The translations under genes and the position numbers were made by a program. This document shows, piece by piece, positions 1-64,000 of a stretch of DNA of 64,000 nt; position 1 is the stretch's first letter, and every line of letters starts with the position of its first letter. This DNA comes from an uncultured delta proteobacterium (GTDB lineage: Bacteria > Desulfobacterota > Desulfovibrionia > Desulfovibrionales > Desulfovibrionaceae). The notes beneath the pieces are model-generated. The model had not been told where the DNA came from, ran no database searches, and saw only the letters and a program-made list of their open reading frames with translations. The stretch lies in NCBI GenBank assembly GCA_900079685.1, contig LT599018.1, positions 993,272 to 1,057,271 of the forward strand, given 5' to 3'.

Positions 1-14
1 TGTCATCAAACTGA

Positions 15-31
15 GGCGAGCTTTGCTCGCC
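15..31. other. small inverted repeat at window edge
   Basis: Seven-base arms GGCGAGC and GCTCGCC flank a TTT loop. It lies beyond the terminator-like stem of the first dctP gene. The neighbouring gene is outside the window, so no role can be given. Nothing else is visible in positions 1-66. Confidence 0.3.
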
Positions 32-66
32 GTTAGCGGCTATTTCAAACGTTCGTTGCCCTAAGA

Positions 67-99
67 GGAGCGGAAGGCCGGAACCCGGCCTTCCGCTCC
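67..99 (-). terminator. stem-loop after the third dctP gene
   Basis: Perfect 15-bp arms (GGAGCGGAAGGCCGG and its complement) surround an AAC loop, 12 bases after the dctP stop codon on the minus strand. The sequence beyond it reads TCTTAGGG, a weak T tract. It is probably a terminator or 3' stability hairpin closing the catabolic cluster. Confidence 0.6.
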
Positions 100-111
100 G
101 GTTCTTCGCGA

Positions 112-1140
112 CTACAGAAGGGTTTTGAAATCCTTGCCCAGGAACTTGAGAACGTCGTCCATGACGCCCTTGCCGGGCTTGTCATAGAACTTTTCCCACA
201 TGGGCTTCACAGCGGCCTTGAAAGGAGCCAGTTCCGCTTCGGAATACTGGCGGACCTTGACGTTGAATTCCTTTTCCATGGCGGCGATGACCGCTTCGTT
301 GAGTTCCTTTTCCGCGTTACGGCCAAACACGACGTATTCTTTCATGCATTCGTCGAAAATCGCGCGCAGTTCGGGGGTAAGGGAATCGAGCCACTTCTTG
401 TTGATGGTGGGCAGGTGGAAGTGGGCGGTGGCGCGGATGATGGAGAGGTGGTCGATGACTTCCGCGAATTTGTCGGTCTTGTACAGGGTGGTGGCGGTCA
501 GCATGCCGTCAACCGTGCCCTGCTGCTGGGCGGTGTAGAGTTCGCCGTAGGCGACGACCGTGGGGCTGGCGCCGAGCGCGCTGATAAGGCCCATCTGCAT
601 GTCGGTCGACATGGTGCGGATTTTGAGGCCCTTAAGATCGTCGGGGGTGTTGATGGGGCCCTTCTTGGTGCCGATGGAGAGCCAGCCCTTCACGAAGCCG
701 CCGTATACGGCGACGCCGGCGTCTTTTTCCAGAACCTTGGCCCAGCCTTTGGCCAGGTCGGAGTCGAGTACCTTGTAAATGTCGTTCCAATCGGTGAAGA
801 GATAGGGGAATTCAAACACGCTGTACTGGGGGATGTTCGCCATGGCGGACAGGGTGTGGGTAGGCACCGGCACCATCTGCACCGTGCCCTGGCGCACGAT
901 TTCGCCAAGTTCGGTGTCGGACTGGGCCATGGATTTGCCCTTGTACACGGTCACTTTGATCTGGCCCTTGGATTTTTCTTCCAGGATTTTTTTCAGGTGG
1001 AAAAACGCCTTTTCCCCGGCGCCGCCGGCACCTTCGATGTGGGCGATCTTGAACTGATAGGTTTTGGCGGCCATGCCGGGAACGGCAAGGGCCAGTACCA
1101 GAACCATGCTGAACGCGGCGGTCAGAAACTGTTTACGCAT
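112..1140 (-). CDS. TRAP transporter substrate-binding protein, DctP family (third paralogue)
   Basis: A periplasmic solute receptor of 342 residues, the usual DctP length, that would deliver an organic acid to a DctQM permease. The N-terminus is a clear signal peptide with cleavage near GMA-A (about residue 24). The family core is present around residues 165-220: LKGLKIRTM, with the arginine that binds the ligand carboxylate in known DctP proteins, then YGELYTAQQQGTVDGM. AAGGAG sits before the ATG. It is the last gene of the minus-strand cluster and clearly more divergent than the two other DctP copies at 1667 and 3899, so it may bind a different ligand. There is no permease pair of its own next to it in the window. 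Family certain, ligand unknown. Confidence 0.92.
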   Translation of the reverse strand: MRKQFLTAAFSMVLVLALAVPGMAAKTYQFKIAHIEGAGGAGEKAFFHLKKILEEKSKGQIKVTVYKGKSMAQSDTELGEIVRQGTVQMVPVPTHTLSAMANIPQYSVFEFPYLFTDWNDIYKVLDSDLAKGWAKVLEKDAGVAVYGGFVKGWLSIGTKKGPINTPDDLKGLKIRTMSTDMQMGLISALGASPTVVAYGELYTAQQQGTVDGMLTATTLYKTDKFAEVIDHLSIIRATAHFHLPTINKKWLDSLTPELRAIFDECMKEYVVFGRNAEKELNEAVIAAMEKEFNVKVRQYSEAELAPFKAAVKPMWEKFYDKPGKGVMDDVLKFLGKDFKTLL

Positions 1141-1232
1141 ACGAATACTCCTTGGCTATATGGTCATCCGAGACACAGGCCGCGCGGCCCGCGCAACGCG
1201 CGCAAACCGGCGCGGCAATACAATCTTCCCGC

Positions 1233-1586
1233 TTACACCGCCCTGGGCGGCGGAGCCAGGGAACACAACATCACCAGCGGTTCATCGCCCGTATTCTTGG
1301 TGTAGTGCTCCTTGTTCGCGCCCATGAACACGCTCAGGTTTTTCTCCAGCGAAATTTCTCCCGTGTGGCCTTCCACGGTCATGATACCCGTTCCCTGAAT
1401 GATAAAATACGCCTCTTCATTGCTGTGGCGATGCGGCGGCAATTCCTCCCCGGGGTTCAGGTAGGCGATGGAGACCCCAAGGTATTCCGAACCGCTGATG
1501 GTGGGGTGCACCAGCCTTTTCACCAAACCGCCGACCCCGCGGTAGTCCACCCCTTCCGAAACATGACGCACGATTTTTGTTTCCAT
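1233..1586 (-). CDS. small cupin-domain protein
   Basis: A single-domain cupin of 117 residues. Motif 1 is visible as PHRHSNEEAYFIIQGTG, giving candidate metal ligands H52, H54 and E58, and motif 2 supplies H94 in GANKEHY. Single-domain cupins of this size act as isomerases, lyases or oxygen-independent sugar and acid-modifying enzymes, or as ligand sensors. It lies between two dctP genes in the catabolic cluster, so a role in converting the imported compound is an inference from position. A GGGAG motif lies about 12 bases before the ATG, a rather long spacing. Substrate not predictable. Confidence 0.85.
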   Translation of the reverse strand: METKIVRHVSEGVDYRGVGGLVKRLVHPTISGSEYLGVSIAYLNPGEELPPHRHSNEEAYFIIQGTGIMTVEGHTGEISLEKNLSVFMGANKEHYTKNTGDEPLVMLCSLAPPPRAV

Positions 1587-1628
1587 GCAAAGCCCGCTCT
1601 CCCGCGTACGGGGGTTTCAAAACCCGTA

Positions 1629-1655
1629 GCGGGGCCGGAAAAAATCCGGCCCCGC
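1629..1655 (-). terminator. stem-loop between dctP and the cupin gene
   Basis: Arms GCGGGGCCGGA and TCCGGCCCCGC (11 bp, perfect) around an AAAAA loop, directly after the dctP stop at 1667 on the minus strand. No long T run follows, so it may be an attenuator or an RNA-stability hairpin protecting the upstream dctP message. Confidence 0.55.
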
Positions 1656-1666
1656 GATCATAGAAG

Positions 1667-2677
1667 CTATTTGCCCAGTTGCTTTTTAATCCGGTCAATA
1701 ATTTCCTGCCCGGCTATGTCCGCTTTATCCTTCAGGATGTAAGCCGCGGCGTCAACAAACGCCTTCTTCTCTTCCGGCGTGTATTCGGTAACCTGCATGC
1801 CCCGCTTCTTCAGTTCGGCGAGGGCCGCCTTTTCGTACTCGTCTTCATACTGCCGTACGGCCGCGAGATACAGCGGGATGGATTCGTCAAACGCTTTTTT
1901 CTGCTCCGCCGTCAGCGCTTTGTACCACTTGGCGTTCACGAGCGGCACATGCAAAAGAGGCGCGGCGTTGACCGCTCCCATGTACTTCTGCACTTCATAG
2001 AAACGGTCGCTCACATACAGGCCGGTAGAGGTCATCATGCCGTCAACCGTGCCCTGCTGGCAGGCGGTGAACAGTTCTCCGTAGTTGACGATAACCGGGT
2101 TGCCGCCGAACGCGCGGATGATTTCCATCTGCAAGTCGGAGCTCATGGTGCGGATTTTCTGGCCTTTCAAATCCGCCGGGGTCTTAATGGGAGCCTTGTT
2201 GGTGGAAATAACCAGCCAGCCGAGGTTATAGCCGCCGAGCGCCTTCACGCCGACCTTCTTTTCCAAAACGGCGGAAAGTTCCTGTCCGATGGGACCGTCG
2301 ATGACCTTGTAGGTCTCCTCGTTGTTCGCGAGCAGGTAGGCGTAGTCAAACGCCTTGTATTCCTTGATGTTCCCGATGGCGGCCAGGGAGGAAGTCGGCG
2401 CGCTGGTCATCTGCACGATGTTCTGCTGAACCTTTTCCACGTCTTCGTTATTGGAATTGCTCAAGACCTTGTTGGGGAAAATGGAAACCTTGATCTTGCC
2501 GCCGCTTTTTTCTTCCACGGTCTTCTTGAAGAAACTCCAGCCCATGTGGATGGGGTCAACTTCCGTTGCAATGTGGGAAATCTTCAGTTCCACCACGTCC
2601 GCCGCCGCGGCGACGCCCGGCGTGGTGGCTACCATGAACGCCAGAGCCAGAAATGAGAAAAAAACTGTCCGTTTCAT
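1667..2677 (-). CDS. TRAP transporter substrate-binding protein, DctP family (second paralogue)
   Basis: A 336-residue periplasmic receptor. The ATG at 2677 was chosen because AAGGAGTTG precedes it and a typical signal peptide starts there (MKRTVFFSFLAL, cleavage near VAAAA-D). The DctP core IRTMSSDLQME and YGELFTACQQGTVDGM is present. Residue by residue it is very like the DctP at 3899: both have KVQQNIVQM, SAPTSSLAAIG, ACQQGTVDG and DKADIAG near the C-terminus. The two look like a tandem duplication separated by the zinc dehydrogenase gene. It probably shares the DctQM permease encoded upstream. Ligand unknown, most likely a small carboxylate. Confidence 0.93.
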   Translation of the reverse strand: MKRTVFFSFLALAFMVATTPGVAAAADVVELKISHIATEVDPIHMGWSFFKKTVEEKSGGKIKVSIFPNKVLSNSNNEDVEKVQQNIVQMTSAPTSSLAAIGNIKEYKAFDYAYLLANNEETYKVIDGPIGQELSAVLEKKVGVKALGGYNLGWLVISTNKAPIKTPADLKGQKIRTMSSDLQMEIIRAFGGNPVIVNYGELFTACQQGTVDGMMTSTGLYVSDRFYEVQKYMGAVNAAPLLHVPLVNAKWYKALTAEQKKAFDESIPLYLAAVRQYEDEYEKAALAELKKRGMQVTEYTPEEKKAFVDAAAYILKDKADIAGQEIIDRIKKQLGK

Positions 2678-2776
2678 CGACAACTCCTTGTATAAGCGCA
2701 CGGTCAAAGGCCTGTGCGGGTCAATGTTTTCCCACCATACGGGAAGACATATGCATGCGTTCCTTGTTCGCGGGGC

Positions 2777-3817
2777 TCAGCCCATTTCAACAATCGCCTT
2801 GGTGTCCAGGCCCCGGCCGGCTTTCAGCTCCTCGAACCCTTCCTGCAGGTTGCTGAACCGTATCCTTTTGGAGATATACTTCGCAACGTTGATCTCTTTC
2901 GACGCCATGGCGGAGGCCGTCCGTTCGAATTCCTGGAAGCTGTGCCCCTTGCTGCCCCGGAAAATCGTCTGCCGCAGCACGAGGTCCCGGTAATTTATGG
3001 CCTGGGCGTCCTGCGGCAGCCCCACGCCGATGAATTTCTTGTAAAATTCCGTCTTGAGGGCGGCAATGCCCGCGTTGATGGCCGAGGCATAGCCCACGCA
3101 ATCGAACACGACGTCATACCCGTCGCCGGATATGCCGCACAGCTGTTCCAGCAGGTCGGGGGCTCCGGCGGGCACAACATGGTCGGCCACGCCGTACGCG
3201 CTGATAATGGCGGCTTTTTCCGTGTTCATCTCGGTGACGGTCACTTCCGAAACGCCGTATCCCCGGACCCATTCCGCCACGGTCAGTCCGATGATGCCGC
3301 CGCCCAGCACAAGCACCTTGTCGCCCTTTTGGATGTCCGCGAGGGACACCGCATGCAGGCCCACGGTAAAAGGCTCGATCAGGGCGGCCTCGTCCAGGCC
3401 GATGGAATCGGGCAGTTTATAGATGCTGCGGGGGAACCAGGTGGTGTATTCGCTGTACGCGCCCGGATGCGTCAGGTCGCCGCCCTTCCAGGTCTTCACG
3501 GTCCGGTTGTCGCAGGACGCGAAATCACCGCGCAGGCAGAATTCGCAATGCCCGCACGGTTCCTGAAACACGTTCTGGGTGTACCCGGCAACGCGGTCGC
3601 CGCGCCGGAAAAGCCCGCTGTCGCCCGGCTCCTCTATGATGCCGGCGTATTCATGCCCGAGAATAAGGCCCTTGTAGTGCGCCCCTTCCCGCCAGGAACT
3701 CATGTCCGTACCGCACACGCCGGCGTGGGTCACCCGGATGACGGGATTCCCCCTGACGCGGAGCTCCCCTTCGCGGAAAGCAAATTTTTCTGTATCGTCA
3801 ACCACGGCATATTTCAT
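2777..3817 (-). CDS. zinc-dependent medium-chain alcohol dehydrogenase
   Basis: A 346-residue MDR-family NAD(P) dehydrogenase, related by motif to butanediol, threonine and polyol dehydrogenases. Catalytic zinc ligands are visible as C35 (VCGTD), H55 and E56 (GHEY). The structural zinc loop has four cysteines in CGHCEFCLRGDFASC, and the Rossmann motif is LGGGIIGL. The reading frame is open up to a GTG at 3889, but that start would place the hairpin after dctP inside the gene; the ATG at 3817 fits the family N-terminus better, although its ribosome site is weak. Its place between two dctP genes suggests it oxidises the imported alcohol or hydroxyacid, feeding the 2-oxoacid dehydrogenase complex. 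Confidence 0.9.
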   Translation of the reverse strand: MKYAVVDDTEKFAFREGELRVRGNPVIRVTHAGVCGTDMSSWREGAHYKGLILGHEYAGIIEEPGDSGLFRRGDRVAGYTQNVFQEPCGHCEFCLRGDFASCDNRTVKTWKGGDLTHPGAYSEYTTWFPRSIYKLPDSIGLDEAALIEPFTVGLHAVSLADIQKGDKVLVLGGGIIGLTVAEWVRGYGVSEVTVTEMNTEKAAIISAYGVADHVVPAGAPDLLEQLCGISGDGYDVVFDCVGYASAINAGIAALKTEFYKKFIGVGLPQDAQAINYRDLVLRQTIFRGSKGHSFQEFERTASAMASKEINVAKYISKRIRFSNLQEGFEELKAGRGLDTKAIVEMG

Positions 3818-3855
3818 GATGGCACCGGTTTGTTGCGCTGTTGCGTCAAAAGCGA

Positions 3856-3888
3856 TGAACCGGAGGAGAGCACCTCTCCCCCGGTTCA
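3856..3888 (-). terminator. stem-loop between dctP and the zinc dehydrogenase gene
   Basis: Fifteen-base arms with one mismatch around a GTG loop (minus strand), starting 11 bases after the dctP stop at 3899. It is followed by GCTTTT after a few bases. Likely a partial terminator or 3' stability hairpin for the binding-protein message. Confidence 0.55.
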
Positions 3889-3898
3889 CGCGACGAAT

Positions 3899-4912
3899 CT
3901 ATTGTTTGCCGAGCATCGCCTTTACCTTGGCGACTATTTCCTTTCCGGCGATATCCGCTTTGTCCCTGCTGATATACGCGGCGGCGTCGACAAAGACTTG
4001 CCTTTCTTCCGGGGTGTACTCTTTAACTTCCATACCGAACTCTTTCAGTTTTTTAAGAGCGGCGGCCTGATAGTCTTCTTCATACTGACGCACCGCTTCA
4101 AGATACAGCGGAACGGTGTCGTCAAAGGCTTTCTTCAGGTCCGCGGGTAAGCTGTTGTACCACTTGGCGTTGACCATGGGGATGTGAAAGATGGGCATGG
4201 CGTTGGTGCAGCCCATGTACTTCTGCACTTCGTAAAACCGGTCGCTCACGTACAGGGTGGAGGAGGTCATTATGCCGTCAACAGTGCCCTGCTGGCAAGC
4301 GGTGAACAGCTCGCCGTAGTTGACGATGGTCGGGTTGGCGCCGAACGCGCGGATGGCTTCCATCATCAGGTCGGCGTTCATGGTGCGGATTTTCAGGCCT
4401 TTCAGGCTGGCCGGGCTTTCAATCGGGCCCTTGTTGGTGGAAATGACGCACCAGCCGAGGTTGAACCCGCCGAAGGTCTTGATGCCCGTTTTCTTTTCCA
4501 GCATCGCGGACAGTTCCTGGCCGATTTCGCTGTCGATAACCTTGTACAGTTCTTGGTTGTTGGCAAAAAGAAACGCGTAGTCAAACACTTTGTATTCGTT
4601 GATCTTGCCGATGGCGGCCAGGGAAGAGGTGGGCGCGGAAGACATCTGCACGATGTTCTGCTGCACCTTTTCCGCGTTTTCGTTATCCGAGTTGCTCAGC
4701 TGTTTGTTGGGGAAAATCGTGACTTTGATCCGGCCGTTGCTTTTTTCTTCAATCGTTCTCTTGAAGAAATCATAGCCGAGGTGGATGGGATCCATCGTCG
4801 TCGTCAGGTGCGTCATCCGCAACTCATAGACTTTTTCCGCCCCATGGCCGGAGGCCGGGAAGGACAGCAGGAGCAGCGCAAGGGCGAAACATGCAACAGC
4901 CTTATTTCTCAT
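3899..4912 (-). CDS. TRAP transporter substrate-binding protein, DctP family (permease-linked)
   Basis: A 337-residue receptor directly downstream of the DctM gene (58-base gap), so it is probably the cognate binding protein of this TRAP system. The signal peptide ends near SGHG-A (about residue 24). The DctP core LKGLKIRTMNADLMME and YGELFTACQQGTVDGI is intact, and the arginine of IRTM is expected to contact the ligand carboxylate. It is closely similar to the copy at 1667 and less so to the one at 112. Known DctP proteins bind C3-C6 dicarboxylates, keto acids, hydroxyacids, sugar acids or sulfonates; the sequence alone does not decide which. Confidence 0.94.
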   Translation of the reverse strand: MRNKAVACFALALLLLSFPASGHGAEKVYELRMTHLTTTMDPIHLGYDFFKRTIEEKSNGRIKVTIFPNKQLSNSDNENAEKVQQNIVQMSSAPTSSLAAIGKINEYKVFDYAFLFANNQELYKVIDSEIGQELSAMLEKKTGIKTFGGFNLGWCVISTNKGPIESPASLKGLKIRTMNADLMMEAIRAFGANPTIVNYGELFTACQQGTVDGIMTSSTLYVSDRFYEVQKYMGCTNAMPIFHIPMVNAKWYNSLPADLKKAFDDTVPLYLEAVRQYEEDYQAAALKKLKEFGMEVKEYTPEERQVFVDAAAYISRDKADIAGKEIVAKVKAMLGKQ

Positions 4913-4970
4913 ATCGTTTCCTTATCAAGCGTTAAAAGGGTGACAGGGGGGTATTTCCAGTTGAACGGTG

Positions 4971-6248
4971 CTATCGAACCATATGCATAAGGTTGGGAAG
5001 AGCCAGTGAAAGCTGCGGAACATAGGTCACCAGCATCAGAACGACGATAAGAGACCCGAGCATCACCCCGAGCCACTTGAACATAACCTCGATCGGAACC
5101 CCGCCGATGCGCGCGGCGACGAACAGGTTCACGCCCACCGGCGGCGTGCACATGCCGATAACCAGGTTCACGGTCATAATCACGCCGAAATGGATCGGGT
5201 TGACCCCGAGCGGCAGCACGATGCTCAGGCACAGCGGCGCCAGGATGATGACCGCCGCCAGCGTCTCCATGACCATGCCGACGAAGAAGAGGAACACGTT
5301 GATGAGCATCAGGATGACATACTTGTTGTTCGAAAGGGCCATCAACTGCTCGGCAAGGTAGCCCGGCACCTGCTCCATGGCCAGGATGCGGCCGAAAGCC
5401 GTGGCCGTGGCAACCAGAATCAGCACCGTGCCGTTAACCAGCGCGGTCCGCGCGAAAATGGGATACAAATCTTTGAAGGAGATTTCCTTGTACACGAAAA
5501 TACCGATGATAATGGCATACATGCAGGCGACGACGGCGGCTTCCGTCGGCGTGAAAATACCGCCGTAAATACCGCCGAGAATGATGCCGGGCACCAGCAG
5601 CGACCACTTGGCCTCATGAAAGGCTACCCGGACGCTGATCGTCTCGGTGGATGCGCCGTATTTGTGGCGCTTGGCCACGAAGCGGACGACCAGCATCAGC
5701 GCGCCGGCCATCAGCAGGCCGGGGATGATGCCGGCGATGAACAGGTCCGTGATCGACTGCTGGGCCACGATGCCGTAGATGATGAAGCAGATGCTCGGCG
5801 GGATGACCGGCCCCAGCGTGCCGGCGGAGGCCACCAGCGCGCAGGAGAAGGAGCGGTCATACCCGTTCCTGACCATGGCCGGGATCATGATGCCGCCGAC
5901 GCAGGCCACCGTGGCCGGGCCGGACCCGGAAATGGCCGCAAAAATGGCCGCCGTCAACACGGTTACCAAACCGAGGGCGCCATACGTGTTTTTCATCAGA
6001 CTCATGCTGAAGCGCACCAGACGGGACGAAATGCCGCCCTCGACCATGATGTCCCCGGCCAGGATAAAAAACGGCACGGCCAGAAGCGGGAAGGAATCCA
6101 CGCCGCTGATATAGGCTTGGATAATCAGGTCTATCGGCAGGGTGCTGAAGAACAGCGTAAAGGCGGCCGCCGCGATGCCGAGCGAAATGGCGATCGGGAG
6201 GTTGAGTACCAGGGCGATGATAAAGACGATAAATATATATCCGGCCAT
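4971..6248 (-). CDS. dctM: TRAP transporter large permease, DctM
   Basis: A 425-residue polytopic inner-membrane protein with the typical dozen or so hydrophobic segments of DctM, the transport subunit that moves the substrate with sodium. Family signatures include GVDSFPLLAVPFFILAGD near the N-terminus, SGSGPATVACVGGIM, and GVNLFVAARIGGVP toward the C-terminus. It follows dctQ with an 11-base gap and precedes dctP, the standard Q-M-P set. Length is normal for an unfused DctM. Confidence 0.96.
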   Translation of the reverse strand: MAGYIFIVFIIALVLNLPIAISLGIAAAAFTLFFSTLPIDLIIQAYISGVDSFPLLAVPFFILAGDIMVEGGISSRLVRFSMSLMKNTYGALGLVTVLTAAIFAAISGSGPATVACVGGIMIPAMVRNGYDRSFSCALVASAGTLGPVIPPSICFIIYGIVAQQSITDLFIAGIIPGLLMAGALMLVVRFVAKRHKYGASTETISVRVAFHEAKWSLLVPGIILGGIYGGIFTPTEAAVVACMYAIIIGIFVYKEISFKDLYPIFARTALVNGTVLILVATATAFGRILAMEQVPGYLAEQLMALSNNKYVILMLINVFLFFVGMVMETLAAVIILAPLCLSIVLPLGVNPIHFGVIMTVNLVIGMCTPPVGVNLFVAARIGGVPIEVMFKWLGVMLGSLIVVLMLVTYVPQLSLALPNLMHMVR

Positions 6249-6259
6249 GACTCACGCCC

Positions 6260-6766
6260 TCACAGTTGCTGGTCGGCGATATCGGTCGCCAACGGTTCTT
6301 TGAGGCAGATAATATGGTAAAGCCTCTGGAAAATGCGCACGATCATCAGCGCATGGCAAACCGGCAGCGCCATATAGACGATATACATGGGGACGCCTAT
6401 CCCGAGGGAAACCTGCTCCGCCTGGTAAATATTTTCGCAAAAAAGCGTGCTGTAATACACGATGGTCACGCAATACGCGATGAACAGCAAATACCCGGTA
6501 ACGATAATTCCCCGCGCCAATTTGGTGGGGTATATCCGCAAGACCGCGTCGATCCGGATATGGGCGTTTTTGAGAATCGCCAGAGAGGCCGTCAGGTAGA
6601 CAAACCAGACAAACAGGTACCGCGCGCTTTCCTCGGACCAGTTGTTGGAAGAGTTGAAAATAAAGCGCATGATGATCTGGTAGCTCAAAACGATCAGCAT
6701 ATATCCCAAAAACCCGACAGCCAGCATCTCTTCAAAATTATTTAGATATTTTCGTATTCCGCTCAT
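6260..6766 (-). CDS. dctQ: TRAP transporter small permease, DctQ
   Basis: A 168-residue inner-membrane protein with four predicted transmembrane segments, the expected topology and length of the small TRAP subunit that binds DctM. The motif NWSEESARYLFVWFVYL after the first helix is typical of the family. It lies just upstream of dctM on the minus strand and downstream of the short-chain dehydrogenase gene (79-base gap), so it belongs to the catabolic cluster. Confidence 0.94.
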   Translation of the reverse strand: MSGIRKYLNNFEEMLAVGFLGYMLIVLSYQIIMRFIFNSSNNWSEESARYLFVWFVYLTASLAILKNAHIRIDAVLRIYPTKLARGIIVTGYLLFIAYCVTIVYYSTLFCENIYQAEQVSLGIGVPMYIVYMALPVCHALMIVRIFQRLYHIICLKEPLATDIADQQL

Positions 6767-6844
6767 TCGCGCCTCGCTATGCGTTAAGTGGTGCGCCGTT
6801 ATGCCTGCGGCAGCCGGTATGACGGCTGCCGCGCCAACCGGCCC

Positions 6845-7582
6845 CTAGGCCATGTACATGCCGCCGTTGATGAGTATCGTCTCGCCGGTGATAAAACTCG
6901 CCATCGACGAGCAGAGAAACACCGCCACCGAAGCGACTTCGGCCGGGTCGCCATGGCGGCCCAGCGGCGTCGCGGCAAGCAGGGAGCCGCCCTGCTCCGC
7001 AAGCAGGTCGTTCACCATCGCTGTGGCGATGATGCCGGGAGACACGGCGTTGACCCGCACCGCCGGGGCCAGTTCCAGAGCCAGGCTGCGCATGAAGGCG
7101 AGCACCGCGCCCTTGGAAGCGGCGTAGGCGGCGTGCCCCCGGCTGCCCTTGTGCCCGGCGCCGGAGGCGCAGAGCACGATGGAGCTGCCCTGCTTGAGGT
7201 AGGGAATCGCCTCCCGGCACAGGAAAAACGTGCCGTCCACGTTGATGTTCATAAGTTTGCGCCACTCTTCATCCGTGCAGTCAACGACCATTTTTTGCGG
7301 GTAGATGCCCGCGCAATGGATGAGGTGGTCCATGGAACCGCACCGCGAGACGACCTCGGCGCACAGTTCGGCGCAGGCCGCGGAAGATGTGATGTCGAGC
7401 TGGCGCAGCATGGTGCGCTTGCCTTCCGGGTCAATCTCCCGCGCGGCTTTTTCCAGACCGGGGCGGTTGTTGTCAACCATGACCACCGTCGCCCCCAACC
7501 CCAGCAGTTGTTTGGCCGCCGCGTGGCCGATGCCGCCGGCAGCGCCCGTGATGACGACGGTTTTTCCCTGAAATTCCATCAT
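6845..7582 (-). CDS. short-chain dehydrogenase/reductase
   Basis: A 245-residue classical SDR. The cofactor motif is TGAAGGIGHAA near residue 12, the acidic residue after beta-2 (MVDNN) suggests NAD preference, and the active-site region has SIVLCASGAG followed by YAASK. Classical SDRs of this kind reduce or oxidise secondary alcohols, including acetoin/diacetyl and 3-oxoacyl compounds. The gene sits between the VOC protein and the TRAP permease genes, so it is a candidate second oxidation step of the pathway. Two ATG codons (7582 and 7579) are adjacent, with AGAGGG upstream. Substrate unproven. Confidence 0.9.
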   Translation of the reverse strand: MMEFQGKTVVITGAAGGIGHAAAKQLLGLGATVVMVDNNRPGLEKAAREIDPEGKRTMLRQLDITSSAACAELCAEVVSRCGSMDHLIHCAGIYPQKMVVDCTDEEWRKLMNINVDGTFFLCREAIPYLKQGSSIVLCASGAGHKGSRGHAAYAASKGAVLAFMRSLALELAPAVRVNAVSPGIIATAMVNDLLAEQGGSLLAATPLGRHGDPAEVASVAVFLCSSMASFITGETILINGGMYMA

Positions 7583-7649
7583 GCAGGCCCTCTGAAACCA
7601 GTTACAGGATTATCGCCGGGTAGCGTTTTCCGGAAAAAGCGCATGCGCC

Positions 7650-8093
7650 TCAGTCAACGTTATTTTCCATGATTTCAATGGTATTGCCTTCCGGGTCGCG
7701 CATATACACGGCCACGACGCCGGGGCGCAAATCCTGGGGCTCGGAGTTGAACTGCACGCCCTTGGCGGACAAATCGGCATGGATGGCGCGCGCGTCCTTC
7801 ACTTTCAGCGCGATATGGATCAGCCCGAAATCGCATTGCCGCTGTTCGCCCCTGTCGCGGCCCGCGGGCGTAATGTACTTGAAAAGCTCGATCCGCATCC
7901 CGTAGCCTTCAATCATGGTGATATGCATCACAGCGCCGGGCAGGCCGACAACGTTCTGCAAAGGGGCGCCGGTGCGTTCCGGGTGCTCCCACACAATGGA
8001 GAAACCCAGGGTATTGCAATAGAAATCCTTTGCCTTTTCCATGTCGCGCACGGAAAGGCCTACATGATGAAACGCCGTGTCACGCAAAGCCAT
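7650..8093 (-). CDS. VOC/glyoxalase-fold protein
   Basis: A 147-residue single-module vicinal-oxygen-chelate protein. The ATG at 8093 is preferred over an in-frame one at 8111 because GGAGG precedes it. Candidate metal ligands are in HHVGLSV near the N-terminus, RIELFKY, LIHIALKV and the C-terminal PEGNTIEIME, matching the His/Glu pattern of glyoxalase I and methylmalonyl-CoA epimerase-like proteins. It lies 33 bases after the E3 gene, so it is co-transcribed with the dehydrogenase complex. It could be an epimerase or a detoxification enzyme; the family is sure, the reaction is not. Confidence 0.87.
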   Translation of the reverse strand: MALRDTAFHHVGLSVRDMEKAKDFYCNTLGFSIVWEHPERTGAPLQNVVGLPGAVMHITMIEGYGMRIELFKYITPAGRDRGEQRQCDFGLIHIALKVKDARAIHADLSAKGVQFNSEPQDLRPGVVAVYMRDPEGNTIEIMENNVD

Positions 8094-8126
8094 ATATCCT
8101 CCGATCTGCAAAGGGTTGCCGCCCGC

Positions 8127-9509
8127 CTACATGCAGTGAACAGCCTTGCCGTACGCGGCCATGAAGGCTTCGGGCAGGGCTTCGCTCACCGTCGGGTGCG
8201 GATGGATGGAGTGGATGATTTCTTCCGCCGTCGCTTCCAGCGTCATGGCCACGGCGAGTTCCGCGATCATGTCCGTGGTGTGCTTGCCGTACAGGTGCAC
8301 GCCGAGAATCTCGCCAAGTTCCGCATCGACGATGACTTTCGCCAGGCCGTCCGTATCCCCTTCCACCAGGGACTTGCCGTTGGCCGCCATGGGAAACTTG
8401 CCGATCTTCACCTGCTTGCCCTGCTCCTTGGCCTGCTTTTCCGTCAGGCCGATGCAGGCGATTTCCGGGTCCAGGTAGATGCAGGAAGGAATCTGGGAGT
8501 AGTCCATCCGTGCGTGCTTGCCGCAAATGGCGTCAACGGCGACGATCCCTTCGTGGGATGCGGTATGGGCCAGCATCACCTTGCCGTTCACGTCGCCGAT
8601 GGCGTAAATGTTGGGTATGTTCGTGCGTAAGGTCGCGTCCGTCTTGATGGCGGCCTTTTCGAATTCAATGCCGATTTCCTTGGCCTTGAGGCCATCGGTG
8701 TTCGCAACGCGCCCCACGGCCATCAGTACGTAATCGGCCTTGACGCTTTCCTGTTTGCCGCCCTTTTCGAAAAGCACCGCGTTGTCCTTGACCGTGTGCA
8801 CCTTCGCGCCCATGTGGAAGGCCACGCCGTCTTTTTCCAGGCGCTTCTTGGCCATGCCGGAGACTTCCTCGTCCACCATGGGCAGGATATTCTCCATCAG
8901 TTCGATCACCGTGACCTTGCTGCCGAGCCGGTTGAAAAGATAGGCGAATTCCACGCCGATAACCCCGCCGCCGATGATGGCGACGGACGCGGGAACCGTG
9001 TCAATATCCAGCGCTTCCCGGCTGGTCAGGATGCGGTTTTTCCCTTCCTGCTTGATGAAGGACGGCATCAGCACGTTCGAACCGGTGGCGATGATGCAAG
9101 AGTCGAACGTGACCTTTTTCCCGGCGATATCCACGGTATGCGCGTCCACGAACGCGGCGCTCCCTTCCATGGCCGTGACCTTGTTGCCGCGCAGAAGGCC
9201 CTTGACCCCGCCGACCAGCGTCTGCACCACGCCTTTTTTGCGTTTCTGCAGCTTTTCCATGGAAACGGAAACGGCAGCCGGGTTGACGCCTTCGATGCCG
9301 AAAGCGGCGGCTTCCTTGATTTCATGGAGCGCATTGGCTGTTTTTATGAGTGTTTTGGTGGGAATGCAGCCCTCGTTCAGGCATACGCCGCCAAAGTTGG
9401 CGCGTTCGGCAATGCAGACCTTTTTGCCTTCCTTGGCCGCCTTGATCGCCGCCACGTACCCGCCGGGACCGCCGCCGATCACAAGTATATCAAATTCATA
9501 TGCCGCCAT
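8127..9509 (-). CDS. lpdA: dihydrolipoyl dehydrogenase (E3)
   Basis: A 460-residue FAD flavoprotein that reoxidises the lipoyl groups of the E2 subunit with NAD+. It shows the FAD-binding GGGPGGYVAAI, the redox-active disulfide in GGVCLNEGCIPTK, the NAD-binding IGGGVIGVEFA and the C-terminal HPHPTVSEALPEA with the active-site His-Glu of the partner subunit. The ATG at 9509 follows AGGAGAC. It is the fourth gene of the E1alpha-E1beta-E2-E3 set, separated from E2 by 113 bases that contain a hairpin. There is no N-terminal lipoyl domain, unlike some acetoin-operon E3 proteins. Confidence 0.96.
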   Translation of the reverse strand: MAAYEFDILVIGGGPGGYVAAIKAAKEGKKVCIAERANFGGVCLNEGCIPTKTLIKTANALHEIKEAAAFGIEGVNPAAVSVSMEKLQKRKKGVVQTLVGGVKGLLRGNKVTAMEGSAAFVDAHTVDIAGKKVTFDSCIIATGSNVLMPSFIKQEGKNRILTSREALDIDTVPASVAIIGGGVIGVEFAYLFNRLGSKVTVIELMENILPMVDEEVSGMAKKRLEKDGVAFHMGAKVHTVKDNAVLFEKGGKQESVKADYVLMAVGRVANTDGLKAKEIGIEFEKAAIKTDATLRTNIPNIYAIGDVNGKVMLAHTASHEGIVAVDAICGKHARMDYSQIPSCIYLDPEIACIGLTEKQAKEQGKQVKIGKFPMAANGKSLVEGDTDGLAKVIVDAELGEILGVHLYGKHTTDMIAELAVAMTLEATAEEIIHSIHPHPTVSEALPEAFMAAYGKAVHCM

Positions 9510-9583
9510 ACGGTTGTCTCCTGTTTTGCGCCGCGGCATCCGGACAAGGCAAACCCTTCTCCGGACGCGCCCGGCGGGGGAAT

Positions 9584-9610
9584 GATCCCGCCCCGTGACA
9601 AGGCGGGATC
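9584..9610 (-). other. intra-operon stem-loop between E2 and E3 genes
   Basis: Perfect 9-bp arms GATCCCGCC and GGCGGGATC around a 9-base loop, 12 bases after the E2 stop. No T tract follows on the minus strand. It could tune the relative amounts of E2 and E3 by RNA processing or partial termination. Confidence 0.4.
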
Positions 9611-9622
9611 ACCGGCCGCACC

Positions 9623-10963
9623 TTACATCAGAATCCTGATGGGTGTTTCAAGCAGTTCCTTGAAGTACTTAACGAAATTGGCGGCGAGCAGGCCGTCGAT
9701 GACCCTGTGGTCCACGCTGAGCTGGATGTTCATCATGGGCCGGATCACAACCGTGTCGTTCCCCGCCGCGTCCGTTTCCACCACGGGGATCTTCTTCACC
9801 GCGCTGACGGCCAGAATCGCGGATTCCGGCGGGTTCACGATGGCCGTGAAGTTCTCGATGCCGAAGGGGCCCAAATTGGAAATGGTAAAGGTGCCGCCGC
9901 TATACTCGGAGGGGTCCAACCGCCCGGCTTTCGCCCGTTCCACGAGGTCGCGGGTTTCCACGGCGACGGCGGACAGGGACTTTTCCTGAACGTTCTTCAC
10001 CACGGGCACAATAAGCCCGTTATCCCCGGCAACGGCAATCCCGACGTTGGTGCTCCGGTAGCAGACGACCTCGTCGCCGACAAGGGAGACGTTGACCTCG
10101 GGGTACTGTTGCAGGGTCCGGCTCGCGGCCAGAACCAGCAGGTCGGAAACCGCGACCTTGCCTTCGCCGGACGCGTTAAGCTCCGCGCGGAAGGCGGTCA
10201 GCTTGCTCGTATCCACGCTGGCGGTGAAGTAGACATGGGGCGCGTCGCTCATACTCTGGGCCAGGCGCTGGCCGATGACCTTGCGTACGCCCTTGTACGG
10301 CGTGACGGAACGGATCTTCTTCTCTTCGGTCCCGGCAGCAGCGGATGCGCCAGCGGCAGACAAGGGCGCGCCCGCGACGTCGGCCTTCATGATCTTGCCG
10401 CCGACGCCCGAGCCCTGCACGGAGGCGAGGTCAACGCCATCCCGCGCCGCAACCTTGCGGGCCAAGGGGGAGGCCTTGATATCCTTCGCGGTGATGCCGC
10501 CGCGGAACCCGGTGCCCTGCACGGAGCCGAGGGAGGCGGGATCCAGGCCTTCGTCCTTGATGAGTTTTTTGGCTTTGGGCGTCAATTTCAAATCGCCCAC
10601 GTTGACAGCGGCGGCGGCGGCAACAGGGGGCGCCGCGGCAGCGGGAGCGGCGCTTGCCGCAACCGGAGCCGCCGGGGCGGAACCGCCGCCCGCATGGGCC
10701 GCAAGGGCCGCGTCAGCGTCTTCGCCCTGCCGGCCGATGACGGCGATGGGCGTGAACACGTCGGCGAACGCGCCCTCTTCCAGCATGGTTTTCAGGAGCA
10801 CGCCGTCCATGGTCGCTTCCACGGGCATGGTGGTTTTGTCGGTATTGATTTCAAACAGCACGTCGCCTTTGGCAACCGCGTCACCGACGCTTTTGCACCA
10901 TTTGACGAGCTGCCCTTCATCCATATTGAAGCCCAGTTTGGGCATGATAACAACTTCAGCCAT
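9623..10963 (-). CDS. 2-oxoacid/acetoin dehydrogenase E2, lipoyl acyltransferase with two E3-binding domains
   Basis: A 446-residue acyltransferase core subunit. Residues 2-78 form one lipoyl domain with the modified lysine at K43 (INTDKTTMP). An Ala/Pro-rich linker covers about 84-120. Two consecutive peripheral-subunit-binding modules follow, at about 126-162 (LTPKAKKLIKDEG..VQGTGFRGGITAKDI) and 164-196 (ASPLARKVAARDG..VQGSGVGGKIMKADV). The catalytic domain occupies about 215-446 with the active-site DHRVIDG. E2 chains usually carry one binding module, so the tandem pair is unusual. AAGGAG precedes the ATG. It transfers the acyl group from E1 to CoA; whether the substrate is acetoin, pyruvate or another 2-oxo compound is open. 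Confidence 0.94.
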   Translation of the reverse strand: MAEVVIMPKLGFNMDEGQLVKWCKSVGDAVAKGDVLFEINTDKTTMPVEATMDGVLLKTMLEEGAFADVFTPIAVIGRQGEDADAALAAHAGGGSAPAAPVAASAAPAAAAPPVAAAAAVNVGDLKLTPKAKKLIKDEGLDPASLGSVQGTGFRGGITAKDIKASPLARKVAARDGVDLASVQGSGVGGKIMKADVAGAPLSAAGASAAAGTEEKKIRSVTPYKGVRKVIGQRLAQSMSDAPHVYFTASVDTSKLTAFRAELNASGEGKVAVSDLLVLAASRTLQQYPEVNVSLVGDEVVCYRSTNVGIAVAGDNGLIVPVVKNVQEKSLSAVAVETRDLVERAKAGRLDPSEYSGGTFTISNLGPFGIENFTAIVNPPESAILAVSAVKKIPVVETDAAGNDTVVIRPMMNIQLSVDHRVIDGLLAANFVKYFKELLETPIRILM

Positions 10964-10984
10964 CGCGATTCTCCTTTGTCGGCC

Positions 10985-11971
10985 CTAGTTGCCGGGCTTG
11001 ACCATTTCTTTGATCTTCGCCGCGATGCTCTTTTCGTCGGGGATAAGCGGAAATTCCAGGGCCGGGCTGAACGGCAGCGGCACATCGGCCGTGCCCAGGC
11101 GCTCGACGGGCGCTTCCAGATCGTAAAAGACTTCGGGCATGATGCGCAGGAAGATTTCACCGCTGACGCCGAAGCTGATGTGTCCTTCGTCCACGATGAG
11201 GAGCTTGCCGGTCTTTTTCACGGATTTGATGATGGTGTCCGTATCAAGGGGCACCACGGTCCGCAGGTCGATAAGTTCCGCGCTGATGCCTTCGGCCGCC
11301 AGTTTCTTCACGGCCTTTTCGGCCTTGACCGTCATCATGGAGTTGGCGACGACCGTGATGTCGGCCCCTTCGGTAACCATGCGGGCCTTGCCGAAGGGGA
11401 TGCAGACGTCGCCTTCGGGCACGTCGTCAAACTTGGTGGTGTAGAGCATCTTGTGCTCGAAGAAAATGACCGGGTTGTTGTCGCGGATGGCGGTTTTCAG
11501 AAGGCCTTTCGCTTCGCCGGCGGTGGAAGGCAGGACCACTTTCAGGCCCGGGCAGTGGGCGGCCCAGGCGTGCAGGCTCTGGGAATGCTGCGCCGCCGAG
11601 GAGCGGCCGCCGCCGAGCGGCATGCGGATGACCATGGGCACGTTGCACTGCCCGCCGGACATGTAGGTGATTTTCGCGGCCTGGTTGCAGATCTGGTCCA
11701 TGGCGACCATGAGGAAGTCCGCAAACATCAGTTCCACAACGGGGCGGCAGCCGGTGAGGGCCGCGCCCACGCCAAGGCCCACGATGCCCGCCTCGGAAAT
11801 GGGCGAATCCTTGCAGCGCCATTCGCCGTATTTGTCCATAAGGCCGACGGTGCATTTAAAGTTGCCGCCGATGACGCCCACATCCTCGCCGATCACGAAG
11901 ACGTTTTTATCCCTTGCCATTTCCTCGTCCAGAGCTTCCTGGACAGCTTCTCTATACATCAGCTCACGCAT
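10985..11971 (-). CDS. 2-oxoacid/acetoin dehydrogenase E1 beta subunit
   Basis: A 328-residue transketolase-like beta chain that, with E1 alpha, decarboxylates or cleaves the substrate on thiamine diphosphate and passes the acyl group to E2. Family landmarks are the N-terminal MREAVQEAL-type segment and VIGEDVG, then EAGIVGLGVGAALTGCRPVVELMF, and LIDLRTVVPLD in the C-terminal domain. GAGGAG precedes the ATG. It is 24 bases downstream of E1 alpha and 21 upstream of E2. Separate alpha and beta chains are typical of acetoin, branched-chain and Gram-positive-type pyruvate complexes. Confidence 0.95.
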   Translation of the reverse strand: MRELMYREAVQEALDEEMARDKNVFVIGEDVGVIGGNFKCTVGLMDKYGEWRCKDSPISEAGIVGLGVGAALTGCRPVVELMFADFLMVAMDQICNQAAKITYMSGGQCNVPMVIRMPLGGGRSSAAQHSQSLHAWAAHCPGLKVVLPSTAGEAKGLLKTAIRDNNPVIFFEHKMLYTTKFDDVPEGDVCIPFGKARMVTEGADITVVANSMMTVKAEKAVKKLAAEGISAELIDLRTVVPLDTDTIIKSVKKTGKLLIVDEGHISFGVSGEIFLRIMPEVFYDLEAPVERLGTADVPLPFSPALEFPLIPDEKSIAAKIKEMVKPGN

Positions 11972-11995
11972 GGCTGTTACTCCTCTAAATTAGGG

Positions 11996-12952
11996 CTAGG
12001 CGACAAACACGTCGGTGTACGCTTCGGCGATGTCCGGGTACGGGCTGTCTTCCGCGAACTTGCAGGCAGCGGCGATCTCCACGTCAACCTTGGCGCGGAT
12101 ATCGTCAATTTCCTTTTGCGACAGCAGCTTCCTGGCTTCAAGCTTGCCGATGGGCTCCTTGGAGCGCCAGTCGGCGACTTCCTTGTCCGCCCGGTACACG
12201 CCGGGGTCGCCCACATGGTGGCCCTGCCAGCGGTAGGTGAGGCATTCGATGAGGGTCGGCCCCTGGCCCTTGCGGGCGCGGTCCACGGCTTTTTGCGTTT
12301 CCTCGTAGACGGTGAAGACGTCGTTGCCGTCGATGGTCACGCCGGGGATGCCGTACCCGACCGCCCGCTTGGACAATTGGTGTTCTTTCGTCACGCGGCG
12401 GATATCCACGGAAATGCCGTACAGATTGTTTTCGATAATGAACACGATGGGCAGGTCCCAGGCGGCGGCCATGTTCAGGCTTTCATGGAAGGTGCCTTCG
12501 TTGGAGGCGGAATCGCCGAAGAAAGAAATCGTGACCTTGCCGTTCTGCTGCATCTTGGAGGAATACGCCGCGCCGAGCGCGATGGGGATGCCGCCGCCCA
12601 CGATGCCGTTGGCGCCGAGGATGCCCTTATCCATGGCCATGATGTGCATGGAACCGCCCTTGCCCTTGGAATACCCGGCGGCCTTGCCGAGGATCTCGGC
12701 CATCATGCGGCCCAGGTCCGCGCCGCGCGCGACCAGGTGGCCGTGGCCCCGGTGGGTGCTGCCGATGTAGTCGGAGTCGTTCAGCGCGCCGCAGGCTCCC
12801 GCGGCGATGGCTTCCTCACCGAGATACAGGTGGGCAAGCCCGGGCATCAGGCCGCGCTTATAAAACTCGAACACCTCTTCCTCGAAACGGCGGGCGCGGT
12901 ACATAACCGTATAGAACTGCCCGGCCATTTTTTTCATGTCATCTTTCTTCAT
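11996..12952 (-). CDS. 2-oxoacid/acetoin dehydrogenase E1 alpha subunit
   Basis: A 318-residue thiamine-diphosphate-binding alpha chain. The TPP motif runs from GDSASNEG to ENNLYGIS (about residues 155-185), and RGHGHLVARGAD and KGKGGSMHI are family landmarks. The ATG at 12952 has AAGGAG upstream; an in-frame start at 12979 is less likely. It is the first gene of the cluster and lies about 105 bases downstream of the predicted sigma-54 start site. The arrangement E1alpha-E1beta-E2-E3 next to an AcoR-like activator resembles acetoin dehydrogenase operons, but acetoin specificity cannot be shown from the sequence. Confidence 0.95.
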   Translation of the reverse strand: MKKDDMKKMAGQFYTVMYRARRFEEEVFEFYKRGLMPGLAHLYLGEEAIAAGACGALNDSDYIGSTHRGHGHLVARGADLGRMMAEILGKAAGYSKGKGGSMHIMAMDKGILGANGIVGGGIPIALGAAYSSKMQQNGKVTISFFGDSASNEGTFHESLNMAAAWDLPIVFIIENNLYGISVDIRRVTKEHQLSKRAVGYGIPGVTIDGNDVFTVYEETQKAVDRARKGQGPTLIECLTYRWQGHHVGDPGVYRADKEVADWRSKEPIGKLEARKLLSQKEIDDIRAKVDVEIAAACKFAEDSPYPDIAEAYTDVFVA

Positions 12953-13065
12953 TGTACCTGTCTCCTTACCGCGTATCACGGTATGTCGGCGGTTTTCCGG
13001 CCGCCGGTTCCGGTAAAGACGCTATGCGCGGGCCATACTCGCGGCACATTCCATGCAAACGGTAA

Positions 13066-13084
13066 TAGCAATGGACATGCCAGA
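13066..13084 (-). promoter_or_regulatory. sigma-54 (-24/-12) promoter of the catabolic cluster
   Basis: On the minus strand the sequence reads CTGGCATGTCCATTGCTA. It has TGGC at -24 and TTGC at -12 with exactly ten bases between the invariant GG and GC, against the consensus TGGCAC-N5-TTGC. Expected transcription start is near 13056, about 104 bases before the E1 alpha ATG. A sigma-54 activator gene lies next door. Confidence 0.8.
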
Positions 13085-13150
13085 AATCATCCGGCGTGTG
13101 CCTCGGTAACATAACCACTTGCGCAGCAAAGGTTTTCTGTGATTATTTTT

Positions 13151-13298
13151 TGTGCCACAATGAGCCTTTTGAGCCACATGTTCAAATTGACACATTTGGC
13201 ACTTGTGCCATAAACACAAAAACGTGCCATATGTCACACTGGCACACAATGTCACAAAAAATGTGTCCCGAATGATTTTCCACAACGGTATACGGCAC
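13151..13298. promoter_or_regulatory. GTGCCA/TGGCAC half-site array, candidate activator binding region
   Basis: GTGCCA occurs at 13152, 13205 and 13224; TGGCAC at 13197 and 13240; CGGCAC at 13293. Two pairs form dyads: TGGCAC-TT-GTGCCA (13197-13210) and GTGCCA-N10-TGGCAC (13224-13245). The array sits roughly 70-215 bases upstream of the -24 element, the usual distance for enhancer sites. None of these copies has a GC at the correct distance to be a -12 element. The rest of 12953-13430 is AT-rich promoter DNA without a gene. Confidence 0.65.
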
Positions 13299-13392
13299 AA
13301 TAAATAACAATTTTATTATATTGAAATAGTTTGTAAAAATATAACTACGCAACATGATACACGCTTTCCCCATCGAATATTGCGTTATAAAA

Positions 13393-13420
13393 TGTGCCAT
13401 TGCCGGGATTATACGGCACA
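13393..13420. promoter_or_regulatory. candidate autoregulatory operator in front of the activator gene
   Basis: TGTGCC and GGCACA form an inverted repeat with a 16-base spacer, ending 10 bases before the activator ATG and partly covering its leader. TACGGCACA here repeats the same nine bases at 13291. It carries the same half-site as the upstream array, so the activator may control its own synthesis. Confidence 0.45.
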
Positions 13421-13430
13421 GGAGCCGGAG

Positions 13431-15452
13431 ATGATCTACCAGGACATGCGGGCAAAAATCCAATTGGCCCGCCAGCAATTCCAAAGAGGCGAACCCATCG
13501 CGGAAGGCTCCATCCGCCAGGAGATACTTGAGTCCTGGGAACGCTCGCGCTCGTACGGGCTGGAGTTCGACAAGGCGGACAAGCGGCTCATTTCCAGGGA
13601 AGCACTGAAGGAGCGCATCCGGGAACGGCGGGAGCTGTACGACATAGCCGTCCCGGTGATGGAAAAACTCTACGATTACACGGCGGGGTCCGGCTGCTAC
13701 TGCACGTTGTCGGATGAGGAAGGATATCTTCTCAAAGCCATGGGCGACACGGAAATTATTGAAATAGCCCAGCAGAACAAATTCATGGAAGGCTGCAACC
13801 GGAACGAGCGGCGCCTCGGCACCAACGGCATCGGCACGCCGCTTGTGACGCACAAACCCATCCAGGTATTTGCCGAGGAACACTATTACGAACTGCACCA
13901 TCAGTGGGTCTGTTCCGGCGCGCCCATATTCGACCCCTCGGGCAGGCCGGTCGGCGTTTTCTGCCTGACGGGCCTGTACGACAAGGTTTCATACCACACG
14001 CTGGGGCTTGCCGCGGCCGCGGCGGATTCCATCACGCAGCAGCTCGCCATGAAGCAGGCGTACAACGCCATCGAACGCATCCAGCAGCGGATGAAGATCA
14101 TCGTGGAGACCGTTCCGTCCGGGATTCTGCTCTGCAACCAGGACCTGGACGTCATCCAGAGCAACACGCGGGCGTCCGCCCTGCTCATGCTGCCGGAGAT
14201 GCAGATCATCGGCAGGAAGCTGCACGAGCTCCTGGACCGGGAACCGTTCGATATCGCCAAAATCCACGAGACCCTTGACGACAAGGCCATCACCATCGAC
14301 CGGGACGGGCGGAACCTGCACTTCGTGTTCACCCTGAACGCGACCACGACCAACGACTACGTCATCACTTTCGTCAAAACCGAGTCGTTCCATAAAAAAA
14401 TTCACCGGATCATCGGATCCGAGGCGTACTTTACCTTCGACGATATCGTGGGGCAGGTCCCGGCCATGCAAAACGCCGTGTCCCTGGCCCGCATCGCGGC
14501 CAACAACAACGCGACCGTGCTGCTCACCGGGGAATCCGGCACGGGCAAAGAGCTGTTCGCCCAGTCCATCCACAACGGCGGCCGCCGCAAGAACGGCCCC
14601 TTTGTGGCGCTGAACTGCGCCGCTCTCCCCAAAAGCCTCATCGAGAGCGAGCTTTTCGGCTACGAGAGCGGCTCGTTTACCGGCGCGCGGCGGGAGGGAA
14701 GCGCGGGAAAATTCGAACTTGCCAACGGCGGCACCATTTTCCTGGATGAAATCGGCGACATGCCGCTGGACGTGCAGGCCAGCCTTTTGCGCGTGCTGCA
14801 AAACCGGGAGGTCAGCCGCCTGGGAAGTTCCAAGGCCACCAAAATCGACGTGCGCATCATCGCCGCCTCCAACCGCAACCTCCCGGCGGCCATTGAGGAA
14901 AACGCCTTCCGCGCGGACCTGTATTACAGGCTGAACGTGTTCAACATCCATATCCCTCCGCTGCGCGAGCGGGTCGCGGATATCCGGGTTCTGGCGGACT
15001 ACTTCCTGCGCAAATACGCGGATCTTTCCTCGCGCCGCGTGGAGGGGTTCACCCAGGCGGCTTACCGCGCCTTGGAGGAACACCCGTGGCAAGGCAACAT
15101 CAGGGAGCTGGAAAACGTCATCGAGCGGGCCGTCTACGTGACACGCTCCCCGCGTATCGACCTGGAGAGCCTGCCGCTCCAGCGGTCCGCCGCGCCGAAA
15201 TTGTCGGAGGCTCCCGTGACGGCCTTCACGCCGGGCGGCAACGGCATTTCCGGGGAAATAGACCCCATGCTCGCGGCGGCGTTCCGGGGGAGCGGCGCGA
15301 CGAAAGCCGTCAAACGCGCCCTGGCCGCGACACACGGCAATATGCGCAAGGCCGCCGGCCTGCTCGGCATAAGCCGCCGCACCCTGTACCGGAAAATGGC
15401 GGACATGGGCATCGCGCCAGCCGATTTACGCCGCCCCAAAGACACTATGTGA
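13431..15452 (+). CDS. sigma-54-dependent transcriptional activator, AcoR-like
   Basis: A 673-residue enhancer-binding protein. The N-terminal sensory half has a GAF-like region (about 60-200) and a PAS-like region (about 215-325, GILLCNQDLDVIQSNTRAS). The AAA+ domain spans about 335-570, with Walker A GESGTGKE near 366, GSFTGA near 412 in place of the usual GAFTGA, and Walker B IFLDEIGDM. A Fis-type helix-turn-helix (GNMRKAAGLLGISRRTLYRK) lies at the C-terminus. AGGAG precedes the ATG at 13431. It is divergent from the dehydrogenase cluster and very probably its activator. The N-terminal layout matches acetoin-type regulators that sense a ligand directly, without a phosphorylated receiver domain. 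Confidence 0.93.
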   Translation: MIYQDMRAKIQLARQQFQRGEPIAEGSIRQEILESWERSRSYGLEFDKADKRLISREALKERIRERRELYDIAVPVMEKLYDYTAGSGCYCTLSDEEGYLLKAMGDTEIIEIAQQNKFMEGCNRNERRLGTNGIGTPLVTHKPIQVFAEEHYYELHHQWVCSGAPIFDPSGRPVGVFCLTGLYDKVSYHTLGLAAAAADSITQQLAMKQAYNAIERIQQRMKIIVETVPSGILLCNQDLDVIQSNTRASALLMLPEMQIIGRKLHELLDREPFDIAKIHETLDDKAITIDRDGRNLHFVFTLNATTTNDYVITFVKTESFHKKIHRIIGSEAYFTFDDIVGQVPAMQNAVSLARIAANNNATVLLTGESGTGKELFAQSIHNGGRRKNGPFVALNCAALPKSLIESELFGYESGSFTGARREGSAGKFELANGGTIFLDEIGDMPLDVQASLLRVLQNREVSRLGSSKATKIDVRIIAASNRNLPAAIEENAFRADLYYRLNVFNIHIPPLRERVADIRVLADYFLRKYADLSSRRVEGFTQAAYRALEEHPWQGNIRELENVIERAVYVTRSPRIDLESLPLQRSAAPKLSEAPVTAFTPGGNGISGEIDPMLAAAFRGSGATKAVKRALAATHGNMRKAAGLLGISRRTLYRKMADMGIAPADLRRPKDTM

Positions 15453-15481
15453 CGCGGGACGTGCCGGGCACGCCGCGCGGC

Positions 15482-15532
15482 AAAAAAAACCAGAGCCCCG
15501 CTTCCGGATTTCCGGAAGCGGGGCTCTGGTTT
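15482..15532. terminator. bidirectional terminator between convergent genes
   Basis: Perfect 22-bp arms (15487-15508 and 15511-15532, core CCAGAGCCCCGCTTCCGG) form a very strong hairpin. The A run at 15482-15489 becomes a T tract for transcripts of the AMIN gene on the minus strand; plus-strand transcripts of the activator meet GGTTTC. It probably stops both. Confidence 0.88.
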
Positions 15533-15559
15533 CAGATACGCGCCGGGGGCCGCGCGGCG

Positions 15560-16399
15560 CTATTCAATGATGATTTCAAGCACCGTCGGGGAAACCCAGA
15601 CCACGTTGTGCTTCTTGGGCGCGCGCAGCATATCGAGCACCAGGCGGGGGCCGCCCGCCTGCTTGCCCGCGCGCGCGCTCTTAATCATGTTGTTCGAGGG
15701 CACCGTGGGCGCGCGCATGTTGTCCCACGTTCCCACAAGGTCGATCACGTACCGGTCCGGAGAAGGCAGGGCAAACGTCTTGTAGGAGAAAGGCGCGTCC
15801 GCCTCGATGCGCAGCGCCATCCCGCCGCCCTTGAAATGCAGGCTGATATTGACCAGGGTCAGGGATTTCTTCATTTGGGAGCCGCCGGGATTAGCCTGCG
15901 TTTCCGGCTTGGACGTCACCGGCGTCATGGCGGTAGCCGTTTCCGGCTTCGGAGCCTCGGGTTTCGGGACTTCGGGCTTAGGCGCCACGGGTTTGGGCGC
16001 TTCCGGCTTCGGCGCTTCGGGCTTCGGCTCTTCCGGTTTGGGTGTTTCCGGCTTCGGCGCTACGGGTTTGGGTGTTTCCGGCTTGGGGGCTTCGGGTTTG
16101 GGCGCTTCCGGCTTCGGAGCCTCCGGCTTGGGAGCTTCCGGTTTCGGGGCTTCCGGTTTGGGAGCCTCCGGTTTCGGCGTTTCGGGCTTCGCGGGCGCCG
16201 GTTGCGGGGCGCTCTGCGGGGCCGTCGCCACGGTGGCCGGTCCGGCACCCTGGCCGGAGATGCCGCTGCCGCCTTCCGGCGCGGCGGCCTGTTGCGCGGG
16301 AACGGGAGCCGTACCGGGTCCCGACGTCTGATTCACAAAAATCAGCGCCATCGCGCCCAGAATGATACCAAGAAAAACAACGAAAAAACCTTTATTCAT
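15560..16399 (-). CDS. AMIN-domain envelope protein with a proline-rich KPEAP repeat
   Basis: A 279-residue envelope protein. A transmembrane anchor or signal segment is at about 3-22, then an Ala/Pro region, then about 15 copies of a five-residue repeat of the type PKPEA (roughly residues 70-155), and a C-terminal AMIN-like domain (about 185-279, ending VVWVSPTVLEIIIE). AMIN domains localise proteins to the envelope through glycan or secretin contacts, and the stiff Pro/charged repeat probably spans the periplasm. The ATG at 16399 has GGGAG upstream; a longer frame to 16483 lacks a credible start. Exact role unknown. Confidence 0.8.
   Translation of the reverse strand: MNKGFFVVFLGIILGAMALIFVNQTSGPGTAPVPAQQAAAPEGGSGISGQGAGPATVATAPQSAPQPAPAKPETPKPEAPKPEAPKPEAPKPEAPKPEAPKPEAPKPETPKPVAPKPETPKPEEPKPEAPKPEAPKPVAPKPEVPKPEAPKPETATAMTPVTSKPETQANPGGSQMKKSLTLVNISLHFKGGGMALRIEADAPFSYKTFALPSPDRYVIDLVGTWDNMRAPTVPSNNMIKSARAGKQAGGPRLVLDMLRAPKKHNVVWVSPTVLEIIIE
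15932..16193. repeat. 15-bp tandem repeat encoding PKPEA units
   Basis: About 15 degenerate copies of a 15-base unit of the form GGCTTCGGNGCYTCC lie inside the AMIN-domain gene. Unit variants encode PEAPK, PETPK, PVAPK and PEEPK. Copy number is expected to vary between strains. Confidence 0.8.
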
Positions 16400-16540
16400 G
16401 CCACAGTACTCCCAAGCCAAGCCACGAAGGCGCGGGCGGCATTCACGCCGCCGTTGAGCGCCGTAGTGAGCGTGTCTTGACAAACCCGGTTTTTGCGGGG
16501 CTCGCCATTAGTCTGGACCGGCAGAGAAGCCGGGCGCCGT

Positions 16541-17497
16541 TCATTTTTCGGCATCGTCGTCAACGTCGATAAAGGTCAGAAACTGCCGCGCGGGCGTGAA
16601 TTCCGGCGCGACGGCGAGCGACTGCTCCAAAAAATCCCTGGCTTCCGCCAGAAGCCCCAGATCATGGTAGCTCCGGGCGATGTTAAAGAGAATTCTCTCG
16701 TCCTTCGGCGCAAACTCCAGCGCCCGCTTGTGGGCGGCAAGCGCGAGGGGCGTAAAGCCGAGGCGCCGAAGCCCCAGGCCGAACTCGGAAAACAACTGCG
16801 CGCCGCCTTTAAAAAATTCATACGGCTCGCGGAGCATTTCTTCCAAAAGGGCAATGCTTTCCGTACGCGCGCCGCGCCTGAGCAGCAGGAGCGCCTGCAC
16901 AAACCGCGAACGCAACTGGCGCACCTGATGCGCTTCCTCTTCCTCGCGCTCCGCTCCCTCTTCCGGCTCTTTTTCCGGCATGGCCGCGCCAACGGGGGCG
17001 GCGCCGTCGCCATCCACGGAAACGACCTCGCCGACAAGCCGGTCAAAGGGCATTTTGACCGGATCCGGCGCGTTGACCTTGGGCCGCCGTTCGGCTTTGG
17101 CCCAGTGCATAAGCAGGTTAGGGTCATCCGCCAGCAGAGCGCCGGGGTCCGCCGGGGCCGGAAGGGAGAACACCCCGCCGCCCTTTTCGCCCAGGAAGAG
17201 ATCCTGCAGCGGCACGGATGCCGCGTCCAACTGCTGCATACTGGGGTGGGTATAGCCGTCGGGCGCGATAAAACAGTCCGCCTCATAGGTGAAACGGCCT
17301 GAAAATTCCTTGCTGGTGATAATCCGGGCTTCGGCCATGGGTTGAAAGGCGGCGTTCAGCGCCTGCACTTTATACTTGCCGTCCGGCATTTCCCAAACAA
17401 ACCACATCCGTTTGCGCGTCCCCAGCGGGCGGGGAAATTCGCCCACGGCGTGCGATTTCTCTTTTGTGGCATAAACCCCGATGTATTGTTGCGCCAT
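16541..17497 (-). CDS. tetratricopeptide-repeat protein, conserved hypothetical
   Basis: A 318-residue protein, probably cytoplasmic because no signal peptide is visible. The N-terminal 110 residues (MAQQYIGVYATKEKSHAVGEF) do not match a family I recognise. A Glu-rich linker sits at about 175-190, and the C-terminal third contains TPR-like helical pairs, including ALAAHKRALEFAPKDERILFNIARSYHDLG. Such proteins act as scaffolds. It overlaps no neighbour and runs divergently from the Smr-domain gene. Function unassigned. Confidence 0.75.
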   Translation of the reverse strand: MAQQYIGVYATKEKSHAVGEFPRPLGTRKRMWFVWEMPDGKYKVQALNAAFQPMAEARIITSKEFSGRFTYEADCFIAPDGYTHPSMQQLDAASVPLQDLFLGEKGGGVFSLPAPADPGALLADDPNLLMHWAKAERRPKVNAPDPVKMPFDRLVGEVVSVDGDGAAPVGAAMPEKEPEEGAEREEEEAHQVRQLRSRFVQALLLLRRGARTESIALLEEMLREPYEFFKGGAQLFSEFGLGLRRLGFTPLALAAHKRALEFAPKDERILFNIARSYHDLGLLAEARDFLEQSLAVAPEFTPARQFLTFIDVDDDAEK

Positions 17498-17588
17498 TCT
17501 TCCCCCAAGCCATGCACCTTATACCGTTTCCATGCATTTACTCATGCCAGGAAAGAGCGTAAAGGTAAACCGCAAAGAGCACATTGTC

Positions 17589-18542
17589 ATGAGCAAACAC
17601 GATACGGTCCGCTCCTTCCAGGATCTGGACGTCACCCGATTCCGCAAGGCCGGAAATACTCCGGCAACCGAAGCTCCGGCCAGGAAACGCCCGGCCGCCT
17701 CCGCCGCCGCCCCTGCCATAGCGGACGAATCCGCCATGTTCCTTGAGGCTGTCTCCGGCACGCTGGACGTATCGCTCAAGCATACACCCGGTGATGCGGA
17801 TACGCCAGCCCCCCGCGCCGAAAAGCAGAAAAAACACACGGCTGTTCTCGCGGGGACGCCCTCCCGCCCGCAACCGGAGGCCGCCGCACCAGCGGATCCG
17901 AAAAAGCCGCCGGTGCCCGCCACCCCGTCGGTGTCTGACATCCCACCGGAGTCCAGCATTCCAAAAGACGCCGACCTTTTTGCCAGAGCCATGGGCGACG
18001 TCCGGCCCATCCGCGCTAGCGGGCGCGACCTTGCGCCGCCGTCGAGACAGCTTGAACCTATATACACCAAAGCGCTGGCGGACATGGATGATATTTTCAG
18101 CGGCAAACTGGAATTTTCGCTGGAATACACCGATGAGTTCGTCCAGGGGCACGTGCTGGGCCTTGACCCCCTCGTGCTGGAAAAATTGAAAGCCGGCGCG
18201 TACAGCCCCGAAGGGCATGTGGATCTGCACGGACAGAACATGGAGCAGGCCTACGCCACCCTGGTCACGTTCATCAGGCACGCGTACCAGGGCGGCAAAC
18301 GGCACCTTGTCGTGGTCACCGGCCGGGGCAAGAACTCCCCGGGCGGCACGCCCGTTTTGCGCGAGCGCGTGCAGGCGTGGTTCACCCGCGACCCGTTCAA
18401 GCGGGTCGTTCTCGGGTTCTGTTCCGCCAAACCCGGAGACGGCGGGGCCGGGGCGCTGTACGTTCTTTTACGCAAGCGCAAAAAGAGCCAGGGCAAGATC
18501 GTCTGGAACACCACTCCATCCGAAGAAGAACTATTATTATAA
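17589..18542 (+). CDS. Smr-domain protein
   Basis: A 317-residue protein. The first 200 residues are Ala/Pro-rich and probably disordered. The C-terminal 90 residues are an Smr domain: VDLHGQNMEQAYATL, VVVTGRGKNS and a final strand AGALYVLLRK. Stand-alone Smr proteins are nucleic-acid-binding endonucleases; recent work links some to cleavage of mRNA at collided ribosomes. The start at 17589 (MSKHDTVRSF) is chosen because the frame further upstream overlaps the divergent TPR gene; its ribosome site is weak. It lies 26 bases before proC. Confidence 0.85.
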   Translation: MSKHDTVRSFQDLDVTRFRKAGNTPATEAPARKRPAASAAAPAIADESAMFLEAVSGTLDVSLKHTPGDADTPAPRAEKQKKHTAVLAGTPSRPQPEAAAPADPKKPPVPATPSVSDIPPESSIPKDADLFARAMGDVRPIRASGRDLAPPSRQLEPIYTKALADMDDIFSGKLEFSLEYTDEFVQGHVLGLDPLVLEKLKAGAYSPEGHVDLHGQNMEQAYATLVTFIRHAYQGGKRHLVVVTGRGKNSPGGTPVLRERVQAWFTRDPFKRVVLGFCSAKPGDGGAGALYVLLRKRKKSQGKIVWNTTPSEEELLL

Positions 18543-18568
18543 CAACCCGCTTGATACCAGGAGCGACA

Positions 18569-19381
18569 ATGGCACAGTGCACTTTGGGTTTTATCGGATG
18601 CGGCAACATGGGCGGCGCCATCGCGCACGGCGTTCTGGCTTCCGCCGCCTTGCGGAACATCGGCGTGGCCGCGTACGACATCACGGATGCGCCGAAGGAA
18701 AAGCTGGAGGCGGCGGGCGGGAAGTGGTTTTCCGACCCGGCAGCCCTTGCCGCGGCCTGCGACCTCGTTCTGCTGGCGGTAAAACCCTACCAGGTGCAGG
18801 CGACCATTAAAGCCATCCTGCCGTCCCTCACCAAGGACAAAACCCTCTTGTCCATCGCCGCCGGGCAGCCCCTTTCCGCCCTGCGCGCCGCCCTGAACGG
18901 AACGTGCGCCGCCGTGCAGGTCATGCCCAACACCCCGGCCCTGATAGGCGAAGGCGTGTTCGGCCTGTGTCTGGACGATCCCGCCCTTGATCCGGAACGG
19001 AAAGATCTTGTACGAGGGATGTTCGAGGCGCTCGGCGACGTGTTCGTCCTGCCCGAGGACAGGATGAACGGCCTGATGGCCGTGACCGGCGCGGGCCCAG
19101 CCTACGTTTACGACATGATGGATGCCGTCATGGAAGCCGCCGTCACGCTGGGCATCACGCGGCCGGACGCCACCGCCATGGTGGCCGCCCTTTTCCGGGG
19201 AGCCGCGCGCATGGTGGAGGAAACCGGCCTGCATCCCGCCGTGCTGCACTCCCAGGTGACCTCGCCCAAAGGGTCCACCATCGCCGGGACCAACCACCTT
19301 GCCCGCACCGGGGTACGCGGCCACATCATCGACGCCGTGCTCGCCGCCGCCGCGCGCGGCAAAGAGATGGAACGGGAATAG
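18569..19381 (+). CDS. proC: pyrroline-5-carboxylate reductase
   Basis: A 270-residue enzyme that makes proline by NAD(P)H reduction of pyrroline-5-carboxylate. It shows the Rossmann motif GFIGCGNMGGAI at the N-terminus, VMPNTPALIGEG in the middle, TGAGPAYVYDMMDA and the C-terminal signature SPKGSTIAGTNHLARTGVRG. AGGAG precedes the ATG at 18569. Length is that of the family. It is convergent with the exonuclease gene, seven bases away, so the two transcripts must terminate inside each other. Confidence 0.95.
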   Translation: MAQCTLGFIGCGNMGGAIAHGVLASAALRNIGVAAYDITDAPKEKLEAAGGKWFSDPAALAAACDLVLLAVKPYQVQATIKAILPSLTKDKTLLSIAAGQPLSALRAALNGTCAAVQVMPNTPALIGEGVFGLCLDDPALDPERKDLVRGMFEALGDVFVLPEDRMNGLMAVTGAGPAYVYDMMDAVMEAAVTLGITRPDATAMVAALFRGAARMVEETGLHPAVLHSQVTSPKGSTIAGTNHLARTGVRGHIIDAVLAAAARGKEMERE

Positions 19382-19388
19382 AAAAAAT

Positions 19389-20215
19389 TCAGTAGCCGAG
19401 TTTTCGCAGCACGCCGGGATCGGCGGCGAAGGGGTTCAGATCGCTCCGCACGTCCGTCACGCCCATGGTTTCCATGGGCGCGCCCGTGTGCCGCATGACC
19501 GCGTAGGCCGCGAGATATTCCAGGCTTAAAACGTCCGCCACGTTATAGGCTAAGAGCGTTTCCAGAAACCGTGCATCCCGCGTGCGTTCGAACGCCCGCC
19601 ACAGCCGCACGGCCATCCAGCCGTCCACTCCGTCCAGTTCGTCCCGGTCGATGCCGAGCGTCTTTTCCACCTTCTTCAGCCCGCCCCGCAGGTCCAGCCT
19701 GCGGAAGACCGGCAAGAGGTCCAGGTGCGGCATGTCCAGCGGGATGGCGAGGCCCCGCCGCAGGATGGGAGCGTCGAACCCGCGCCCGTTCCAGGTTACC
19801 AGGAGGTCGTAAGCGAGGATATCGTCCGCGAAGCGTTCAAGGTTCCTGCCCTGCACATAGGTTTTGACCGTTTTGCCGTCGTACAGGGCGATGGTTGTGA
19901 TGACGTCCCCGTCATAGGACAGGCCCGTGGTTTCGATGTCCACGTAAGCGGCGTTGTTCTTGTAGTATGGGTAAAGCCGCCATTGTTCCGCCGGGGGCAG
20001 AATATCGCCGAACCAGCGCAGGTCGCCGGCCTGGAGCCGGGCCTTGGAGGCCGTGACGCCTGAAAGGAAATCCGTGGCCTTTTTGGGGCCGCAGGGCAGG
20101 GTTTTAGCCAGGGCGTCGTCCCAGGTGAGGATGCCCGCGGCCCGGAGTTTGGCGATAAAGCCGGGGCCGACGCCGGGAATATGGATGAAGCAGGTTTCGA
20201 GCATACCCCTGCCGC

Positions 20216-20219
<4 letters not shown>
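19389..20219 (-). CDS. RNase H-fold 3'-5' exonuclease domain protein (YprB-like)
   Basis: A 276-residue protein. A helix-hairpin-helix-like start (IPGVGPGFIAKLRAAGI, about 12-30) is followed by an RNase H-like exonuclease fold: YVDIETTGL with catalytic Asp and Glu near residue 92, TWNGRGFDAPIL, and a C-terminal YNVADVLSL with another acidic residue. This is the pattern of the ribonuclease_H_2/YprB family. Its ATG overlaps the typA stop codon in ATGA, so it is translationally coupled to typA. Biological role not established. Confidence 0.82.
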
Positions 20220-22075
<1,856 letters not shown>

Positions 22076-22194
22076 AACATACTCGATTAGCTAACGATGG
22101 ACGCCGCGAAGAATATCCGGCGCGAAAAACTACAGGCGGCGTGAATACTCCAATCACGCGGCAATGGCAAGTAGGGATCATACCACGGAACGGG

Positions 22195-22824
22195 TCATTT
22201 GTCCCCAAAGCTCAAAAGATAGGCGGCAGCGCCGGAAAGATCATGGGCCACGGCGTGCGGGAGGGAATCGTCGAGGGCGGGATCAAGGGAATGAAAATCA
22301 AGGGGGCGGAACGCTTCGCCCGGTCCCGGCAGGGGCAGTTGCAGCCGCGCGGCGGCATCCCGCCCTTTGCCCGTGAGCACGAGCACGGTCGCGGCGAAAC
22401 CGGCCCGCCGCCCGAACAGGATATCCTCCGCCTTGTCGCCGACCATGGCTGTTTGGGAAGGTTCAAGACCGTGCGCGGCGGCAAGGTTTCGCCACATGCC
22501 CGGGGACGGTTTGCGGCAGCCGCAGTCCTCTTCCGGCGCATGGGGGCAGAAGGCGCTGCCGGAAAGGGATATCCCTTCCTTTTCCAAAAGCGTTTCCAGG
22601 GCCGCGTGGCAGGCGTGGTAGTCGGCCACGGAAAAATACCCGCGCCCGATCCCGGACTGGTTCGTCACGATGAAAAGCCGGAGGCCCGCCAGGGCCAGCG
22701 CGCGCAGCCCTTTCGCAGAGCCGGGGAGCAGTTCGACGCCCGCCGGGTCCGCCAGGTAGTGTTTGTCCGCGATGACCGTGCCGTCGCGGTCCAGAAGTAC
22801 GGCGGTGATGGGTGATGCTGTCAT
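22195..22824 (-). CDS. gmhB: D-glycero-D-manno-heptose-1,7-bisphosphate 7-phosphatase
   Basis: A 209-residue HAD-superfamily phosphatase of the GmhB type, making heptose-1-phosphate for the ADP-heptose of lipopolysaccharide. LLDRDGTVI carries nucleophile D12 and acid D14; VTNQSGIGRG is motif II; CPHAPEEDCGCRKPSPG is the zinc-binding loop that separates GmhB from other HAD enzymes; MVGDKAEDI is motif IV. AGGAG precedes the ATG at 22824, so a longer open frame reaching 23310 is not used. gmhA lies far away at 41644. Confidence 0.9.
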   Translation of the reverse strand: MTASPITAVLLDRDGTVIADKHYLADPAGVELLPGSAKGLRALALAGLRLFIVTNQSGIGRGYFSVADYHACHAALETLLEKEGISLSGSAFCPHAPEEDCGCRKPSPGMWRNLAAAHGLEPSQTAMVGDKAEDILFGRRAGFAATVLVLTGKGRDAAARLQLPLPGPGEAFRPLDFHSLDPALDDSLPHAVAHDLSGAAAYLLSFGDK

Positions 22825-22923
22825 GGTGCGTCTCCTGTGCGGCCTTTTGTGCCATGGCACCGGCATATCTGGCAAGTCTCTTACTTCTTGCGGTAAGTTG
22901 CCGTGTGCGGTAACACCAACCCC

Positions 22924-24504
22924 ATGAGCATTTTCACGCGGTCCCAACACATGGGCGCGGCGGCCCTTCTGCTGGGGATAAGCGTCTTTCTGTCCCGCTT
23001 CATGGGGCTTATCCGCGACAAGGTCATTTCCTATTATTACGGCGCGGGGACCGAGGCGGATATCTACCTGGCCTCCTTTGTCGCGCCGGACTTCATCAAC
23101 TATCTCCTGGCCGGGGGCTATTTTTCCATCACGCTCATTCCGCTGCTCGCGCGCAAGTTCAAGGAAAGCGACGACGCGGGCTGGAAATTCTTTTCCACCG
23201 TGTTCTGGTGGATCTGCATGGCGTCCTTCGTCTGCATCGCTCTCGCCTGGGTTTACGCGCCCGCCATCGCGAAAATTACCGCGCCGGGCTTCATCCAAAC
23301 GCCCGAGCACCTCGAACGGCTCATCTTCTTTTTACGGATCGTGCTGCCCGCGCAGATTTTTTTCCTGCCCGGCGCGTGCCTGACCGCCCTGCTCTATTGG
23401 CGGCGGCAGTTCACCTCCCCCGCGCTCATGCCGCTCATCTATAACGGCGGCATCATCCTCGGGGGCCTCGCCATGACCTACATCGCCCCGGAACGCGGCA
23501 TGGAGGGTTTTTGCTGGGGCGTGATCGCGGGTTCCTTCCTGGGCGCCTTCGCCCTGCCGCTCCTGGTGGCGCGTTCCGGCGGTCTGCATATCCGGTTCCA
23601 TCTCAAGGACAAGGGCATGCTCGCCTTTGTCCTGATGGCGTTGCCGCTCATGCTGGGGCAATCCATCGCGGTCCTGGACGAGCAGTTCATCCGGGTCTTC
23701 GGCTCCCTTGCGGGGGTAGGCGGGGTGGCGCTGCTCGCCTACGCGCGGCGGTTCATGTTCGTGCCCATCGGGGTCGTGGCCCAGGCGGCCGGGGCGGCGT
23801 CCTACCCCTTCCTCGCGACCCTTGCGGCGGAAGGCAAGGAAAGTGAATTCGCCGCCACGGTCAACAACGTGCAGGAGAAAGCCCTGGCCGTCGCCGTGCC
23901 GCTCTGCGTCTGGATGGCGGCCATTGCCGAGCCGCTTATCCGTTTGCTGTTCGAACAGGGGCGGTTCACCAGGGCCGATACCGAAACCTGCGCCCTGCTG
24001 CTCGCCCTGATGCTGCCCGGCGTGCTGTTCTGGGTCGTGCACCAGCTGGTATCCCGCTCCTTCTACGCCCATGAGGATACACTGACCCCGGCCGTGGTGG
24101 GCACCGTGACGACCGTCCTGTTCCTGCCCGTCTACTATTTGCTGACCAAAGCGTTAGGCGCGCCGGGCGTGGCCGTTGCCGGGGTACTCGGCATCGGGGC
24201 GTACACCGCCGCCATGGTCAAGGTATGGCACAAACGGCGCGGCGCGGCGGCGTTTTCCGGCCTAGTGCCGTACACACTGCAAGCCGTTTGCATCGCCGCG
24301 TTTCCCGGATTTGCGGCCTGGCTGGCCGGTGTGGGCACGGCAACGCTTTTGCCCTCCGCCCCGCTTTTGGGGGCCGCCGTGGCCCTTGCGGCGGCAAGCG
24401 CGGTCTTTGCCGCCGCGTACCTGCCGCTTGCCGGCCGTTTTGCCCCGCATCTTGTGGAGCCGATACGGGAAATACGCCGTGCGATCCAAAGGAAACGGCA
24501 GTGA
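22924..24504 (+). CDS. murJ: lipid II flippase MurJ (MviN family)
   Basis: A 526-residue polytopic inner-membrane protein of the MVF/MOP superfamily that flips lipid-linked peptidoglycan precursor to the periplasm. The start contains GISVFLSRFMGLIRDKVISYYYGAG, the conserved arginine-rich first helices, then PDFINYLLAGG and LIPLLARKF. About 14 hydrophobic segments are present. The ATG at 22924 or a GTG at 22903 could start it; neither has a strong ribosome site. Its position beside cell-surface genes fits. Confidence 0.92.
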   Translation: MSIFTRSQHMGAAALLLGISVFLSRFMGLIRDKVISYYYGAGTEADIYLASFVAPDFINYLLAGGYFSITLIPLLARKFKESDDAGWKFFSTVFWWICMASFVCIALAWVYAPAIAKITAPGFIQTPEHLERLIFFLRIVLPAQIFFLPGACLTALLYWRRQFTSPALMPLIYNGGIILGGLAMTYIAPERGMEGFCWGVIAGSFLGAFALPLLVARSGGLHIRFHLKDKGMLAFVLMALPLMLGQSIAVLDEQFIRVFGSLAGVGGVALLAYARRFMFVPIGVVAQAAGAASYPFLATLAAEGKESEFAATVNNVQEKALAVAVPLCVWMAAIAEPLIRLLFEQGRFTRADTETCALLLALMLPGVLFWVVHQLVSRSFYAHEDTLTPAVVGTVTTVLFLPVYYLLTKALGAPGVAVAGVLGIGAYTAAMVKVWHKRRGAAAFSGLVPYTLQAVCIAAFPGFAAWLAGVGTATLLPSAPLLGAAVALAAASAVFAAAYLPLAGRFAPHLVEPIREIRRAIQRKRQ

Positions 24505-24537
24505 CAAGAATAACGCCGGTGTGAGAAGGGAGGGTTC

Positions 24538-25425
24538 ATGGCAAAAAGTTTTTCCATACTCCCCAACGCGCGTGTGATGCCCCTCCAGGGGACCATAGAC
24601 GCGTTCGTCTCCGGGGTCTTTCATAACGGCGTCTGCCTGCCGGAGAGCCTTATCGAAGGCCGCTCTTCGCCCGCCGCCCTGGTGGAGCCTGTCCAAAAAC
24701 TTTCAGGCACCTATATTTTCGGAGGATATTTATTCGGGCACTTCGGGCACTGTATCGTTGAAAGCCTGGCCTATCTTCATATTATCCGCCAGTGCGGCGA
24801 CTTCCCGATTCTCTTCATGAGCCCCCGGACGGGAAATTTCGCCTTGAACAAGCGGATACTCCGCTTTTTAAACGTTTTTAATGAAATTATTCTCATTAAA
24901 GAGCCGACGCAGGTCGAAAAGCTCGTCATCGGCCCGGCCGGCTCCCAAATCAAGCCTCCGCTATTCAGCGACGCGCAAATCGCCGCCCTGGGGACGTTTC
25001 CCGCAAGCCGGGAGGAACCGTCCGGAGAAAAAATATGGCTCTCCCGGAGCGAATTCCGGTATGGCGGCCTTGAAAATGAAGCGGCAATAGAAAAAACGCT
25101 GCAAGAATGGGGATGGAAAATCATGCACCCGGAATGCCTGCCGTTGCCCGAGCAGGTGCGGCGCATCAGCACCGCGTCATGCGTCGCGGGGCTTGACGGC
25201 TCCGCCTTTTATGGGGCGTTGCTCGCGGATACCGTTCACGGGCGTTTTTTTGTTTTCAGCAGAAGAAACCACATGCCGCCGATACTGGAGCTTGCCCTGT
25301 CAAAAAAGACCGGCACGCTGCGGACGTTCACGCCGGCGGTCACGCACGTTTCCGGCGTATGGCCCGATATTGTCTATAGGTTGGATGATCCGGAGCAGAT
25401 TCTCGGCGTCCTGCGCGGGATATGA
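24538..25425 (+). CDS. glycosyltransferase family 61-like protein
   Basis: A 295-residue protein resembling the GT61/DUF563 group. Visible landmarks are GHFGHCIVESLAYLH (about 68-82), IWLSRSEFRYGGLENE (about 167-182), EWGWKIMHPECLPLPEQVR and a region ASCVAGLDGSAFYGAL. Bacterial members are thought to add sugars to surface polysaccharides, though few have been tested. It begins 33 bases after murJ, probably in the same transcript, and is convergent with the gene at 25485. Its base composition is slightly more AT-rich than its neighbours. Confidence 0.72.
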   Translation: MAKSFSILPNARVMPLQGTIDAFVSGVFHNGVCLPESLIEGRSSPAALVEPVQKLSGTYIFGGYLFGHFGHCIVESLAYLHIIRQCGDFPILFMSPRTGNFALNKRILRFLNVFNEIILIKEPTQVEKLVIGPAGSQIKPPLFSDAQIAALGTFPASREEPSGEKIWLSRSEFRYGGLENEAAIEKTLQEWGWKIMHPECLPLPEQVRRISTASCVAGLDGSAFYGALLADTVHGRFFVFSRRNHMPPILELALSKKTGTLRTFTPAVTHVSGVWPDIVYRLDDPEQILGVLRGI

Positions 25426-25445
25426 CGTTCCCCCCCGGCGCGCCG

Positions 25446-25472
25446 GGCCCAGCCCTTTGAAGGGGCCGGGCC
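25446..25472. terminator. imperfect bidirectional hairpin between convergent genes
   Basis: GGCCC-A-GCCC and GGGGC-C-GGGCC pair around TTTGAA, with one mismatch and one bulge. It sits in the 59-base gap between the GT61-like gene and the convergent small gene. No clear T tract, so efficiency is uncertain. Confidence 0.4.
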
Positions 25473-25484
25473 GGGAAACCGCCG

Positions 25485-25865
25485 CTATTGTTCCGGGTCC
25501 GGTTCGCCCCCTTCAAAGGGGTAGGGCGCGCCCTCGGTTTCCATATCCAGGACCTGGATTTTATCTTCCAGCCATTCCATGATATCGCGGGCGGTGTGGT
25601 AGTTGACGATGATCCGGGACAAGATGTGCCGGTTCACAATCTTCAGGTTCTCGTCGTAAGGCGCCATCTCGTGGCCGAAGGAACCGTCCGGCGCGACGAG
25701 GCGTTCCGAAAAGGGCGGCAGTTTGTCGCACTCGGTATAAAAGTTTATCTCCACTTCCCCCTGGGCGTTGATGCCGCCCCAAACCCCGTGCGCATACTGC
25801 GGCTGGGTGCCGGGCGCTTCCTGGTACTCGTAGCGGATACGCAGAGGGAATTTTTCCTGGCTCAT
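25485..25865 (-). CDS. conserved hypothetical protein, 126 residues
   Basis: A soluble, acidic 126-residue protein with no signal peptide or cysteine. The sequence starts MSQEKFPLRIRYEYQEAPGTQ and contains YAHGVWGGINAQGEVEINFYTE, a pattern of alternating strands, followed by HILSRIIVNYHTARDIMEWL, which looks helical. AAGGAG lies five bases before the ATG, a strong start. I do not recognise the family. The layout suggests a small beta-sandwich plus helix protein. Confidence 0.7.
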   Translation of the reverse strand: MSQEKFPLRIRYEYQEAPGTQPQYAHGVWGGINAQGEVEINFYTECDKLPPFSERLVAPDGSFGHEMAPYDENLKIVNRHILSRIIVNYHTARDIMEWLEDKIQVLDMETEGAPYPFEGGEPDPEQ

Positions 25866-25883
25866 ACTAGCTCCTTTATAAAG

Positions 25884-25908
25884 AACATGCCCGCGCGGGC
25901 GGGCATGA
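25884..25908 (-). terminator. stem-loop upstream of the 126-residue protein gene
   Basis: CATGCCCGC and GCGGGCATG pair around CCGC on the minus strand and are followed by TTCTTT. It lies just after the stop of the gene at 25912, so it probably terminates that gene's transcript. Confidence 0.55.
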
Positions 25909-25911
25909 CCA

Positions 25912-26223
25912 TCATATACTCACCGCAACCATGCGGCCCCGGATGGCCTCCGGCATGTTCAGCGGCGAAACCCTCGTGCCGAAGGCGTTCGACCCGCCGA
26001 GCACCTGCCCGGCTCTCGCCCGCGCGGGAAACCCGGCGGCCCAGTGGCGGTTGGCGATCTCGATCGAATCCTCGCCCGTGTTGACGACATCATCCAGAAG
26101 ACTGGTATAGGGCCTGGCGGCAAACGGCGGGTCCAACGGCTCGATTGCGGTCCGTATATCCGGCGAGTACAGTTTCCCCGGCGGGTAGTGCCGGGTTATC
26201 AGTGTCGTCAGATCGATTCCCAT
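25912..26223 (-). CDS. hypothetical protein, 103 residues
   Basis: A 103-residue frame starting MGIDLTTLITRHYPPGK, preceded by ACAGGAT. It is soluble with no recognisable motif; the middle reads YTSLLDDVVNTGEDSIEIANRHW. An in-frame extension back to 26469 is Arg-rich and unlikely to be coding. It has its own terminator-like hairpin downstream, which supports expression. Could be real or a remnant; I cannot assign a function. Confidence 0.5.
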   Translation of the reverse strand: MGIDLTTLITRHYPPGKLYSPDIRTAIEPLDPPFAARPYTSLLDDVVNTGEDSIEIANRHWAAGFPARARAGQVLGGSNAFGTRVSPLNMPEAIRGRMVAVSI

Positions 26224-26491
26224 AGACAATCCTGTAATGCTAAAAATATGTACCGTAACCATAGTGCAGTTATCCGGCGAAGTAAAGTGCGTGTTTTTAT
26301 AGCGCTCTTTCACCGCCGCCGCGTGATCCGTTCCGCCACGGACCCGTCCGGCATGGCGCCGGCATGATGCCCGTCTCCCCCTCCGGAAGGCCGCTCCCGC
26401 ATGGCGGAACTCCCCCGCTGCAATCGAATTATTGACCGGAAAAGCGTTTTGCCGCATCCTGAGCGCCAACGGAATACATCAAGGATACCAC

Positions 26492-27034
26492 ATGACACAA
26501 ACGCCCCAACCGTACTTCGACCTGGAACTTTTCCTGCGAACCGCCGGGGAAACCCGTATCGGCGGCAAGGAAACGGATGAATGCCTCCTCTTCTGGGAGC
26601 GATGGTCCGCCTCCCTTTTCTGTAAAACCGTTTCCGCGCAAGGCCGCAATTTTCTCGCCGTCTGGCTCGGGGAGGACGTTGAGCAAACCGTGGATGCCGC
26701 CTGGGACGAATCCCCCTCGCGCGGATTTTTGCTGAACGCCCTGGCGCAAACCTTATGCATGTGCGCCGTGCATGAGCATCTTCCGGAAATCGAGGAAGCC
26801 GGGTGCGCTCCCGTGCCCGCGCCGGACCCGGACCTGGCCCGCGCCCTGACAGAAGCCGGTCTGCCCGCCCGCGCGCCCGCCCGGATGGACGGCGAACCGG
26901 AAGGCGGCCTGCTCTTTGCCCGCCGGTACGCGGTCGTTACCCGGACCCCGTTCAGCGGCGCGTGCGACGTATGCGCGCTGAGGGCTTCCTGCCCGCGCGC
27001 CGGGGGGAACGATTCGGTTATCGAGTTCGGCTGA
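26492..27034 (+). CDS. conserved hypothetical protein with C-terminal cysteine motif
   Basis: A 180-residue soluble protein. It begins MTQTPQPYFDLELFLRTAGE and ends with a cysteine motif GACDVCALRASCP (CxxC-x5-C), which together with CMCA near residue 85 could bind zinc or an Fe-S cluster. AAGGA precedes the ATG at 26492. It lies 36 bases before the dehydrogenase gene at 27071, so it may be co-transcribed. The family is not one I recognise. Confidence 0.68.
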   Translation: MTQTPQPYFDLELFLRTAGETRIGGKETDECLLFWERWSASLFCKTVSAQGRNFLAVWLGEDVEQTVDAAWDESPSRGFLLNALAQTLCMCAVHEHLPEIEEAGCAPVPAPDPDLARALTEAGLPARAPARMDGEPEGGLLFARRYAVVTRTPFSGACDVCALRASCPRAGGNDSVIEFG

Positions 27035-27070
27035 CAGCAAGCCAATACGGTACAACAACGGAGGCTGACC

Positions 27071-27964
27071 ATGAGCGTTTACGGATTTATCGGTCTCGGG
27101 GCCATGGGCATGGGCATGGCGCAATCAATGGTGCGCGCGGGGCTGGAAACCTGGGCCTACGACATCAACGCCGACGCGCTGGCGGCCTTCACGGCCGAAG
27201 GCGGCAAGGCCGCGCCAAGCGTGGCCGATCTTGCCGCGAAATCCGACGTCCTGACGCTCGCGGTCGTCAACGCCGCCCAGGTGGACGACGTCCTGTTCGG
27301 CGGCGGTAACGCCGCCGCGCATCTGAAACCGGGGAGCCTTGTCATCGCGTGTAGCACCGTCAAACCCGAGGACGCGGAACGCGCGGGTGCGCGCCTTGCG
27401 GAAAAGGGCATCCTGTTCCTGGACGCCCCCATGTCCGGCGGCGCGGCCAAGGCCATGCAGGGGCAGATCACCTACATGGCCTCGGGGAGCGACGAGGCCT
27501 TTGCCAAAGCCGAACCCGTCATCCGGGCCACTGCCGCCAAGATGTACCGCATGGGGGACAAACCCGGCAAAGGTTCGGCCATGAAAATCGTGCACCAGCT
27601 GCTCGCGGGCGTCCATATCGCGGCGGCGGCCGAGGGGCTGGCCTTCGGCATCCGGATGGGGCTGGACCCGCAAACCGTTTACGACGTGGTCACCAACGCC
27701 GCCGGCAATTCCTGGATGTTCGAAAACCGCATGGCCCATGTGCTTGATGGGGATTACACCCCCCTGTCCGCCGTGGATATTTTTGTCAAGGATCTCGGCC
27801 TGGTGCTCGATTCCACCCGCAAGGTGACGTTCCCGGCACCGCTGGCCGCGGCCGCGCACCAGCAGTTTATCAACGCCTCCGCCGCCGGGCACGGCAGAGA
27901 GGACGATGCCGCCGTCATAAAAATTGTCCCGGGCATTACACTGCCCGAGGGGAAAAAGAAATAA
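27071..27964 (+). CDS. NAD-dependent 3-hydroxyacid dehydrogenase, L-threonate dehydrogenase-like
   Basis: A 297-residue member of the beta-hydroxyacid dehydrogenase family. GFIGLGAMGMGMA is the cofactor motif, DAPMSGGAAKAMQGQITYM is the substrate-binding signature and GSAMKIVHQLLAGVH holds the catalytic lysine. The GVH after the lysine helix and the C-terminal KDLGLVLD resemble L-threonate dehydrogenase (LtnD) more than tartronate-semialdehyde reductase. No four-carbon sugar-acid kinase or isomerase lies nearby, so the substrate remains open. A strong terminator follows. Confidence 0.86.
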   Translation: MSVYGFIGLGAMGMGMAQSMVRAGLETWAYDINADALAAFTAEGGKAAPSVADLAAKSDVLTLAVVNAAQVDDVLFGGGNAAAHLKPGSLVIACSTVKPEDAERAGARLAEKGILFLDAPMSGGAAKAMQGQITYMASGSDEAFAKAEPVIRATAAKMYRMGDKPGKGSAMKIVHQLLAGVHIAAAAEGLAFGIRMGLDPQTVYDVVTNAAGNSWMFENRMAHVLDGDYTPLSAVDIFVKDLGLVLDSTRKVTFPAPLAAAAHQQFINASAAGHGREDDAAVIKIVPGITLPEGKKK

Positions 27965-27969
27965 ACGCG

Positions 27970-27998
27970 AAAGGGCTCCCGGCAACCGGGAGCCCTTT
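27970..27998 (+). terminator. rho-independent terminator
   Basis: Perfect 13-bp arms AAAGGGCTCCCGG and CCGGGAGCCCTTT around a CAA loop, six bases after the dehydrogenase stop codon. Confidence 0.85.
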
Positions 27999-28031
27999 CA
28001 CGCAAATCTTTTTCTCCTCCCGGTCACCCGA

Positions 28032-28180
28032 GGGGCTGTTTCCAAGTAACGAATTTTGCGCCGAGAGCAAGGAAAGCGGCCCTTTTTGCGGAGGGAGTGT
28101 ACTTTGATGGTACTCGACCGGAGCAAAAAGGGCCGCTTGACGCAGCTATCGGACAAAAGGCGTTATTTGGAAACAGCCCC
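28032..28180. repeat. 149-bp long-hairpin repeat element, copy 1
   Basis: Outer arms GGGGCTGTTTCCAA (28032) and TTGGAAACAGCCCC (28167-28180) enclose a second perfect stem, AAGCGGCCCTTTTTGC (28074-28089) with GCAAAAAGGGCCGCTT (28123-28138). Between the inner arms lies a 33-base core with GGGAGTGTACT and GTACTCGAC. A second element with the same core but different stems is at 48220-48369. The last base is also the final base of the purU stop codon (TAG on the minus strand). It contains no credible gene. It resembles a MITE or a structured intergenic repeat. Confidence 0.85.
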
Positions 28181-29031
28181 TACCGCAGCACAACCGTTTT
28201 GTTCCCATTCACCAACACCCGGTGCTCAATATGCAGCCTGACGGCCCGCGCCAGCACGATGCTCTCCACGTCGCGCCCTATGGCCGCGAGGTCCTCGGGA
28301 GTATGGGCGTGGTCGACCCGCTGCACTTCCTGCTCGATGATCGGGCCTTCGTCCAGGTTGGCGGTCACGTAGTGCGCGGTCGCGCCGATAAGCTTCACGC
28401 CGCGCGCGTGGGCGCGGCGGTAGGGTTGCGCGCCCTTGAAGCTCGGCAGGAAGGAGTGGTGGATGTTGATGCATTTGCCGGCCAGCGCGGCGCACAACTC
28501 CGGCGAAAGAATCTGCATGTACCGGGCGAGCACGACGAGATCAATCTTCTCTTTCTCCATCATGAAAAGGAGTTCTCTTTCCCGCTCTTCCTTGGTCGCC
28601 TCGGTCACGGGCAGATGGTGAAAGGGAATGCCGTTCCATTCGGCCACGTCGCGGAACGTTTCGTGGTTGGAAACGATGCCGATGATGTCCGCGCGCAGCG
28701 CGCCGCTGCGGTGCCGGAACAACAAGTCGTTCAGGCAGTGGCCCTGCTTGGAGACCATAATCAGCATGCGGCAGCGCTCGGTCGCGCTGACCATGTCCCA
28801 GGTCATGGCGAATCGTTTGGCCGTGGGGCAGAAGGAAGCCCGCAGGGTTTCCAGGTCCGGCGCGTTCTCCCCGGCGGAGAAGTGCGTCCGCATGAAAAAG
28901 AGCTTGGTTTCCGGGTCGCCGAACTGGGCGCTGTCCTTGATATTGCAGTCCGAGACGGCCAGAAATGTCGTTACCGCGGCCACGATGCCCACGGCGTCGG
29001 GACTGGAGATGGTCAGAATATATTCGCGCAT
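28180..29031 (-). CDS. purU: formyltetrahydrofolate deformylase
   Basis: A 283-residue enzyme releasing formate from 10-formyl-tetrahydrofolate. An N-terminal ACT domain (about 3-85, ISSPDAVGIVAAVTTFLAV) is followed by the formyltransferase fold with the catalytic Asn-His-Asp set in INIHHSFLPSFKGA and NLDEGPIIEQ. It is the last gene of the SDR-Stealth-GT4-purU minus-strand run, 23 bases after the glycosyltransferase gene. The ribosome site is weak. Its stop codon touches the hairpin element. Confidence 0.94.
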   Translation of the reverse strand: MREYILTISSPDAVGIVAAVTTFLAVSDCNIKDSAQFGDPETKLFFMRTHFSAGENAPDLETLRASFCPTAKRFAMTWDMVSATERCRMLIMVSKQGHCLNDLLFRHRSGALRADIIGIVSNHETFRDVAEWNGIPFHHLPVTEATKEERERELLFMMEKEKIDLVVLARYMQILSPELCAALAGKCINIHHSFLPSFKGAQPYRRAHARGVKLIGATAHYVTANLDEGPIIEQEVQRVDHAHTPEDLAAIGRDVESIVLARAVRLHIEHRVLVNGNKTVVLR

Positions 29032-29054
29032 GCTGTGTCCCAGGATATGAGGTC

Positions 29055-30122
29055 TCAGTTTTTGGTGTAAGGCCGCAGAAGGTCCGTATACAGGCCTTCC
29101 ATGATGTCGAGTTTTTTCGCCACGCTGAACTGGGCGCTGAAGGCCTTGTTGTGCCGGGCGGCCGTTGCCAGCCCTTCCTTGTCGTCAAGGGCTCCGGCCA
29201 TGGCCGCGGCCAGAGCCTCGGCATCTCCCGGCGGCACGAGGCAGCGCTCGTCGCTGATGCACTCGGGAACGCCGCCCACGTTGCTGCACACGGCGGGCAA
29301 CCCCATGCACATGGCTTCCAGGAGCGTGTTGGGCGACGATTCCGAAAGGGACGGCAACACGAACAGCGTGAAAAGTTGCAGGTAATCCGCCACCTTTTCG
29401 GTGCGCGGGATAAGCCGCACGTGCTCCAGAATGCCCAGTTCACGGCAGAGGGGGGACCATTTTTCCTCCGCGCCGCCGACAAGGCACAAAACCTGGCCGT
29501 CCGCGCGCATGCGGGCAAAAGCGCGGAGCAGGAACTCCTGCCCCTTGATCGGCGAGTTGTTGCTCACGGAACCGATAACAACGGTCTTTTGCGTAACGCC
29601 GAGTTCCGCGCGGACGGCCGCGGCGTCCCTCGTGGGCGTCACCTTGGATTCCGGCACGCAGTTGTAGACGACTTTCCCCGCGCTTTTGCGCCACAAAAGG
29701 GGCAGCGTTTCGAGGCAGGCCCGCGAATTGACCGCAAACAGCCGGATACCCGGCGCGATGTAGGGCAGAATATTGGTCGGCGGGTTGACCACGCCCCGGT
29801 GGGCCACGCAGGCCACGGGCCTGCCCGTGAGCCGCCAGAGCGTCCCGAACCAGGCCAGGGATTTGACTGCCTTGTTGTGGAACGCGTGCATGACGGCAGG
29901 CTCGCCCTGTGGCATGGCGCCTTCCAGGGCTTTACGCCACTGCCCGCGCCGCGCGGGAAGATCGAGCCAGTCCAGGTCCGGGGCAAGAGGGCGGAGCTGG
30001 CTTTCCGGGGGAGAAAAAACAGAGACCGCGTGCCCGCGCGCCGTAAGGCCGGACGCGAGATACAGGGCCTGGCGGCCGCCGCCGCTGGCGTTTTTCGACG
30101 ATGTTATAAAAACAATGCGCAT
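29055..30122 (-). CDS. glycosyltransferase family 4 protein
   Basis: A 355-residue GT-B fold enzyme, cytoplasmic or membrane-associated. The N-terminal glycine loop is SSKNASGGGRQALYLASGL. The C-terminal nucleotide-sugar half has IGSVSNNSPIKGQ and the E-x7-E motif in SESSPNTLLEAMCMGLPAV. It starts six bases after the Stealth gene, with only weak ribosome-site signal, suggesting translational coupling. It probably acts on a cell-surface glycan. Donor and acceptor unknown. Confidence 0.88.
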   Translation of the reverse strand: MRIVFITSSKNASGGGRQALYLASGLTARGHAVSVFSPPESQLRPLAPDLDWLDLPARRGQWRKALEGAMPQGEPAVMHAFHNKAVKSLAWFGTLWRLTGRPVACVAHRGVVNPPTNILPYIAPGIRLFAVNSRACLETLPLLWRKSAGKVVYNCVPESKVTPTRDAAAVRAELGVTQKTVVIGSVSNNSPIKGQEFLLRAFARMRADGQVLCLVGGAEEKWSPLCRELGILEHVRLIPRTEKVADYLQLFTLFVLPSLSESSPNTLLEAMCMGLPAVCSNVGGVPECISDERCLVPPGDAEALAAAMAGALDDKEGLATAARHNKAFSAQFSVAKKLDIMEGLYTDLLRPYTKN

Positions 30123-30128
30123 AAAAAT

Positions 30129-31175
30129 TTATATGCCGGGCAACTCGTATTTGCAGGGTTCCGGGAACAGCGCCTCCAGAAAGCGGCGCAAATCGTCCCT
30201 GTCGGCAGCGGACGCGCCCGGCGCGTCGTTGATGCAGAAGGTTCTCGGCCGCAACGCGCGGATCATCCGCATTTTCCGCACCGTGCTCTTCTCGCCGAGG
30301 GATGCCCCCATATACGCGGGTCCTTTGCCGCTGACAACATCGAAAAACTGGCGCGGCCCGTTGATGATCCTGGCCTCCCCCAGCCCCTCGGCCAGTAGAT
30401 ACAGGGGATAGAGGATCGTCACGGAAACGTCGGCGGGCGAGCGGAACGGCGCGAGCAGGGTCGCCCGGACGGCTTCGGGAAACGCGTCCCACAGGGCGTA
30501 AGCGGAGGAGCGGACCATGGACCGGGGATAATGGCGCACGATGTACGGGAACGATCTGCCGTAGCGCTCCTTAATCAGCCCGTGCGCCCGCGCGATGGCG
30601 GAAGCGTGCGAAACCGGGCTGTTCAGCTTGCCCGCGACCGCGCGCATATGGTCCTCGCCGCGTTTGAGCACCCAGAGCAGGGGCGAACCGCCGGGGCGGA
30701 AAAATTCCCCGGGAGCCACGGGCCTGCCCAGCATGAAATCGTCGTTGCAGTAAAGGAAATGCTCCGCGAGGCCCGGCACGCGGTGCACGCAAAATTCAAT
30801 CGGCCTGGTGCTGAATACCGGCAAGGGCACGTCATCCGGGAATATATCGCGGTGACTGACCAGATTCACGGCGTCCGTGTTCAGCCAGGCCGGTTTCTGG
30901 TCCGCCGTGACGAGGTGGACCTTCCGTATCCAGGGCGCATACCGCGCAAGCGACCGCAGGGCGTACCGCAGCTCGTCGTTGTCGCTGAACCGCGCGGCGT
31001 TGTCGGCATCATCCGGCGCGTCCCGTTCTTTACCGAAAAGCGCCTCCTGCAGCGCTCTTTTGCGGGCAAGCCAGACGGGATCGGCGCCGTCCACCCAGGT
31101 GAACACGGCGTCGATCTCCGGCAGAGAGGCCACGGCGCTCTGCGCCGTGGCCCGGTTGCTCGCGGAAGAATCCAT
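30129..31175 (-). CDS. Stealth-family glycan phosphotransferase
   Basis: A 348-residue protein with the conserved regions of Stealth/CpsY-type enzymes, which transfer sugar-1-phosphate units to capsule or teichoic-acid-like glycans. CR1 is IDAVFTWVDGADP (about 21-33). CR2 includes FSDNDELRYALRSLARYAPW, VHLVTADQKPAWL and FLYCNDDFMLGRP. CR3 lies near HASAIARAHGLI and a CR4-like segment near the C-terminus. The start is 7 bases after the SDR stop. Members in pathogens and commensals shape surface phosphoglycans; the product here is not known. Confidence 0.87.
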   Translation of the reverse strand: MDSSASNRATAQSAVASLPEIDAVFTWVDGADPVWLARKRALQEALFGKERDAPDDADNAARFSDNDELRYALRSLARYAPWIRKVHLVTADQKPAWLNTDAVNLVSHRDIFPDDVPLPVFSTRPIEFCVHRVPGLAEHFLYCNDDFMLGRPVAPGEFFRPGGSPLLWVLKRGEDHMRAVAGKLNSPVSHASAIARAHGLIKERYGRSFPYIVRHYPRSMVRSSAYALWDAFPEAVRATLLAPFRSPADVSVTILYPLYLLAEGLGEARIINGPRQFFDVVSGKGPAYMGASLGEKSTVRKMRMIRALRPRTFCINDAPGASAADRDDLRRFLEALFPEPCKYELPGI

Positions 31176-31182
31176 ACCGCGC

Positions 31183-31950
31183 CTACCGGCTCGGTCCCTT
31201 GTAAATGACCGATCCGCCGTCCGACTGGCAGACCGGCATCACCTGAAGGCGCCCGATGTTGACGTGGGCGGGCACGGAAACGACGTAGTGGATGATGTCC
31301 GCCAGATCCTCGGGAAGCAGCGGCTGGCAGCCCGCGTAGACGGAGTCGGCCTGATCCGCGTTGCCCTTGAAGCGCACGAGGGAAAACTCGCTCTCAAGCA
31401 GGCCCGGCTCGATATTGGTCGTCCGCACGTTGGTGCCGTGCAGATCCGAGCGCAGGTTCTGCGTGAACTGGGCCACGAAGGCCTTGGTGCCGCCGTAGGT
31501 ATTGGCGCCCGGATAGGCGAAAAACGAAGCCACGGACCCGATGTTCACGATATGCCCCTTGTCGCGCTTGACCATATCGTTCACCACGGCCTTGGTGCAG
31601 TAAAGAACGCCTTTGATGTTCGCGTTAATCATGGTTTCCCAGTCGTCGAGGGAAGACTCCATGACCTTGTCCCGGCCGTGCGCGCCGCCGGCGTTGTTGA
31701 CCAGAACGTCGATGGGCTTGAACGCTTCCGGTAAGGATGCAAAGGCTTTGGCCACGGCTTCCCGGTCGCTGACATCCAGTTGCACGGGCAGGAGGGACGC
31801 GCCCCCCTTGGCGGCGAGTTCGTCAAGACGCTCACGGCGCCTGCCGACGGCAATGACCTTCCAGCCTTCCTTAAGAAACCGCAACGCCGTGGCCCTGCCT
31901 ATCCCGGACGTCGCGCCGGTGACACATATAATACGCTGATCGGTAGCCAT
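31183..31950 (-). CDS. short-chain dehydrogenase, YdfG-like
   Basis: A 255-residue classical SDR. It shows TGATSGIGRA at the N-terminus, NNAGGAHGRDKV, and the active-site SVASFFAYPGANTYGGTK. AVGRRRERL after beta-2 points to NADP use. The pattern matches the serine/3-hydroxyacid dehydrogenase YdfG group. The ATG at 31950 follows GGAGGAG. It heads the four-gene run with Stealth, GT4 and purU, an odd mix for one transcript. Confidence 0.88.
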   Translation of the reverse strand: MATDQRIICVTGATSGIGRATALRFLKEGWKVIAVGRRRERLDELAAKGGASLLPVQLDVSDREAVAKAFASLPEAFKPIDVLVNNAGGAHGRDKVMESSLDDWETMINANIKGVLYCTKAVVNDMVKRDKGHIVNIGSVASFFAYPGANTYGGTKAFVAQFTQNLRSDLHGTNVRTTNIEPGLLESEFSLVRFKGNADQADSVYAGCQPLLPEDLADIIHYVVSVPAHVNIGRLQVMPVCQSDGGSVIYKGPSR

Positions 31951-32257
31951 GCACTCCTCCTGCGGGAAACGGTTATAGAAAAATGTTTCTACACTCCACA
32001 GAAGGGAAAAACAACCCCCGCGCCAACGCCTCCATTGCATAGCGGCGGTTTTCAGCGTATGGAATGCAAAAGCGCATTCGCGGAACTACCGGGGGCGGTC
32101 TCACCATTTCACTTTTTTCTCTGCCATGGAAGCAAATTCAAGGCGGAGTAACGCGACAATACTCATATACATATTCCGCACGGGGCGGATACAACACAGG
32201 CGGGGATAAAAAACCGCGTTGCGACAGTTCCAAATTTTTTATGCAAAAGGATATTCT
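31951..32257. other. divergent promoter region
   Basis: A 307-base gap between the SDR gene (minus) and nspC (plus). It holds the palindrome at 31976 and moderately AT-rich stretches (32110-32180) but no gene or RNA I can recognise. Promoters for both directions are expected here. Confidence 0.5.
31976..31991. promoter_or_regulatory. 16-bp palindrome TAGAAA-N4-TTTCTA
   Basis: A perfect dyad 26 bases before the SDR start codon, a plausible repressor site for the SDR-Stealth operon. A palindrome of similar form (TAGATA-N4-TATCTA) is at 54076. No regulator can be named. Confidence 0.3.
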
Positions 32258-33475
32258 ATGACCATGCCTGTTTCCCGGACGGACGTTCCGGTCAAACCCT
32301 GGACCGCCCTGCCGCTGGCAAGTCTTCCCTCCCCCTGCTTCGTCGTCGACGAGGCCCGGCTCCTGGCGAACATGGCCGTCATCAACCGCGTCCGGACGCG
32401 AACAGACGCAAAAATCTTGCTGGCGCTCAAAGGATTCGCCATGTTCAGCGTGTTCGGCCTGCTGCAGGAAACCCTCTCGGGCACATGCGCCAGTTCCCCG
32501 CATGAGGCGCGCCTCGGGCGGGAGGAGTTCGGCGGCATCGTCAGCGCCTTCGCGGCCGGGTACTCCGAGGAAGACATGCGGGACATCATCCCGCTGAGCG
32601 ACCACATAACGTTCAACTCCTTTGCCCAGTACCGCCGTTTCGCCCCGGCCATCGAAGCCGCGCGGAGTGCCGGGCGGCATATCGAGTGCGGGCTGCGCAT
32701 CAACCCGGAACATTCCGAAGGAGCGGTCGCCATCTACAACCCCTGTTCGCCGCAGTCCCGCCTCGGCATCCGGCTGGAGGAGTTCCAAAGAGAAGCTGCC
32801 AAAGGCGGGCTGCAGGGCATCTCGGGCCTCCACTGCCACACGCTGTGCGAGCAGAACGCCGACGCGCTCGCCCGGACGCTGGACGTCGTGGAAAAAAATT
32901 TCGGCCCCTACCTCCGCGACATGGCGTGGTACAACGCCGGCGGCGGCCACCACATCACCCGCGAGGACTACGACGTGGACCTCCTGTGCGAACGCCTCAT
33001 ACAGCTGCGCGATACCTACAAGGTCCAGGTCTACATCGAGCCAGGGGAAGCCGTGGCGCTGAATACCGGGGTGTTCAAGACGACGGTTCTCGACATCGTG
33101 AACGCGGACATGCCCATCGCCATTCTCGACTCCTCGGCCCCGGCCCATCTCCCGGATGTTCTCGAAATGCCCTACCGGCCCAGTGTGACGGCCCCGGACG
33201 GCACCCTTGCGGGCCTGCCCGGCGAAGGCGCATGGACCTGCCGCCTGGCCGGAAAATCCTGTCTGGCGGGCGACGTCATGGGCGAATACTCTTTTTCCGC
33301 GCCGCTCGCGCCGGGAGACGTGCTGCTGTTCATGGACATGGCCCACTATACCATGGTGAAAACAACGACGTTTAACGGCCTGAAGCTGCCTTCGATCGCC
33401 CGTATCACCCCGGGGGGCGAACCTGTGCTCGTGAAAGAGTTCGGATATGAGAATTTCCATTGCCGGTTATCGTGA
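32258..33475 (+). CDS. nspC: carboxynorspermidine decarboxylase
   Basis: A 405-residue fold-type III PLP decarboxylase making norspermidine or spermidine from the carboxy-intermediate. The PLP lysine is K58 in LLALKGFAMF. Other landmarks are HCHTLCEQNADAL, YNAGGGHHITREDYD and EPGEAVALNTG. AAGGA precedes the ATG. The usual partner, carboxynorspermidine dehydrogenase, is not encoded in the window. It is followed after 7 bases by cbiD. Confidence 0.93.
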   Translation: MTMPVSRTDVPVKPWTALPLASLPSPCFVVDEARLLANMAVINRVRTRTDAKILLALKGFAMFSVFGLLQETLSGTCASSPHEARLGREEFGGIVSAFAAGYSEEDMRDIIPLSDHITFNSFAQYRRFAPAIEAARSAGRHIECGLRINPEHSEGAVAIYNPCSPQSRLGIRLEEFQREAAKGGLQGISGLHCHTLCEQNADALARTLDVVEKNFGPYLRDMAWYNAGGGHHITREDYDVDLLCERLIQLRDTYKVQVYIEPGEAVALNTGVFKTTVLDIVNADMPIAILDSSAPAHLPDVLEMPYRPSVTAPDGTLAGLPGEGAWTCRLAGKSCLAGDVMGEYSFSAPLAPGDVLLFMDMAHYTMVKTTTFNGLKLPSIARITPGGEPVLVKEFGYENFHCRLS

Positions 33476-33482
33476 GGGGCGC

Positions 33483-34673
33483 ATGAGCGCAACAAAGGAC
33501 AAACCGCCGCGAGAGGGGTTCACCACCGGGTCGGCGGTTTCCGCCGCCGCCGCGGCGGCCCTTGCCGTTCTGTTGTCGGACGAGCGCCCTTCGCACCTGT
33601 CCATCCCCCTGCCGCCGGACGAAAACGGCGCCGTTCCGGAAGGGCGTCTTGCCATCCCGCTGGATTTTTGCGAGCGCATCGCGGAAAACGGCGCCACCCT
33701 GGGCTATGCCGGGGTTATCAAAGATGCCGGCGACGACCCCGATGTGACGGACGGCATGCTGCTGACCGTCCACGCGGCTCTGGACGCCGCGCATTTTCCG
33801 CCGCATCTGCTGAAAGAGGGCTGTGTGCCCCTGCCGCTCGGCAGCGGCATAACCCTGCACGCGGGTCCCGGAATCGGCAGGGCCACCCTGCCCGGCCTGC
33901 CCGTCGCCGTGGGCGAAATGGCGGTCAACCCGGCGCCGCGCCGCCAGATAGCGGCGGCATTGAAGGAAACGGCCTCCCGCCTGGGGTATGACGGCCCCAT
34001 CCATTGCCGACTCGCCGCCCTCGGCGGCGAATCACGAGCGCAACGGACCCTGAACCCGCGCTTGGGGGTACTCGGCGGCATTTCCATCCTGGGAACGCGG
34101 GGCACGGTCAAACCGTTCAGCGCGGATGCCTGGAAAACGACCATCCGGCGGTCGCTGGATCTTGCCGCCGCCCTCGGCTGTGACACCGTCTGCCTGACCA
34201 CGGGCCGCCGGAGCGAAGCCGCCATGCGCATGCTGTTCGGCGAGCTGGCGGACCAGGCGTTCATCCAGGTTGCGGACCACGCGGGGTTCGCGCTTGGGGA
34301 AGCCGCCGCGCGCGGCTTTTCGCGCATCCTCTGGGGGTGTTTTCCCGGCAAGCTCCTCAAGCTCGCGCAGGGGCTCGCCTGGACCCACGCCCATGACGCC
34401 TCCCCGGACTTCGCCCTTTTCTCGCGGTTTTGCGCGGAGGCGGGCCTGCCGCACCCCGTCTGCACCGAGGCGGCCCGCATGCCCACGGTCACGGGCGCGC
34501 TTGAGACCGTTTTCGCCTTTTCGCCGGACGCGTACTGCGAGGTCATCCGGATCATCGGGAAAAACGCCCTTGGGGCAATGCGCGCGATGGCGGCCCAAAA
34601 GGGCTCCGTGACGGATATCCGCCTTTATGTCTTTGACATGCAGGGCAATCTTCTGGCAACTGTCAAAGACTGA
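33483..34673 (+). CDS. cbiD: cobalt-precorrin-5B C1-methyltransferase
   Basis: A 396-residue enzyme of cobalamin ring synthesis that methylates C1 of the corrin precursor with S-adenosylmethionine. The family N-terminus REGFTTGSAVSAAAAAAL is clear, as are LGVLGGISILGTRG and the C-terminal LGAMRAMAAQKG. GAGGGG precedes the ATG. It lies directly before cbiET. CbiD marks the oxygen-independent (early cobalt insertion) pathway, as expected in an anaerobe. Confidence 0.95.
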   Translation: MSATKDKPPREGFTTGSAVSAAAAAALAVLLSDERPSHLSIPLPPDENGAVPEGRLAIPLDFCERIAENGATLGYAGVIKDAGDDPDVTDGMLLTVHAALDAAHFPPHLLKEGCVPLPLGSGITLHAGPGIGRATLPGLPVAVGEMAVNPAPRRQIAAALKETASRLGYDGPIHCRLAALGGESRAQRTLNPRLGVLGGISILGTRGTVKPFSADAWKTTIRRSLDLAAALGCDTVCLTTGRRSEAAMRMLFGELADQAFIQVADHAGFALGEAAARGFSRILWGCFPGKLLKLAQGLAWTHAHDASPDFALFSRFCAEAGLPHPVCTEAARMPTVTGALETVFAFSPDAYCEVIRIIGKNALGAMRAMAAQKGSVTDIRLYVFDMQGNLLATVKD

Positions 34674-34749
34674 TTGGTTTTGCCGCGTCCGCTTCGGCTC
34701 CGGGCGGTTCGGGAACAGCCACAAACGCACGCCGCCGGCAGGGGTTTTC

Positions 34750-36048
34750 ATGGTGTCAGACAATTGCATAACGCTCATCGGGACGGGCATGGACCACAAC
34801 CTGCCCGGCCTTGCCGCGCACCCCGGCCTTGCCGGAGCTGATATCGTCATCGGCTCCAAACCCGTTCTTGAGGCTCTCGGCACCGTTCCGGCCCGGAAAA
34901 TCACCGTCAGAACGCCGGTGGCGGATTTGCTCGACGAGGCCGCCGCCCTCCTGGAACAGGGGAAACGCATAGCCGTCCTGGCCAACGGGGACCCGCTGTT
35001 CCACAGTATCGGCGTCTCGTTCATGGAGCGGTTCGGCGCGGACGCGTGCCGCGTGTATCCGGCCCTCAGTTCGCTGCAGACGGCGGCGGCGGCATTGCGC
35101 ATTCCCTGGCACGATATCGTCACGGTATCCGCGCACGGCCGGACAGGCTTCCTGCCGCTCGCCCATGCCGCCATGCGCGGCGCGCCCGTCTGCCTTTTAA
35201 CAGATAGTATCAATACTCCCGGCAAGGCCGCGCACTTTTTGCTCACGCGCGGCCTGACCGGCTTTACCGCGCGCGTGGCGGCAAAACTCGGGAGCGAGGA
35301 CGTTTTTCTCTGGCAAGGAGAGCTCACAAAAGCCGCCGGACACACGTTCCCGGACCCCGCCGTGATATTTTTTCTGCCGGACCCGGCCCTTCCCGCGCCA
35401 AGGCCCCTGTGCCCCGGCCAGCCGGAAGCGGCTTTCGCCCGCGAAGGCGCCCTCATCACCAAATGGCCGGTTCGCGCCGCCGCCCTCGCGGCCCTCAGGA
35501 TCGAGCCGCGCCACGTCGTCTGGGACCTCGGCGCCGGGTCCGGGTCCGTTTCCATCGAGGCGGCCGCGCTCGCGCATTGCGGCCATGTTGTCGCGGTAGA
35601 GCGCGAAGAAACGCGCGCCCGCCATATAGAGGAAAACCGGCGGCGGTTCGGCGCGGCGAACCTTGATATTCTGCACGCGGCCATGCCCGGCTGCCTGGAG
35701 GAGGGCTATGCCGTGCCGCGCACATCCGTCACGGACGGTTCCCTCCAATGCGGGAACGCCCTGCCCGGACCCGACCGGATATTCCTCGGCGGGGGGCTCG
35801 GCGGCGGCGCGGAAGAAGCCGCGCGCATCATCCGCCTTGCCTGGCGCCGCCTCCTTCCCGGCGGGCGGCTGGTGGCATCCTGCGTGCTCCTGGAAGACCT
35901 GGCTCTCGCCCGGGCCGCCATGAGCGAATTGGACGGCGCGGCCGACGTCACGCTCGTCCAGGCGGCGACAGCCGCCCCCCTCGGGAGCGGCACGCACCTG
36001 CGGGGGATAAACCCGGTTTTTCTTATAGCCGCGCAAAAAAGCGAATGA
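34750..36048 (+). CDS. cbiET: precorrin-6Y C5,15-methyltransferase (decarboxylating), CbiE-CbiT fusion
   Basis: A 432-residue bifunctional protein of the CobL layout. The N-terminal half (about 1-215) is a CbiE-type tetrapyrrole methylase with ITLIGTGMDHNLPG and VLANGDPLFHSIG. The C-terminal half (about 235-432) is CbiT, with the methyl-donor loop WDLGAGSGSVSIEAA and VAVEREETRARHI. Together they methylate C5 and C15 and remove the acetate side chain. CAGGGG precedes the ATG. It follows cbiD after 76 bases that show nothing else. Confidence 0.93.
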   Translation: MVSDNCITLIGTGMDHNLPGLAAHPGLAGADIVIGSKPVLEALGTVPARKITVRTPVADLLDEAAALLEQGKRIAVLANGDPLFHSIGVSFMERFGADACRVYPALSSLQTAAAALRIPWHDIVTVSAHGRTGFLPLAHAAMRGAPVCLLTDSINTPGKAAHFLLTRGLTGFTARVAAKLGSEDVFLWQGELTKAAGHTFPDPAVIFFLPDPALPAPRPLCPGQPEAAFAREGALITKWPVRAAALAALRIEPRHVVWDLGAGSGSVSIEAAALAHCGHVVAVEREETRARHIEENRRRFGAANLDILHAAMPGCLEEGYAVPRTSVTDGSLQCGNALPGPDRIFLGGGLGGGAEEAARIIRLAWRRLLPGGRLVASCVLLEDLALARAAMSELDGAADVTLVQAATAAPLGSGTHLRGINPVFLIAAQKSE

Positions 36049-36184
36049 TACCCGTACGTCAGGCCCAACTACTTTCCAAAACGTCCCGGAAGGGGTATAG
36101 AGCGGTTTCCGGGAAATACTCACCGGCGCGCCCGCTCCGCGAGGCGACAGCACATGCGTCCTACTGGCTTGGAGATACCGGTTC

Positions 36185-39100
36185 ATGAATCAGAGCCCTT
36201 TGCATTTTGACAAGGAGGATTACGACCTCCTTGAAATGGTCAACGACATCCTGACGCGGGAGCAGAAACGCTCCCGCGACGAGCAGTTGTTCGCCCCGGA
36301 GCTGCACCCGCACGGCATCAAGGAAATGGCCGTCGCCCGCGAAATCCTGGTGGCCTATTCCGTCATAAACCTTTTGGACTCCCTGGAAGCCGGGGAGGCC
36401 TCGGACCGCATTCTCGCCCTGCGTTCGCTCCACGACGAGGTGCTGTACACGGCCGCGTCTTCCTTCCGTTACAACACGGGCCGCGTTCTTATCCAGATTA
36501 TGAAGGATCTCGTCCGCGCCCACGGCGACGAAGACCGCCAGCTTATGCTGGCGCGCGATTTCCGCGCGGCGTCCACCGGGAAACGCCGCATCATCCGCGC
36601 CATGCTGAAACGGTACCACCTCCTCGAAATGCCCGAGGACTGGGACCAGCTGACCTTTGACAACCACGTCCACGACGCCAACACCAAGGGCCGCAAAACG
36701 CCGACCCACCTCATCATGGACGCCTGGATCAAGGGGCTCAAGCAGCTCACGGTCATCCACTACAACTTCGTCGAGCCGCGCGCCGTGCAGGAGCTGATGC
36801 AGGCGGCGGAAATCATGGGCATCGACGTCCGCATCGGGGTCGAGTTCAAGGCCCGGTTCCGGGGGCGGTACATCGATTTCATCTGGGAGCCCATCGGCCT
36901 TGACGGCGCAAAGGGCATGACGGAATTCCTTGAGGAAGACGCCATGCGCCAACTCATGCACGACGGCCGGAGCGCCTCCGCGTTCATGGCCCAATACGTC
37001 TTCAGCATGCTGGAGCGGTACAACGCCGTGCACCGCGAAGACCTTGCCGCCCTCTTCGGCATCGGGCTGCCCGTTATTTCCCTCAACGAATTCCTGGCGT
37101 TTGTCGCGGCCGGGCAGCCGTCTCTCGAGCATCTGGCGGAGCTTATTTACAAGCAGATGTTCCCGTTGATGCATGAAAACCTGCCGCGCCTGCGCGAACA
37201 ATACGCCAACGCCGCCACGGAGGAAGAAAGAGCGTTTATCAAGGCCCTGGTCAAACTCATGCGGGATCTGCACCCCGAGCTCATCATGGAGTCGTACTTC
37301 ACGCCCGCGAAAAATCCCGATTTGCTCAACCCGGAAGTGCCGAGCGATGTGCCGGAGACGCCGGAGTTTCTCAAGACGACCGCCCAGGAGCTTGTCGCGC
37401 GGCTGAACGCGGTGCGCCCCATGAGCCGGATCATCCTTACCCTTTCCGGCCTGCGTACCGAGGACGCCCTTGAACTGCTCTACACCTGCGAAGGGCGTAT
37501 CACCCATCTGGAGCTTTTCAACCTCAAGGATTTCGTCACGGGCAAAATGCCCCATTACAAGCCCATCACCGAGCTGATGTACGCCATCAACCAGGGCAGC
37601 GCTTTTGTCCTCAAACGCATGATACGCGGCATTATCCGCGACTATTCCGAGTTCACCGGCCATGCGGGCGGCGAACGCCGCGAACTCCTGACGAAAATCC
37701 TGCGCAATATCCCCCGGCTGCAATCCTTTTACAAGAAAGCCCCCTTAAAGACCCGCGTGGGCAGCGATTCCACGAGCCGGTCCTACCGGCTGCACGGCAT
37801 GGGGTTCGCCTTTATCGCGTCCCTTCCCAAACCCTCGCAGAAGAGCATCCGCGACCCCAAGGACTTCCTGCGCGAAGTCATCCCGCTCCGCACGGAGATC
37901 GACTCCGTGTACACCTATTCCGAGCCGGCCCAGCGGGGCGTTTCGACCTTCAAGCAGATGGCGGGCAAATTCCTGCGCAAAATCCCGGGATTTTCCCTTT
38001 TCGGCTGCAACAAAAAGCACAGCTGGGTGCCGCGCACCTCCACCACGCGGCACGCGGAAAGCAAGGACGCCAGCATCGCCACCCTCGGCGGGTTCCAGCG
38101 GGAAATGCCCGACGTGATCCACCTGGAAACCAGGGAGGGAACCAAGCCGAAACTGAACAGCTCCTATCTGAACACAAAAATTTCAAACTCGCTCAAGGTT
38201 CTGGTAGGATTTTCCCTGACGCTGGCCGTTTTTTCCTTCACCCAGCAGTGGTGGGTCCTGGCCTGGTTCGGCGCGCCGATCTGGTTCGCCATCACGGGGC
38301 TGCGGAACATTGTGCAATCCGTCCTCGGCGGCGGCGGCCTCAGGCGGACGCCCCTCCTGCGCTGGAACGACTATGTGAGCTGGTCGCGGATCTGCGATTC
38401 CCTTCTCTATACGGGCATCTCCGTTCCCCTGCTCGAACTTGTTCTGCGCTGGGGCGTTCTCGGCCAGGTTTTCGGCATCACCGCCGTGACCAACCCGGTT
38501 CTGTTCTACACCATCATCTCGGCGGCCAACGGGATGTATATAGCCTCGCACAACTTATACAGAGGGCTGCCCAGGGAAGCCATTGTCGGCAACCTGTTCC
38601 GGAGCGTTCTCGCCATTCCCCTGGCGCTGGTCTACAACACCGTCCTCATAACCCTGGTGACGGTTTTCGACGTCAGCGGCGGCCTTGAGCTGCTTATCGC
38701 GGGTTCCGCCATCGTGTCCAAGGCTGCGTCGGACACCGTGGCCGGGGTTATCGAAGGGATAGGCGACCAGAACACCAACCTGAGAACGCGCAACTGGGAT
38801 TATACGTATAAGCTCAGCCAGCTGTTTTCCTGTCTCGCCCGCCTGGAGGTTCTGCTGCCCGAGGAAGACGTGCTGGACCTTCTGCGCAAGGACAAGGACC
38901 GGCAGCCCCTTATGGCCGTTGAAATATACCTTCTCCAGGACGCTATCATCATCCACTCCCTGGATCTCATGTATTTCTGGATGTACCAGCCCAGAGCCCG
39001 GACTCTGCTGACCCGCCTGTTCCGCGAAATGACCGTTGAGGAACGCACCACTTTCGTGCTGTCCCAGGCCATTTTGGTCAGGACGAAGGAGATCAGCCGC

Positions 39101-39223
39101 ATGTTCGTGGACGGCATATTGGGCAATAACTTTTCAAAGCCGCTGGCTTTTTTCCTCGACAGCCACGCCCAGTACCTCGCGGACATATCGCAGGCTTCCG
39201 GGGTGCGGATTCCGGAGAAATGA
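36185..39223 (+). CDS. large protein with PHP-like motif and C-terminal membrane domain, function unknown
   Basis: A 1012-residue protein. The N-terminal 650 residues are soluble; within them D159-N-H161-V-H163, then KGLKQLTVIHYN (about 188-199) and GIDVRIGVEFKARF (about 214-227) resemble metal motifs I-III of the PHP phosphoesterase superfamily. Residues 665-865 contain about five or six hydrophobic segments, including VLVGFSLTLAVFSFT and SVPLLELVLRWGVLG. A soluble helical tail of about 145 residues follows. GGAG precedes the ATG. It stands between cbiET and an M20 amidohydrolase with no operon partner evident. I do not know a characterised homologue; the PHP assignment is by motif only. Confidence 0.7.
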   Translation: MNQSPLHFDKEDYDLLEMVNDILTREQKRSRDEQLFAPELHPHGIKEMAVAREILVAYSVINLLDSLEAGEASDRILALRSLHDEVLYTAASSFRYNTGRVLIQIMKDLVRAHGDEDRQLMLARDFRAASTGKRRIIRAMLKRYHLLEMPEDWDQLTFDNHVHDANTKGRKTPTHLIMDAWIKGLKQLTVIHYNFVEPRAVQELMQAAEIMGIDVRIGVEFKARFRGRYIDFIWEPIGLDGAKGMTEFLEEDAMRQLMHDGRSASAFMAQYVFSMLERYNAVHREDLAALFGIGLPVISLNEFLAFVAAGQPSLEHLAELIYKQMFPLMHENLPRLREQYANAATEEERAFIKALVKLMRDLHPELIMESYFTPAKNPDLLNPEVPSDVPETPEFLKTTAQELVARLNAVRPMSRIILTLSGLRTEDALELLYTCEGRITHLELFNLKDFVTGKMPHYKPITELMYAINQGSAFVLKRMIRGIIRDYSEFTGHAGGERRELLTKILRNIPRLQSFYKKAPLKTRVGSDSTSRSYRLHGMGFAFIASLPKPSQKSIRDPKDFLREVIPLRTEIDSVYTYSEPAQRGVSTFKQMAGKFLRKIPGFSLFGCNKKHSWVPRTSTTRHAESKDASIATLGGFQREMPDVIHLETREGTKPKLNSSYLNTKISNSLKVLVGFSLTLAVFSFTQQWWVLAWFGAPIWFAITGLRNIVQSVLGGGGLRRTPLLRWNDYVSWSRICDSLLYTGISVPLLELVLRWGVLGQVFGITAVTNPVLFYTIISAANGMYIASHNLYRGLPREAIVGNLFRSVLAIPLALVYNTVLITLVTVFDVSGGLELLIAGSAIVSKAASDTVAGVIEGIGDQNTNLRTRNWDYTYKLSQLFSCLARLEVLLPEEDVLDLLRKDKDRQPLMAVEIYLLQDAIIIHSLDLMYFWMYQPRARTLLTRLFREMTVEERTTFVLSQAILVRTKEISRMFVDGILGNNFSKPLAFFLDSHAQYLADISQASGVRIPEK

Positions 39224-39250
39224 CGCCAGTTCGAACCCAAGGGGACTACC

Positions 39251-40477
39251 ATGGACGAACAATGGGTTGAAAGCGTCATTGCGCATCTTGCCGCCATCGG
39301 CAGGACCGAACAGAACGGCTCGAACCGTCTGGCCTTCTCCGAGGCGGACATGGAGGCCCGCGCGTACTTCAAGGGGCTGATGGCCGAAGCGGGCCTCACT
39401 GTCCGCGAGGACGCCTTCGGCAACATCATCGGCCGGATGGAAGGCACGGACCCCACCCTCCCCGCCGTCGCCACCGGCTCGCATATCGATACCGTGCCCA
39501 ACGGCGGGCATTTTGACGGCGTTGCCGGGTGCGTGGCCTCCCTTCTCGCCGTCAAGCGCATCCGCGAGCGCGGCCCGGTCCGCCACCCCTTGGAACTCAT
39601 CGTGTTCCAGATGGAGGAATCCGGCCGTTTCTCGCAGGCCTGTTTCGGCAGCAAAGCCATGGTCGGGAAGGCCGATATCGAGGCCGGCAGGCGGGCCACG
39701 GATAAATCCGGCATGACGTTGCCCGAGGCCATGGCCGCCCACGGCTACGATTACGCCAAACTGGCCGAGGCCAAACGCGGCAAAAACGAAATCGCCTGCT
39801 TCCTTGAATTGCATATCGAGCAAAGCCCCACCCTGGAAGAAAAAAACCTTCCCGTGGGGATCGTCACGGCCATTGCCGCGCCGTTGCGCACTCATGTGAT
39901 CATTGAGGGCAAGGCCAGCCATTCCGGCGGCACGGCCATGAACAACCGGCGCGACGCGCTGGTCAGCGCGGCGGAAATGATCCTGGCCGTCCGGAAGGTG
40001 GGCAACGCCTTTGCCCGCCGGGAAATCGTGGCGACCGTGGGCAATGTGACGGTATCCCCCGGCGCCATGAACGTCGTGCCGGGCAAGGCGGAACTGTGGA
40101 TCGACCTGCGCGGCACGAACAGGGCGGTCATGGACCAGGCCCAGGAAGCTCTGCGGAAAGCGGCCGAAGCCATCGAGGCGGCCTACGAAACCCCCGTCAC
40201 CTTCACCCGCGTCAGCGAGGACGTCCCGGTTATCATGACCCCGAAAATCATCGCGCTCCTGACCGAGGTCGCCCGCGACCTGGATATCCCCTGCATGCCC
40301 ATCGTCAGCGGCGCGGGGCACGATACCGCCAATATGGCCGGCATCGCGGACGTGGGCATGATTTTCATCCGCTGTAAAGACGGTCTCAGCCATAATCCCG
40401 GAGAGTTCGCCGCCATCGGCGACATCATGGCCGGGACCGAAGTGCTGGCGGAAGCTTTGCTCCGCCTGGCCGTGTAA
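39251..40477 (+). CDS. M20-family N-carbamoyl-amino-acid/allantoate amidohydrolase
   Basis: A 408-residue zinc or manganese amidohydrolase of the HyuC/AllC type, which removes ureido groups from carbamoyl-amino acids or allantoate-like compounds. Metal ligands are in GSHIDTVPNGGHFDGVAG, MEESGRFS, LELHIEQSPTLE and the C-terminal LSHNPGEFA. Most relatives read MEEGSRF here, so MEESGRF is a small variation next to the catalytic glutamate. AAGGGG precedes the ATG. It starts 27 bases after the large membrane protein. Specificity unknown. Confidence 0.88.
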   Translation: MDEQWVESVIAHLAAIGRTEQNGSNRLAFSEADMEARAYFKGLMAEAGLTVREDAFGNIIGRMEGTDPTLPAVATGSHIDTVPNGGHFDGVAGCVASLLAVKRIRERGPVRHPLELIVFQMEESGRFSQACFGSKAMVGKADIEAGRRATDKSGMTLPEAMAAHGYDYAKLAEAKRGKNEIACFLELHIEQSPTLEEKNLPVGIVTAIAAPLRTHVIIEGKASHSGGTAMNNRRDALVSAAEMILAVRKVGNAFARREIVATVGNVTVSPGAMNVVPGKAELWIDLRGTNRAVMDQAQEALRKAAEAIEAAYETPVTFTRVSEDVPVIMTPKIIALLTEVARDLDIPCMPIVSGAGHDTANMAGIADVGMIFIRCKDGLSHNPGEFAAIGDIMAGTEVLAEALLRLAV

Positions 40478-40550
40478 ACCGCGCGGCGGCGCTCCGCCAC
40501 GGAAAAAACGCAATACCCCGCGCCGGGCGCGGGCATTGCCCGGAAACGGT

Positions 40551-41561
40551 ATGCAACACATTTCCGCCATCTGGGTCGGCAATCCCTTTTTCCAGTCAGC
40601 CCTGGCCGACCGGGGCTGGCGCGTGCACTGGATAAACCCGCCAGCCGGCAGCGTTCTCGGCTGGGACGACCTCACGCAAAGCGCCGGATTTGCGCCGGAT
40701 ATCGTGATCGTCGGGGACAAAAGCCTGCCCCCCTTCGTCATAGGTATGGAAAAATTTCCCTGCCTGACAACGTTCTACGCGGTGGATTCGCACATCCATT
40801 CATGGTTTCCCCTGTACGCGCAGGGGTTTGACTCCTGCCTCGTCAGCCTGAAGGACCACCTTCCCCTGTTTACCGGGATGCGAGTCCCCAAAGATATGGT
40901 CTGGTGGTCCCCGCCCTATGCCAAACCCGACGACGTACCGCGCCCGCTGGACCCGGAAAAACCGCTCTGGGACGTCCTGTTCGTCGGCACTGCGGACCCG
41001 GCCGTAAACCCGGACCGCTGCGCCTTCCTGGAGGCCGTTGCCGCCCGCGTGCCCGGCCTGCACGTGCAATCGGGAAAATACCGGGAGTTGTTCCCCCAGG
41101 CGAAAATCGTCCTCAACCACGCCGCGGCGAACGATCTCAATTTCCGCGTTTTCGAGGCCCTGGGCTGCGGCGCCTGCCTTGTCACGCCCTATGTCCGCCA
41201 CGGCCTGGAGGATCTTTTCCAGAACGGCAGGGATCTTTTCATTTTTGACCAGAACGACGTCGAAACCCTGGCAAAACTGTGCCGCGTTCTCCTCACTTCC
41301 CCCGCGCGGCGGGAAAAGGCGGCAGCCTCGGGCCATGCGGCGGTTCTCGCCGGGCATTACATGCGCCACCGGGCCGAGGCGTTCGCCGCGCGCATCGAAG
41401 GGCTTTTCGCCGCGGGCAGAGCCGGGGAGATCGTCGCCGCCCGCAGGGCGAACGCCGGGCAAGTTCTGTCCGCCTGGCTGCGCCTGATTTACCTGCATCA
41501 CGCCGAGACCGCGAACGATACCCGCCTCGGCGCGGCGTATCTCAAGGCCGCAAAAAGGTAG
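40551..41561 (+). CDS. CgeB-like glycosyltransferase
   Basis: A 336-residue protein of the CgeB/spore-maturation-like GT-B group. The N-terminal domain has PDIVIVGDKSLPPF and TTFYAVDSHIHSWFP. The C-terminal domain includes WDVLFVGTADPAVNP, KIVLNHAAANDLNFRVFEALGCGACLVT and the typical tail with NGRDLFIF. In Desulfovibrio such genes often sit near flagellar or surface glycan genes; here it precedes gmhA. The ATG at 40551 follows GGAAACGGT. Acceptor unknown. Confidence 0.8.
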   Translation: MQHISAIWVGNPFFQSALADRGWRVHWINPPAGSVLGWDDLTQSAGFAPDIVIVGDKSLPPFVIGMEKFPCLTTFYAVDSHIHSWFPLYAQGFDSCLVSLKDHLPLFTGMRVPKDMVWWSPPYAKPDDVPRPLDPEKPLWDVLFVGTADPAVNPDRCAFLEAVAARVPGLHVQSGKYRELFPQAKIVLNHAAANDLNFRVFEALGCGACLVTPYVRHGLEDLFQNGRDLFIFDQNDVETLAKLCRVLLTSPARREKAAASGHAAVLAGHYMRHRAEAFAARIEGLFAAGRAGEIVAARRANAGQVLSAWLRLIYLHHAETANDTRLGAAYLKAAKR

Positions 41562-41643
41562 CCGGACAGTTTGTCATCCGGAACGCTTTGCTGTATATGC
41601 GCCCTTTGAAACACAACGATGAACCCTTCATGCGGGAACGACC

Positions 41644-42276
41644 ATGACTGAAGAAGCAAAACACCGCGTCCTCGAGCATGCGGCAGCCGGAACGCGCCTC
41701 CGGGAACAATTTTTCGCGGAAAACGCCGATCTGGTAGTGGATGCCGCCCGCGCCCTTGCCGTCTGTCTGGCGAGAGGCGGGAAAATTCTCTTCTGCGGCA
41801 ACGGCGGCAGTGCGGCTGACGCCCAGCACCTCGCGGCTGAATTCGTCAACCGCTTTGAAATAGACCGCCCGCCGCTCGCGGCCATAGCGCTTACCACGGA
41901 TACCTCCATCCTGACGGCGGTCGGCAACGATTTTGACTTCAACCAGGTTTTTGCCAAGCAGGTGCAGGCGCTCGGCGCGCCGGAAGACGTGCTGGTGGGG
42001 ATCTCCACCTCCGGCAACAGCGAGAACGTCGTCCGGGCGTTCAAGGCCGCGCGGGAAAACTCTCTCGTGACCATGGCCTTCACCGGCAGGGACGGCGGCA
42101 AGCTGGCGGAACTTTCGGACGTCCTCATCAACGTGCCGGTGCAATCCACGGCCCTTATCCAGGAAATCCACATTACGGTCGGCCATTTACTTTGCCGTCT
42201 TGTTGATTATTTTCTTTTTCAGAACGCCGTCGCCCTTGCGCCGTATCTTGACGGCGAAGGCCCCGGCAACGATTAA
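41644..42276 (+). CDS. gmhA: phosphoheptose isomerase
   Basis: A 210-residue SIS-domain isomerase converting sedoheptulose-7-phosphate to heptose-7-phosphate for lipopolysaccharide. Signatures are FCGNGGSAADAQHLAAEFVNRF, GISTSGNSENVVRAF and the C-terminal LIQEIHITVGHLLC with the catalytic histidine. DiaA-type proteins look similar, but the presence of gmhB in the window favours the heptose role. It begins a tight plus-strand run with the zinc ribbon gene and hemC. Confidence 0.93.
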   Translation: MTEEAKHRVLEHAAAGTRLREQFFAENADLVVDAARALAVCLARGGKILFCGNGGSAADAQHLAAEFVNRFEIDRPPLAAIALTTDTSILTAVGNDFDFNQVFAKQVQALGAPEDVLVGISTSGNSENVVRAFKAARENSLVTMAFTGRDGGKLAELSDVLINVPVQSTALIQEIHITVGHLLCRLVDYFLFQNAVALAPYLDGEGPGND

Positions 42277-42294
42277 CCGCCCCTGAGGTTTGCC

Positions 42295-42540
42295 ATGCCC
42301 ATTTACGAATACCGCTGCACAAAGTGCGGCAACGACTTTGAGGAAATCCTCGGCGCCGGCGACCCGGCCCCGGCCTGTCCCTCGTGCCATTCGGCCAAGA
42401 CGGAAAAGCTCCTGTCCAAGGCGAGCTTCCGTACCGGTTCCGGCGCCTGCTGCGAAAGCGGCGGCTGCGAAACTGGCGCGGCCCGCGCGTCATCCGGCTG
42501 CGCCGGGTGTTCCGGCGGTTCCTGCGCGACCTGCCACTGA
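42295..42540 (+). CDS. FmdB-type zinc ribbon protein
   Basis: An 81-residue protein. The N-terminal 40 residues are a zinc ribbon of the putative regulatory (FmdB) family, with C8-x2-C11 and a second CPSC pair near residue 28. The tail is Cys/Gly-rich ([24 protein letters not shown]), giving many further potential metal ligands. Its stop codon TGA overlaps the hemC start in TGATG, so the two are translationally coupled. Function of the family is poorly known; it may act in metal handling or as an accessory to tetrapyrrole synthesis. Confidence 0.85.
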
Positions 42541-43514
42541 TGCGCGATCATCCTGATACGCCGTCAACGCGCGGCCTCGTCATCGCCACGCGGGGCAGCA
42601 AACTCGCCCTGTGGCAGGCCGAGCACGTCAAAGCCCTCATTCTCGCCGCCCGCCCCGAGGTTCCGGCGGTCTCCCTGCTCGTCCTGAAAACGAAGGGCGA
42701 CAAGATCCTCGACGTTCCGCTGGCCAAGGTCGGGGGCAAGGGACTCTTCGTCAAGGAAATCGAGGAAGCCCTGCTCGACGGCAGGGCCGACCTTGCCGTG
42801 CATTCCATGAAGGACATGCCCATGGAACTGCCGCCGGAACTGACGCTCGGCGCCATCATGGAGCGGGAGGACCCCCGCGACATATTCCTGTCCGTACGGC
42901 ATGCTTCGCTTGACGCGCTCCCCAAGGGCGCGCGCGTGGGGACGAGCAGTTTGCGGCGCGCGGCCCAGCTTCTTGCGCTGCGCCCGGACCTGGAAATCAT
43001 CCCCCTGCGGGGCAACGTGGATACCCGCCTCGCCAAGTTGACCGCCGGAGAATTTGACGCCATCATTATGGCGGCCGCCGGGATGAAACGGTTGGGCCTT
43101 GCCGCCCCTCACATGGAGGAGCTGCCGGAAACGGTTCTGCTCCCCGCCGCGGGGCAGGGAGCGCTCGGCGTGGAATACCGCAAGGACAGGCGGGATCTGG
43201 CCGAAGCCCTCGCCTTTCTGGACCACGAAAAAACGCATGCTTGCGTCATGGCCGAACGCGGCTACCTGGCCGGGCTTGACGGCGGGTGCCAGGCCCCCAT
43301 GGCGGCCCATGCCGTTATCAGGGGCGGGACGCTGACCCTTGAAACGTTGTTGTGCGACCTTACCGGGAAACGGATGTTCCGCGAAACAGCGGAACTGGAC
43401 GCCTCCCTCGGCGGTGACGCCGCGTACCGCGCAGGCCGCAAACTGGCGGAAACCGTGAAGCGGTCCGGCGGAGAAAGCCTGCTGGCGGAAATTTTTGCGG
43501 CGACGAACGCCTGA
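42540..43514 (+). CDS. hemC: porphobilinogen deaminase (hydroxymethylbilane synthase)
   Basis: A 324-residue enzyme joining four porphobilinogen units into the linear tetrapyrrole. Landmarks are [52 protein letters not shown] and the cysteine that holds the dipyrromethane cofactor in [10 protein letters not shown]. Length is normal. The start overlaps the zinc ribbon gene stop. It supplies heme and cobalamin synthesis, matching the cbi and ccm genes in the window. Confidence 0.96.
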
Positions 43515-43564
43515 ACGGCTCCTGGCGGAAACCATATACGCCCCTATACGGGATAGACACCAAT

Positions 43565-46021
43565 ATGAAGACCTTTGCTTCCCTCACACCCGACAAGCTG
43601 CGCCCCACGCTCGACCCCGCGCGCATCCCGTACGCCACGAGCGAGGCCATCCCGCGCACGAGCAACCACCGCCCGCCCCAGCCGCGCGCGCTCCAGGCGC
43701 TGGAGCTTGCCATCAACGTCAAGGACAACGGGTACAACATCTACCTTTCCGGCGTGGCCAATTTGGGCCGCACCCGCATGGTGCGCGATTTCCTGCGCCC
43801 CCACTGTAAAAAGGCCCCCACGCCCCCGGACATCCTGTACGTCAACAACTTTGACGACCCGGACAGCCCCCGCCTCATATCCGTGCCCGCCGGGCAGGGG
43901 AAAAAGCTCAAACGGGCCCTGGCCGAAACCCTGGCCCGCATCCGCAAGGACATTCCCATGCGGTTCGAGCACGAGGCCTTCACGCGCCGCCGCTCCGGGC
44001 TTTTGACCAAATTTCAGAACAGAAAGGACAAGCTGTTCCGGGAAATGGACGTCGTCGCGGGCAACCAGGGGTTCAATCTGGATATGGACGACGGCGGCAG
44101 CATGACCCTGTACCCCCTGGTTGAGGGAAAACGCCTGAGCGAGCAGGAATTCAACAACCTTGAATCCGCCCAGCGCAAGGAACTTAAAGCCAAGGGCGAC
44201 AACCTGGTCGCGGCCATGTCCGGGCTTGTCCGCAAGTTCGCCAAAATGGAGCAGGCGTTTTTAGACGACGAGCGGTCCTTGGAAAAAGAGGTCGCCGCCG
44301 AAGTCCTTGACCGGCTCCTGACCCCGCTGGTCGAAAAATTTTGCGCGGCCTGTCCCTCCAAGGTTCTGGCCGCCCATTTCGCGGACCTGCGCGCCCATAT
44401 CGTGGAAAATCTCGATCTGTTTCTGGCGCACGACGCGGGGCCCTTCCCGGGCCAGTCCGGCGCGGACGGATCCGGCTCCACGCCGTTCGCCCCTTTCAGC
44501 ACCGGGCCGGACATGGCGCTGCACGGCGACGACGCCCTCGCCCGGTACGAGATCAACCTGTTCGTGGACAACTCCAACGTCCACGGCGCGCCGCTCGTCT
44601 CCTGCGACCACCCGACCACGGCCAACCTCATGGGCAGCATCGAGCGCGAATCGGAAATGGGCGCTCTCGTCACGGACTTCTCCCTGATTAAAGCCGGGAT
44701 GGTCCATAAAGCCAACGGCGGGTATCTCCTTCTGCGCGTCGAGGATCTCCTCCAATACCCGAACGCCTGGGAAAGCCTGCTCCGCGCCCTGCGTTCCGGC
44801 ATCGCCCGCATCGAGGACGCCGGCGACGGCGAAAACGTGAAAACCAAGGGCATCAGCCCGGAACCCGTCCCTCTGCACCTGAAGATCATCCTGATCGGGG
44901 TGGAGGAAATATACGAAACCCTGCTCCTCGCGGACGAACGGTTCGCCAAGCTGTTCAAGGTCAAGGCCCAGCTCACGGAACACATGCCCCGCAACGCGCG
45001 CGGCGTGCGCATCTACCTCTCCCACATCCGGCGCATCGTGGAAGAGGCGGAATTACTGCATTTTGACAAAGACGCCATGGCGGGTCTCATCGACGTGGGG
45101 TCGAACCTTATCGAGGACAACACCAAACTGTCCCTGAAGTTCCCCCTGCTGCGCGAAATCATGATCGAAGCCTCGGCCACGGCCAAAATGCAGGGCTGCG
45201 CCATCGTGACGGGCACGGTCCTGCGCGAGACCATGAAGGCCAGGACCTTCCGCGTGAACCTGGTTGAGGAATCCTTCATGGAGGAATACGACCGGGGCGT
45301 CATCAAGGTGGAGACCAAGGGCGAGGCCGTCGGGAGGGTGAACGGGCTTTCCGTCACCTGGTACGGCGACTTCGAGTTCGGCCTGCCGCACCGCATCGCG
45401 GCGACCGTGGGCGTGGGGCACGACGGCATCATCGACCTCGAGCGCGAGGCCAAGCTCGGCGGGCCCATCCACACCAAGGCCATGCTTATTTTGAAAAGCT
45501 ATCTCGTCGGCCAGTTCGCCCGGAACAAGCCGCTGGTGCTTTCCGGGAGCCTGTGCTTCGAACAGAGCTACGCGGGCATCGAGGGAGATTCCGCCTCCGG
45601 CGCGGAGCTGGCGGCGCTGCTCTCCGCCCTTGCGGACACGCCGATAAACCTGGCTCTTGCCCTGACCGGCGCGGTGAGCCAGTCCGGCAACATTCTGGCT
45701 GTCGGCGGCGTGACCCGCAAAATAGAAGGCTTTTTTGAAGTTTGCCGCCGTCACGGACTCACGGGCGGGCAAGGGGTCATCATGCCCCGCGACAACCTTG
45801 AGCACATCATGCTGAACGACGGCGTCACCGCCGCCGTGGCAGCCGGGCAGTTTCACATCTACCCGGTGGCGCACATTACCGAGGCCATGGAACTGTTGAC
45901 CGGCATGCCCGCGGGCAAACGCCGCAAAGACGGCTCCTTTACCAAGGGCACGCTCTATGACCGCGTGGACAAGCGCCTGGCGGAACTCTGCAAACTCGCC
46001 GCGAAAGCCAGAAGGCCCTGA
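43565..46021 (+). CDS. Lon-like ATP-dependent protease
   Basis: An 818-residue protein of the Lon-related AAA_32 group, not classical LonA. The N-terminal region has NIYLSGVANLGRTRMVRDFL in the place of the Walker A loop, so ATP binding may be altered. The proteolytic domain is at the C-terminus with Ser676 in EGDSASGAEL and Lys719 in VGGVTRKIEGFF, the Ser-Lys dyad. PHRIAATVGVGHDGIIDLEREAKLGGPIHTKA is typical of the group. It begins 50 bases after hemC and precedes an ankyrin gene. Substrates unknown. Confidence 0.9.
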   Translation: MKTFASLTPDKLRPTLDPARIPYATSEAIPRTSNHRPPQPRALQALELAINVKDNGYNIYLSGVANLGRTRMVRDFLRPHCKKAPTPPDILYVNNFDDPDSPRLISVPAGQGKKLKRALAETLARIRKDIPMRFEHEAFTRRRSGLLTKFQNRKDKLFREMDVVAGNQGFNLDMDDGGSMTLYPLVEGKRLSEQEFNNLESAQRKELKAKGDNLVAAMSGLVRKFAKMEQAFLDDERSLEKEVAAEVLDRLLTPLVEKFCAACPSKVLAAHFADLRAHIVENLDLFLAHDAGPFPGQSGADGSGSTPFAPFSTGPDMALHGDDALARYEINLFVDNSNVHGAPLVSCDHPTTANLMGSIERESEMGALVTDFSLIKAGMVHKANGGYLLLRVEDLLQYPNAWESLLRALRSGIARIEDAGDGENVKTKGISPEPVPLHLKIILIGVEEIYETLLLADERFAKLFKVKAQLTEHMPRNARGVRIYLSHIRRIVEEAELLHFDKDAMAGLIDVGSNLIEDNTKLSLKFPLLREIMIEASATAKMQGCAIVTGTVLRETMKARTFRVNLVEESFMEEYDRGVIKVETKGEAVGRVNGLSVTWYGDFEFGLPHRIAATVGVGHDGIIDLEREAKLGGPIHTKAMLILKSYLVGQFARNKPLVLSGSLCFEQSYAGIEGDSASGAELAALLSALADTPINLALALTGAVSQSGNILAVGGVTRKIEGFFEVCRRHGLTGGQGVIMPRDNLEHIMLNDGVTAAVAAGQFHIYPVAHITEAMELLTGMPAGKRRKDGSFTKGTLYDRVDKRLAELCKLAAKARRP

Positions 46022-46046
46022 CCGCTAACAAAGGAACGACCCGGCA

Positions 46047-47306
46047 ATGCTGCTGCAAACACTTCTGTACTATGTCGGCCCCAACAAACTGCATAAAGCC
46101 GCCCAGAAGGGCGACGCGCCCCGCATGCGCAAGCTCATCGCGGGCGGGGCCAACGTCAATGCCGTCGGCCCCCAGGGTTCGACCCCGCTTTTCTTCACCG
46201 CCAACACGGGCTCCGTGGAAGCCGCCAAAGTCCTGCTGGACAACGGCGCGGACGTCAACCGTTCCATCCCGGAAGGCGGCCAGCCCCTGCACAGCGCGCT
46301 GTTGAAGCGGCACCTGGACCTTTCCCTGTACCTCATCGACAACGGCGCAGATATCCACAAAGCGACCGTCACGGGCGTACGGCCGGTGCACCTGGCGGCC
46401 CTCGGCGGGTTGTCGGCCGTCCTCGGCCGCCTTATCCGGGACGGCGCGGACATGCACGCGCTCACGGCGCAGGGCCAGAGCGTCCTTTACTGCGCGCTCG
46501 CGGGCATGACCCTGTACAACACGGATGACGCGGGCTGCATCCGCATGCTGTTCGCCTCCGGGGTGGACCCGCGCGTCGGCGCCGCCGTCATGGAAGAAAA
46601 CATGGGGGGCTTTTCCGATATCGCCAAACAGGCCCTGCGCCGGGAACTGGACGCCCTGGCCGGGAAAACGCCGGATGAGGATATGCGCCGGTTCGTCACG
46701 CGGCATATCGGGGCCATGGCGGGCAAAAGAACGTCCGCCACGGTGGGCGTGTTGACGCAATCGGACGATCCCTCCCTGGACGACTGGTGGTACAGCGAGC
46801 CGGTTGCCGTGCCGTTCTGGGATGGCCGGGAAATCCCCTTTGTCTACGTTTTTTCCCCGGCCGCGGACCGGGATTTTATCGCCGCGGCGGACCGCGCGGC
46901 CGCTGCATTTCTCAAGCTGACGCGGGAAGACAGGCTCGCCCTGACGCCCCTTTTGGATGAGAACTGCCGCACGGCCTGCGACGACACGGACTACGGCCCG
47001 GATGACGCGAAGCTGCGCCAACGCTGGCTCGGCCCCGGGGACAGGGCCGCGCTCTGGGATTGCGTCACGGTGCCGGAAACGATCCAGGTGCAGCGCCGCC
47101 ACCGCAGGGACGAGGATATTTACGTCCACATGGGCATGGACTGCGAATGGGAAGACGAACACGGTTTGCAGTTCGTGTTCCGCAAAGGGCTGAAAATCAC
47201 CCGGGTCAACCAGCAGGACGGCTGGCTGACCGACGCGGATGCCTTCGGCCTGCCCGACAGCGAGGACAAGCTCCTTTCACAGTTCGGGAAAAAGCCTAAA
47301 AAGTAA
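46047..47306 (+). CDS. ankyrin-repeat protein with an extra C-terminal domain
   Basis: A 419-residue cytoplasmic protein. Residues about 12-160 form four or five ankyrin repeats (LHKAAQKGDAPRMRKLIAGGANVNA, GSTPLFFTANTGSVEAAKVLLDNGADVN, RPVHLAALGGLSAV). The C-terminal 180 residues are a separate domain with IPFVYVFSPAADRDF and IYVHMGMDCEWEDEHGLQFVF; it may belong to a domain of unknown function found in immunity or housekeeping proteins, but I cannot verify that. It starts 25 bases after the Lon-like gene, suggesting co-expression. A strong terminator follows. Confidence 0.82.
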   Translation: MLLQTLLYYVGPNKLHKAAQKGDAPRMRKLIAGGANVNAVGPQGSTPLFFTANTGSVEAAKVLLDNGADVNRSIPEGGQPLHSALLKRHLDLSLYLIDNGADIHKATVTGVRPVHLAALGGLSAVLGRLIRDGADMHALTAQGQSVLYCALAGMTLYNTDDAGCIRMLFASGVDPRVGAAVMEENMGGFSDIAKQALRRELDALAGKTPDEDMRRFVTRHIGAMAGKRTSATVGVLTQSDDPSLDDWWYSEPVAVPFWDGREIPFVYVFSPAADRDFIAAADRAAAAFLKLTREDRLALTPLLDENCRTACDDTDYGPDDAKLRQRWLGPGDRAALWDCVTVPETIQVQRRHRRDEDIYVHMGMDCEWEDEHGLQFVFRKGLKITRVNQQDGWLTDADAFGLPDSEDKLLSQFGKKPKK

Positions 47307-47338
47307 CCATTCCGGCATCCACAAAGAGAGCATTGCGG

Positions 47339-47378
47339 CCGGCGGCGTTTGAAAACGCCGCCGGTCGCGTTTTTTTTT
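47339..47378 (+). terminator. rho-independent terminator
   Basis: CCGGCGGCGTTT pairs with AAACGCCGCCGG (47339-47364) and is followed by TCGCG and a run of nine T. It ends the ankyrin transcript just before the convergent hydrolase gene. Confidence 0.88.
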
Positions 47379-47383
47379 GCGGT

Positions 47384-48067
47384 TTAGCGTTTCAGCTTGT
47401 CCAGCTTGGTTTCCCGCCCGTCCCGCTGCACGCTTTGCGCCTTGCCGAAGCTCTCCATCAGGGCGCGGTACGGCGGAACGATGTGCTCCACCATGACTTC
47501 GGCAAACGCCATGGCGTCCGGCCTGTTCCAGGTGCCCATGATTTCCGCCAGCACGGCATAGGTATCTATGGGCATGGCCCCGGCCTGGGTGATGCGGGCG
47601 ATGGTCAGGTCCGTGGCCATGTTACTCCAGTTGCCGGAGGCATCCACAACGCAAAAGACCTTGTACCCGGCCTCCACCGCGCTTAAAGCGGGAAACGCCA
47701 TGCAGACGCTGGTCAGCGTTCCCGCCATAATCAGTGTCTTGCGCCCGGTCTTTTCGATGGCTTTGACCCAGGCCGGGTTATCCCAGGCGTTTATCTGCCC
47801 GGTTCGCGGAATGTACACCGCATCGGGATTGTATTGGTGGACCTCGGGAATCAGCGGCCCGTTCGGGCCGTCCGGAACGGAAGCCGTGGTAAACGTGGGC
47901 AGTTTCGCGAGATGGGACACTTTGGCAAGCGCCGTAACGTTGGCGCGCAGGACGGGCTGCTCCATGTCGCGCACGAGTTGGAACAGGCCGCTCTGGTGAT
48001 CGATCAGCAGCATGACCGCGTCATCCTGGTCGATCATCCATTTGTTTTTGATTTTTTTATCCGCCAT
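47384..48067 (-). CDS. isochorismatase-family hydrolase (YcaC-like)
   Basis: A 227-residue cysteine hydrolase. The catalytic Asp is D23 in [13 protein letters not shown], and the nucleophile lies in [14 protein letters not shown]. The C-terminal half ends with a typical helix [27 protein letters not shown]. YcaC-type enzymes cleave amide-like compounds, but no substrate is firmly known. AAGGAG precedes the ATG at 48067. An open frame continues upstream across the hairpin element but has no start signal there. It is convergent with the ankyrin gene. Confidence 0.88.
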
Positions 48068-48177
48068 GGCAAACGCTCCTTCGTAATGGCGCTGCACCGG
48101 GACGGGAAATATGAACAATCTCCGGGGCGGAATGCCCCATGTTCCCGCAGTAACAGCGTTTGCGTTCAGCCTATGGA

Positions 48178-48214
48178 AAATACCGTCCTGTTCACATGAT
48201 ATGTTACGGTATTT
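48178..48214. promoter_or_regulatory. inverted repeat upstream of the isochorismatase gene
   Basis: AAATACCGT and ACGGTATTT form perfect 9-bp arms with a 19-base spacer, about 110 bases before the hydrolase start and just before the hairpin element. It could be an operator or part of the promoter. Confidence 0.3.
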
Positions 48215-48219
48215 ATCTA

Positions 48220-48369
48220 AGAGCTTGTCCGTAAATAAGTGGAGCGTGAGCCGAGGACGAGGAAAAGACCATTTTTGCGGAAGGAGTGTACTCTTTAGTA
48301 CTCGACTGGAGCAAAAATGGTCTTTGACGAAGTAATTGGCCACGAAACGCTTATTTACGGACAAGCTCT
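48220..48369. repeat. 150-bp long-hairpin repeat element, copy 2
   Basis: Outer arms GAGCTTGTCCGTAAATAAG (48221) and its complement (48350-48368) enclose an inner stem AAAGACCATTTTTGC (48264-48278) with GCAAAAATGGTCTTT (48311-48325). The 32-base core between them has GGAAGGAGTGTACT and GTACTCGACTGGA, almost the same as copy 1 at 28032. The stems differ in sequence from copy 1 but stay complementary. The last four codons and the stop of the YkgJ-like gene lie inside its right arm. No gene of its own. Confidence 0.87.
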
Positions 48370-48966
48370 CAGCAGCGTTCGGCTGACGGTCGCCAGCGCC
48401 ACGGTGCGCTCGGCCATGAAGGCGAAGGCCCCCTCCGGTCCGGGGATGGTCTCCCCCAGAGCCGCGTAGTACGGCAGGGCCAGGGCGCAGGCGGCGTTCA
48501 GCGCCTCACGGGACGGGGCGAGCACGTCCCGCGGCCGGGTTTTTGTCGCGTCCTCGCCCATTGCGCACGGTTCCCCCAGCACCATGTACCGGCGGCAGGC
48601 CACGGGCCGGACAGCGTACGCGGCGCAACTCCGGCCCAGCAAAAAACGGCAGGACGGCCCGCCGTCCGGGCCGGTCTTATCCGGCTTTTCCCGTAAGGCC
48701 AAGAGCCGTTCGCGCGGCATTTCCTCCCGGATGAACCATTGCAGCGCAGCCACTTCCAGCGGTGTCACCGGGATCGTCTGGTGGCAGCAGCCATGGCACC
48801 CGGCGGCGCAGCCGCTTTTCCGTCCCGAGGCGGCGAGCGCCTCCGCCACGCTGGCGTCCACCACCGCGTACAGATCAAAGGCATGCCGCAGCCAGGGGTG
48901 GCGCCGCTCGGCCCTGGGCATGTCCAGGCGGTATTGCTCCATGGTTTCCTGCCGATATGTCCACAT
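48355..48966 (-). CDS. YkgJ-type cysteine-cluster protein
   Basis: A 203-residue protein of the zinc/iron-chelating (YkgJ, CxxxCxxCC) family. [20 protein letters not shown] carries the N-terminal cysteines, and [22 protein letters not shown] adds three more. The family is thought to bind a metal or Fe-S cluster; function unknown. The ATG at 48966 follows GGAGAAGAG; frames from 48981 or 49077 are less likely. Its last codons (RACP and stop) come from the arm of the hairpin element, so the original C-terminus was probably altered by insertion. Confidence 0.83.
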
Positions 48967-49065
48967 GGTACTCTTCTCCATCACGCTACAATGGCTTTTG
49001 GGCAGTGGCTCGGCACGTTGCCCCCGGGTGCGCTTTGCCGTATAGCAATGGGACAGGAACGCACG

Positions 49066-50298
49066 ATGAACGAACACAACCGCTTTCTACCCCCTTGGGC
49101 GAGAGCCCGCAAGGCGGGGCTTTCCCGCAAAACGGCCCCCCTCGCCGTGTTGGCGGCCTTTTTCCTGGTTCTGTGCTGCGGTCTTTCGCCCGCAAAGGCG
49201 GCCAAATTGCAGGTTCCGCCGCCGCCGCGCCCCATTTATTCCAACGAAATGCTGGAGGATATGGCCTCCCGCTTCACCCGGACCGGCGTCGCCATGGACG
49301 CCATCCCCGCCCTGTACCGCCCGCGCTACTTGAGCGTTTCCGACGCCAGCCTGTCCATGGAGCACGACGAGGCCGTGTTCATCGTCACCTACCCCACGGG
49401 GCTGGTGCGCATCTACCCGCAACGCATCATGGTCTGGCACGAGGTCATCAACGACGTGCTGCCCGACCCGGAAGGCGGCGCCATCCGGGCGGATACGCCC
49501 ATCTCCGCCCTGGATGCCTTCATCGTCACCTACAGCCCTCTTACCGGCTGCGTTGCCGCGTATTACGCCGTGGCCGGGCGGTTTCCCTCCACCTTCGGGG
49601 TCACCGGGGAACTGTTGAACAGCAACACGCTTATTTACGACCGGATGACGGCCAGCGTCTGGTCCCAGATGACCGGTACCTGCATCGACGGCCCGCAGAA
49701 AGGCAAACGCCTCTCCCCGATCCAGGTCACCTGGGCCTCCTGGAAAGGCGCGCGGGACCGCTATCCCGACGCTCAGGTTCTCTCCCGCTCCACCGGCCAC
49801 CGGCGCAATTACGGAAGAGACCCTTACGGCTCCTATCAACGGCCGGGCAACTATTATGACGACCTGCGCCTTTTTCACCCCTTGCAGCGGCTGGACACCC
49901 GCCTGCCCCCCAAAAAGCGCATTCTGGGCATCGAGCGCGAGGGCATTGCCGGGGCCGTGCAGATAGACGAGGTTAAAAACGCGGGCCTGCTCAATATGGA
50001 ACTCGGGGTCACCCCCATCGTGGCGTTCTACGACACCGTCCTTGAAACCGTGCACCTTTTCGAGCGGCGCGCGGAAGGCAGCGATGCCGTTCTGACCTTC
50101 TCCTTCCTCGACGGAAAAATCGTGGACGACAAAACCAAGGGCGAATGGACGAGCGAAGGCGTCTGTACTTACGGGCGCCTGCGCGAGAAAAAGCTTGTCC
50201 CCCTTTTGAACACCAACGCCATGTGGTTCTCCTGGTCGGCCTTTTATCCCCAGACCGTCATCCTGCCGGAAAAATCGTTTGTCCGGCCAGGGTTATAG
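49066..50298 (+). CDS. DUF3179-like exported protein
   Basis: A 410-residue protein. An N-terminal hydrophobic segment (about 27-48, ending SPAKA-A) directs export. The rest resembles DUF3179 proteins: IYPQRIMVWHEVINDVL, FIVTYSPLTGCVAAYYAV, SNTLIYDRMTASVWSQMTG and a C-terminal TNAMWFSWSAFYPQT. Function unknown. ACAGGA precedes the ATG at 49066. It is divergent from the YkgJ-like gene and followed after 23 bases by a HAD hydrolase. Confidence 0.82.
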   Translation: MNEHNRFLPPWARARKAGLSRKTAPLAVLAAFFLVLCCGLSPAKAAKLQVPPPPRPIYSNEMLEDMASRFTRTGVAMDAIPALYRPRYLSVSDASLSMEHDEAVFIVTYPTGLVRIYPQRIMVWHEVINDVLPDPEGGAIRADTPISALDAFIVTYSPLTGCVAAYYAVAGRFPSTFGVTGELLNSNTLIYDRMTASVWSQMTGTCIDGPQKGKRLSPIQVTWASWKGARDRYPDAQVLSRSTGHRRNYGRDPYGSYQRPGNYYDDLRLFHPLQRLDTRLPPKKRILGIEREGIAGAVQIDEVKNAGLLNMELGVTPIVAFYDTVLETVHLFERRAEGSDAVLTFSFLDGKIVDDKTKGEWTSEGVCTYGRLREKKLVPLLNTNAMWFSWSAFYPQTVILPEKSFVRPGL

Positions 50299-50321
50299 CA
50301 GAACAAGAGCAGGACACCAGC

Positions 50322-50975
50322 ATGGCCGCATACCGCGAAAAGGGCATTGCCGCCCTCATCTTTGATTTTGACGGCACCCTCGCCGTCCCCACCCTCGATT
50401 TTTCCGTCATGCGCCGTGCGGCCATCCGGGCCATGCAAGAACACGTGGATGTGCCGGACAGGCCGGACCTGCCCACCATGGAACTGCTCGCGCTCGTCGG
50501 CACGGAAACGGACGCGGCGAAAGCCGCCCACGCCGCCGCGCTCGCCGCCGTGCGCCAGGTGGAAATAGACGCTGCCCGGAAAAGTTCCCTGTTCCCCTTT
50601 GTGCGACCCATGCTGGCCCGGCTGAAGGAAACGGGCCTCGCCATGGCCATCGTCACCCGCAACTGCCCGGAAGCCGTGGCCGCCGTATTCCCGGACGCCG
50701 CCGCGCACGGCCCGGTGCTGACCCGCGACGACGTGCCGCGCGTCAAACCCGACCCGGATCACCTCATCGCCGCGCTGCAACGGCTTAACGTCGCCCCGTC
50801 GCGCGCGCTCATGGTCGGCGACCACGTCATGGACGTGGAGGTGGGCAAACGCGCGAAGACCCTCACGGCCGCCGTCGCGTCCGGCGAGCATTCCCTTGAA
50901 AAACTCGCGGCCTGCAACCCGGACTACCTGGCGGCCGACGGCGGCGAGCTTATGCGCATGCTGGGCGTGTTGTAG
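50322..50975 (+). CDS. HAD-superfamily phosphatase
   Basis: A 217-residue HAD hydrolase close to phosphoglycolate phosphatase/PGMB forms. LIFDFDGTLAVP holds nucleophile D15 and acid D17, AIVTRNCPEAV is motif II, RVKPDPDHL motif III and LMVGDHVMDVEVG motif IV. A helical cap occupies about 30-90. GAGCAGGACACC precedes the ATG. Substrate cannot be inferred. It converges on the HD-GYP gene, 20 bases away. Confidence 0.9.
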   Translation: MAAYREKGIAALIFDFDGTLAVPTLDFSVMRRAAIRAMQEHVDVPDRPDLPTMELLALVGTETDAAKAAHAAALAAVRQVEIDAARKSSLFPFVRPMLARLKETGLAMAIVTRNCPEAVAAVFPDAAAHGPVLTRDDVPRVKPDPDHLIAALQRLNVAPSRALMVGDHVMDVEVGKRAKTLTAAVASGEHSLEKLAACNPDYLAADGGELMRMLGVL

Positions 50976-50995
50976 CCGCATGCTTCCGGCGGTTC

Positions 50996-53989
50996 TCAGG
51001 CGCTCCGCCGCAAATCGTTTTGCTCCGCCTTCAGATATTCCACCGCGTACCGTTCGGGAATGTCGGCCGCCTGGAAAAGCTCGTACAGGTACGGGTCAAT
51101 GTGGTTATTCTTCTTGAAAGATTCCATGATCTCCAGGGCTTCGCTAAGGGTCTTGGAATTCTTGTACGGCCGGTCACAGGCGGTGAGGGCCTCGAAGATG
51201 TCGGCGATGGCCATCATGCGCGCGCCCCAACTCATATCCTCACGTTGCAGCCGCCGGGGGTAGCCCCGGCCGTCCATGGTTTCGTGATGCGCGCCGGCGA
51301 TTTCCGGGACCCCACGCAGATGTTCCGGGAGCGGCAATTCCTCCAGCATTATGATGGTGCGGGTGATGTGGTCGTTGATTTTGTAGCGTTCCTCCGTTGT
51401 CAGCGTTCCCCGGCGTATGCTCAGATTATAGAGTTCCCCCCGGTTGTACAGCACGTCCGGGACGTCCAGCTTGAAGCCCCAGGAATTATCCGCGGGAAGC
51501 ATGTCCTTTTCGCCCCGGGGAATGATATGCTCGGGGTTATCCATGAGCAATGTTTCCCGAACCGGCGCATCCGGCACGGCCGCGTTGCCCATGCGCGTCA
51601 GCTCATCGCGGGAGACCCCCAGCCGCTTGTCCAGGGTCCGCACCCAGGCGCGTTTACCGATGACCGCCAGGCGGGCCTGGGCCGCGTCGTCCATATGCTC
51701 GCCGCCGAGGTTGCAGGCGGCCACGAAAGCGAAATCATCGTCCAGTTCCGCCAGGGCCCGGACCAGTTTCCGCTGCTCCTCCGCCGGGTCGGCGCCCTCC
51801 AGCCGGGCTTTGAGGCTGGCGTTTTCGGCGTCGCGCTTGAGCACTTCAAAGCGGGTGCGGATTTCGTGGATACGGTCGTAGAGGGTCTCCAGCTTGGTGG
51901 CCTTGTCCATGACGTATTCGGGCGTGGTGACTTTGCCGCAGTCGTGAAGCCACGCGGCCAGCCGGGCCTCTTCCCGGCTGGCGTCATCCAGGCGGAAATC
52001 CTTGAGCGGGCCGTCTTCGGTTTCGTGGGCCGCTTCCAGCAGCATCTGGAAAATAGCGGGCACCCGGGCGCAGTGCCCGCCGGTATAAGGCGATTTGGTA
52101 TCGATGGCCCCGGCCAGGATACGGATGAGCGCGTCCCGCAGATCTTGCTGGCTTTTGATCAGGGTCTGGGTTTCCAGCACCACGGCGGCGGCCGCCGCGA
52201 TGGTTTCCATGAAGGCGAGTTGCTCGGGGCTGAGGCCGGGATATGGCTCCTGCACGCGCTTCAGAAGGCTCAGGCCGCCTAAATTTTCGCCCATGTGGCC
52301 ACGCAGGGGCAGGCCGACCACGTCCATCCGCTCCACGCCGGGATACCCGGCAAAGCCCGCCGTGACCGCCGTCAGGGCGGACCGGGGATCGTCGCGGGTG
52401 ACGTGGTCCACTATGGCGCACCCCTCATTCAGGGCGCGGGCCATCGCATAGGTATTCTGGGGAATCTCGCTGTCAGGCGGGCAGACGGCCTTTTGTATTT
52501 CGCCGCCGTCCCAGCAGAACCAGCCCTTTTCAAGGGCGGTTTTCGATTCGCTCATTATCACCAGAACCCCGCCGTCGGCCTCGGTTATGTTCATGATTTC
52601 CCGCAGCACGCGACCGGGCAGGGCTTCGAAGTCGCGGTCGCCGCCGATCATGCCGATGATGGAGAGAATTTTCCGCTGGTTCTCCCGCATGAATTCCACG
52701 TTCCGCATCAGATCGTTGATTTCCGGCACCAGCGACAGCGGGGTTTTCTTCCCTCCATCGCGCATTTCCATCAGATTCCGCGTCCGCTCGGTCATGACCC
52801 GCAAAGGCGTGCTCACGTGCCTGGCCACCAGCCAGGCCACCGGCATGAGCAACAGCAACAGCACCCCCACGCCCAGCATGGCGTAGCGCAGAAACCGGCC
52901 GGCCGTGACGTGCATCTCGTCCCGGGGAATGGCCAGGACCATGAAGTCGCCTATCCGGTCCGGGTCGTCGTCCAGTTCCTCCAGCACCAGAAGCCAGTCC
53001 CGCCCCTCGGCCTGGATCCGCACCCCCGTGCTGTCGGCCCCGTCTGCCAGGCGCAGTTCGGTGGTACGCAACCCCTGCTGGAATTTTTCCATCCCCAGGC
53101 GGATTACCGGAGCCAGATCATCGAGGGAACGCAGGGCCAGACGACCGTCATTATGGGCAATAAGGCCCTGGGCCGCCGCAAGAATATGATAGTCGGGCTG
53201 AAACAGCACCAGGCGCGAACCCGGCGTCGGGCGCTCACCGGCCAGCAGCTCGGACAGCTGATCCAGGCGGATGCCCAGCGCGACCACGGCATGGCCGTCA
53301 AGGCTCTTCCGGGCCATAACCATGCTCACGGTCTCGCGGCTGTGAATGATCTGCGGATCGGTCTCAATTACCCCGTCAGCTTGCATGGCGGCCTGATACC
53401 AGAAGCGTTCACTATCAAGGTACTCCGGGCGTCTGGCATCCTCCCGCCTGGACAGCAGCCGCAACTGGGCATCATAAAAGGAATACTCGCTGACAGGGGA
53501 GGGACCGAACGGCCGGATATCCAGAACCAGCATGTCGCTCTCCGGCGGCCCGTCGAAAAAAAGGCGCTCCCGCTCGGTCTCCAGCAGCTTGGCCATGAAT
53601 ATGTGGCCGTTGTCATAGCTGATGACGATGGCCCCGAAGGTGTTGTTGGAGCGCAAAGCCTCCAGCACCAGGGGGAGCAGCCCGGCCCTTTCCTCCCTGG
53701 TGCGGGCCATCGCCAGTTGGCTTTTGGCGGCTGAGGCCAGAAAAATCTCGGCTGGCCGGCGTGTTTCGCTGACAATAACCCGTTTGATGTCGCGGCCGAT
53801 GATGTCGACCCGCCTTTCCACGGCGGCTTCCAGCATTTGGGTCATCATGACGTACCCCAGGCCGGCCAGAAGCGCGCCGGCGAGCAGCAGAAGAGCGCCG
53901 GCGAGCAGACCGAAATATCCATTCAGGCCCAAAAAAGAACTCAGAGCAAAACGGCGTTTGCCGCCGTTATTCACACGTCCAGCATCCAT
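50996..53989 (-). CDS. membrane sensor with HAMP, GAF and HD-GYP domains
   Basis: A 997-residue putative cyclic-di-GMP phosphodiesterase. Two transmembrane helices (about 25-50 and 365-385) flank a periplasmic Cache-like sensor. HAMP is at about 386-440, a GAF-like domain at about 450-610, and the HD-GYP domain at about 630-970 with HD in WLHDCGK (about 680) and the full HHETMDGRGYP signature (about 905). Some 130 residues are inserted between the HD helices and the GYP half. GAGGTG precedes the ATG at 53989; a TTG at 54001 is less likely. It may react to an extracellular ligand. Confidence 0.92.
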   Translation of the reverse strand: MDAGRVNNGGKRRFALSSFLGLNGYFGLLAGALLLLAGALLAGLGYVMMTQMLEAAVERRVDIIGRDIKRVIVSETRRPAEIFLASAAKSQLAMARTREERAGLLPLVLEALRSNNTFGAIVISYDNGHIFMAKLLETERERLFFDGPPESDMLVLDIRPFGPSPVSEYSFYDAQLRLLSRREDARRPEYLDSERFWYQAAMQADGVIETDPQIIHSRETVSMVMARKSLDGHAVVALGIRLDQLSELLAGERPTPGSRLVLFQPDYHILAAAQGLIAHNDGRLALRSLDDLAPVIRLGMEKFQQGLRTTELRLADGADSTGVRIQAEGRDWLLVLEELDDDPDRIGDFMVLAIPRDEMHVTAGRFLRYAMLGVGVLLLLLMPVAWLVARHVSTPLRVMTERTRNLMEMRDGGKKTPLSLVPEINDLMRNVEFMRENQRKILSIIGMIGGDRDFEALPGRVLREIMNITEADGGVLVIMSESKTALEKGWFCWDGGEIQKAVCPPDSEIPQNTYAMARALNEGCAIVDHVTRDDPRSALTAVTAGFAGYPGVERMDVVGLPLRGHMGENLGGLSLLKRVQEPYPGLSPEQLAFMETIAAAAAVVLETQTLIKSQQDLRDALIRILAGAIDTKSPYTGGHCARVPAIFQMLLEAAHETEDGPLKDFRLDDASREEARLAAWLHDCGKVTTPEYVMDKATKLETLYDRIHEIRTRFEVLKRDAENASLKARLEGADPAEEQRKLVRALAELDDDFAFVAACNLGGEHMDDAAQARLAVIGKRAWVRTLDKRLGVSRDELTRMGNAAVPDAPVRETLLMDNPEHIIPRGEKDMLPADNSWGFKLDVPDVLYNRGELYNLSIRRGTLTTEERYKINDHITRTIIMLEELPLPEHLRGVPEIAGAHHETMDGRGYPRRLQREDMSWGARMMAIADIFEALTACDRPYKNSKTLSEALEIMESFKKNNHIDPYLYELFQAADIPERYAVEYLKAEQNDLRRSA

Positions 53990-54421
53990 AATGCACCTCA
54001 AACCGCCCTCTGGCGTTAACGGAGAACGCCTGCTCGCTATATGGTTATTTTGTGAATGAACATATCATAGTTTTATAGATAATGATATCTATTGCTGATA
54101 ATATTTTCATACTCTCTCACATAAGTTTTGTTTTGGGGGATACACCAGAGCTGATTCGCTTTTTCCAAAAAGCTTTTCTGTTCAGACGGACGGTCCGGAT
54201 GGTGGTAAAAAATAGCAGCACTCTTTTTATCAACAGTATTTTCATGTTATGGAAATACATATCTTTGAAAACAGCCTTCCACGGAGGGAACGTATCCGAT
54301 GGGGCATGGCCGGAATAAAAGGCGAAATCTGCCGCGGCCGGGGATAAAAAAGCGCTTGTGGCGGCTCCGTCCAACCGGAATTCCGTTTGCCAAGGCAAGG
54401 CTTGCCCGCTATATTCCCGCT
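53990..54421. other. AT-rich intergenic region
   Basis: 432 bases between the divergent HD-GYP and lipoprotein genes, clearly more AT-rich than the surroundings from 54040 to 54290. It includes a Fur-like box and a short GCTTTTT/AAAAAGC hairpin (54158). Small open frames here lack ribosome sites and are not called. Confidence 0.55.
54076..54102. promoter_or_regulatory. candidate Fur-type box
   Basis: GATAAT (54078), GATATC (54084) and, seven bases on, GATAAT (54097) approximate the three-hexamer Fur consensus. It partly overlaps a perfect 16-bp palindrome TAGATA-N4-TATCTA (54076-54091). It could control the HD-GYP gene or the lipoprotein gene. Confidence 0.35.
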
Positions 54422-55159
54422 ATGTCGCACCATCCATTCGCCCTTTTTTTCCGCCTGACGCTCCTGGCCGCGCTTGCCGCCCTTCTCGGCGGCTGCCTCG
54501 GCGGCGGCTCCGCCGACCCGTACAGCAAACGCTACACGGCCGAGGACATCAACCCCAATCCGGCCATTCTCAACAGCGCCATCATCAAGGGCACGAACCT
54601 CTCGAACCTGCGGCTGCAGAACGTGGTGGTCAAGGATGCCACGTTCCTCAACACCACCTCGCAGGGCGCGGTTTTCAAAAACGTCGTTTTTGACAACTGC
54701 CGCTTCATCAACGCCAAATTCGACCGCGCGGTCATGGAAAACGTGCTGTTCCAGGGCGGCATCCTGACCTGCGAGGACGACCCGAACAATATCAAACGCC
54801 GCACGCAGTTCACGAACTCGCGGTTCGTCAACACGATACTTGACGGCACCTACCTGGAAAACGCCGTCTTCAACGGGGCGGACTGTTCCATCGCCTTGCG
54901 GAACTGCCTCCAGGTCCGGGCCGCCGAACCCATCGTCACGGGAACCGACATCCACCTGACGCTTGAGCGCTCCTATTTTCGGGACATGACGATCGCCGAG
55001 GTCAGGGGCAAGTCAACCCTGACGGCGGCGAACTGCCGGTTTGAATACGTGCGCTTCGGCGGCAGCACCTTCGTCAAAACCGTGTTCGCCAAGAACATTG
55101 TTTTGGGCCCCTCGCCGTACGAGCAGGAAAAACGCTCTTCCCGTTCGCGCGGGCGATAG
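54422..55159 (+). CDS. lipoprotein with pentapeptide-like repeats
   Basis: A 245-residue lipoprotein: signal peptide with lipobox LGGC, lipidated at C25. After a short linker, the mature part carries consecutive strands of the type NLSNLRLQNVVVKDATFLNTTSQGAVFKNVVFDNCRF, which look like a right-handed pentapeptide-repeat beta-helix (about 55-225). Pentapeptide proteins often serve as rigid scaffolds or DNA mimics; a surface lipoprotein form would be structural. Ribosome site weak. Function unknown. Confidence 0.78.
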   Translation: MSHHPFALFFRLTLLAALAALLGGCLGGGSADPYSKRYTAEDINPNPAILNSAIIKGTNLSNLRLQNVVVKDATFLNTTSQGAVFKNVVFDNCRFINAKFDRAVMENVLFQGGILTCEDDPNNIKRRTQFTNSRFVNTILDGTYLENAVFNGADCSIALRNCLQVRAAEPIVTGTDIHLTLERSYFRDMTIAEVRGKSTLTAANCRFEYVRFGGSTFVKTVFAKNIVLGPSPYEQEKRSSRSRGR

Positions 55160-55300
55160 GGTCCCTACCGTCCCAAGGCTTGCCGCGCCGCCGCCGCGCC
55201 CCATCCGACTACACGGCGCCCGCCCCTTTCTTCTCTTCCCCTTGGCCGCAAGTTTTGGTAGTCTCTCGCGAATTCATACGAATAAACGGGACTTGCCACT

Positions 55301-55804
55301 ATGTTGGAAATAAATCTTCTGGATATCGCCGCCGGCGTCATTCTGCTTTTCTTTCTGATCCGGGGCCTTATGCGCGGCCTGGCCCGGGAGGTCGGCAGCA
55401 TCGTCGGCATTATCGGCGGTTTTGCCCTGGCCCGGCATTTTCAGCCCAAACTCCAGCCCACCATGGAATCGCTGTTTTCCAGCGGCAGTGTGGCGGGAGT
55501 CGTTTCCTTCGTCCTGATTTTCGTCGTGACGCTGATCGTGGTGTCAATGCTGGTCTTCGCGCTCCGCAAGTTCATGAGCATCACGCTGACCCTCTGGATC
55601 GACCACTTTCTCGGCGCCCTCGGCGGCCTTGCCAAAGGGCTGCTTCTGCTGACCCTGATTTTTTACCTGATCCGGGGGTTCTTCCCCGACCTCACGCTGG
55701 TCCAAAACGCCCAGGCCGCACCGTTTTTTGAGTCGCTGGCGGATTATCTGCGCGCCTTTTTGCCCGACGCGTTCACCTCTTACAAACTCCCGACCCGGTT
55801 ATGA
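55301..55804 (+). CDS. cvpA: CvpA-family membrane protein
   Basis: A 167-residue inner-membrane protein with four hydrophobic segments of the CvpA/colicin V production family (NLLDIAAGVILLFFLIRGLMRGLAREVGSI at the start). These proteins are linked to envelope stress and bile or deoxycholate tolerance in other bacteria. GGGA lies before the ATG. The stop overlaps the mazG start in ATGA, so they are coupled. Confidence 0.88.
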   Translation: MLEINLLDIAAGVILLFFLIRGLMRGLAREVGSIVGIIGGFALARHFQPKLQPTMESLFSSGSVAGVVSFVLIFVVTLIVVSMLVFALRKFMSITLTLWIDHFLGALGGLAKGLLLLTLIFYLIRGFFPDLTLVQNAQAAPFFESLADYLRAFLPDAFTSYKLPTRL

Positions 55805-56601
55805 GCGATACACCTTCTTCCCTGGCCCGGCTTCAGGACGTGGTGGCGACGCTCATCGGCCCGGACGGCTGCCCCTGGGACAAAGAGCAGACCCCGCAGA
55901 CCCTTTGCGACTATCTGGCCGAAGAAACCTTCGAACTGACAGACGCCGTGCGCCGCAACCATGCGAGCGACATCCGCGAGGAAATGGGAGACGTTCTCTT
56001 TCTCCTCCTGTTCATCGCGAAACTCTCCGAGCGGGAGTTCTCCCTTGCCGAGGTGCTGGACGAGGCCGCGGCGAAAATGATCCGCCGCCACCCGCACGTG
56101 TTCTCGGACTCTGCTTGCGCCGACCGCGAGGCGCTTTTGCGGACGTGGGAAACGATAAAAAAGGCGGAGAAAGCGGAAAAGGCGGAGCAGCGTTCCGGCG
56201 TATTCGCCTCGCTTCCCGATGCGCTCCCGCCGCTTCTGAAGGCTTACCGGATCAACGCCAAAGCGGCCCGTGCAAACTTCACCTGGGACACGGACGAAGA
56301 CGTGGAAACCCAGGTGGAAGCGGAATGGCTGGAATGGCTGGACGCCGCGGCGACCGGCGACCCGGACGCCATGGAACACGAGTTCGGCGACCTGCTCTTC
56401 ACCCTGGTGGAGATGGGCAGGCGCAAAGGGCTTAAAGCCAACGCGGCCTTGCACAAAACAACGTTGCGGTTTCTCGCCCGGTTCAGGTATATGGAAGAAA
56501 AGGCGGCCGAATCCGGCCGGGATTTCGCCGCCCTCGACATGGAAGAAAAAAACCGCCTGTGGGATGAAGCCAAGGATCTGGAAAAGGGAAACACGGCCTG
56601 A
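55801..56601 (+). CDS. mazG: nucleoside triphosphate pyrophosphohydrolase MazG
   Basis: A 266-residue MazG with two tandem modules. Module one has CPWDKEQTPQTLCDYLAEETFEL and EEMGDVLFLLLFIAKL with the acidic metal-binding helices. Module two is in EHEFGDLLFTLVEMGRRKG and is probably the active one, as in E. coli. The linker holds an unusual run of KAEKAEKAE. It hydrolyses (d)NTPs to monophosphates, tuning alarmone levels and nucleotide pools. Confidence 0.93.
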   Translation: MSDTPSSLARLQDVVATLIGPDGCPWDKEQTPQTLCDYLAEETFELTDAVRRNHASDIREEMGDVLFLLLFIAKLSEREFSLAEVLDEAAAKMIRRHPHVFSDSACADREALLRTWETIKKAEKAEKAEQRSGVFASLPDALPPLLKAYRINAKAARANFTWDTDEDVETQVEAEWLEWLDAAATGDPDAMEHEFGDLLFTLVEMGRRKGLKANAALHKTTLRFLARFRYMEEKAAESGRDFAALDMEEKNRLWDEAKDLEKGNTA

Positions 56602-56627
56602 GGGCCGGCGTTTTTGCAAGGACTACT

Positions 56628-57905
56628 GTGGATAACGATCTCGCCCCTCCCGCCGGAGAAACCACCGGCGCGACCGACATCGCCGCGGACGTGGAAGCCG
56701 CGTCCCCCGTCGATGGCTGCCCGGTCCCGCCCGTGGACTCGGAAAAGGTCGCCATCGCCAATGCGGCGTCGGCGGCCATCCAGGCGACCTCGTCCGTCGC
56801 CAAGGAAGCGTTGCGCTTTTCCTCGCGCAACCTGCTTACCTGGTTCATCCTCGGCCTTCTGGCCGTCGGGCTGTATTTCGCCTATATCCTCCTGCGGCCC
56901 TTTGCCAACACCCTGGTGCTCGCCGTGGTGTTCGCCGCGCTGTTCGCCCCGGTCTACACATTTTTCAGGAACGCGTTCAAACAGCGGGAGAGCCTCGCCG
57001 CCATGGTGGTGCTGCTCTTCGTGGTGGTGGTGGTCATCGTGCCCCTGGTGCTGCTCGTCACCGGCCTCATTCCCCAGATGCGCCACAGCGTGACGTCCGT
57101 CACCGCCTGGCTGGCCGAAGGCAACCTTGACGATATTTTCACGCGGTACCTGAACCCCTTCTTTGACTGGCTCCATGAGGAAGCGCCTTTCCTCGACGTC
57201 ACGGCGGAAAGCGCCAAGGCGGACATCCTGGAAGCGGCCCGGCACGCCGGCCAGGCGGTTCTGGGGCTTTCCGCCAACTTTGTCGGGCAGACCCTGACCT
57301 TTATTTTGCACTTCCTCCTGTTCCTGGTCGCGCTGTTCTTCTTCCTCAAGGACGGGGCGGTCATGATCGCGCGCATCAAGTACCTGACCCCGCTGCGCGA
57401 GGAGCAGCAGGAGCGCATCCTCCATACCTTGAGCCGCGTTTCCCGGTCCGTGCTGGCCGGCGGCTTCCTCGTCGCGGCGCTCCAGGGCACGGCGGGCGGC
57501 GTGGGGCTGGCCATTGTGGGCATACCGCCGCTCTTCTGGGGCACGGTCATGGCTCTTTCCGCCTTTGTGCCGGTGGTGGGCACCGGCCTTGTCTGGGTGC
57601 CGGCCGTCGGTTTTCTCCTGTTCACCGACCAATGGAAAAGCGCCATTTTTCTCACCCTCTGGTGCGGCCTCTTTGTCACCTCCATTGACACGTTCCTCCG
57701 CCCGTACTTGATGCGCGACGCCTCCGGCGTGCCCATCCTGTTCCTCTTCCTCGCCATCCTGGGCGGCATCCAGGCTTTCGGGGTATTCGGGCTGCTGTAC
57801 GGGCCGATCATTCTGACCTTCGCCGTGGTCATGCTGAAAATTTACGCCGACGAATACCAGGAACAGCTCAAAAGCAAGAGCGCCTGGGCGCGGCAAAGCG
57901 AATAG
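56628..57905 (+). CDS. AI-2E family (PerM-like) transporter
   Basis: A 425-residue polytopic membrane protein. An N-terminal soluble tail of about 60 residues precedes seven or eight hydrophobic segments. The family signatures ILHFLLFLVALFFFLKDG and LVWVPAVGFLLFTDQW are visible, and GGIQAFGVFGLLYGPIIL lies near the end. GTG is the likely start, with AAGGA upstream. Family members export signals or ions; the name derives from TqsA. Function here unproven. Confidence 0.9.
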   Translation: MDNDLAPPAGETTGATDIAADVEAASPVDGCPVPPVDSEKVAIANAASAAIQATSSVAKEALRFSSRNLLTWFILGLLAVGLYFAYILLRPFANTLVLAVVFAALFAPVYTFFRNAFKQRESLAAMVVLLFVVVVVIVPLVLLVTGLIPQMRHSVTSVTAWLAEGNLDDIFTRYLNPFFDWLHEEAPFLDVTAESAKADILEAARHAGQAVLGLSANFVGQTLTFILHFLLFLVALFFFLKDGAVMIARIKYLTPLREEQQERILHTLSRVSRSVLAGGFLVAALQGTAGGVGLAIVGIPPLFWGTVMALSAFVPVVGTGLVWVPAVGFLLFTDQWKSAIFLTLWCGLFVTSIDTFLRPYLMRDASGVPILFLFLAILGGIQAFGVFGLLYGPIILTFAVVMLKIYADEYQEQLKSKSAWARQSE

Positions 57906-57923
57906 ACTGGAACCGGTTTGACC

Positions 57924-58331
57924 ATGCGCAAAAACACCCGCATATACATCGCCGCCTTGGCGCTCTTTGCCGCCGGGCTGGGGTTTCTTATCTACACGGG
58001 CCTCTCCGAAGGCTCCACCTACCACCTGGACGTTGCCGAAGCCCTTTCCATGCCGGAAAAGGATCTGCGGAACGTGCGCATTTTCGGCATCCTCAGCCCG
58101 GACAAGCTCGACCGGGCCGCGGATTCCTTAGGCGCGCGCTTCCTCCTGCAGGACCAGCACACCCCCGGAACGGTCATGGCGGTTGTCTACAAAGGGGCCG
58201 TGCCCGACAACTTCAAACCCGGAACCGAACTGTACGCCGAAGGCAGTTATGTGGCGTCCGCCGGGGTTTTCCAGGCCGGAGGGCTGACGACCACCTGCCC
58301 TTCCAAGTACAAGAAAGAAAACAGACGCTGA
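57924..58331 (+). CDS. ccmE: cytochrome c maturation protein CcmE, CxxxY type
   Basis: A 135-residue periplasmic heme chaperone: one N-terminal anchor helix (about 8-26), then an OB-fold. The classical heme-binding His of the HDENY motif is replaced by C125 in CPSKY (C-x3-Y), the variant known from Desulfovibrio and some archaea. It passes heme from CcmABCD to CcmF. It heads the ccm genes. The ATG at 57924 is chosen over a TTG at 57918; the ribosome site is modest. Confidence 0.92.
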   Translation: MRKNTRIYIAALALFAAGLGFLIYTGLSEGSTYHLDVAEALSMPEKDLRNVRIFGILSPDKLDRAADSLGARFLLQDQHTPGTVMAVVYKGAVPDNFKPGTELYAEGSYVASAGVFQAGGLTTTCPSKYKKENRR

Positions 58332-58422
58332 CCCAAGCGTTTTTCCGGGAACCCGGCGGGCCATTTCCGGCTTGCTTCTCACCGCCGGCAGCGTTTCAAA
58401 TGTAAATTTTTAAGGACATTCC

Positions 58423-60426
58423 ATGCCCCTCGTCGGTTTCTTGCTGCTGCTCTCCTGTTTCCTGCTTTCCCTGGCCGCCGCCGCACTGGCCGTGCCGCGT
58501 CTTACGCGCGGGCAGGCGGCGTTCACGCCGCCGCGCCTGATGGAGGCGGCGAGCCTGCTCATCTTCGCGCTCCTGACCACGGCCTGTTTTATCCTGACGG
58601 CAGCCCTGGCCTCCTCCAACTTCTCGTTCCTGTACGCGGTCATGAACTCCGACCGCGCCCTGCACCTTTTTTACCGTCTGACGGCCCTGTGGGGCGGCCA
58701 GGAAGGCGCGCTCCTGTTCTGGGCCTGGTGCGCCGCGCTTTTTACCGTGGCCTTCCAGCGTACCAAAAGCTACCGTCTTCTCCCGGCGGAGACCCAGCGC
58801 TGGTTCTGGGCCGTCTACTGCACCATCATGGGTTTTTTCTGCCTGTTGCTGACGGCCTGGAACAACCCGTTCCTCGCGTCCATGCCGGTCCCGGCGGACG
58901 GGTACGGGCTCAACCCCCTGCTGCAGAACCCCGGCATGATCTTCCATCCGCCGCTGCTCTTCCTGGGGTACGGCGCGTTTACCGTGCCGTGCTGTCTCGC
59001 CTTGGCGGCCTTGCTCTCCCTGCGGGAAAACACCAAAAAAAAGCATGCGGAAAAACCCCTGGCCTGGGCGGCGCTGACCCGCCCGTTCATTCTGCTGGCC
59101 TGGCTGTTCCTGGGAGCGGGCATTATCCTGGGCGGCTGGTGGTCGTACATGGAACTCGGCTGGGGCGGGTACTGGGCCTGGGACCCGGTCGAAAACTCCT
59201 CCCTCGTGCCCTGGCTCCTGGCGACTGCTTACCTGCACACGGCCCTGGTGGAGAACGCCAGGGGTAAGCTTTACAGGACCAACGCCTTTTTGATGGCCAT
59301 GGTGACGGTCAGCGCGTTTTTCTCCACCTACCTCGTGCGCGGCGGCATTGTCCGCTCCGTGCATGCCTTCGGCCAGAGCGACGTGGGCGTGCCGCTCCTC
59401 GCCTTTACCGTTCTCTTTTTCCTGTTTTCTCTTTTCGCGGCCTACGGCGCCCCCCAGAAAAGCGAGGCGCTGGAAAGCCCGCTGACGCGCGAAGGCCTGC
59501 TCACCTGCACGGCCTGGATTTTCCTCGGCATGGCGCTCATCATCACGGTCGGGACACTCTGGCCGGTCTTCAGCCGGATCTGGTCCGAAAAGCCCGTGGG
59601 GCTTTCCGTGGGGTTCTACAACACCACCTGCCTGCCTCTCTTCACGCTGCTGATTCTCCTGCTCGCCGTGTGCCCCTGGGTCGGCTGGAACGGAAAGATC
59701 CGCCACAAGGCCCTCTTCGCCTTTACCGGCCTTATCGCCTGCGCCACCTGCGCGTCCCTGCTCGTGGCCGGGTTTTCCAAGCCTCTGGCGCTCGTCGCGT
59801 CGGCGGCGGCCATGGCCGTGATGGCGGGCGCGTGCCTGCACGTCTCCGCCCAGCCCGGCATTTGGCGGTTCAAGCCCATGCTCGCGGCGCACGGCACACA
59901 CTTCGGCCTTGCCCTGATCGTCCTGGGCATCGCCTTTTCCGGGCCGTACAAAATGCAGCGGGATTTTGTCCTCAAGCCGGGGCAGAACGCCGCGTTCGGC
60001 GACTACACGCTGCATCTCGTGACGGTCGGCGGCGGGGACTCCCACTCCCTTGAGGCTGGGAACGCACCGCATCCGGACCATGCGACGGCCCCGCCCAAGT
60101 TCATCTATTCCGAAGCCGTGGTCGCGGTTAGCCGCAACGGGGAGTCCGTCGGGACCCTCAAACCGCAGCTCCGGCGCTATGCCAGCCACCCGGACTCGAC
60201 CTTTTCCGAGGTGGACACCATCTTCGGCTGGGGGAACGAGCTCTATTGCAGCATGCTTGGCGTTGACGAAAAAGGGACGGCCACGGTGCAGGTCAGCGTG
60301 AACCCCCTTGTGAACTGGATCTGGATCGGCGGCATTCTGCTCTGCGTCCTGCCGCTCTTCGGGCTGGGCCGGCGCGGGAGCATACCCGGCGAGACGCCCG
60401 ATACAACCACGGACGCGACCGCCTGA
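58423..60426 (+). CDS. ccmF: cytochrome c heme lyase subunit CcmF
   Basis: A 667-residue polytopic membrane protein that ligates heme to apocytochrome c. The tryptophan-rich WWD motif is GGYWAWDPVENSSLVPWL (about 250). Conserved histidines occur in GMIFHPPLLFLGYG and AYLHTAL. AAGGA precedes the ATG. Its stop overlaps the ccmA start (TGATG). Length is at the typical CcmF size. Confidence 0.96.
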   Translation: MPLVGFLLLLSCFLLSLAAAALAVPRLTRGQAAFTPPRLMEAASLLIFALLTTACFILTAALASSNFSFLYAVMNSDRALHLFYRLTALWGGQEGALLFWAWCAALFTVAFQRTKSYRLLPAETQRWFWAVYCTIMGFFCLLLTAWNNPFLASMPVPADGYGLNPLLQNPGMIFHPPLLFLGYGAFTVPCCLALAALLSLRENTKKKHAEKPLAWAALTRPFILLAWLFLGAGIILGGWWSYMELGWGGYWAWDPVENSSLVPWLLATAYLHTALVENARGKLYRTNAFLMAMVTVSAFFSTYLVRGGIVRSVHAFGQSDVGVPLLAFTVLFFLFSLFAAYGAPQKSEALESPLTREGLLTCTAWIFLGMALIITVGTLWPVFSRIWSEKPVGLSVGFYNTTCLPLFTLLILLLAVCPWVGWNGKIRHKALFAFTGLIACATCASLLVAGFSKPLALVASAAAMAVMAGACLHVSAQPGIWRFKPMLAAHGTHFGLALIVLGIAFSGPYKMQRDFVLKPGQNAAFGDYTLHLVTVGGGDSHSLEAGNAPHPDHATAPPKFIYSEAVVAVSRNGESVGTLKPQLRRYASHPDSTFSEVDTIFGWGNELYCSMLGVDEKGTATVQVSVNPLVNWIWIGGILLCVLPLFGLGRRGSIPGETPDTTTDATA

Positions 60427-61109
60427 TGCTGCGCCTGGAGAACATACGCAAACGATACGGGGAGAAGACCGTCATCCGGGATCTTTCCTGCACCGTCAGG
60501 GCCGGGACCCTGACCGTCGTAGCCGGGCCCAACGGCGCGGGAAAATCCACCTTGCTGCGGCTCATGGCGGGACTCGCCCGCCCGGACAGCGGCACGGTGA
60601 CCGTTTCCTGCGATCCCGGCGGCGTGGGCTACCTCGGGCATGAGACCTTTCTGTACCCGCACCTGACCGCACTGGAAAACCTGGCCTTCTGGCAAAAACT
60701 CCACGCAAAACCGGCGGACGACGAAACCCTCCTCGCCGCTCTGGACGGCATGGGCCTTGCCGCCCTTGCCGATGAAAAGGCCGGAACCTTCTCGCGGGGC
60801 ACGGCCCAGCGCCTCTCCCTCACGCGGGTCTTTCTGCAAGGGCCGTCCCTGCTCCTCCTTGACGAACCCCTGAGCGGGCTGGACGAGGCATCCGGAAAAC
60901 GCGTCCGCGAAGGGCTGGCCGCACTGCGCGATACCGGCGCGGCCCTTGTCTGGGTCAGCCACGACCCGGCAAAGGACGCATGGGACGCCGACGCCGTTAT
61001 CCAATTGCTTCCGGGCGGCAGCCACCGCATTCTGACGCCAAGCGAGTATGGCGCGGACGACTTCGGCATGCCGGAAACGCTCCCGGCCTCGGGAGGCACA
61101 CCGTGCTGA
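60426..61109 (+). CDS. ccmA: heme exporter ATP-binding protein CcmA
   Basis: A 227-residue ABC ATPase of the CcmAB release complex, which uses ATP to free heme-loaded CcmE. Walker A is GPNGAGKSTLLRLMAGL, the signature SRGTAQRLSL is slightly altered from LSGGQ, and Walker B is LLLLDEPLSGLD. Its start overlaps ccmF and its stop overlaps ccmB, showing tight coupling. Confidence 0.94.
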   Translation: MLRLENIRKRYGEKTVIRDLSCTVRAGTLTVVAGPNGAGKSTLLRLMAGLARPDSGTVTVSCDPGGVGYLGHETFLYPHLTALENLAFWQKLHAKPADDETLLAALDGMGLAALADEKAGTFSRGTAQRLSLTRVFLQGPSLLLLDEPLSGLDEASGKRVREGLAALRDTGAALVWVSHDPAKDAWDADAVIQLLPGGSHRILTPSEYGADDFGMPETLPASGGTPC

Positions 61110-61777
61110 ACGCCGCCCTGGTCATAGCCGCCAAGGACATGAAACTCATGGCCGGCAGAGGCGGCCCCGTTTTGCGGCCCCTCCTGCTCGGGCTTCTGCT
61201 CGTTACGCTGTTCAGTCTCTCCCTCGGCGCCGGAGCGAACATCACGGCGGAAACCGCGTCCGCCGTTTTCTGGCTCTCCTCGGCGTTTTGCCTGACGATT
61301 CTCATGACGGCCCTTTTTGACCTTGAGGAAACCGGCAAAGCCCGGATGGGGCTCCTGCTCGCGCCCATCCCGGTCCAGGCGGTCTGGCTCGGCAAAAGCC
61401 TCGCCGGACTCGGGCTGATGCTGCTGATCCAGACGGTTCTCCTGGCGGCCTCACTCATTCTGTGCAACATGACCTGGGCGGGAAGCGTTCCCCTTGCCCT
61501 TGGCGGCGTTATCTTGGTAGACATCGGCATTGTGGGCCTTGGCGCACTGCTGGCCTCGCTGACCGGGGGGCAGACCGCGAGGGAATCCCTCTGCTCGCTG
61601 GTGGTGTTCCCGCTCCTGGTGCCGCAGCTCCTCGCGGGCATCCGCCTCCTGGCCGCGCTTTACGACGCCGCCGCCACGGACGCGGCGCAGTGGCTGGGCA
61701 TCACGGCGGCGTTTGACGCCATTTTCATCGCCGCGGCGCTGGTCCTGTTCCCCGTTCTTTTCGGAGGCGAAAACTGA
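61103..61777 (+). CDS. ccmB: heme exporter permease CcmB
   Basis: A 224-residue membrane protein with six hydrophobic segments. Start is the GTG at 61103, with GGGAGG nearby and overlapping the ccmA stop. ETASAVFWLSSAFCLTILMTALFDLEETGKARMG and LVVFPLLVPQLLAG are CcmB landmarks. It forms the membrane part of the CcmAB transporter. The stop overlaps the ccmC start. Confidence 0.93.
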   Translation: MLNAALVIAAKDMKLMAGRGGPVLRPLLLGLLLVTLFSLSLGAGANITAETASAVFWLSSAFCLTILMTALFDLEETGKARMGLLLAPIPVQAVWLGKSLAGLGLMLLIQTVLLAASLILCNMTWAGSVPLALGGVILVDIGIVGLGALLASLTGGQTARESLCSLVVFPLLVPQLLAGIRLLAALYDAAATDAAQWLGITAAFDAIFIAAALVLFPVLFGGEN

Positions 61778-62478
61778 TGGCTTCCCCGAGCGCAATAAAA
61801 ATCCCCCTGCCCGTCGCCCTCTCCCTTGCGGGCGGCGTCGCCATGGCCGCCGCCCAATGGCTGATATTCCGCTACGCGCCCATGGAGGCCACCATGGGCA
61901 TGACGCAAAAAATCTTTTACCTGCACCTGCCGCTCGCCTGGTGGGGGCTGTTCAGCTTTTTCATCGTTTTCATCGCAAGTATCGGGTATTTGCGGACCCG
62001 CGACCGGCGCTGGGAAATCACGGCCGACGCCGCGGCGGAAATCGGTGTGGTGCTGACGGCCCTGGTCCTGGCCACGGGGTCCATCTGGGCCAAGGCGGCC
62101 TGGTGGCGATGGTGGATATGGGATCACCGCCTGACGACCGCGCTGATTATGTGGTTCGTCTACGCGGCGTATCTTGTCCTGCGTGACCTCGATATGCCGC
62201 ATGACAGGCGGGCGGCGGCCAAGGCCGTGCTCGGCGTCATCGCCTTTCTCGATGTCCCGATCGTGTTTTTCGCGACGCGGCTGTGGGAATCGCACCACCC
62301 CGTGGGCACCATGACGGCGAGAGACGGCCTGGAGCCGGAAATGCGGCTGACCGTGTTCGCCTGCCTCGCGGCGTTCGGCCTGTTCTGGTTTGGCCTGCTG
62401 CACCTGCGCCGCACAATTTTCCGGATGGAAGACGCATTGCGCGCCGCCCGCGAGGGCGCCGCGCGGGAGGAACAATGA
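61777..62478 (+). CDS. ccmC: heme delivery protein CcmC
   Basis: A 233-residue membrane protein with six helices and the WWD motif WAKAAWWRWWIWDHRLTTALI (about 108-127), which presents heme to CcmE. FYLHLPLAWWGLF and LWESHHPVGTM carry conserved histidines. It starts at the last base of the ccmB stop codon. Confidence 0.95.
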   Translation: MASPSAIKIPLPVALSLAGGVAMAAAQWLIFRYAPMEATMGMTQKIFYLHLPLAWWGLFSFFIVFIASIGYLRTRDRRWEITADAAAEIGVVLTALVLATGSIWAKAAWWRWWIWDHRLTTALIMWFVYAAYLVLRDLDMPHDRRAAAKAVLGVIAFLDVPIVFFATRLWESHHPVGTMTARDGLEPEMRLTVFACLAAFGLFWFGLLHLRRTIFRMEDALRAAREGAAREEQ

Positions 62479-62633
62479 ACGATACGTCATGGCTCATGTA
62501 CGCCGGCATGGTCGTCTGGCTGGTGCTCGGCGGCTATCTCTTCCTGCTGGGAAGAAAGACCGCCGCCCTGGAAACCCGGCTCCGCCGCCTGGAATATACC
62601 GCGAACAAAACCGCGCGGGACGAGGGGATGTAA
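62475..62633 (+). CDS. ccmD: CcmD-like small membrane protein
   Basis: A 52-residue protein with one transmembrane helix (TSWLMYAGMVVWLVLGGYLFLLG) and a basic, coiled tail. Its place and size match CcmD, which stabilises CcmABC. Its ATG lies inside the end of ccmC, overlapping by four bases. Confidence 0.82.
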   Translation: MNDTSWLMYAGMVVWLVLGGYLFLLGRKTAALETRLRRLEYTANKTARDEGM

Positions 62634-62636
62634 GGC

Positions 62637-63242
62637 ATGCGTTTTCGCGCCCACGCCGGGATCTTTTTGTTCTGCTGTCTTGCCCTGCTGCTGGCGGCGG
62701 GACTCTACCAGCGCGTCGCCAACCCCTCGCTGGAGTATCACCTGGAGCACGCCGCCGCCCCGGCGGAAAGAGGCATGCCGCCCTCCGCCGCCGCGCCCGG
62801 AGAGGATAAAACCATCCCCCTGACGCCGGAGTTCGCGGAAAAACTCGGGCAGGCCATGAAAGACCTGCGCGAGCAGCCGGGCAACCCCGAAATCCACATG
62901 TATATCGCGGATATCTTTGTCCGCCACAACGATTGGCACAGCGCCGCGAAATTCATGGAGCGGGCCGTTGCCGCCGCGCCGGAAAACCCCAAAGCCTGGT
63001 ACGCCTACGGGATGGTGCTCTCCGGCCATAAGGAATACGACAAAGCGGCCCAGGCCTTTGAAAAGGTTCTTACCCTGGATGCGGCCAATACCGACGCCAT
63101 GGCCAACCTCATCACCCTGTACCGCCGGGACCTGAACCAGCCCATGAAGGCCGTGGGCCTCGCGGAAAAAATCCTGGCCGCGCCGGATGCCGGAGAAGCG
63201 GCAAAAAAAATAGCCGGGGAAGCGCTGCAAAAACCGCGGTGA
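62637..63242 (+). CDS. TPR protein, CcmI/NrfG-like
   Basis: A 201-residue protein with an N-terminal membrane anchor (about 8-22) and a periplasmic TPR domain (about 70-190; NPEIHMYIADIFVRHNDWHSAAKFMERAVAAAPENPKAWYAYG). It lies three bases after ccmD, so it is the last ccm operon gene. TPR proteins such as CcmI and NrfG hold apocytochrome c for the heme lyase. A terminator follows. Confidence 0.85.
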   Translation: MRFRAHAGIFLFCCLALLLAAGLYQRVANPSLEYHLEHAAAPAERGMPPSAAAPGEDKTIPLTPEFAEKLGQAMKDLREQPGNPEIHMYIADIFVRHNDWHSAAKFMERAVAAAPENPKAWYAYGMVLSGHKEYDKAAQAFEKVLTLDAANTDAMANLITLYRRDLNQPMKAVGLAEKILAAPDAGEAAKKIAGEALQKPR

Positions 63243-63275
63243 CCCTCCCCGGCCGCCCTGCCGCAACAAGAAAAC

Positions 63276-63306
63276 GGTTGCCGCAACCAGCGGCAACCTG
63301 TTTTTT
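63276..63306 (+). terminator. rho-independent terminator of the ccm operon
   Basis: GGTTGCCGC and GCGGCAACC (9 bp) around AACCA, followed by TGTTTTTT. Confidence 0.85.
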
Positions 63307-63368
63307 ATGTTGCCTTTTTTATCACCAAGGGCATAGTGGCCGGATACAAAACTGTTAAGGAGTTCACA

Positions 63369-63632
63369 ATGGTAAAGAAAATTCTAGCTCTCACCGTTCT
63401 CATGTTGCTCGGAACAGCCGGTTACGCGAGCGCCGCGTGCACGGTCGAGGAAGCCCAGGCCAAAGCCATGGCGTTCCAGCAGGCGGCCATGGCCGCCGCG
63501 CAGAAAGACGCCCAGAAGTATCAGGAAGCCATGACCGCCATGCAGAAGGACCTGCCGGAACTGCAGAAGGCGAACAACATGGACGCCATGTGCAAATTCT
63601 ACGACGACTGGACCGAAAAGTTGCAGAAGTAG
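63369..63632 (+). CDS. small exported helical protein
   Basis: An 87-residue protein. AAGGAG precedes the ATG at 63369. A signal peptide ends near YASA-A (about 20). The mature part has many Ala, Gln and Met residues and is helical, with cysteines in ACTVEEA and MCKFYDD that could form a disulfide or hold a metal or heme. Similar small periplasmic proteins occur in Desulfovibrio; function unknown. Confidence 0.78.
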   Translation: MVKKILALTVLMLLGTAGYASAACTVEEAQAKAMAFQQAAMAAAQKDAQKYQEAMTAMQKDLPELQKANNMDAMCKFYDDWTEKLQK

Positions 63633-63656
63633 CGCCGTAACGCGCGTTGGATACAC

Positions 63657-63686
63657 AAACGGCGGGCAGCAATGCCCGCCGTTTTT
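63657..63686. terminator. bidirectional terminator
   Basis: AAACGGCGGGCA and TGCCCGCCGTTT pair around GCAA and are followed by TTCT on the plus strand and TGTGT on the other. It separates the small exported protein gene from the convergent methyltransferase gene. Confidence 0.8.
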
Positions 63687-63707
63687 CTATTTCCCGCACC
63701 GCCGCCG

Positions 63708-64000
63708 TCATTTTTTCAGCCAGGCCTGGACCATTTCCTCCAGTTCGTCCGGCGGGCACGTCGGCGCATCGTACTTCCCGGCCAGAGCCCGTTGCCGCGA
63801 GGCCTCGCTCAAGATCAGGGCCGCGGCGACGGAAACGTTGAAGCTCTGGATCATCCCGTACATCGGAATATACAGCTCCCCGTCCACCAGGGGGAGCAGT
63901 TCCGCGTCCACCCCGGAGTGCTCGTTCCCCATAATCACGGCTACCGGCCCGGTCAGGTCATACTCGGCCACGGGTTTCGCCGCGGGCGAGCAACTGGTCG
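63708..64000 (-). CDS. SpoU/TrmH-family RNA 2'-O-methyltransferase, partial (5' end outside window)
   Basis: The C-terminal 97 codons of a SPOUT methyltransferase. PVAVIMGNEHSGVDAELL is the SAM-binding motif 2 of the SpoU family, and LYIPMYGMIQSFNVSVAAALILSEASRQR is motif 3 with the knot. The frame is open to the window end (TSCSPAAKPV before VAEYDLTG), so the gene is longer. A TrmH-type tRNA Gm18 or similar enzyme is likely. Confidence 0.88.
   Translation of the reverse strand, partial: TSCSPAAKPVAEYDLTGPVAVIMGNEHSGVDAELLPLVDGELYIPMYGMIQSFNVSVAAALILSEASRQRALAGKYDAPTCPPDELEEMVQAWLKK

Follow-up and report, generated by a model that had tools for sequence, protein, structure and literature searches.

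A TGNCAC half-site array as the putative upstream activating sequence of an AcoR-like activator in the Desulfovibrionaceae

A TGNCAC array between an E1alpha operon and its divergent activator

The stretch of DNA analysed here (the window; 64,000 nucleotides from an uncultured delta proteobacterium of the Desulfovibrionaceae) contains an intergenic region at 12953–13430, between a minus-strand gene row and a plus-strand gene for an AcoR-like activator, in which an array of TGNCAC half-sites lies upstream of a sigma-54 core promoter (Table 1). Judging from sequence comparisons, this array is very probably the upstream activating sequence of the divergent activator, driving E1alpha from the sigma-54 promoter, with possible autoregulation of the activator gene. 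Related activators of distant bacteria are accompanied by similar arrays, and the operator seems to be of a new type in an otherwise familiar kind of bacterial switch. TGNCAC arrays would be a readable operator whose targets could be called from sequence. The activator clade has members among Desulfovibrio relatives, the Clostridia, and MAGs carrying the label Planctomycetota.

The course of regulation that we infer is as follows. Activator subunits would bind TGNCAC half-sites about one helical turn (8–11 bp) apart, an inducer would fill the GAF domain, and the activator would assemble into an active oligomer. The oligomer would loop to sigma-54 RNA polymerase at 13067–13082, and transcription of E1alpha-E1beta-E2-E3 would start. 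The half-sites at 13394 and 13414 may in addition let the activator affect its own gene.

Table 1 Features of the putative regulatory region and its flanking genes (positions in the window)
Feature	Position	Strand	Remarks
E1beta, E2, E3	8127..11971	minus	Pfam and NCBIfam
E1alpha, first gene of the target operon	11996..12952	minus	Pfam E1_dh, 5.8e-85
Sigma-54 core promoter, TGGCATGTCCATTGCT	13082-13067	minus	GG-N10-GC; -12 GC at 13069/13068
Half-site GTGCCA (inside GTGCCAC)	13152..13157	plus	
TGACAC-N3-TGGCAC-N2-GTGCCA	13188..13210	n/a	starts 13188, 13197, 13205
GTGCCA-N2-TGTCAC-N2-TGGCAC-N4-TGTCAC	13224..13255	n/a	starts 13224, 13232, 13240, 13250
CGGCAC, weaker half-site, followed by A	13293..13298	minus	
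GTGCCA (13394) and CGGCAC (13414), possible autoregulatory site	13394..13419		37 and 17 bp before the activator ATG
AcoR-like activator	13431..15452	plus	Pfam: GAF, PAS, sigma-54 AAA+, Fis-type HTH

The original prediction described eight copies of GTGCCA, TGGCAC or CGGCAC within 270 bases, including two perfect dyads, and a recurrence of the half-site just before the activator ATG. All eight are present, in 268 bases (13152–13419), with GTGCCA/TGGCAC at 13152, 13197, 13205, 13224, 13240, and 13394 and CGGCAC at 13293 and 13414, the last position of each series being the pair that precedes the ATG at 13431. The dyads are exact (TGGCAC-TT-GTGCCA at 13197–13210 and GTGCCA-N10-TGGCAC at 13224–13245). 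The eight copies found in 13120–13430 compare with a mean of 0.49 in dinucleotide shuffles, none of which (0 of 2000) reached eight. Across the whole window GTGCCA is rarer than expected (17 occurrences against a shuffle mean of 38), and six of those 17 lie in the array. The identity of the half-site needed revision: the array stands as described, but relatives give TGNCAC as the half-site, the ortholog from the same genus (L012) having mostly TGACAC and GTGTCA. TGACAC at 13188 and TGTCAC at 13232 and 13250, overlooked in the first reading, are extra half-sites, and 12953–13430 contains nine TGNCAC half-sites in all.

Within the 4.0-Mb genome, the pattern GTGCCAN2-4TGNCAC matches once, in the window array. 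TGGCACN2-4GTGNCA occurs at three places, namely the window array and two places without an array, one inside an open reading frame (C1:1613938) and the other where an open reading frame begins (C3:132968). The two dyad patterns give 4 and 1 matches in the genome, fewer than their reversed controls (8 and 5), so tight dyads show no genome-wide enrichment; the unusual feature of the dyads is their local density. This regulon search was confined to tight dyads in which one half is GTGCCA or TGGCAC. The regulon is likely local, with a paralog of the activator in the same genome (L002) as a possible second site.

Recurrence and spacing of the array in related loci

Relatives were drawn from a genome-contig scan (20 loci) and from whole-genome searches. 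The loci are best matches only, and the genomes matching at the thresholds used were 2 of 99, 10 of 348, 59 of 247, 1 of 250, and 24 of 341. Duplicate loci were removed (L010, identical to L012; L033 and L043, to L014; L042, to L013; L044 and L093, to L027; L046 and L062, to L019; L049 and L092, to L020; L050, to L017).

Absence of the half-sites from orthologous regions had been named beforehand as an observation that would speak against the array. We looked for them there and found them present, weakly so in L017 and L064. The 11 loci in which the activator is divergent from E1alpha, the window among them, hold 52 TGNCAC half-sites against 7.16 expected. These comprise 24 TGGCAC, 16 TGTCAC, and 12 TGACAC, two of the TGGCAC being the -24 elements of L012 and L020. 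The window's share of the 52 was counted to 13391, with the start taken as the ATG at 13392, and amounts to eight; counting to 13430 gives nine. The alignment and spacing figures below and the sigma-54 scan of the 11 loci likewise take the window to 13391. In eight of the 11 loci the observed count was reached by 0–3 of 1000 shuffles. The weaker arrays are those of L034, L017, and L064, for which 21, 131, and 342 shuffles of 1000 were as high, and the array of L064 is at chance level.

L012 belongs to the same genus as the window, and its activator is 76% identical in the N-terminal part. Its promoter is kept, as a perfect TGGCAC-ACCGG-TTGC-T, while its array is shorter and its half-sites are spelled otherwise, one GTGCCA overlapping the activator start codon; we regard it as a case of enhancer turnover. 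L013 has half-sites flanking its sigma-54 element on both sides. The contig that carries it is labelled Planctomycetaceae, its E1alpha is 85% identical to that of the window, and its origin would be lateral transfer or a binning error. In L020, from a Lachnospiraceae MAG, six half-sites form a single array, and another TGGCAC precedes the -24 element by 12 bp.

Fifty sites from 10 loci were aligned (without the -24 elements of L012 and L020, without L064, and with the L012 start-codon site). TGNCAC is followed by A in 36 of the 50, and the remaining flanks carry little information. Orientation is only weakly informative because TGNCA is its own reverse complement. When all orientations are taken together, 18 of 40 consecutive gaps measure 8–11 bp, and among pairs of sites no more than 60 bp apart the distances follow a period of about 9–9.5 bp. 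At a period of 9.5 bp the mean cosine is 0.366 against 0.038 (sd 0.078; P 0.0005, uncorrected for the periods tried), with P values, likewise uncorrected, of 0.017 at 10 bp, 0.24 at 10.5 bp, and 0.76 at 11 bp. Since the 10.5-bp period is not significant and orientations are mixed, the dimer unit is undefined.

An unlikely alternative, which overlaps our preferred explanation, is that the array mainly represses or autoregulates the activator gene and that activation of E1alpha is secondary. The window has its two sites close before the activator ATG, and the activator start is within ~65 bp of the closest sites in L034, L013, and L012, as such a role would have it; yet the main array of the window, L014, L019, L020, and L027 lies ~40–240 bp upstream of the E1alpha sigma-54 element (in the window, ~70–170 bp upstream of this core promoter), a usual place for an enhancer. 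The autoregulatory site proposed at the outset is plausible as an addition to the activating role, with a relaxed-motif half-site at most 65 bp from the activator start in 7 of the 11 loci (window, L012, L013, L034, L063, L064, L027), though as a raw count this is a weak indication.

Half-sites follow the activator clade

By its domains (PF00158, PF02954, PF01590, and PAS) the activator is a one-component enhancer-binding protein, with GSFTGA at residue 414 and SRRTLYRK at residues 648–655, and its GAF domain and location beside E1alpha-E1beta-E2-E3 genes are those of AcoR. The in-frame ATG at 13392 is an alternative start, by eye without a ribosome site. The first-listed nearest plasmid homologs of the activator (36–38% identical) were unhelpful; the two examined adjoin sugar- or inositol-type genes.

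Eighty activators were read and classed by the residue before T in xxTLYRK, giving 18 of the R/K class, 58 others, and four without a readable helix (L085, L112, and L119, which are cut, and L023). A cluster meant two or more TGNCAC inside 40 bp, and the 400 bp before each activator were examined. Such clusters precede 14 of the 18 R/K-class activators and none of the 58 others, among which L103 and L121 have two half-sites each, unclustered. In a tree of 77 activators built with the HTH left out, all 18 fall on one side of a branch (99 aLRT, quick method). The R class therefore lies in one clade, and 14 of 18 against 0 of 58 is a single split rather than a set of independent events. In a motif-blind count of clustered 6-mers, the commonest words of the R class (17 loci) are GGCACA and GTGCCA, in six loci each, followed by GTGACA, GTCACA, GTGTCA, and GACACA in four loci; in this count the other helix classes show none of the R-class words.

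Exceptions within the R class are L064, L024, with one half-site, and L016 and L018, with none upstream of the activator. The activators of L016 and L018 are not located at E1alpha; their genomes have E1alpha genes elsewhere (L045, L047), where GTGACA and TGACAC precede a sigma-54 element. The motif holds within the clade down to 33–35% identity in the N-terminal part.

TGNCAC half-sites also stand beside clade activators with no E1alpha in the fetched stretch (L002, L015, L035, L094). E1alpha clusters with sigma-54 elements and activators of other helix types, namely L022 (RST), L023 (RNT), and L127 and L128 (RAT), have no TGNCAC cluster; L022 has one isolated TGTCAC and L023 no half-sites. 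This suggests that the half-site goes with the activator rather than with E1alpha. The same distribution argues against the half-sites binding another, co-controlling regulator while the divergent activator binds elsewhere, an arrangement for which the array is long enough to hold two proteins and L013 offers sites on both sides of the promoter, and which we consider improbable. The split between classes, together with the array itself and the recurrence of the promoter described below, favours the initially proposed combination of a core promoter with enhancer sites predicted to bind the neighbouring activator.

The paralog L002 (C1:2931593-2936605) is 63% identical to the activator and divergent from a cut glycyl-radical enzyme gene. 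The locus has its own sigma-54 element, TGGCACGCCGATTGCT, and GTGACA/TGTCAC half-sites. Among glycyl-radical enzyme models PFL2-3 scored best, then HpsG and CutC, all below cut-off for the cut protein.

The sigma-54 promoter before E1alpha

The predicted promoter, TGGCAT-N5-TTGC with GG-N10-GC spacing before E1alpha, is found on the minus strand as TGGCATGTCCATTGCT, near the -24/-12 consensus TGGCAC-N5-TTGC. A hand count from its -12 GC places the expected +1 at ~13056. It is the one minus-strand element in the intergenic region that scores at least 9 in a sigma-54 scan. By itself it is not significant, an equally good match towards E1alpha in the region having P 0.074, and it is convincing because it recurs in other loci. 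Elements scoring at least 9 point towards E1alpha in 10 of the 11 divergent loci against 0.40 expected, and elements scoring at least 8 do so in all 11 against 1.53 expected.

A sigma-70 promoter for the activator was sought and rejected, as the plus strand had no match and the two on the minus strand compare with a mean of 1.5 in shuffles. In 3 of the 11 loci a sigma-54 element scoring 9 points towards the activator. In the E1alpha leader of the window, a plus-strand sigma-54-like element, CGGCACATTCCATGCA (13042–13057), points to the activator and sits inside a block well conserved with L012 (CGGCACACTCCATGCA).

It had been suggested that the likeness of the half-site to the -24 core may matter for the evolution of the site. 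This likeness is not conserved: the GG that sigma-54 needs is present in only 24 of the 52 half-sites, and two of these 24 are -24 elements themselves. That sigma-54 holoenzyme, and not the activator, uses the TGGCAC copies, either as additional -24-like contacts or as decoys, is hardly credible, for although TGGCAC is the -24 consensus and L020 has a copy 12 bp from that of its promoter, 28 of the 52 half-sites, including all six of L027, are TGTCAC or TGACAC without the GG, and no second minus-strand element of the window region attains the promoter's score class of 9.

Target operon and candidate inducer

By Pfam the gene row reads E1alpha, E1beta, E2, E3, a glyoxalase-type protein, an SDR, DctQ, and DctM. 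The first four encode a dehydrogenase complex of the pyruvate/acetoin type. The order E1alpha-E1beta-E2-E3 is common to L013, L014, L019, L020, and L027, and E1alpha is 51–89% identical in the ten other divergent loci (partial in L012 and L017). Distant homologs of the SDR and of a zinc dehydrogenase, 28–36% identical, also occur in L013 and L027.

Curated protein models lean towards pyruvate dehydrogenase for the complex. E1beta scores above the cut-off of the subfamily model NF006667 (pyruvate dehydrogenase E1beta; 390.5 vs 321), and the best model for E1alpha, below its cut-off, is TIGR03182 (pyruvate dehydrogenase E1alpha). Six mammalian-type pyruvate dehydrogenase E1alpha chains, together with a single 2-oxo acid dehydrogenase, make up the solved relatives up to 1e-40. 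E2 fails the acetoin E2 model NF011457 (83 vs 307). From gene content, with an E1 row beside an AcoR-like activator and the SDR and zinc-dehydrogenase homologs, our guess is that the inducer would be acetoin or a product related to it; the model results for E1beta and E2 speak against acetoin. An acidic substrate would fit with TRAP transporters.

Two further features of the neighbourhood may be recorded. At 112–4912 one DctQM pair is followed by what, by eye, are three genes for TRAP substrate-binding proteins (DctP) and a zinc-type dehydrogenase, which is unusual for one transporter. Beside the activator, a minus-strand open reading frame at 15560–16483 has a long run of PKPEAPKPE repeats and perhaps encodes an envelope protein.

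Comparison with known systems

Bacillus AcoR activates the aco genes from a sigma-54 promoter and has, in B. thuringiensis, a GAF domain (PMC4428206). Its site, GACAAAACGAGACAGATGTCTCATTTTGTC (quoted from Peng et al. 2020 in PMC12648084; for truncation work see PMC10018347), contains GACA twice (at 0 and 10) and TGTC twice (at 16 and 26). As in the window, that operator is made of several half-sites: a 2-bp gap separates the halves of a central inverted pair, GAGACA-GA-TGTCTC, and further TGTC/GACA copies lie 10 bp outside it. The same gap recurs in GTGCCA-TA-TGTCAC of the window and GTGCCA-CT-TGGCAC of L034. The Bacillus half-site is TGTCTC and the operator has four half-sites, whereas here the half-site is TGNCAC and there are up to nine. 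On sequence grounds the array layout is AcoR-like, and the half-site is one base off (TGTCTC to TGTCAC). In 12953–13430 the Bacillus half-site GAGACA/TGTCTC was found once, as TGTCTC at 12959 in the E1alpha leader. The AcoR-type proteins of Enterococcus (L127 and L128, RAT helix) are 27–28% identical to the window activator; in their aco-type clusters TGTCTC/GAGACA occurs three times in L127 and once in L128 (raw counts), and the L127 cluster is annotated with 2,3-butanediol dehydrogenase.

In Clostridium the AcoR regulon consists of AcoR with acoABCL under sigma-54, and the groups described there, not specifically AcoR, mostly have multiple UAS sites, mostly 100–250 bp upstream (PMC6615313). 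The same source calls the Clostridium AcoR motif distinct; it may or may not be TGNCAC. The sigma-54 regulome of Desulfovibrio vulgaris Hildenborough, an organism related to that of the window, includes divergent one-component activators with half-site UAS, three of its five motif groups being TGT-ACA with 9, 11 or 12 bp, and the main text makes no mention of acetoin or AcoR (PMC4641369). Word searches of the open PMC library, one of them covering the best 20 of 14,088 papers, gave no TGNCAC operator for AcoR among the matches listed. The half-sites of NorR, NtrC, and CelR differ from TGNCAC, and the window has more sites than these multi-site enhancers. In those systems formation of the active hexamer is aided by two or three sites (cited in PMC8899819).

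A candidate specificity residue

A more speculative and rather doubtful idea concerns the recognition helix. R650 (xRTLYRK) may read the A of TGNCAC and alanine at this position (SRATLYRK) may read TGTCTC, in which case a single substitution would have divided the family, in several phyla, between two types of operator, and the arrays of the clade would be open-ended series of near-palindromic half-sites that keep a 9–10-bp pitch while number and orientation drift. If true, this would supply a predicted specificity residue for the AcoR-like activator clade. The rule is based on Bacillus, with the operator taken from the literature and the helix unseen, and on the raw counts from the two Enterococcus loci. 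A general code from A-type helix to TGTCTC was rejected, since the further RAT activators L097 and L100 have none and L117 has one isolated TGACTC. In LuxO, the helix-3 serine S423 is among the critical residues (PMC11407668); from the printed residue order we take S423 to occupy the same column as the putative specificity residue of the activator.
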